Shown here: positions 1-23,308 of the stretch, piece after piece
Position numbering within the stretch: the first letter of the stretch is position 1
Layout: each line of letters begins with the position of its first letter
IMG/VR virus record: IMGVR_UViG_3300021957_000320
Coordinates: 1-23,308 of that record
From: a virus
DNA: 23,308 nucleotides
Direction: 5' to 3' (one strand)
Translations under genes and position numbers: made by a program
Notes under the pieces: generated by a model
The model's input: only the letters and a program-made list of their open reading frames with translations
Told to the model about the DNA's origin: nothing
The model's database searches: none

Positions 1-1590
1 TTTAATGGATCTTATAAATTTAGCCCTATCCTTTCCCTCAAGTCCAGCCTTCTCTAGCGAAGAGATTACAGCCGTTTGCGCGGCCGCGACGTCTTCTCTA
101 GCAAGCTTTACCCCGCTCTTGAATGCTGCTTTAACCACCCGTAGCGCGTCAGCATTATCTTTGCTCTTCTTAATCCTTTCGACCTGAGAGCTCAAGTTTG
201 CTTCGGCCCCAGGAACCTCCGCCTTTATGTCCTCAATTGCGCTTGCCAATATAGACTTATCCTCTTGGTCTATTGATTCAGCAGACACGCCTGACTCTTT
301 TATTGCGGCATCGACCTCTTTAATGTTTTCTTGAACAATTTCCTTTTGTGCTTGCTCGGAATCCTCAAGCTGAGTTTCAGCGGTCTCGACCTCCCTTGCA
401 ACAACCTTTTCCTCTTCGGCTTTTTTTTCTTTTCGGTCGGATATTACCTTCCCAGCCTTTCTTTTTACTGCACCTACCTGACCGGCGGTCGCACCTATCC
501 CCGTTTGACCAACAGATTGAGCAAGGCCGGTAACCGCCTCTAAGGCCGCCTCTTTCAAGCTCACCTCCCCGTCCTTAGCAAACTGCCCTGCCGCTTCTCC
601 AGCGCCCTCTCCAATAGACTGAACGGCTATGTCTTTTGTTCCTGCTACGGCCTTTTCAGCGGCTCCGGCCCCCCTTTGCTTCGCGCCCTTAAGAAACCTT
701 CCCCCGAAAATTTGGACCAACCCATCAACGGATGCGGTAGTTATTCCCTTCCTTTCCGCCTTTTCTTTTATGTCTTCCATTAGCGCGTCGTTCTCAAGCG
801 CAATTAAAACGGAAACTGGGTCAGTGATATCAACTCCTTGCTCTTGCAGCATAGAGTCTATTTCAGCTCCTATTTCCACTATAGCGCCGCCAGGTACTGC
901 GCCAGCCGCTCCACCAGCTATTGTTCCGATAGCCCCTCCAACTAACGCTCCAGCGGGAATAGTTACCACCTCTTCAGGAAGAACCGCCCCAACTCCAGTA
1001 AGGTTTCCGCCTATCCCCCCGACAACAGCCCCCGTTTTGGCGCCTGCGGCGGCACCAGCGGTTGCTCCCATCCACGTAGTTATCAATGGCAAGATAGAGT
1101 TTGGCGAATTAGTAATCGCGGTCCTTCCTATTGCCCTGGGATTACTAAGGAAAACGCCGGCTGTTTCAAAAAAACCCTCCGACTCTTCAAACTGCCTATT
1201 AAACTCCTTCATGTACTTAGGCTGCCTTGCCTGCGCTGAAGCTAGCGCCCTGCTTCTGTCGGCCACAAAATCATTTATTTCTGAATCGGCCACAAGGCCA
1301 TAAGCGTTTGCAACCAAAGCCACATAAGCCGCCTGCTTTTCAAAAACAGCAGAGGTCTCCTCGCCAACAGATGCGTCCCCCTTAAAGGACTCGAACAAGT
1401 CATCAGCCTCAAGTGACGACAAGACTCTTCCCGCTCCAATTGGGGCCGACACCGTCTCTCCCGTTGACTCAAATAGTATGTTTTCTTTTTCGGAGCCATC
1501 TTCTGGCTCGAGGTAATTATAGCGAGGCCTTGAATCCAACGGAACAAATCGCCTTTTTTCTGGTTGCTGTTCTAAGGGAGCAAAGGGCAC
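1..1590 (-). CDS. Large internal virion protein, gp16-like, N-terminal part (runs off left edge)
   Basis: An open frame of exactly 530 codons with no stop, continuing past the left edge. The start is GTG at 1590, overlapping the upstream stop by one base (TAGTG), with an AGGGAGG SD about 7 bases before it. Residues about 172-240 are Gly/Ala-rich with glycine-zipper spacing (AGAAAGAKTGAVVGGIGG), typical of membrane-inserting segments. Residues about 325-360 carry a GEGAGEAAGQF...LKEAALEA pattern that I associate with very large phage 'polyvalent' and internal virion proteins. Residues 380-530 are charged and helical, likely coiled coil. Its place as the third gene after the tail nozzle matches T7 gp16, which is ejected and spans the cell envelope as part of the DNA-translocation channel. 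No lytic transglycosylase motif is visible in the part present. Function is inferred from order and composition, not from a full domain match. Confidence 0.8.
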   Translation of the reverse strand, partial: MPFAPLEQQPEKRRFVPLDSRPRYNYLEPEDGSEKENILFESTGETVSAPIGAGRVLSSLEADDLFESFKGDASVGEETSAVFEKQAAYVALVANAYGLVADSEINDFVADRSRALASAQARQPKYMKEFNRQFEESEGFFETAGVFLSNPRAIGRTAITNSPNSILPLITTWMGATAGAAAGAKTGAVVGGIGGNLTGVGAVLPEEVVTIPAGALVGGAIGTIAGGAAGAVPGGAIVEIGAEIDSMLQEQGVDITDPVSVLIALENDALMEDIKEKAERKGITTASVDGLVQIFGGRFLKGAKQRGAGAAEKAVAGTKDIAVQSIGEGAGEAAGQFAKDGEVSLKEAALEAVTGLAQSVGQTGIGATAGQVGAVKRKAGKVISDRKEKKAEEEKVVAREVETAETQLEDSEQAQKEIVQENIKEVDAAIKESGVSAESIDQEDKSILASAIEDIKAEVPGAEANLSSQVERIKKSKDNADALRVVKAAFKSGVKLAREDVAAAQTAVISSLEKAGLEGKDRAKFIRSIK

Positions 1591-3317
1591 TATTCAACCC
1601 TCCCTACTACTCCACCTACCGACACAATGGTTCCAACCGGAAGATCCGCCGCTTCCATTTCGTCTATAGTAGAAAACTGCTTATCAACATCCGGCGCAAG
1701 TGGCTTTCTAATAACTTGATTTGGGGGATCTTGGTCATCAATGATTCCAACAAAATTATCATTATTTATTTTTTGTATGGCCAGCCTCATGGCATGAGAG
1801 ACAACCTTCTCGTCCTGAGATGTAGATCCAGTAGACTCATACTCTCCAGTGGGAACATAGTTTCCCCTATCGTCAAAGGCACCAAGGTTCTCATTAAAGG
1901 CAAGTAGAAGCTTTTTCCGCGAGGAAACGTCTCCGGATCTTCCTGTGTTTTCTAGATAGCTATCTACCTTATTTAGACCAGCTCCGGTAACATCTTGGAT
2001 TCCCGGAAAAACAGAGAATCCCTGCCCCGTTGTTCTCTTCTCTTGGATCGCCTCGTCAATTGCGCCTGACATTCCTGATGTTAGTGTTTTAGCCTCCCCC
2101 TCTGTAATCTTGCCCTGGTTAAGGGACTTCATTACTTTAACCTGATAGTCTTGGTAGTCACCTAACCGCTTATTGTTCAGCGTAACCTTGTTAACACCAT
2201 CAATATCTCCGCCTAGCTTTAAGGATAAAGCCTTCCTGTCATCAGCTAGGTCCGCAAACGCCTGAAACTTCTCCAAGTCTGGTATGCTTTTTGCTTTTGA
2301 TGCCGGCGATCTTTGTGAGTTAAGAAGCCTTCTTGCTTCCGCCGCATAGTCAGATCTTATTGAGCCCTCTAGATCCATTTTATTTAATGTTACTATCTTT
2401 TCGTCTATAGGAATACTAACGTCTGAAATCATTCCAGCTAAATTATTTTGATTTGAAACCTGATCCCTTAAAGGCGCTTCAAGGGAGTCAAGCAATTCAG
2501 CCTCCTGCTGCGCCACTTGCCGATTAGCTTCACCCTGTATAACCCTAATTCCATCAGGGCCCATAGCCTCTTTTACATTAATGGAGTCTTCTCCCCCTTC
2601 GGAATTTGGAAGCCTTATTTCCAGCTCACCACTTTCAAGTCTCTTTAGTGCTTCTTTTTTATCTGGCTGGGCGCTGAGCCATGAAGTAGCAGCCCCAACC
2701 AATGCCGTTTCTTTGAACTGATTTATTTGATTAGACCTAAACTCAGCCGAAAACAAAGGTCCCCCATCCGTATCAGTTGAAGACATAAGCTGATTAACCC
2801 TCAGCATAGACTCTTGAAACTCCTCGGCAGCAGAAAGTGAAATAGCCTGGTCCTGGCTAAGAAGGCCGGCAGCTATATTTGGAACGTTATCCTGTACCGA
2901 GCCAAGAGCCTGAAGGTTTTCAAACTTTGACTCTTCGTTGATTATTGATTTTCTTTTGGACGTGGCCCTCGATATTGCTGACTGACTAGCCTTAGATATC
3001 TGTAATTCATACCTGGCACGTACATTAGGATCAGAAACCTCCGACAGAAATCCGTCGGAAAACTCTTGAACTCCACGCATAATAGAATCAGGGTCAGATA
3101 CGTTATCCCGCTCTATCTTTGATATCTCGTTGCTTAGCTGCGTCTGCCCTCTAATAAAGGCGGTTTCAGCCGCTTTGGCCTGATACCTTTGCGCCTCTCC
3201 TGCAATATCCTTTGCTGCCTGACCTATAGCCTGACCTATAGCCCCGCCGCCCTCGGCACCAGAAAACCTTGTATTAAAAGAAACTGTTGGTCTGCTTATT
3301 GGAACATTTCTTACCAT
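1590..3317 (-). CDS. Internal virion protein, gp15-like (575 aa)
   Basis: 575 aa (T7 gp15 is about 747). Start ATG at 3317 has GGAGG eight bases upstream and lies just past the previous stop. The N-terminus is Gly/Ala-rich (residues 20-40), and most of the rest is charged and helical with heptad-like stretches. A short C-terminal tail near residues 545-575 (DEMEAADLPVGTIVSVGG) matches a pattern often seen at the ends of phage virion proteins, an 'Ala-x-Leu-Pro-x-Gly-Thr' strand. The gene sits between the gp14-like and gp16-like genes. The likely role is a subunit of the inner core ejected into the host envelope at infection, by analogy with T7 gp14-gp15-gp16. I see no enzymatic motif. Phage structural role is fairly sure; the gp15 equivalence rests on position. 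Confidence 0.8.
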   Translation of the reverse strand: MVRNVPISRPTVSFNTRFSGAEGGGAIGQAIGQAAKDIAGEAQRYQAKAAETAFIRGQTQLSNEISKIERDNVSDPDSIMRGVQEFSDGFLSEVSDPNVRARYELQISKASQSAISRATSKRKSIINEESKFENLQALGSVQDNVPNIAAGLLSQDQAISLSAAEEFQESMLRVNQLMSSTDTDGGPLFSAEFRSNQINQFKETALVGAATSWLSAQPDKKEALKRLESGELEIRLPNSEGGEDSINVKEAMGPDGIRVIQGEANRQVAQQEAELLDSLEAPLRDQVSNQNNLAGMISDVSIPIDEKIVTLNKMDLEGSIRSDYAAEARRLLNSQRSPASKAKSIPDLEKFQAFADLADDRKALSLKLGGDIDGVNKVTLNNKRLGDYQDYQVKVMKSLNQGKITEGEAKTLTSGMSGAIDEAIQEKRTTGQGFSVFPGIQDVTGAGLNKVDSYLENTGRSGDVSSRKKLLLAFNENLGAFDDRGNYVPTGEYESTGSTSQDEKVVSHAMRLAIQKINNDNFVGIIDDQDPPNQVIRKPLAPDVDKQFSTIDEMEAADLPVGTIVSVGGVVGRVE

Positions 3318-3318
3318 A

Positions 3319-3795
3319 TTAAACGCCTCCGCCTGCTAACTTTGCTCCAGTAATTGCCACGTCTGTTACTCCCTTTATTAAGGCCGCCTTTCCTTGTGCT
3401 TTTAGATTGCTAGCCTGCTGCTCCCTCCCTAGGGCACCAACACTTGCATTAAACCTAGCGTTGTCAATCGCCTCCGACGCCGCACTGCGTGACTCTCCAG
3501 CAACTGCCAGCGCAGATCCCTCACCGGCTCCGCCGCCTCTTGCCGCGAATAAAGCGTTTTGACTCGCCAGGTCTCTTTCTAGCTGCCTTGAAATGTCAAG
3601 TGATTGCCTTCTACCCTCTAGCCTCTCAAGCTTTGCGTTGAACTCAGACTGCCTTGCTTGCATATCAAAAGCTTTCTTTTGGGAAAACGCCGAAACTAAA
3701 GACCCCCCTATAGCGGTACCTCCAATTAATCCCGTTAGCCCTGCTGTTGCACCGCCTCCAGCAGCCAACCCTCCAATTATCATTAACTCTGCCAT
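3319..3795 (-). CDS. Internal virion protein, gp14-like (158 aa)
   Basis: 158 aa (T7 gp14 is 196). Start ATG at 3795 overlaps the nozzle gene stop (TAATG), so translation is probably coupled; AAAAAGG lies about 11 bases upstream. Residues 5-36 are a Gly/Ala/Ile-rich hydrophobic stretch fit to enter a membrane (IIGGLAAGGGATAGLTGL). Residues 40-80 form an amphipathic, Gln/Arg/Glu-rich helix, followed by a Gly-rich hinge near 86-93 and a second Ala-rich helix. This pattern is typical of gp14-like podovirus proteins, which insert in the outer membrane as the first ejected component. The order nozzle, gp14-like, gp15-like, gp16-like is as in T7-group phages. Assignment rests on position and composition. 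Confidence 0.8.
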   Translation of the reverse strand: MAELMIIGGLAAGGGATAGLTGLIGGTAIGGSLVSAFSQKKAFDMQARQSEFNAKLERLEGRRQSLDISRQLERDLASQNALFAARGGGAGEGSALAVAGESRSAASEAIDNARFNASVGALGREQQASNLKAQGKAALIKGVTDVAITGAKLAGGGV

Positions 3796-6146
3796 TATGT
3801 GTTCAACCTTTTTTTAATTGCTAGCACTGTCATGGGCAATGGGTCGTCTTGCGTTATAGTAACCTGGGCGTCCTCACTCCAGCCACTCCAACCAAGAGTC
3901 CTTTTTACGCCAGTGAATTTAGTCGGGGGGAGGTCAAGCGGACTCCCTCCACCTGCAGGACCAAACCCCCTAAATGAAATTAACTTGCCGTTGATAGAAA
4001 TACCAGATGTTTCTCTCAATCGAAGGCTGATTTCTGATATATTTACCTTTCTCCCCATTAAGCTTGCCTCGGAACCTATTGAAGCAGCCGCCGGAAGGTC
4101 AATAACCTCCACTTCAAAGTTCAGGCCTATTTCCATTGATGTCTCTGCGTCTCTATCTATGGTAACCGATCCAGACGCTGGCGTTTCGTTTCCAAGTATA
4201 GACTCATCAGCAAGAACCCTGCACTCCTCTCCCTCCAGATGAGTTAGTCCACCAAAGGTGTCCGTTGGAAGTCCGGTAGTAACTCTGGTGCTTGCGTCCA
4301 TAAAGTGATCGTTATTAAATCTCTCAAGCCAATTTACCGTTTCCCCGTCTATGGTTCTTTCAACAACAAAGTACATATCTTCAACATCCACCCCACAGGA
4401 TTTAAATGATCCCGTGGTCTCCGACCTAACAAAGCTAGTAATACCCTGGGATCGCAATATATTCGCAATGGTTAGCGACCCATCGTCTCGAACAAGAAGA
4501 ACGTAGGCCCCCTCCTCTGTTGAGGTTGCTTTTCTAAGTGAGAAATCAACCGGCCCCGTAACAAGGTGGCTCGATAGAATAGACACAAAGTTATTTGCGA
4601 ATGCTTGCTCAGCATCGCTGAATATAAACTCCTGAACACTTGCTCCCTGCCTTTGGATGTAAAGGACCCCACCTTCCACCTCTTGCGGCCTGAATCCTTG
4701 CTCAGAACCAAGGGAGCTTTGTTTTGTTATCCCTGAATTTGACGGGGTAATTGGCTCTCCAAGAGTCTGCGTTACGACATACTCCCCGCCCGAGCTAAAG
4801 AACATTAGCGCGCGGCCTGGGTATATCGCCTCAATGTCATCGAATCCCGTTGATAGCGGCCCCACGGCTTCATCATCTAAAGCTTTGCCGAAGTCAAAAT
4901 TAAAGAAGTCATTGACTATAGATCCATAAGCAACGGATGGTCTAGACTTCCCGCCGTCAACCCAAAATCTCCCTTGGAAAAACCTTCCATGTCCAGGATA
5001 TCCCTTTGAAGAGGTCCATATCGGCTCCCTTAACTCCCAATCGTCCTGGGCCGTAGTGTCAACAAAGTCGATTATAATATCGACTGTAACTAAAGTCGCA
5101 CTAGTGTACGCTGTTATTTTGGCATAGCCTGCATTAAAATGGATAGTCCACCCAACCATTGATGCGGTGAATATGTTGTCGCTGGCTGTAATAGTCCTTC
5201 CAGTTCCTGATGTGTGGCTTGGAGTCATTGTTCCACTAACGGTAACGGCCCCAAAGTCATGAGTTGGTGGGCTCTTATACTCAATAACACCCTTCTCCCA
5301 AACATCATTTGCTCCGCTTCGTAGGAACTTTAGAGTTTGAATATCCCTATGAAATATTATTAACGTATCTGCCTCAGATTCCCAGTCTATTTCTGACAAC
5401 ATCGAGTTTGTTATTTCGGGATTGTATATATCAATTAAGTATGTTGTTCCCTGGTAGAAAGCAAGGTTCTTGTCGCTTGCAATTATTTTATAAGTCTGAC
5501 TTACATTAAATTCAAAGTTAATACACCTAGTATCACTTAGTCCAGTCTCTGTCGCTACATCCATCCCCGTTAGCGTTACCTTAAGCGAACCTAGATCCGT
5601 TGCGCCTATTCTGGCAAGCCTCACGTATCTATACGAACCGTGGACCCTTCGGCTATAGTCCTTAGCTGCGTCTGTTATTGTAAGCAACTCTCCTGCGTTT
5701 ACCCAGGCAGCATCATCAACGCTTACTTGTATAAAAAATTCTGAACTAGTTCCTGATGCATCAAATGCTAAGCCTTGAATATAAACAACCCCTATATCCT
5801 GCAAAGACCCTAGATCATAATGAGCTACAACGTAGGGGTTTATGGTTCCTATGTTTGTAGTGGTCGTTAAGCTGGTTCCGCTATCCTGGTCACTTGCGTT
5901 GGATGCCGTCCCGCCACGTGGCGCTGTTTCCGTAATAGAGCCGCCAGATATTTTTGTTATATTGCCAAGAACCCTATCTATATGCTCCAGTCCAGGGCGA
6001 CGCTTAAACCCACCCTGTGGAAGCGTCAATATATTCTTGGCAGTTGATAAGGCTCCGAAATACTGGTCTATATCTTCCCTACCGAGCATAGACGGGTCTA
6101 GCTCCCCCTGAGTAAACCTTTGCTGTATAGTAGTAAACTTAGGCAT
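3795..6146 (-). CDS. Tail nozzle protein, gp12-like (tail tubular protein B), with inserted discoidin-like domain
   Basis: 783 aa, close to T7 gp12 (794). Start ATG at 6146 overlaps the adaptor stop (TAATG). The N-terminus has family marks: FTQGELDPSMLGREDIDQYF, then a PQGGFKRRPG motif at residues 43-52. In the family this is followed closely by a strand of 'R-L-I-P-F-x-F-s' type; here its counterpart (RCINFEFNVSQTYKIIA) starts only at residue 207. The roughly 135 residues between look like a discoidin/F5-8 type C sandwich: YDLGSLQDIGVVYIQGL at 110-126, an EFFIQVSVDDAAW strand at 136-148, and SYRYVRLARIG at 171-181. A later segment (about 285-390, ending in the PIWTSSKGYPGHGRFFQGRF region) is the usual beta domain and blade of the family. 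The protein forms the distal tail tube that contacts the cell surface. Confidence 0.92.
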   Translation of the reverse strand: MPKFTTIQQRFTQGELDPSMLGREDIDQYFGALSTAKNILTLPQGGFKRRPGLEHIDRVLGNITKISGGSITETAPRGGTASNASDQDSGTSLTTTTNIGTINPYVVAHYDLGSLQDIGVVYIQGLAFDASGTSSEFFIQVSVDDAAWVNAGELLTITDAAKDYSRRVHGSYRYVRLARIGATDLGSLKVTLTGMDVATETGLSDTRCINFEFNVSQTYKIIASDKNLAFYQGTTYLIDIYNPEITNSMLSEIDWESEADTLIIFHRDIQTLKFLRSGANDVWEKGVIEYKSPPTHDFGAVTVSGTMTPSHTSGTGRTITASDNIFTASMVGWTIHFNAGYAKITAYTSATLVTVDIIIDFVDTTAQDDWELREPIWTSSKGYPGHGRFFQGRFWVDGGKSRPSVAYGSIVNDFFNFDFGKALDDEAVGPLSTGFDDIEAIYPGRALMFFSSGGEYVVTQTLGEPITPSNSGITKQSSLGSEQGFRPQEVEGGVLYIQRQGASVQEFIFSDAEQAFANNFVSILSSHLVTGPVDFSLRKATSTEEGAYVLLVRDDGSLTIANILRSQGITSFVRSETTGSFKSCGVDVEDMYFVVERTIDGETVNWLERFNNDHFMDASTRVTTGLPTDTFGGLTHLEGEECRVLADESILGNETPASGSVTIDRDAETSMEIGLNFEVEVIDLPAAASIGSEASLMGRKVNISEISLRLRETSGISINGKLISFRGFGPAGGGSPLDLPPTKFTGVKRTLGWSGWSEDAQVTITQDDPLPMTVLAIKKRLNT

Positions 6147-6763
6147 TAACTGAACCTTGCTTCAATAAACGGGCTGTTGTTGACAATTTCAGGGGGACGC
6201 TGCTGAGCATCTAGGGACGAGGCGACAGAAAACTTTCCACCTTTTTCTCCGGTAGATGGACTTCCCCATGCTAATGAGTGCATCTTTTGAGCCAGGTCAT
6301 CATCATCTGTGACCGGGACGCATATCAATGAAGCAAAGGCATATATTGCAAATTGTGTAAAATACCCGGGCCAGTTTGTTTCGCTGGTGTATACAGTATA
6401 TTCGGCGTAAAGCGTCTCTTGGTTGCTCATTGCAACCCTCCCTCCGCCTGGAGCCTGTATGTCGTAATTATTTATAGGCCTAGCGCCTACCGCTCCGCTA
6501 TCAAAAAGCGACCAAACCCTAAGAGCTTCTGCCGGTATTATGTGGGCATTCCTCCACTCATTTAACGGGGCTGTGGTTTGATTTAGTAATCTTTTCTTTA
6601 TGGCAAATGACCACTGGTATCTTGTTAAGATATCCTGAACAAAGTCAGAGTAGTATAGCTTTGCTATGTTTGCCTCGTTTGTTCCGTCATCAAAACTAGA
6701 GATTGTTTCAGCTCTAATAAGGCCTAGAGCCTGAGATGCTATATCGATATCACTAGTAGCCAT
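6146..6763 (-). CDS. Tail adaptor protein, gp11-like (tail tubular protein A)
   Basis: 205 aa (T7 gp11 is 196). Typical adaptor features are visible: an N-terminal IASQALGLIRAETISSFDDG helix-turn, ANIAKLYYSDFVQDILTRYQWSFA around residues 31-54, then a pair of short strands with basic residues (KKRLLNQ), and a C-terminal helix after the VPVTDDDDLAQKM stretch. This protein forms the ring between portal and nozzle. It is the first gene after the long hairpin at 6779-6819 and overlaps the nozzle gene by one base. The upstream SD is a modest AGAGG about 5 bases before the ATG. Family membership is confident because both motif order and gene context agree. Confidence 0.92.
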   Translation of the reverse strand: MATSDIDIASQALGLIRAETISSFDDGTNEANIAKLYYSDFVQDILTRYQWSFAIKKRLLNQTTAPLNEWRNAHIIPAEALRVWSLFDSGAVGARPINNYDIQAPGGGRVAMSNQETLYAEYTVYTSETNWPGYFTQFAIYAFASLICVPVTDDDDLAQKMHSLAWGSPSTGEKGGKFSVASSLDAQQRPPEIVNNSPFIEARFS

Positions 6764-6778
6764 GTTAACCTCTGTGTT

Positions 6779-6819
6779 TATAAGGGCGAGGGCGGCATCC
6801 AGGCCGCCCCGCCTTTATA
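6779..6819 (-). terminator. Long hairpin directly after the capsid block (terminator-like, T-phi position)
   Basis: The hairpin starts on the base after the stop codon of the 104-aa head gene. On the coding strand a perfect 7-bp GC stem (GGGCGGC / GCCGCCC) encloses CTGGAT. It extends through a small bulge into GGCG/CGCC and then TATAA/TTATA, about 16 pairs in total. The U-tract is weak (CTTATAAAC), so it could be a terminator, a leaky attenuator or an RNA-processing or stability element. It lies between the capsid genes and the gp11-like gene, exactly where T7 has its T-phi terminator. Confidence 0.6.
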
Positions 6820-7134
6820 TTAGTCAGTGTCAGTAACTGAAATTGCAGTACCATCAGCGACATCAACGGTTCCAGCTGCCTTATCCACTGCATTTACGTA
6901 CAGTAGCGTTGGGGCAGGCGTTCCATCAGTATCACAAACCGCATAAATCAAATCACCCACATTCAACATTTGAGCAACACTGTTAAAGTATTCATCAACA
7001 CGAACGACGGTAAGTAGATCGTTTGTTGCGAAAGACCAAACAGAAGGTGCTCCCTTCAAGGTGGCTGTTCCAAACCCGGTTAGAGGCTTAGATGTATTGC
7101 CCACTGGGGCAAAGTTGTCGATCGAAAAGGCCAT
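6820..7134 (-). CDS. Small beta-rich head protein, possible capsid decoration protein
   Basis: 104 aa, immediately downstream of the major capsid gene and upstream of the terminator-like hairpin, so it is probably co-expressed with capsid. A good SD (AGGAG) sits 7 bases before the ATG. The sequence is Thr/Val/Asp-rich with predicted short strands: a PSVWSFATNDLLTVVRVDEYF core near residues 30-50, NVGDLIYAVCDTDG at 58-71, and a repeated 'VDVADGTAISVTDTD' end. Small proteins with an 'S-Y-x-T-x-D ... GYF ... GD-x-I' pattern are common next to podovirus and siphovirus capsid genes and often decorate the capsid or join tail parts. The precise role is an inference from place and fold type. Confidence 0.7.
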   Translation of the reverse strand: MAFSIDNFAPVGNTSKPLTGFGTATLKGAPSVWSFATNDLLTVVRVDEYFNSVAQMLNVGDLIYAVCDTDGTPAPTLLYVNAVDKAAGTVDVADGTAISVTDTD

Positions 7135-7163
7135 AATATTACTCCTATTTTACCTTTAATTGA

Positions 7164-8006
7164 TTAGGCTTCGTGTGTTTCAACATTGAATACACCGCGG
7201 TCGTCAATTACAACAGATCCGGCGCTAAAGATAGCGTTGACCAAAGTGCTGGTCTTTTCTGCAATGTAATTAACCTCTGTGCGCATATCAAGGCCTAGAG
7301 CCAAGCCAACAGCGTCTTCATGCCAAGCAAAGTTGTCACGAGTATTGGTAGCTAAAGCCAATCCGCCTTCATCACGAGTTTCAATCATGTGGAATTTAAA
7401 CCCTGAGAAGTCAGTGATTTCACCGCGCATTAGTGGCATAAGAAGGTTGTAATCGGCACTTGCCAACTCCGTTTCTTGCAAAGCCTGCTCAATAGCTCTA
7501 GCTGAAACAACCATATGACGACGACCATCACTGGGCACGCCATTATCGTCCATTAGTCGCTTAGCCTGAACAATTTTAGCTAGGTTTAAGCCCGTATCGG
7601 CTCCACCAACACTTTTATCAACCTTAGTTGCGTTAGCTCCAGCGGATACCGCGTCTAAAATCAATTGATCTAGCCGGCGACCTATCGCCATAGTTGCTGT
7701 GTCAACTAACTCCTGACGCTCATCAAAGTTTAATTTTGATAGGTCATAAATGTCAGAATAGTCAGCTGCGTTCCAATCTTCGATTGTTGCTGCGGCTTTT
7801 CCGTGTCCAACATTCATTGGGGTAACGTCAGTTTGAGGTACCCGCAAAGTTGCGACACCTTTATTAATTACGGGAAATTCGTGGCTAGAACCTTTAATTC
7901 CAGTTTTTAAACGAACCGTATTCCGTAGCTTCATTTTGCCCTGATACTGTTTTTTTACAAGCGTATCAAAAGACGTAATGAAGTTAGTACTTGCTTGCGT
8001 AGACAT
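7164..8006 (-). CDS. Major capsid protein
   Basis: 280 aa, shorter than T7 gp10A (345). Start ATG at 8006 has GGAG seven bases upstream. It looks like an HK97-fold capsid protein of the podovirus type: N-terminal arm with TFVKK-like FDTLVKKQYQGK (13-24), RNTVRLKTGIKGSSHEFPV (27-45) leading into the E-loop, and TPMNVGHGKAAATIEDWNAAD around 62-82. A long spine helix follows (FDERQELVDTATMAIGRRLD, near 94-113), then IVQAKRLMDDNGVPSDGRR with the usual 'vsaRaieqaL' segment. Its position after a scaffold gene and before tail genes agrees. It is preceded by 168 bp of structured non-coding DNA, which suggests its own expression control. Codon choice looks more standard than in neighbouring genes, as expected for a very highly expressed protein, but I have not measured this. 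Confidence 0.93.
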   Translation of the reverse strand: MSTQASTNFITSFDTLVKKQYQGKMKLRNTVRLKTGIKGSSHEFPVINKGVATLRVPQTDVTPMNVGHGKAAATIEDWNAADYSDIYDLSKLNFDERQELVDTATMAIGRRLDQLILDAVSAGANATKVDKSVGGADTGLNLAKIVQAKRLMDDNGVPSDGRRHMVVSARAIEQALQETELASADYNLLMPLMRGEITDFSGFKFHMIETRDEGGLALATNTRDNFAWHEDAVGLALGLDMRTEVNYIAEKTSTLVNAIFSAGSVVIDDRGVFNVETHEA

Positions 8007-8079
8007 AGCAATTCTCCATTAAGTGGTTAAATAACAATTTTTGATTTGATACGATAGGGCCGAGTATCTTTTTTTAGGG

Positions 8080-8092
8080 CCGTGCAGCACGG
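8080..8092. promoter_or_regulatory. Short perfect inverted repeat in the capsid-gene leader
   Basis: CCGTGC-T-GCACGG lies midway in the 168-bp non-coding stretch (8007-8174) between scaffold and capsid genes. In the transcript it would make a five-pair hairpin with a three-base loop about 75 bases before the capsid ATG. As DNA it could be a protein-binding site. I could not find a convincing sigma70 -35/-10 pair in this stretch, although T7 places its phi10 promoter at this point. The rest of the stretch is AT-rich leader leading to the capsid SD. Confidence 0.45.
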
Positions 8093-8133
8093 TAAAGCCT
8101 TTAGCTCTCGGGTCGTTTCTACTCTATAATGAC

Positions 8134-8159
8134 AAAAGGGGCCGCAAAAAGCAAGCCCC
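8134..8159 (-). terminator. Rho-independent-type terminator after the scaffold gene
   Basis: On the coding strand GGGGC...GCCCC forms a five-pair GC stem with an inner GC/GC pair around a T-rich loop, followed by TTTTGTC. It lies about 15 bases past the scaffold stop and before the capsid gene. The short U-tract suggests partial read-through. Confidence 0.5.
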
Positions 8160-8174
8160 AGTTGTTTTATCGAC

Positions 8175-9068
8175 CTAAAAGCTAAGCTTTTCCGGCCTTC
8201 CTAATTGTCTTCTTTTATCAAGCATGTCCTCTGCTTTTCTGATTTTCTTTTCATCTCTTGATTCATAGGCCTTGTTTATCATGTCGGCAATTTCAGAATC
8301 GGGAGGAAGGCCGTCATCGGAGGATGAGGAGGGAATCTGCCCACCGCCCATTCGAGACCTTAGCCTGTTGAACATTTGAACCATCTTGGCGCTAGTAAGT
8401 CCCTCCTCACGAAGGGTTTCCACGTCCTGCTCATTAAGGGTTCCTTCACTTAAGAGTTCATTTGCCCAGCTATCCACAGCTCGTAAAACCTGCGCTCCAT
8501 TTGGGCCGATTGCTTTTATCTCGCTCTGTATATGCTCCCTCATAGCAACTTCATTTTGCTCGCTATTTGGGTCTGATGCATTTTTTTGAAGCTCTAAAAC
8601 AGAAGAAGCAACTTCCCCCATAAAGCCCTCATACTGATCCTGACTTAACCCAAACTTATGAGCCGCATCTTTAGCAGAAGATATAATGGGATCATCAGAT
8701 GGAAAAAGCTCCTCTGCGCCCTCTGGCACGGTAAAACTATATTCATCCGATGACTCGGGTGCTTTATGCGTCCCCTTGCCCATCTTTGCCCGCAGGTCCT
8801 TAGCTATTTTTTCCTGCTTGTTGTGTCCCTCGAAAAGAGCCTGAACGTTTACCGACCCCTCATCCTGGTTCCAATACTCGTCTGGAAATCCTTCGGGCTT
8901 TTCGCCCGAGGTAAAATCAAACGACAACCCCTCTCCCTCCTCTAGCCCATTAAGCATAGAGTTGGCGCTAGGCTCGCTTGCCTGAGCAGTATCCTGCGCA
9001 GGTTCGGTGCTTTCCACCTGTTCTGAGTCTTCATTAACCGACTCAGTGGTTTGGGTTTCTTCTGTCAT
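8175..9068 (-). CDS. Capsid assembly scaffold protein, gp9-like
   Basis: 297 aa (T7 gp9 is 307). Strong SD (AGGAGG, four bases before ATG). The N-terminal 50 residues are acidic and disordered (Glu/Gln/Ser/Thr). Next comes a KPEGFPDEYWNQDEG motif at about 57-71, which is a hallmark of podovirus scaffolds, and a helical segment with NKQEKIAKDLRAKMGKG. The middle and C-terminal parts are strongly helical and charged (residues 140-235 and 255-297), ending in a basic tail KRRQLGRPEKLSF that probably contacts the capsid shell. Its place just before the capsid gene is as in T7. The protein guides capsid assembly and leaves before or during DNA packaging. Confidence 0.9.
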   Translation of the reverse strand: MTEETQTTESVNEDSEQVESTEPAQDTAQASEPSANSMLNGLEEGEGLSFDFTSGEKPEGFPDEYWNQDEGSVNVQALFEGHNKQEKIAKDLRAKMGKGTHKAPESSDEYSFTVPEGAEELFPSDDPIISSAKDAAHKFGLSQDQYEGFMGEVASSVLELQKNASDPNSEQNEVAMREHIQSEIKAIGPNGAQVLRAVDSWANELLSEGTLNEQDVETLREEGLTSAKMVQMFNRLRSRMGGGQIPSSSSDDGLPPDSEIADMINKAYESRDEKKIRKAEDMLDKRRQLGRPEKLSF

Positions 9069-9076
9069 AAGTCCTC

Positions 9077-9463
9077 CTATATTTTGTTAACAGTGCCCAA
9101 TTGATTGATAGCCGCAGTAAATTGGTCCAACGTTTTGCATGTTCTCGCAATTTCTATGCAGCTCTCAATGTCTCTTACAAACGCGTTTTGCCCTTCTCTA
9201 GCATATGCATGCGCATTAGCCGCGTCTAATCCTACTTGCTGGGCAAGGGTCGGTGAGAAAGACGAACTTTCTATGGTGTTCTCTCTCCATACTGAGAGCA
9301 CCTCCTTTCCCTGCTTGCTCTTAAATATCGAAGCCATTTTAAGGCAATACTCGTATCTCTCCCTTGACTTCTTTTTAAAAATCTCCTCCTGAACATCAAC
9401 AGGGCTTTTGCCCTGACTTGCCTCCTCAAACCCGAGTGGGTTGGTATATCCTTGGTCGAACAT
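9077..9463 (-). CDS. Bbp19-like conserved phage protein (128 aa)
   Basis: I choose ATG at 9463 because AAAGGAGG stands five bases before it; the frame is open further upstream (to an ATG at 9562) but without an SD. The protein is helical. A segment at 47-60 (FKSKQGKEVLSVWR) and HAYAREGQNAFVRDIESCI at 85-103 match the pattern of small phage proteins related to Bordetella phage BPP-1 Bbp19: 'F-x-s-x-x-G-x-x-v-L' followed by 'REGQR/N'. That group is structural and often lies between tail or fibre genes and scaffold or capsid genes, as here. The upstream in-frame extension matters because a -1 shift in the preceding gene would lead into it. Function is unknown. Confidence 0.75.
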   Translation of the reverse strand: MFDQGYTNPLGFEEASQGKSPVDVQEEIFKKKSRERYEYCLKMASIFKSKQGKEVLSVWRENTIESSSFSPTLAQQVGLDAANAHAYAREGQNAFVRDIESCIEIARTCKTLDQFTAAINQLGTVNKI

Positions 9464-9474
9464 TAGTGCCTCCT

Positions 9475-9660
9475 TTATTCGATTAATAACAATAGTCTTG
9501 CAAGAATTTCTTTCTTCTTTTTGTTTTTTTTGTTTCTGAGTATGAACTCCCTTACCCACCACGGAGCGCCGCTAGGAATAACCCTTGTTTCATCCTCACT
9601 GCTTGGGGGGAAGTATCGAGGCGCAAAATGCCTAACAGCAAAATACCTAGGTGCAAACAT
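9475..9660 (-). CDS. Small RYF-repeat phage protein (61 aa)
   Basis: The ATG at 9660 overlaps the preceding stop (TAATG), implying coupled translation, as no good SD is present. The N-terminus is a short repeat of APRYF, AVRHF and APRYF units, followed by a PPSS linker, a GAPWWVREFIL segment, a run of Lys/Asn from an A-rich tract (residues 43-51), and a leucine-rich end (LARLLLLIE). I have a general memory of small phage proteins with 'RYF-x-PRYF-PP' repeats near tail or fibre genes, but know of no function. The stop is 12 bases before the next ATG. The A-tract holds a possible -1 slippery heptamer (9523-9529). Confidence 0.75.
   Translation of the reverse strand: MFAPRYFAVRHFAPRYFPPSSEDETRVIPSGAPWWVREFILRNKKNKKKKEILARLLLLIE
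9523..9529 (-). other. Possible -1 frameshift site, A AAA AAC
   Basis: In the frame of the 61-aa protein the codons read AAC AAA AAA AAC, giving the canonical X-XXY-YYZ heptamer A-AAA-AAC. The -1 frame after it is open for 20 codons and joins directly to the ATG of the 128-aa protein, so a shift would make a fused product of about 45 + 148 residues. In bacteria A-AAA-AAG is stronger than A-AAA-AAC, and I see no clear stimulating hairpin or upstream SD at the right distance. Confidence 0.3.
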
Positions 9661-10244
9661 TATGATCCATCTAAAGTTACAGAGGTTCTGTTACCCGAAG
9701 AGTCCACTGTGGCAACAATTCTATCCTTACTATCTGCCGCATCCCTTATGGAAACGGTAGTCCCAGCAGCTCCTGAAAGTTTCCCAGCATTTGCCGCAAG
9801 TATTATTCTTATAGCCTCGTCATAAGTTAATGAACCTTCAACAGTATCAACTGCAGGATTAAACTGCGGAACACTTAGTCCTGTCGAGTTATTTGGTCGG
9901 AGTTGAACCTGGTTGACTATGGCAACGTCTTGTACGTTATTGTTAGCCCCCTCAAACTCAACAGCGTACTGCCCGTCTTCAAACCTTATTTTGTATGGTG
10001 ACAAAATCTGTATCTTTCGGGCATACGTAACCCCGCCAAATGTCGTCTCGGTCTCATGAAAATACGGAGTCTGAGCCGCAGCCCCCTCTTCAGCAGCATA
10101 CAGATCACTCAGGGTTCTCCTGAGCGTATCTATGTTTAGCTTATAGATACTGCGACTAGTGACAGGATCAACCCTATCAAAGGTAAGGTCTGATATTTCT
10201 ACATCAATTATCTGATCTGAGTACCAACCAACGCTGACTGTCAT
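9660..10244 (-). CDS. Conserved phage virion-associated protein (194 aa)
   Basis: I recognise this as a type widely shared among podovirus and siphovirus genomes but without known function. Two parts can be seen. Residues 1-110 hold an 'I-D-V-E-I-S-D-L' start, a helix with LRRTLSDLYAAEEG, and a conserved strand pair around YARKIQILSPYKIRFEDGQY (74-93) and NNNVQDVAIVNQV. Residues 139-194 form a small separate domain: a helix YDEAIRIILAANAGKLSG, then strands SIRDAADSKDRIVATVD and NRTSVTLDG. That C-terminal piece recurs at the ends of phage tail or fibre-region proteins. The gene follows the 788-aa repeat protein with ten bases between and precedes the 61-aa RYF protein. A structural role near the tail or capsid surface is likely. 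Confidence 0.78.
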   Translation of the reverse strand: MTVSVGWYSDQIIDVEISDLTFDRVDPVTSRSIYKLNIDTLRRTLSDLYAAEEGAAAQTPYFHETETTFGGVTYARKIQILSPYKIRFEDGQYAVEFEGANNNVQDVAIVNQVQLRPNNSTGLSVPQFNPAVDTVEGSLTYDEAIRIILAANAGKLSGAAGTTVSIRDAADSKDRIVATVDSSGNRTSVTLDGS

Positions 10245-10253
10245 GTAAACCTA

Positions 10254-12620
10254 TTATTCGTCTGGCTGCCTATTCGCAGACACGTCAAAACCACTAGTGC
10301 CAAACGAAGGAGTTTGGTAAGACGGCTTGATTAAACTGCCTTGAGAACTTCCACGAACAACCTTAGCTATAACCTGATTAGGAGTACCGCCATAAACTGC
10401 TGTATAAGAGTGAGACGTAGCTGTTGCAACCTGGGCCACATATCCAACCATCGCGTCTGCATTATCTGATATTGACTCGCCAACTGTACCAGAAAGGGTA
10501 AATGTTGTAGAGCCGTCATGAGACGTGTACGGAAGAGTGATAAATGTAGTTCCATTGTCCAAAAGAACCTTTCCGACTTGCGGAGTGTTATCAGGAATGG
10601 CGTCAACAACAACAGAGGTTGAGCCTGCAGTAAGCGCGCCATTAACCGCCATTTGATTAAAGTCAGGCTCCGGGTCTCCGTTTGCATCCGTGGCTACTCC
10701 ATCATAAGGAAGGACAATAACATAATCCCCAGACACTAAGTTTCTTACGATACCCGTTTGATTGTTTGGAGGTGCTTGTTGAGTATCAGCCAAATCGATA
10801 AATATGTCATCGCTATTTGCAATGTCATTATCTAACGCGATACCGTAGTTGGTTTGGAATGCTGATCCAGTAAACAGCCCAATCCAGTTGTTATTAATAA
10901 CCCTTGATGATGGAGTTCCATTCACTAAGCAGGTTGCATTAGAGGTCCTTCCATATATAGGAAGATCATCCTCAGGGTCCTGACCAGTTAATGATTGGTA
11001 ATAGAAATTACCCGTTGTTCCGTCATCATCCAGCGCTAAAAGAAGCCCAGTTCCCCCGGCAACCCCAGTGTTATTTACCGCTCCGTTAACATCGCAAGTG
11101 GCCGCTGATGTTACTCCCGTTACGGTCTCGTCATTGGCGGGTATGCCCGTCTCTAACGCGACCACCATAGTCCCTGTCAATCCAGCGTCATTCAAATAAA
11201 GCAAGGTACCTTTCGCCCCGCCAGAGAATGTAACAACCTCACCCACAGTGAATGGGCCGCTTAACTCATTATCATAGTCAAATGAAGTTCCCCAGGCGAT
11301 AATCTCGTCTTCTATAAAAGGCCCTCCGGTTTCACCGTCATAAGCAAAATTCCTATTGGCGCCAATAAACAAGGCCGCATCTCTGCCGTGCAGTGTTTCT
11401 GCTGTTCCTCTGCGTTGTATCCACTTTCCGCGCTCATGAACTTGGGACTTTGTTCTAGTTCCCGCATCAATAATTTGGTAATACTCACGATTACCATTTC
11501 CATTGTTATGATCAATGGTTTGGAATCCTTCAGCAATAGTAATGTCTGACCATGTGGAAATAGTTGCCGCAGCAGTTTGGTTATTAGTATCTGTTGTCGA
11601 GAACAATCCAAGCTCAGTCTCGCCGGACCCAAGTGTCGTATTCCCGTGGAAGTAACTATCACCCAGCTCGTGGAGTAGGCCGCGTATTCTCTTTCCATCA
11701 ATGTCTACGCCGCTTAATCGCGTGTTTATCAATATGCGAATTGCGCCTTTAATTGGGTCTGGGTTGTATCCATTCCCCCAGTAGTTTGTCAAAACCGTAT
11801 CGTTTTGAATAAGAGTTGGCTGCGTATCGGCGGATGCAATCGCATTGATATTAATACCTGAATAAAGAGTGTCACCACCAGCTTGAGAAACAGATCCCCC
11901 ATATAAATGTTGAGCTACAGTATTCGTAATATTCACATTGCCCAATAAATCAATAATATCATCAGTGTTACGTGCCGATCCTGTAGGCGATATAGCCGAA
12001 AGGATATCATCCCCTTCTGGACGCTCGTCATCTCCTAAGTCACTAAGCCATCTATGCAAATGCAAAGGAAGATACGTTCTATTATGCACTGCGCCATTAA
12101 CGTTTGCAGTTGCAGAGGACGTTCCTCCGGTGATGGTCTCATTGTCTACGGGGGCCGGAAGTGTAATTAACCTAAACCTTATGCTTCCTGTTGTCCCCCC
12201 GTCGGTAAGCTCTATAAGCTCGCCCGTTCCTCCCCCGCTAAATGTTAAAACTTCATTCAAAGTAAATGGACCTGAAGCTTCGTTGTCGTAGTTGCATGAG
12301 TGTGTGGTTCCTATTGCGGGCCCTGTCCAGGTAACATTACTAGAGCCGTCGATTGCTAAATCATTGTGTATATTAGCTGGATAAGGAGTCTCACCAAGAG
12401 CCCCATCAACATCAGCAGTTGCAGAGGATGTGCCCCCAGTGATAGTCTCATTGTCCACCGGAAGAGTGCCGCTCAGAAGGGTAATGTACATTTTTCCGAC
12501 ACTGCCAAAGTCTTTAAGCCTAATGAGCTCAGCTGTCGCTGCTCCACCAAACGTTAGAATTTCTCCCTCTGTAAAAGGGCCTGTCGCCTCATTATCATAA
12601 TTTAATACATAATCTGTCAT
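10254..12620 (-). CDS. Large beta-repeat structural protein, probable fibre or surface protein (788 aa)
   Basis: 788 aa, Thr/Asn/Gly/Asp-rich and poor in Cys and Met, as in extracellular phage proteins. It holds copies of a roughly 66-residue beta repeat beginning YDNE-x-x-GPFT-x-x-E and ending TSSATADVDG: at residues 8-74, 111-177 and 449-514. A fourth copy is split, its first strands at 427-445 and its remainder at 522-568, with the 449-514 copy inside it. The middle (180-425) is a non-repeat domain with LHLHRWLSDLGDDE, YWGNGYNPDPIKGAIRI and REYYQIID segments. Residues 575-750 are again beta-rich, and the C-terminus is short and polar. Neighbours are the 622-aa beta protein and the 194-aa protein. 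SD is weak, so coupling to the upstream gene is likely. A host-contact or decoration role is inferred; no enzymatic motif seen. Confidence 0.85.
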   Translation of the reverse strand: MTDYVLNYDNEATGPFTEGEILTFGGAATAELIRLKDFGSVGKMYITLLSGTLPVDNETITGGTSSATADVDGALGETPYPANIHNDLAIDGSSNVTWTGPAIGTTHSCNYDNEASGPFTLNEVLTFSGGGTGELIELTDGGTTGSIRFRLITLPAPVDNETITGGTSSATANVNGAVHNRTYLPLHLHRWLSDLGDDERPEGDDILSAISPTGSARNTDDIIDLLGNVNITNTVAQHLYGGSVSQAGGDTLYSGININAIASADTQPTLIQNDTVLTNYWGNGYNPDPIKGAIRILINTRLSGVDIDGKRIRGLLHELGDSYFHGNTTLGSGETELGLFSTTDTNNQTAAATISTWSDITIAEGFQTIDHNNGNGNREYYQIIDAGTRTKSQVHERGKWIQRRGTAETLHGRDAALFIGANRNFAYDGETGGPFIEDEIIAWGTSFDYDNELSGPFTVGEVVTFSGGAKGTLLYLNDAGLTGTMVVALETGIPANDETVTGVTSAATCDVNGAVNNTGVAGGTGLLLALDDDGTTGNFYYQSLTGQDPEDDLPIYGRTSNATCLVNGTPSSRVINNNWIGLFTGSAFQTNYGIALDNDIANSDDIFIDLADTQQAPPNNQTGIVRNLVSGDYVIVLPYDGVATDANGDPEPDFNQMAVNGALTAGSTSVVVDAIPDNTPQVGKVLLDNGTTFITLPYTSHDGSTTFTLSGTVGESISDNADAMVGYVAQVATATSHSYTAVYGGTPNQVIAKVVRGSSQGSLIKPSYQTPSFGTSGFDVSANRQPDE
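10917..11057 (-). repeat. YDNE beta repeat, second half of the split copy
   Basis: Residues 522-568 of the 788-aa protein align with the second half of the other repeats: GTGLLLALDDDGTTGNFYY followed by an acidic turn and TSNATCLVNG. The first half is at 11286-11342, on the far side of the inserted copy. Confidence 0.65.
11079..11276 (-). repeat. YDNE beta repeat, full copy nested inside another copy
   Basis: Residues 449-514 form a complete repeat (YDNELSGPFTVGEVVTFSGG at the start, TSAATCDVNGAV at the end). It stands between the two halves of the split copy. Confidence 0.8.
11286..11342 (-). repeat. YDNE beta repeat, first half of the split copy
   Basis: Residues 427-445, YDGETGGPFIEDEIIAWGTS, match the first strands of the repeat. 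They then break into the start of the nested full copy rather than continuing to the expected second half. Confidence 0.65.
12090..12290 (-). repeat. YDNE beta repeat, copy 2
   Basis: Residues 111-177. It shares an almost identical VDNETITGGTSSATA segment with copy 1, and the DNA of that segment (near 12108-12160 and 12415-12467) is also closely similar, pointing to recent duplication or conversion. Confidence 0.85.
12399..12599 (-). repeat. YDNE beta repeat, copy 1
   Basis: Residues 8-74 of the 788-aa protein, beginning YDNEATGPFTEGEILTFGG. It occupies the extreme N-terminus, so the repeat may serve as the attachment domain. Confidence 0.85.
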
Positions 12621-12625
12621 GGTTG

Positions 12626-14494
12626 TTACCCGTCATTTATCATTGATAGTGTTAAAGCTGCGCCGGTTGAATTGTCCACAGTTCCCGTAAAAGGAGAATT
12701 AACATAAAGATTTCCTACCACACTACTCTTTCTTGCCGTTCCAGTAAAGTCCTGATTGCTTGCATAGCTTCTTGTGTCGCTCGCGACGCCGCTTGCGTTT
12801 GTTAGGGCGTTTAAAATAACCGCTGTTGAGGTTATTGTTCCCGTTGCCGGTGTGGTCGGCGTGCCTGAAACTGTGTATGTGTACGTGTTTGCTCCTGTAC
12901 TTGTTATAGGATGCAGTCCGTTGTATTCGCTTTGATCAGCTCCAGCTATGACAACCTCTGATCCTGTTGAAAGCCCGTGAGCCGTATGAGTTACGGTCGC
13001 CGTTGATCCAGAGCGCGTTATTGTTACTGAATCCTCAAAAGGCAGTGGACCCACCGCCCCAGCCAAAACAACAACCCTAGCGCCTTGTATCGCAGCTTTA
13101 GATACTGAGTCAATACACGTTACCTCAAGTGCAACCGCCCCCGTGACAACGGTGGTCGTTGCGCCTATCCCGTTTCTAACACTAAAATTTGAGCCGCCAT
13201 CAATTGTTATTGTAAGCGCCCCCCCTGTGTTGTTAAAAAACGCAGCATCGTTTGGCCCGCTATTTGCAACCAAGTTAGAGCCTACTGTCCCCCCATACCC
13301 TGAGAACGTTAGGTTATCAAAGGTAAGAGACGTTCCGGAGGTTATCTGAAAGGCGTGCCCCGCTCCAGCTTGATTAAAAGTAGTGTTACTTATTTCACCA
13401 AAGTCTGGATCGCTACACCACCCATCTCCAGCAAAACTGTTTGTCTCAAATATGCAGTTATCTATAGTGCCTCCGGCCTGTGTCAGGTCATCACAAGCTA
13501 TGTTAGCGCCATCTATTGTTACCGCGCTAGTCATTGTATAGTTTCTAAAATTTCTTAAGGTATGCGACGCTGTTCCTGTTCCCGATGTCCCTGTCCATGT
13601 ATAGTCAGCTCTGGTGTTTGTGGTGTTTGTGGTTCCTAAAGATATATGAGTTGCCGTATCATCTATCACAGTGGAAGCGCTCTGCAAGTCCGCCGAAACG
13701 CCACTAAATCCTGAATCAAATAGACCATCTGGCCAAAGGACTACCCCAGTTCCAGCAAATTCTGTTGCAGTGGCCGATCCTATCGTCATAGTCCCAAAGA
13801 AAAATATAACCCCAGATGTTCCGTAAATAGAGTTTGCATAGCCCCAGCGATTATTAACCGTTCCCTCATCTTCATCAACGAAATCAGACCAGTTACCATC
13901 TGCGCTCACTCCGTCGCCCCCAACAAGTGTCAATCCAGTTCCAAGGTCTATCGCATCTAAACCTACATTTTCTGATTTTGCCGAGGGGCTGGCGAACTCG
14001 GCTTCAATAGCAAAAAGATCAACAGCAGTTAGCGACACGCCAGTTCCTGAGTGGGTTGAATCTCTATATCCTACAATGTTAGGATTCACTGGAACAATTA
14101 CTGTTGCCGTCCTTAATAAGTACTCGTCATAAGCATTTTTTACAGCGTCTGTTCCTGCAGTTATAAAGGCGTACTCGTTTGTGCCATCACCTATATAAAC
14201 CCTTAACCCGTCATTTGATCGCAGCCCATTCGCATCAGTTACAATATGCTTCACCATCCAATGCGCCTTTGCGGCCGCGGTCATATCATGTGTGGTCCCA
14301 CTATCGCTTGTCGGAACATATTCAAACCCCGCCCCAGTTGATGAGGTTATTTTGCGGTTTACAGTATTTGTTCCCTGGTACGCCAAAGGCACTTCGGCAC
14401 TAGCGCCAGCGCCCCCACCACGACTTGCCCACCCAGTTGTTGCTTCTGAGTCTTCAATCCTAGTATTGTCTGCGCTGACGCTAACTACTGCCAT
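12626..14494 (-). CDS. Large beta-rich structural protein with FCCH-like domain (622 aa)
   Basis: 622 aa. Residues 270-450 have the short-strand, Thr/Asn/Gly-rich look of a parallel beta helix (TIDNCIFETNSF, EISNTTFNQAG, LTFDNLTFSGYGG), as in tail spikes or fibres of pectin-lyase fold. Residues 453-480 and 557-620 resemble the two halves of a carboxypeptidase-regulatory-like Ig sandwich (SKAAIQGARVVVLAG; then NASGVASDTRSY...TGTARKSS). Between them, residues 488-556 (start SVTITRSGSTATVTHTAHGL, with VVIAGADQSEYNG) match the FCCH-like domain named from ubiquitin E1 enzymes and common in phage tail proteins. The gene follows the 172-aa gene with two bases between. The SD is weak. No catalytic residues recognised, so an enzyme role is not claimed. 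Confidence 0.85.
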   Translation of the reverse strand: MAVVSVSADNTRIEDSEATTGWASRGGGAGASAEVPLAYQGTNTVNRKITSSTGAGFEYVPTSDSGTTHDMTAAAKAHWMVKHIVTDANGLRSNDGLRVYIGDGTNEYAFITAGTDAVKNAYDEYLLRTATVIVPVNPNIVGYRDSTHSGTGVSLTAVDLFAIEAEFASPSAKSENVGLDAIDLGTGLTLVGGDGVSADGNWSDFVDEDEGTVNNRWGYANSIYGTSGVIFFFGTMTIGSATATEFAGTGVVLWPDGLFDSGFSGVSADLQSASTVIDDTATHISLGTTNTTNTRADYTWTGTSGTGTASHTLRNFRNYTMTSAVTIDGANIACDDLTQAGGTIDNCIFETNSFAGDGWCSDPDFGEISNTTFNQAGAGHAFQITSGTSLTFDNLTFSGYGGTVGSNLVANSGPNDAAFFNNTGGALTITIDGGSNFSVRNGIGATTTVVTGAVALEVTCIDSVSKAAIQGARVVVLAGAVGPLPFEDSVTITRSGSTATVTHTAHGLSTGSEVVIAGADQSEYNGLHPITSTGANTYTYTVSGTPTTPATGTITSTAVILNALTNASGVASDTRSYASNQDFTGTARKSSVVGNLYVNSPFTGTVDNSTGAALTLSMINDG

Positions 14495-14496
14495 CT

Positions 14497-15015
14497 TTAC
14501 ACCGCATATGTGTTAAACGAAACCGAGAGGTCTATACCTTGAAACTGTCCCGGATCGCCAAAACGTTTTTCACTGTACATAACCAATACACGAAAATCAT
14601 CAGGCAGAATTCCCTGCTTGTGATGATCTCTTGATATAACATCTCCGCCTACATCGGTATCCATGGGCGAGCTGGCGTCGAAGTTCATAATGTGAGGGCC
14701 ATATGTTAAAATATGCGTTTGCTCTGTTTGGCTAGAGCTTGGCCTCCATTCTGCAATTTGCGCATGAATAGGATGCCACTCTCCGGCTGAGTCCTCAGTC
14801 TCTACTACTGTGTTAAAGCTGTAGTTTGTTATTTCCTGACCTGGAACAGGAGTGGAATTAGAATATTTCACAATAACCTCAAGGGAGGTAATGGAATTGG
14901 CTACCGACTGCTTTGGCGAAACATAAATCTTATATGAACCATTAGAGTCAACTGGACCGTTAATAACATCGGCCGAAGTAAAAGTTTGGTTGCTTAAAAG
15001 TACTGTATTAGTCAT
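14497..15015 (-). CDS. Unknown virion-region protein (172 aa)
   Basis: I do not recognise the family. The 172 residues look like a beta sandwich: N-terminal NTVLLSNQTFTSADVINGP, strands SYKIYVSP, SLEVIVKYSN, NYSFNTVVETED, then a Trp-containing EWHPIHAQIAEWRPS region. The C-terminal part is LPDDFRVLVMYSEKRFGDPG. No Cys is present, which fits an exterior virion protein. It lies directly before the 622-aa beta protein and could be an adaptor or head-surface protein for it. The start ATG at 15015 has only a weak GAG SD, and a 19-codon reading frame with a strong SD ends ten bases before it, so it may be translated by coupling. Confidence 0.78.
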   Translation of the reverse strand: MTNTVLLSNQTFTSADVINGPVDSNGSYKIYVSPKQSVANSITSLEVIVKYSNSTPVPGQEITNYSFNTVVETEDSAGEWHPIHAQIAEWRPSSSQTEQTHILTYGPHIMNFDASSPMDTDVGGDVISRDHHKQGILPDDFRVLVMYSEKRFGDPGQFQGIDLSVSFNTYAV

Positions 15016-15025
15016 GGGTTACTCG

Positions 15026-15085
15026 CTAAATTAAATTGTGCCCTTGTGCCCTATAACGAGACTTAAGCTTATCACGATTATCCAT
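15026..15085 (-). CDS. Possible 19-aa leader peptide
   Basis: ATG at 15085 lies inside the end of the coiled-coil gene (overlapping its last codons) and has AGGAG nine bases upstream. The peptide is basic (MDNRDKLKSRYRAQGHNLI) and stops ten bases before the ATG of the 172-aa gene, which lacks a good SD. It may be a coupling leader or a real micro-protein; it may also be chance. Confidence 0.35.
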   Translation of the reverse strand: MDNRDKLKSRYRAQGHNLI

Positions 15086-15572
15086 TTATAGATACTCCTA
15101 TCGGCATTCCATCATCATCAAACTCAATCTTCTTTGGCGACTGAAGGGCTCCCAATATTCTAAGCATCGTATCATTCATATCAAGCATGTTGTTTTGTAG
15201 GCCTGATATCTTTGTGTTAAATGCCCTTATGGCCTCTGCGCCCTCTTTCTTGCCCACATCATCTTTCTGTGGAACCTTAATCTTTTCCAATGCCTGTGTG
15301 ATTTTATTATCCGCCCGCAAAATCGCATCTTTTGCCATTTTTTCCAATCTTGCTTGAGCATCATCAATCTCCATTAGCGCGCGAACCTTTTCGGTCTCAA
15401 GTGACTTTATTGCGGCAAGAGTTGCTTCCCTATCCCCCTTAAACGCAGCAATAGACTTCACATTACTGATTACATCCTTATGATTTTGGCGAACCTCCTC
15501 CATTAGGTCGCCTATTGGGTTTTCTTCAATCTCTTTCTTTCTGGCTTCTAATAACTGGTTAAGCCTTGTCAT
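15078..15572 (-). CDS. Coiled-coil protein after the portal, unknown function (164 aa)
   Basis: 164 aa. ATG at 15572 overlaps the portal stop by four bases (ATGA), so translation is coupled. Nearly all of residues 1-145 is charged helix with heptad-like patterns, for example RLNQLLEARKKEIEENP, TLAAIKSLETEKVRALMEI and KMAKDAILRADNKITQALEKI. A short beta tail at the end (KIEFDDDGMPIGVSI) resembles the 'p-x-x-i-x-r-D-e-x-G-r' tail of phage proteins that follow portal genes. A minor head or assembly protein is plausible. Nothing in the sequence fixes the role. Confidence 0.8.
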   Translation of the reverse strand: MTRLNQLLEARKKEIEENPIGDLMEEVRQNHKDVISNVKSIAAFKGDREATLAAIKSLETEKVRALMEIDDAQARLEKMAKDAILRADNKITQALEKIKVPQKDDVGKKEGAEAIRAFNTKISGLQNNMLDMNDTMLRILGALQSPKKIEFDDDGMPIGVSING

Positions 15573-17107
15573 TGCCCTATACCCTGACCTTGTTGCATCT
15601 GAACTTGAGCCATCTCAATAAGCTTTTGCTTAAGCTCCTCAACATCAACATCCCTTAGCAAGGCAGACGGAGCCCCTGTCTTCTCGGTTAACCACTGAGG
15701 CAGTTTCTCAATTTCAAACGCCATCTGAGCCAAGGCTGGGTTAACACTTGATGTCATTTGATATGCCTGCATAAATTTCTGGATATCCTCAGCAGCCTGA
15801 GTTTGAGCAACAGGGCTAACAACCTGAACTTGGACCAAGAAGTTGTCGATTTCGAATCCATCTGGCAATTGAATTAGCCCTTTTCTATTTAAAATAGAAA
15901 TTGCCCTCTTAAACATGGGCTGAACAAATTCAAACATGGCTCGTCCATATGCAGAGCCAATATCTTGCTGGAATTCTTTTATCCTTTCAGCTATTTCGAA
16001 TGCGGTGCCTGGAGTGGCCTGGGGTTCAGGCAACCGAGTGTCAAGCATCGTCTTCCGTATTGACTCCTTAAGGTCGGTGATCATAAACTCCTGTACATCA
16101 AAAGAGCCTGTTCTCTCTAACGGCTGTATGCTAGCGCCATTCGGCCCGCCATTTCTCTCCACCGGGATAAAGGCATTCGGAGCTATCTTTGCGCTATTCG
16201 GGTTAAACCCTCCATTACTAGCTACGGTATAGACACCAAACACGGAAAGAGCTGCGTTCATCAGCATGTATTCTTTCATCTTATTTAACGTTTTTGTATC
16301 CGACATAGCCAATACGAACGGACCAATGCCCAAGGAATATCCAGGTATTTTAGACCAACGCGGGGTAAAGCATATCTCTTCTGTAAACGATTCCTCTATA
16401 ATCCTTTCCTTGGACTTGTCCCATATAACCTCATACCTCCAGAGGAACTCCTCGTAATCAAAGTAACAAGCCTCTATAAGTTCTATTTCTTCATCTGGAT
16501 TTCCCTTCCTTATTTGATTAAGGTCACTTCCAATATTTACTTTGAAGTTAGGCCAGTTGTGCTCTACCAGGCGCGCTTTAATATTAAATTTTCTGAATCT
16601 TCCGTCTACTGTTCCGAACCTTCCCTCCACAATCCCCATCTCGCTCATAGGAGTTGCAACAAAGTTCAGCGGCTGCTTCTCGTCTCCTTCGTGAAGCCAC
16701 AGCGCTCCAGTGCCAATACCCCAGTCAAAGTACATTTCCGCCGATGCGGTACTGAAGTTTGATGAGTTAAGATAGGCAAACACAACGTCCGTTATTCTTT
16801 CCAGGTCTTTGTTTAAACCTTTTCTTTGGGCCTCCGGTATGCCCGGGCCGGCTTTTAGTTCAGCCCACCTTGCAAACACCGGTGTGAAATTAGCTTGCAT
16901 GGTATTGACAAAATTTGTAGCCGAATGCATTGCCGTGCTATCATACTGAATAGTGGGCTTATTATGCGTCCCGCCCCTTTTGTTAAAAGTATTTTTATAG
17001 GGCTGCATGTACTCATAGGCATCTTCAAACATTTGCCTATTTACCTCACGCTCCTGGAACCCCTTCTCGGCCCTGGATAGAAGTTTATCTATATCAAGTT
17101 TAGCCAT
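15569..17107 (-). CDS. Portal protein (head-to-tail connector, podovirus type)
   Basis: 512 aa (T7 gp8 is 536). The podovirus connector family is recognised from an early segment QMFEDAYEYMQPYKNTF (residues 20-36) and the central FLWRYEVIWDKSKERIIEE strand region. The C-terminal third has ATPGTAFEIAERIKEFQQDI followed by SAYGRAMFEFVQPMFKRAISIL near residues 365-408. That is the conserved 'T-A-x-E-x-x-R ... R-x-x-x-E-x-x-x-P' pattern, and an LNRKGLIQLP turn comes after it. Gln-rich end (VQMQQGQGIGQ). Twelve copies form the ring through which DNA is packaged and leaves. Genes on either side are the small gp7.3-like gene (one base apart) and the coiled-coil gene (four-base overlap). Confidence 0.93.
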   Translation of the reverse strand: MAKLDIDKLLSRAEKGFQEREVNRQMFEDAYEYMQPYKNTFNKRGGTHNKPTIQYDSTAMHSATNFVNTMQANFTPVFARWAELKAGPGIPEAQRKGLNKDLERITDVVFAYLNSSNFSTASAEMYFDWGIGTGALWLHEGDEKQPLNFVATPMSEMGIVEGRFGTVDGRFRKFNIKARLVEHNWPNFKVNIGSDLNQIRKGNPDEEIELIEACYFDYEEFLWRYEVIWDKSKERIIEESFTEEICFTPRWSKIPGYSLGIGPFVLAMSDTKTLNKMKEYMLMNAALSVFGVYTVASNGGFNPNSAKIAPNAFIPVERNGGPNGASIQPLERTGSFDVQEFMITDLKESIRKTMLDTRLPEPQATPGTAFEIAERIKEFQQDIGSAYGRAMFEFVQPMFKRAISILNRKGLIQLPDGFEIDNFLVQVQVVSPVAQTQAAEDIQKFMQAYQMTSSVNPALAQMAFEIEKLPQWLTEKTGAPSALLRDVDVEELKQKLIEMAQVQMQQGQGIGQ

Positions 17108-17108
17108 A

Positions 17109-17333
17109 TTAACCTAACTTACTTCTAGTTCCCTCTTCCTCTACCCCTGTCTCAAGCCCAGATAACAGCCCCTTGGAGCCTCCAGACCCACCTCCCGATC
17201 TTGATTTGCGTCGAGCAGCCTCAGATATTTTCTGCTGCTTTTCTTTCTCGGCAAGCTTCCTATCTTGCTCTTTTAATCTTTTTTCGGCTCTAAGCTGAGC
17301 GCTGTTATCTTGCCCACTAAAAAATCCGCCCAT
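17109..17333 (-). CDS. Small basic protein, gp7.3-like tail assembly protein
   Basis: 74 aa. The SD is GAGG eight bases before the ATG. It begins MGGFF, followed by a charged helix (about residues 12-40, rich in Glu/Lys/Arg) and a Gly/Ser hinge with RRKSRSGGGSGG and KGLLSGLETG. This recalls small podovirus proteins such as T7 gp7.3, which end in a 'R-R-x-A-R-x-G-G ... S-L' motif and lie next to the portal gene. A role in tail attachment or virion assembly is inferred. Low sequence complexity means that homology cannot be sure. Confidence 0.7.
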   Translation of the reverse strand: MGGFFSGQDNSAQLRAEKRLKEQDRKLAEKEKQQKISEAARRKSRSGGGSGGSKGLLSGLETGVEEEGTRSKLG

Positions 17334-17347
17334 AGCTATATCCTCTT

Positions 17348-17797
17348 TTATTGTTTGATAGCCCCTACATTATAAAGAGCGTACATGTCATAAGTTTGCA
17401 AATTTAACCCGTAATACCTCATGCCAGAAGAGGGGGTTTCGTTAACGAACCCAAGCAGCTTTGCCCACCTGTGCCCCTTAACGTAATCTCTTCTTACGGC
17501 TGTTTCCATTCTAATATAACCACTTTGCATTAAAAAGTCATGCACAATTCTGCTTACGGTTACAAACTCCCTTCCAATTTCGCAACTTAGGACCGACCAC
17601 GCCTCCCCTGTTGTTGTTGTTTTTGCTAACACCCCGCCGATTAGAAGTACCCTTCCCCCAGATACAATCGACATTGCTCCGTTAGACACCATCAGCTCTT
17701 GATAAGACTCATCCTCCATAAGGCCAGACATGTAACCTTGCTCTTTTTGGATGGAAAAGTAATTTAGATGAGCAGGATTAAACTTAACAAGCATCAT
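17348..17797 (-). CDS. T7 gp13-like virion assembly protein (DUF2833 type, GNAT-like)
   Basis: 149 aa (T7 gp13 is 138). The ATG at 17797 overlaps the terminase stop by four bases; GGAG stands nine bases upstream. The sequence looks like an acetyltransferase fold: a VLLIGGVL strand (50-57), AWSVLSCEIGREFVTVSRIVHDFL (66-89), and an RMETAVRRDYVKGHRWAKLLGFVNE segment (96-120) that matches the usual 'GNAT strand 4-helix 3' with 'A-x-x-L-G-F'. In T7-like phages this gene family is required for assembly, and proteins of this type sit between terminase and portal in many podoviruses. No proof of acetyl-CoA binding is visible because the Q/R-x-x-G-x-G/A loop is absent. Confidence 0.8.
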   Translation of the reverse strand: MMLVKFNPAHLNYFSIQKEQGYMSGLMEDESYQELMVSNGAMSIVSGGRVLLIGGVLAKTTTTGEAWSVLSCEIGREFVTVSRIVHDFLMQSGYIRMETAVRRDYVKGHRWAKLLGFVNETPSSGMRYYGLNLQTYDMYALYNVGAIKQ

Positions 17798-19365
17798 TCA
17801 AATGGACTCCATTCCGTAGGTGCCACATAAGTTTCCGTAAGCCTCCTGCCCTTAGTGCTAGGAGACACCTTCTTGGCAAACGTAAGTAAGAACGCGTCCG
17901 CATCATCAGGTGAAAATCCGTACTCTTTTTTAAACTCTTTTTTGCTTTGCATCTTGAGTACGCTGTTATTATGCCAATCATGCATTCTAGCGCATAGCTG
18001 AGATTGTATAGCCTGAGCATCCCTTTCGCTTAAGGCTGACATAGAGCAAGGAAGGTCCTCCAGCCAGTCCCTCGCCCACCTAAACATTTGCGCTGTCATA
18101 TCTTTATTTTGCATGGAATCAAGGGCCGCCCCCCCAAAGTCCACCTTGTTAACAACATGAGCATAACCAGCTCCCACTAAAGAATCATAAAGGCCAACTC
18201 CTAGCCCGCCTGCGTCTATATTCACACAGAATGGTTTGTACTTTTCGATATCCTGGATAAGCCGCGTGGCACTCTGGTCCAGCCGCATTGGTGGGTAGGT
18301 TTCATGTTTTGTTATATTTCTCCCCTTCCTGTGGGTTATTTTGAATTTATCCCCCCCCATTCTGGCTGGGTCAACACCCATAATAAGCGGCTCGTTAGTG
18401 TGTATTGGCTTGGTTACCCGAGCCCTTCTGACAAGCATCGGCTTTATGTATGAGTCCTCCCCAGATGATTCAAACGCCTCTATGGGCGTAAATGGGTACT
18501 CTCTCTGAAACCTTTCTGTGTCCCCCTGAAAGTCATCCCTTATTTTCTTCCTTCTCCAGGCTAAGTGCTCAAGAGTAAGCCCGTCTTTTTCAAAGAGGTC
18601 ATAATACTCCTGTTCACTTGTAAAGTTTTGATCTGCAATTGGCTGCTCTAAATCTATCCCATCTGCATCTCTTTTATATTCTTCTTGCCAGTACCATGGG
18701 ATGAATATCAGCTCAAAGTCACTCTCTTCCGTCTCAGACATAGCCTGAAGACATGCTCTATGAAAATAGTTACCTTGACCGTTAGCGGTGCTTTCTAGTA
18801 TTATTTCCGTCCCGCTCTCCTCCGCCACGGTCTGTAGGATCCCAGCCGCGTGGTCATCACAGTTTGGGGAGTAGGCAACTTCTGACCAATGGATCTGCTG
18901 GAACGTTTTGGACCTTCCCATTCCCCTCGTTCCGGCGGTTCCTACTTTGTATCCGCTTCTTAGGTTGGGAAATAAAAGCTCTTTGGAGTTGCTTGTTCCA
19001 AGCATTGGCCTGAATGATGGGTCAGAAGATTCGTCATAATAAGTCTTAACCATATTATATAAACTACTGGATGCCTCGGTATCGTGCGCAAATATGAACG
19101 TTAGCAGCGCTTTGTTCGTCACACACTTATGGTAAAACCGCGCGCCCACATAGGTACTACATCCCTGTTGCCTACCCTTTAGTATGATAGCCCTAACATT
19201 GCCAGTTCTCTCCAGTTGCTCCTCAAGTCTTGAATGAAGGTACTCCTGAGCCTTGTTGAATTTGAATGGAATAAGAGCGCCGACTTTAGGTTTTATTTTT
19301 AACTGGTTCTCGGCGTATAGCTTTAGGTCTGTGAATAAGCGTTGGGCTACTGATAGTTTATTCAT
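17794..19365 (-). CDS. Terminase large subunit
   Basis: 523 aa. The N-terminal ATPase has a Walker A-type loop ILKGRQQGCST at residues 61-71 and, at 158-164, IHWSEVA in the place of the Walker B/catalytic segment. LESTANGQGNYFHRAC (190-205) is the coupling motif region of the family. The C-terminal RNase H-like nuclease has three acidic sites: Asp332 in MGVDPAR, Asp384 in NIDAGGLGVG, and Asp488/490 in SPDDADAFLLTF. The protein pumps DNA into the prohead through the portal and cuts the concatemer. Start ATG at 19365 has AGGG six bases upstream, 15 bases after the small terminase stop. The gene is complete with no frame problems. Confidence 0.95.
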   Translation of the reverse strand: MNKLSVAQRLFTDLKLYAENQLKIKPKVGALIPFKFNKAQEYLHSRLEEQLERTGNVRAIILKGRQQGCSTYVGARFYHKCVTNKALLTFIFAHDTEASSSLYNMVKTYYDESSDPSFRPMLGTSNSKELLFPNLRSGYKVGTAGTRGMGRSKTFQQIHWSEVAYSPNCDDHAAGILQTVAEESGTEIILESTANGQGNYFHRACLQAMSETEESDFELIFIPWYWQEEYKRDADGIDLEQPIADQNFTSEQEYYDLFEKDGLTLEHLAWRRKKIRDDFQGDTERFQREYPFTPIEAFESSGEDSYIKPMLVRRARVTKPIHTNEPLIMGVDPARMGGDKFKITHRKGRNITKHETYPPMRLDQSATRLIQDIEKYKPFCVNIDAGGLGVGLYDSLVGAGYAHVVNKVDFGGAALDSMQNKDMTAQMFRWARDWLEDLPCSMSALSERDAQAIQSQLCARMHDWHNNSVLKMQSKKEFKKEYGFSPDDADAFLLTFAKKVSPSTKGRRLTETYVAPTEWSPFE

Positions 19366-19380
19366 ACATTTCCCTCATGT

Positions 19381-19935
19381 CTATTCATCTTTAGCTGCTA
19401 TTTTATCAATTAAACTTTCATATTCCTCGTTAACATTCTGAGTCTTCTCCACGAACATACCAAGCGCCTTAGCCAAACTCTCCAGGGCCTTTGTTTTTTC
19501 ATGGAACGTAACCTCTACCCCATTAGCTCCAGTCTTAATGCTTTTAATGCAACTTCTAACGTGCGGGGGTATGTCGTCTATATCCTTAATAAAAGCAACG
19601 GCACCAGTAATATCCATAGCATCAGTAACATCAACTTGAGCCATCTTCATCCATTCTTTGAGCACAAACCTTGCTATATCATCATGCTTTCCAATAAATC
19701 TTTCGCGCTCTATGTCTATACCCTTAAGAATATTAGGCTTCTTTAGGAACTTACTTGCCTCTACTGCACATGTATTATACCCCTCTTTGTCTGGGTCATA
19801 ACCATAGGCTTCGGCATACGCTCTTGTTGCATTGTAGTTGTTATCGGGCCTGCAATAAATCTTCACGAACTCCTGTTGCCTTTCGTTTAACCCTAGTCCT
19901 TTAAACTCCGGATAGCCTGTTTGTTTTTTAGTCAT
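19381..19935 (-). CDS. Terminase small subunit
   Basis: 184 aa from ATG at 19935, chosen because AGAGGGG lies about ten bases upstream. An earlier ATG at 19965 has no SD and overlaps the preceding gene's last codons. Terminase_2-type features are clear: LNERQQEFVKIYCR (17-30) and NATRAYAEAYG (35-45) form the helix-turn-helix that binds packaging DNA. Then come CAVEASKFLKKPNI and WMKMAQVDVTDAMDITG. The C-terminal part (IKSIKTGANGVEV, HEKTKALESLAKALGMF) is the usual oligomer and terminase-large contact region. Start of the packaging module. Confidence 0.92.
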   Translation of the reverse strand: MTKKQTGYPEFKGLGLNERQQEFVKIYCRPDNNYNATRAYAEAYGYDPDKEGYNTCAVEASKFLKKPNILKGIDIERERFIGKHDDIARFVLKEWMKMAQVDVTDAMDITGAVAFIKDIDDIPPHVRSCIKSIKTGANGVEVTFHEKTKALESLAKALGMFVEKTQNVNEEYESLIDKIAAKDE

Positions 19936-19957
19936 GCGTAAGTAACCCCTCTTTTCG

Positions 19958-20134
19958 TTAATCATTCAAATTTTTCAGGTAATCTAATATTTCCCCTGCC
20001 GTCATTCCAGCTACTATATCGACACCAAGGCGCACAGCTGCTTTCTCCCTAAGCTCCCCATCAGACAATCCATCTAGTATATCAACAGCATCTCTTATTG
20101 GGCTGAGGGCAGTATTTATTATAAATCCAAACAT
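19958..20134 (-). CDS. Small unknown protein before terminase (58 aa)
   Basis: Below the length commonly screened, but well supported: GGAGG five bases before the ATG at 20134 and a clear gap-filling position between the 146-aa gene and the small terminase. The protein starts MFGFIINTALSPIRDAVDIL, a hydrophobic then amphipathic helix. A DGLSDGELREKAAVRL helix and AGMTAGEILDYLKNL follow. Many phages have a small 'MFG...' gene of this kind at the late-gene border; function unknown. Confidence 0.75.
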   Translation of the reverse strand: MFGFIINTALSPIRDAVDILDGLSDGELREKAAVRLGVDIVAGMTAGEILDYLKNLND

Positions 20135-20171
20135 ATTATCCTCCCCGATAAAATCTCATTTTTAGAGTCAC

Positions 20172-20612
20172 TCATTTTAAAATCCTGTAGTTGCATTCTA
20201 ATTCACAATCCCCCTTATCTCCTATGCGCATCACATAAAGAAGCTTTGCTATTGTTAACAGATTATTCTGACTACCCACAATGCTTGTTATAGCTATATC
20301 TATGTCATTATAGCCCTTATCCTTAATTTTCTTTATCAAAACTTCATCCTCTTTTTCCCGGAAGATAGAGGCGGTGTCGATGGCGGATGGGTGATAGGAT
20401 ATAGAAAAATCTCCATAAGAACTTGGATCTATTTCTTCTAGTTTTCTATTAACATCGCGTATAATTAGGCAAATTTTATCATCATCTTCAAATAAAGACC
20501 TATAATTTGCATTCGCCTCAATCATTAAAGCCTTTAGCTCTCTATGTTTTTCTAAAAAACACCCGCAGTTTTTTATCCTTTCTCGCGGCCCTCCTCGCTT
20601 GGGGTATGTCAT
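20172..20612 (-). CDS. Unknown protein (146 aa)
   Basis: Not recognised. 146 aa, start ATG at 20612 overlapping the preceding stop (ATGA) with GGAGGG about nine bases upstream. The N-terminus is basic with Cys-Gly-Cys (NCGCFLEKHRE, 15-25), followed by charged helices. The C-terminal half is DEVLIKKIKDKGYNDIDIAIT, a mixed helix-strand region, ending in Cys-Glu-Leu-Glu-Cys (136-140). Two Cys pairs could hold a metal ion, but spacing (CxC and CxxxC) does not match a zinc finger that I know. The gene is part of the small-gene operon that leads to terminase. Confidence 0.72.
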   Translation of the reverse strand: MTYPKRGGPRERIKNCGCFLEKHRELKALMIEANANYRSLFEDDDKICLIIRDVNRKLEEIDPSSYGDFSISYHPSAIDTASIFREKEDEVLIKKIKDKGYNDIDIAITSIVGSQNNLLTIAKLLYVMRIGDKGDCELECNYRILK

Positions 20613-20794
20613 TTCAAAATCCCTCCTTTCCTACATTTTTTTATGTGTGAGATAGGCATATCCTTGCCAAACCTACCTTTTAAATAAAGGTCCCCGCCAC
20701 TACTCTGTTCAACCCTGTACTCGTCTATATGCCCTGTCGGGGAATACCCTGTAAACCAAGACCCAACTAAAGGTAGTTCATCTTTATTGTCCAC
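20609..20794 (-). CDS. Small unknown protein (61 aa), GTG start
   Basis: GTG start at 20794, with AAGGGG five bases upstream and two bases after the preceding stop, so start choice is well backed. Residues 8-35 (LVGSWFTGYSPTGHIDEYRV) and 33-45 (DLYLKGRFGKD) look like short beta strands, perhaps a small SH3-like barrel; the end is basic. No family recognised. Confidence 0.7.
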   Translation of the reverse strand: MDNKDELPLVGSWFTGYSPTGHIDEYRVEQSSGGDLYLKGRFGKDMPISHIKKCRKGGILK

Positions 20795-20796
20795 TG

Positions 20797-21096
20797 CTAC
20801 CCCTTCTTTTTGTTATTACAAATATTAATAACCTCATCTTGTATTTCTTCTAGCTTCTGCTCTACCATGCGCGTTATCCTTTTGCTTGTTTCTGGATCTA
20901 TCTTATCAAATTTATCTTCATCAAAGACTCCCGCAAAATACAATCCAGTCACTAAAAATAATAGTGAGAATACGATCAAATTTATATAAAGAAAGATATC
21001 AAAGTTTACATCACTAAGGGACGGAGACATAATGTAAGTAACACCCAAAGCGCATGCCTCTAATAAAAATAAAGATACTGTATATCTAATAATCAC
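20797..21096 (-). CDS. Small two-span membrane protein (99 aa), GTG start
   Basis: Two hydrophobic spans are seen, roughly 6-24 (VSLFLLEACALGVTYIM) and 34-56 (IFLYINLIVFSLLFLVTGLYF). A charged, helical C-terminal tail (DPETSKRITRMVEQKLEEIQ) ends in NKKKG, and by the positive-inside rule it is cytoplasmic. GTG at 21096 overlaps the preceding gene by 11 bases and has a GGGGTGG-type SD. The shape (two spans, charged tail) would also suit a class II holin, but no endolysin or spanin genes are nearby, so I leave it as an unknown inner-membrane protein. Confidence 0.72.
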   Translation of the reverse strand: MIIRYTVSLFLLEACALGVTYIMSPSLSDVNFDIFLYINLIVFSLLFLVTGLYFAGVFDEDKFDKIDPETSKRITRMVEQKLEEIQDEVINICNNKKKG

Positions 21097-21277
21097 TTTG
21101 ATCCACCCCTAGCTTTAAAGAGCTCCCTGTTATTTGTATGTTAGAAAATCTTACGACCCCCAGTTTCGCGTCGATGCTATGCATATAATGCTCTAGAGAA
21201 TTAAATCGGCCATTTAAATAAGTTAACTCAGCCTCAATTCCTTGTGTTTTTTCTGATATGTATGTTTTAATATCCAT
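21086..21277 (-). CDS. Small unknown protein (63 aa)
   Basis: Two ATGs lie close together. I choose 21277 because GAGGAG is seven bases before it; the one at 21283 has the SD only one base away. First half is helical (DIKTYISEKTQGIEAELTYL, with FNSLEHYMHSIDAKLG), possibly a coiled coil; second half is a short beta stretch (VVRFSNIQITGSSLKLG). Overlaps both neighbours by 11 bases. No family recognised. Confidence 0.65.
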   Translation of the reverse strand: MDIKTYISEKTQGIEAELTYLNGRFNSLEHYMHSIDAKLGVVRFSNIQITGSSLKLGVDQSDY

Positions 21278-21425
21278 TGTCATTCTCCTCTTTAATAATT
21301 TTAAAATTCATTCCTAAGCCAAAAATGCGGTCAAATTCACAAAAAACAGCTCTATCTATCTGTCTCAACCTGACTTCTGCAAGTAATTTTATTTTTTCTT
21401 TTTGATTATATTTCATTTCAGTCAT
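21267..21425 (-). CDS. Small unknown protein (52 aa)
   Basis: Short but supported by a strong SD (GGGAGGG five bases before ATG at 21425) and by filling what would otherwise be a 140-base gap. It is basic and helical: KYNQKEKIKLLAEVRLRQID, then VFCEFDRIFGLGMNFKII. It overlaps the stop of the upstream gene by eight bases and the start of the downstream gene by 11, in line with the coupled operon. Confidence 0.65.
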   Translation of the reverse strand: MTEMKYNQKEKIKLLAEVRLRQIDRAVFCEFDRIFGLGMNFKIIKEENDNGY

Positions 21426-21714
21426 TGCTACCCTCCCTCGTTAAAACTATATTCTCCAACCTTTGGATACGCTTAAGTAGGTCCTTCTTTCTTATTTTTT
21501 GTTTTAAAGGTGTCGAATTCGGTACCTTTAGATATTTACGACATATATCGGCGGTTTTCTTTTTGTTTTCTACATCATCATCGGAAGCGGCATTTGGAGA
21601 ACCACTGGCAGCGCCGGAGGCAGCAGCGGCAGAATTAGCATCAGATAAAATAAAAGAAGAATAAATGGCAGCGCAAGCCTCAGCAGCCTCATCAAATTGT
21701 TTTTGAGTAATCAT
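21418..21714 (-). CDS. Unknown protein with Ala/Ser linker (98 aa)
   Basis: 98 aa. SD AAGGTG is four bases before ATG at 21714, which overlaps the upstream stop (ATGA). Residues 1-24 form a helix (QFDEAAEACAAIYSSFILSD), 26-45 a low-complexity Ala/Ser/Gly/Asn linker, and 50-92 a basic helical region with KQKIRKKDLLKRIQRLENIV of coiled-coil type. The two-part layout joined by a flexible linker suggests an N-terminal and a C-terminal binding unit. Not recognised; no function given. Confidence 0.7.
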   Translation of the reverse strand: MITQKQFDEAAEACAAIYSSFILSDANSAAAASGAASGSPNAASDDDVENKKKTADICRKYLKVPNSTPLKQKIRKKDLLKRIQRLENIVLTREGSND

Positions 21715-21971
21715 AATACACCTTTTTTGTTAAACTTTCTTACATTAGTCAATACAGTATCACACGAATCCCTGCCATAAAGCTCTTTTATATGTTCCGA
21801 ATAGTACATGCAATTATAATCAGCCTGAGCCTCAACCCGAGCAATCTCCCTCTCTATTCCAACATACACGACGCATAAAAACAACGACGCTATAGCGCTT
21901 ATGGCCAAGAAGCCAATCACAGCCGGGATAAAAGCCTCGAAGCTTTTTACAACACTTCCATTATTATGCAT
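21711..21971 (-). CDS. Small single-span membrane protein (86 aa)
   Basis: 86 aa with one long hydrophobic helix at about 13-38 (AFIPAVIGFLAISAIASLFL, then CVVYVG), followed by a charged helix EREIARVEAQADYN and a tail with two Cys (54 and 70). Topology cannot be fixed. If the tail is periplasmic the Cys could form a disulphide bond. An AGAGGG SD is close to the ATG at 21971, which overlaps the upstream gene by eight bases. A spanin-like role is conceivable from shape only; nothing nearby supports it. Confidence 0.7.
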   Translation of the reverse strand: MHNNGSVVKSFEAFIPAVIGFLAISAIASLFLCVVYVGIEREIARVEAQADYNCMYYSEHIKELYGRDSCDTVLTNVRKFNKKGVL

Positions 21972-22242
21972 TTTCCCTCTCCCATCTCTCGTCTTCTTCG
22001 TCCATCTTCAATTTTTCCTGATGGTCGTTACTCTTTTTAATAAGGCGAAGCCTATCTAAAGCTGCTGTTGCTTGATCTTCCAGCGCCCTAAGCTCGTTTA
22101 AAAATTCGTATTTTTGTAGCGGGGCTACCCAATCAAAAACTTTATCAGTAAAATCCTGTATGGATGATACTATATCCTCCAGGCTCTCTAGATCATCTGG
22201 ATTATTTATATCCCTTCTCGTTTTAAATTCGTAAAGACGCAT
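21964..22242 (-). CDS. Unknown helical protein, first gene of the small-gene operon (92 aa)
   Basis: First gene after the promoter at 22268-22297. Strong SD (AGGAG seven bases before ATG at 22242). The protein is acidic and helical throughout: DLESLEDIVSSIQDFTDKVF, then EFLNELRALEDQATAALDRL, and a highly charged tail (EKLKMDEEDERWEREN). Possible coiled coil. No family recognised. Being first in the operon, it may be the most highly made of these small proteins. Confidence 0.75.
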   Translation of the reverse strand: MRLYEFKTRRDINNPDDLESLEDIVSSIQDFTDKVFDWVAPLQKYEFLNELRALEDQATAALDRLRLIKKSNDHQEKLKMDEEDERWERENA

Positions 22243-22267
22243 AAAATCACTCCTTTTAGTTTTTTAA

Positions 22268-22297
22268 GTTATAGTACTGTATTAATACACATATCAA
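22268..22297 (-). promoter_or_regulatory. Sigma70-type promoter for the small-gene operon
   Basis: On the minus strand: -35 TTGATA (22297-22292; 5 of 6 consensus), an 18-bp spacer, and -10 TATAAC (22273-22268; 5 of 6). Transcription would begin some 20 bases before the strong SD of the 92-aa gene. The -35 box overlaps the RusA stop codon. The spacer holds a perfect palindrome. Confidence 0.65.
22278..22289. promoter_or_regulatory. 12-bp perfect palindrome in promoter spacer, likely operator
   Basis: TGTATTAATACA is its own reverse complement and lies fully between the -35 and -10 boxes, where a bound dimeric repressor would block RNA polymerase. The regulator is not in the window. Confidence 0.55.
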
Positions 22298-22743
22298 CCT
22301 ATGTCAATACTATTTATGTTTATTTCAACTCTTGGTTTTTCTTTGTCGTTATGTCCATGTATTTTAAGGTTTCTCTTTATCATACTGTCATCTAGCATGA
22401 CGTTATGGTCACAAAGAAGGTCGGATAGTATTTTTTCAAAGTTGCCAACATCCCTAAGTTTATTGTCTTTGAAGTGGTAGCAATAGGTTACGTAATACTT
22501 GACGTTATCAAGCTTGCTTCTTTCGTGGATATTAGGAGGCCTTTTATTTGACCGAATAAAGTCCTTCACCAAACCGACATTCTTTTCCACGGCTGGAGAC
22601 GTCAATATCCCCTGGCTTTTAAGGCTATATGAAGCTTCTAGCTCCCAGAATTTAGCCTCTCGCGAAAGTGTCGGTCTATTGCGTGCTATTTTATACAAGG
22701 CATTCACGCTTACTGGGATTGGAAGGTGGAATTTAGTTATCAT
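22294..22743 (-). CDS. RusA-family Holliday junction resolvase, divergent active site
   Basis: 149 aa (E. coli RusA is 120). The N-terminus FHLPIPVSVNALYK is the usual 'P-x-S-x-N-x-x-Y/W' strand of the family. The active-site segment is RDVGNFEKILSDLL (97-110), followed by NVMLDDSMI (114-122) and a closing strand (PRVEINI, 137-143). RusA needs three Asp: two in a D-x-D-N motif and one in a later DD. Here the first Asp (98), the Asn (101), the Lys (104) and the DD pair (118-119) are present, but the second Asp is Gly100. An insert at about 50-85 also makes it longer. It resolves branched DNA, probably before packaging. Start ATG follows the upstream stop by one base, with GGAGGG nine bases ahead. 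Confidence 0.82.
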   Translation of the reverse strand: MITKFHLPIPVSVNALYKIARNRPTLSREAKFWELEASYSLKSQGILTSPAVEKNVGLVKDFIRSNKRPPNIHERSKLDNVKYYVTYCYHFKDNKLRDVGNFEKILSDLLCDHNVMLDDSMIKRNLKIHGHNDKEKPRVEININSIDIG

Positions 22744-22744
22744 C

Positions 22745-23206
22745 CTACTGCCCTCCGCTTATTGACCATTTCTCATACTCTCGAATATACTCCCACTCCT
22801 CATCAAGTAGGTCCTCTTTAGGCTTTTGCCTTAGCCCAACGTAAACCGTTTTATCAAATGGTGGCTTTCCATTTCGCTCAATTATTGAAACAATATCTGC
22901 CGGAGTTGGCATTTCGTTGTAGTTCTTGGCGTAGAAGCGTAAAGCGTTCTGTATTTTTGAATAAGGATAATCAGCCAGAGCCCAAAGGAACATCGTTGTC
23001 AGTTGCTTTAGCTGACTCCTATCCTTTCCGTAGGTCTTTAAAGAGTTGTAAAACATAGCTAGGGAATCCCCTAAAAGCCCCTTAGAGCGCGTATCTTCTT
23101 GTAAAGGTAGCTCCACATCCCTTTTAACCGAACATAGCCTCCTGGATGGCTCTACGGGCCTCTTGCGCTTTTCCAGGCTTGTTAGCTGGGCGGAAAGTTT
23201 CTGCAT
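22745..23206 (-). CDS. Replication protein, possibly helicase-loader-like (153 aa)
   Basis: I set the start at ATG 23206 because AAGGAGA lies five bases upstream; the frame stays open to the window's right end without another SD. The N-terminal 45 residues are basic. The conserved part is helical: LLGDSLAMFYNSLKTYGKD, LTTMFLWALADYPYSKIQNAL, then NEMPTPADIVSIIERNG (about residues 100-117) and EEWEYIREYEK at the end. 'aL-x-d-y-P ... A-x-x-x-y ... P-T-P-A-D-I' proteins are frequent between the O-like initiator and RusA genes in phages, and resemble helicase loaders in layout. The exact role is uncertain. The first 83 bases overlap the upstream gene in another frame. Confidence 0.72.
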   Translation of the reverse strand: MQKLSAQLTSLEKRKRPVEPSRRLCSVKRDVELPLQEDTRSKGLLGDSLAMFYNSLKTYGKDRSQLKQLTTMFLWALADYPYSKIQNALRFYAKNYNEMPTPADIVSIIERNGKPPFDKTVYVGLRQKPKEDLLDEEWEYIREYEKWSISGGQ

Positions 23207-23308
23207 GGTAATCTCCTTTTTTAATTGCGGTGCTCCACTCAAACGAATTTCTAAATGCAGCTGAGTAGTTTTTGTATCTCTTATCGCTGGCAATGCACCA
23301 GCTCTTGA
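23124..23308 (-). CDS. C-terminus of O-like phage replication protein (partial, runs off right edge)
   Basis: An open frame enters from the right edge (first full codon at 23306) and ends with TAA at 23124, giving 60 residues. The sequence KSWCIASDKRYKNYSAAFRN matches the end of phage replication initiators and DnaT-like proteins, 'F-x-x-W/Y-C-x-x-x-x-k-r-y-k-n-f-x-a-A-F-R-N'. It is followed by a Lys/Ala-rich tail (ANKPGKAQEARRAIQEAMF). This frame is read differently from the loader-like gene that starts at 23206. Being cut by the window, the N-terminal DNA-binding part cannot be seen. Confidence 0.7.
   Translation of the reverse strand, partial: KSWCIASDKRYKNYSAAFRNSFEWSTAIKKGDYHAETFRPANKPGKAQEARRAIQEAMFG

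Follow-up and report, generated by a model that had tools for sequence, protein, structure and literature searches.

A predicted discoidin-type domain inserted into the tail nozzle protein of a branch of short-tailed phages

Introduction

In long-tailed phages that infect Gram-positive bacteria, tail proteins with inserted carbohydrate-binding modules (CBMs) are a familiar finding. Siphophages have such CBMs in their Dit, major tail, and neck proteins, where they contribute to host binding or adsorption (PMC10688798, PMC6669499). For example, evolved Dits with carbohydrate-binding insertions restored adsorption to exopolysaccharide-bearing lactococci (PMC10688798), and siphophage neck and tail CBMs function in host binding (PMC6669499). 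In the tail of T7, the N-terminal 45 residues of the nozzle protein gp12 form three strands of the platform barrel, after which the chain passes into the propeller. On the outer surface, a fiber dock connects the last part of the propeller with the platform again, and blade 3 of the propeller is extended to form the tip domain (PMC6702177). Our literature search for a discoidin domain in a podovirus nozzle, with most subscription journals outside its scope, returned no report. Here, we describe such a domain, as predicted from sequence and structural models, in a 23.3-kb IMG/VR record (the whole stretch of DNA analyzed, referred to as the window).

Results and Discussion

The nozzle gene and its neighborhood

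The nozzle ORF of the window matches PHROG 376 (tail protein) with an E value of 6.4e-112. By phmmer, the solved nozzles related to it are 8ck1 (5e-38) and 9efk (7e-30), those of Carin 1 and LME-1, respectively. The gene is preceded by an adaptor gene and followed by a gene of PHROG 418, with the portal and major capsid genes farther off. The features are as follows, with the supporting evidence in parentheses:

3795..6146, minus strand: tail nozzle protein (gp12 or tail tubular protein B-like, PHROG 376), 783 aa, which holds the insert (PHROG, phmmer, AlphaFold2, Foldseek)
5991..6146, minus strand: N-terminal nozzle segment, residues 1-52, with RRPG at its end, the counterpart of the N-terminal platform strands in T7 gp12 (phmmer match of residues 2-53 to 8ck1 residues 8-59; motif alignment to T7 gp12, a weak profile match)
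5544..5966, minus strand: predicted discoidin/F5-8C (CBM32-type) beta-sandwich insert, residues 61-201 (AlphaFold2, Foldseek, family Pfam matches, empty-site relatives)
5475..5543, minus strand: return of the nozzle core, residues 202-224, with the R-C-I-N-F-E-F-N strand, a hairpin, and the start of the propeller (phmmer match from residue 206 onward to 8ck1 from residue 72 onward; model strands)
6146..6763, minus strand: adaptor (gp11 or tail tubular protein A-like, PHROG 394), 205 aa, lacking the discoidin domain (PHROG; insert profile)
3319-3795, downstream of the nozzle gene: internal virion protein, PHROG 418 (PHROG)

A search of the whole window with the insert profile found no second copy. 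Two further proteins sit between the portal and scaffold genes. One is a 788-aa protein (10254-12620, minus strand) with several degenerate repeats of ~60 residues (YDNEATGPFTEGEIL... GGTSSATA-VNG), on which no Pfam family was matched and which may be a fiber or spike; the other is a 622-aa protein (12626-14494). Between the terminase and portal genes, a 149-aa protein (17348-17797, minus strand) looks acetyltransferase-like by eye and had no match in Pfam.

A discrete insert with a predicted discoidin fold

A sequence-only reading of this DNA had pointed to an extra part in the nozzle between an RPG motif at residues 50-52 and the strand RCINFEFNVSQTYKIIA at residues 207-223, and both positions were reproduced. 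The two elements are 154 residues apart in the window nozzle. Over 58 nonredundant relatives, the same stretch comprises 12 to 22 residues in 32, 133 to 162 in 24, and 305 to 315 in two (L002 and L104), so that its length is strictly bimodal apart from the two longer cases. The solved nozzles 8ck1 and 9efk, aligned by phmmer, have no counterpart to the part of the window protein between positions 53 and 206; in 8ck1, the aligned parts end at residue 59 and resume at residue 72. The extra part ahead of the F-x-F-N strand is real and discrete, at ~140 residues, and lies where it had been placed; its extent is slightly longer than first noted, spanning 5544-5966 instead of 5547-5954. Contigs L001, L010, and L015, which come from different metagenomes, carry the same domain at this position, so the insert is not an assembly artifact.

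Modeled alone with AlphaFold2 (29 rows), the insert forms a compact beta-sandwich (pLDDT of 91.9, pTM of 0.85). Its best Foldseek matches in the PDB are nearly all CBM32/F5-8C domains, with a probability of 1.0 and E values of ~1e-6 to 1e-7. The top matches are CBM32-3 (4lqr; E value of 2.7e-7), a chitosan-binding module (4zxe), and the AlyQ CBM32 (7d29); two other proteins of this fold, the APC10 subunit and galactose oxidase, were also retrieved. The model of the full nozzle (58 rows) has a pLDDT of 89.6 and a pTM of 0.87, with the insert part at about 96, and core strands flank the insert at residues 52-59 before it and at residues 207-212 and 218-224 after it. The best PDB matches of this full model are nozzles, namely, those of Carin 1 (1.7e-41), LME-1 (1.3e-40), and T7 (2.4e-20), with TM-scores of 0.71 to 0.72 for Carin 1 and LME-1 and 0.49 to 0.51 for T7. 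The discoidin (F5/8C) fold that had been suggested from motif patterns in the nozzle is borne out by the confident model and its CBM32/F5-8C matches, and the strands of the nozzle core close up on either side of the sandwich, which is the outcome that the earlier reading had named as support. The prediction is of a whole discoidin beta-sandwich (F5/8 type C, CBM32-type) set into an intact T7-gp12-like nozzle.

Searches with PF00754 and PF22633, which had been proposed as a further check, were positive across the family and fell short for the window copy alone. Of the 29 family copies, 24 match PF00754 (best E value, 1.4e-8) and 25 match PF22633 (best E value, 6.6e-8), whereas the window insert scored 18.6 bits against PF00754 (E value of 0.0021; cutoff, 28.2 bits) and 17.5 bits against PF22633, also under its cutoff. 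The copies that pass the PF00754 cutoff are those in three other phages (G005, G008, and G011), plus a copy in the adaptor of L104. A profile built from the 29 copies hit mainly F5/8C or CBM32 domains in the PDB, the best being 5zu6, a CBM32 from an alginate lyase (E value of 8.5e-5). The score of the window copy under the curated cutoff would fit a segment of ordinary nozzle fold or a chance motif match with no discoidin domain, but the predicted fold, the family-wide Pfam matches, and the 36 nozzles with an empty site make this reading hardly credible. An ordinary nozzle fold is ruled out by the empty-site relatives together with the model.

Distribution and inheritance of the insert

An IMG/VR profile search with the insert returned 32 loci, and at the interpretable ones the domain always lies in the nozzle ORF at this site, with the adaptor copy of L104 as the sole exception. 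Scanning 35 whole records with the insert profile gave exactly one copy in 17 and zero in the rest. Among 64 nonredundant nozzles, 28 carry the insert and 36 do not, and the site is single and fixed. Two insert copies are on contigs in MAGs labeled Flavobacteriaceae and Paracaedibacteraceae, for which binning error is possible. Among deposited phages, Dunaliella viridis virus SI2 (DSI2; HQ332136/NC_023841) has a 919-aa nozzle with an insert-family segment at the same site (E value of 7.4e-19). DSI2 was reached via a whole-nozzle search and later via the insert of L107 (E value of 7e-3). No match was obtained by tblastn of the window insert against deposited phages or of one relative's insert against phages and plasmids, and none of the inserts tried matched a deposited phage other than DSI2.

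A tree built from just the nozzle core (602 columns, 64 rows) shows the 28 insert-bearing rows strongly clustered, with 3 state changes versus 21 with shuffled labels, and a single origin of the insert is possible on this tree. The groups in the insert tree are broadly those of the core tree, and insert and core identities over pairs are correlated (Spearman coefficient of 0.81). Close pairs have somewhat lower identity in the insert than in the core (for example, 0.54 versus 0.64 and 0.63 versus 0.73), and distant pairs have slightly higher identity in the insert. The faster divergence of the insert in the close clade is as expected of an exposed module. These patterns suggest that the insert has been inherited vertically and not often swapped, unlike many receptor-binding tips. 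The earlier proposal that this phage itself had added the module did not survive the comparison: the module is old, being present in 28 of the 64 nozzles and in DSI2, with an insert tree that broadly tracks the core. Its acquisition appears to date to an ancestor of a broad nozzle branch.

Variant and additional copies

The adaptor of L104 (L104:3715-4764, IMGVR_UViG_3300036713_000186; gp11-like, PHROG 394) contains a discoidin copy that scores 32.6 bits against PF00754 and is inserted between helices 1 and 2. In addition, the nozzles of L104 and L002 both have ~300 extra residues at the usual site. The adaptor copy and these ~300-residue segments indicate that the module has been added more than once. 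The first extra segment in L002 and L104 was considered as a further discoidin domain and rejected, with a likeness at the level of pattern only, a profile probability of 1.5 to 6%, and zero matches in the PDB. At L112:5085-6869, the nozzle discoidin domain is split by an unrelated insertion of ~165 residues, so that the profile matches the stop-to-stop frame in two parts, residues 86-155 and 322-401.

Some copies are shortened. In the inserts of L003, L011, and L014, ~20 residues are missing, among them the D...T loop that is invariant elsewhere. These inserts form one group in the insert tree (100/99), a group that the core tree does not show. Module exchange within the close clade was considered on this account and dropped, as the core data do not reject the grouping of the three (p-AU of 0.098). 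At L001:5001-7351, the nozzle frame is interrupted at L001 position 6602 and the tblastn match continues to 7351, possibly reflecting a sequencing or assembly indel.

Position in the nozzle and possible roles

The insert site comes after residue ~60, past the N-terminal segment and ahead of the first propeller strand. A profile aligned directly with T7 gp12 matches it weakly, yet the alignment pairs the same RPG-like motif; the mapping onto T7 domains uses the position of this motif, the fold match, and 8ck1 and 9efk. By analogy, we infer a proximal position for the insert, where platform and propeller meet near the fiber dock, and not a position at the tip. The sequence-only reading had put the module at the nozzle tip, in contact with the cell. 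That placement is not supported, because the site follows ~52 platform-type residues and precedes the propeller, and the T7 tip extends from blade 3.

Glycan binding by the insert is plausible. The canonical galactose-binding residues of CBM32 are H, Y, R, N, and F (PMC3313936). Judged by sequence position, this galactose motif, which is not universal among CBM32s, was not recognized in the insert family: a His is present in the stretch following D...T in 0 of the 29 rows and an aromatic residue in 5 of the 29. A close solved relative of the insert profile, CBM32-6 (4a42), bound none of the simple sugars tested (PMC3313936), and the ligands of discoidin domains include proteins and phospholipids as well (PMC2789033).

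Given even chances by us, the most likely role is that of an auxiliary adhesion module displayed as a ring of domains. With a hexameric nozzle, six insert copies would encircle its proximal part, adjoining the groove in which tail fibers dock, with their variable loops pointing outward. Each would bind a host polysaccharide or another surface component weakly, and the ring would do so multivalently, bringing or keeping the short tail near the envelope until the fibers or the tip trigger ejection. In this reading, the insert would be to a short tail what the inserted CBMs are to siphophage tail proteins. We rate adhesion as most likely because modules at exposed sites of conserved siphophage tail proteins have been shown by experiment to act in this way.

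The main rival, a serious one that we nevertheless rate as less likely than adhesion, is a docking or bracing function, in which the six discoidin domains grip fibers, spikes, or a different virion protein in the groove between adaptor and nozzle and bind no receptor. It would suit the placement of the insert at the platform/propeller junction, since the T7 fiber dock joins propeller and platform at the same end (PMC6702177), and in SU10, blade 1 of the propeller is extended to form the short-fiber dock (PMC9509320). The loop that holds the L104 adaptor copy touches the gp12 platform in T7 gp11, so that the L104 copies should face the same collar. The loop residues G181, T183, and D184, which are invariant or nearly so across the family, and the apparent vertical inheritance of the insert are also in keeping with docking. 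However, insert-free relatives build nozzles with the same core, and the second segment of ~150 residues in L002 and L104 and the nested insertion in L112 are a poor fit to a precise geometry. The T7-fiber family PF03906 could not be linked to the presence or absence of the insert, being above its cutoff in T7 itself only; a role for the insert in compensating for an absent T7-type fiber was dropped on this uninformative result. Less probable still would be a spacer or relic that merely pads or stabilizes the nozzle surface with no specific partner. The unrecognized canonical sugar-binding residues, the shortened copies that are missing one loop, and the CBM32 modules that bound none of the sugars tested (PMC3313936) would agree with such a relic, but the fold is intact across nozzles with cores only ~30% identical, and several invariant residues suggest selection beyond padding.

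The adhesion reading has a wider form, which we offer only tentatively: in a large branch of short-tailed phages, most of them uncultivated, the collar of adaptor and nozzle might serve as a multivalent receptor-binding ring, combining adhesion and channel opening in one protein and, in one lineage, extending to the adaptor too. The nozzle gates the release of DNA, and were the domains to bind the host surface, attachment and gate would be coupled in one polypeptide.

Comparison with known systems

The window nozzle shares PHROG 376, the platform, and the seven-bladed propeller with the T7 gp12-type nozzles (T7 6r21, Carin 1 8ck1, and LME-1 9efk). The tail gene order of adaptor, nozzle, and internal virion protein is also shared, and the core aligns on either side of the insert. 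Unlike the window nozzle, those of Carin 1, LME-1, and T7 pass from the N-terminal platform strands to the propeller with no extra domain.

With F5/8C/CBM32 domains (5zu6, 7d2a, and 4zxe), the insert has in common the predicted fold, profile-level similarity, and the SxExFxIQxSxD...W and RYxRLxRIG motifs. In contrast to the CBM32 enzymes, it sits in a virion channel protein, the canonical galactose-binding residues were not recognized in it, and some relatives are without the D...T loop. Galactose oxidase (1k3i), the best non-phage match to the full model (E value of 9e-10), carries a CBM32 domain directly before a seven-bladed propeller. However, its whole-chain TM-score is low (0.24 to 0.28) and it has no other nozzle domains, and the arrangement is probably convergent.

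The evolved Dit and CBM-decorated tails of lactococcal siphophages likewise have a CBM-type insert in a conserved tail protein, and it too is carried by only some of the relatives (PMC10688798, PMC6669499). In those phages, the carrier is a distal tail, major tail, or neck protein and adsorption has been shown experimentally, whereas the carrier here is a podovirus nozzle known by its sequence and model. The closest deposited counterpart is the nozzle of DSI2, in which the same-site discoidin-family segment is very divergent and the protein is annotated just as a hypothetical or tail protein. The insert could serve as an annotation marker for this nozzle branch, whose members currently go under such names.
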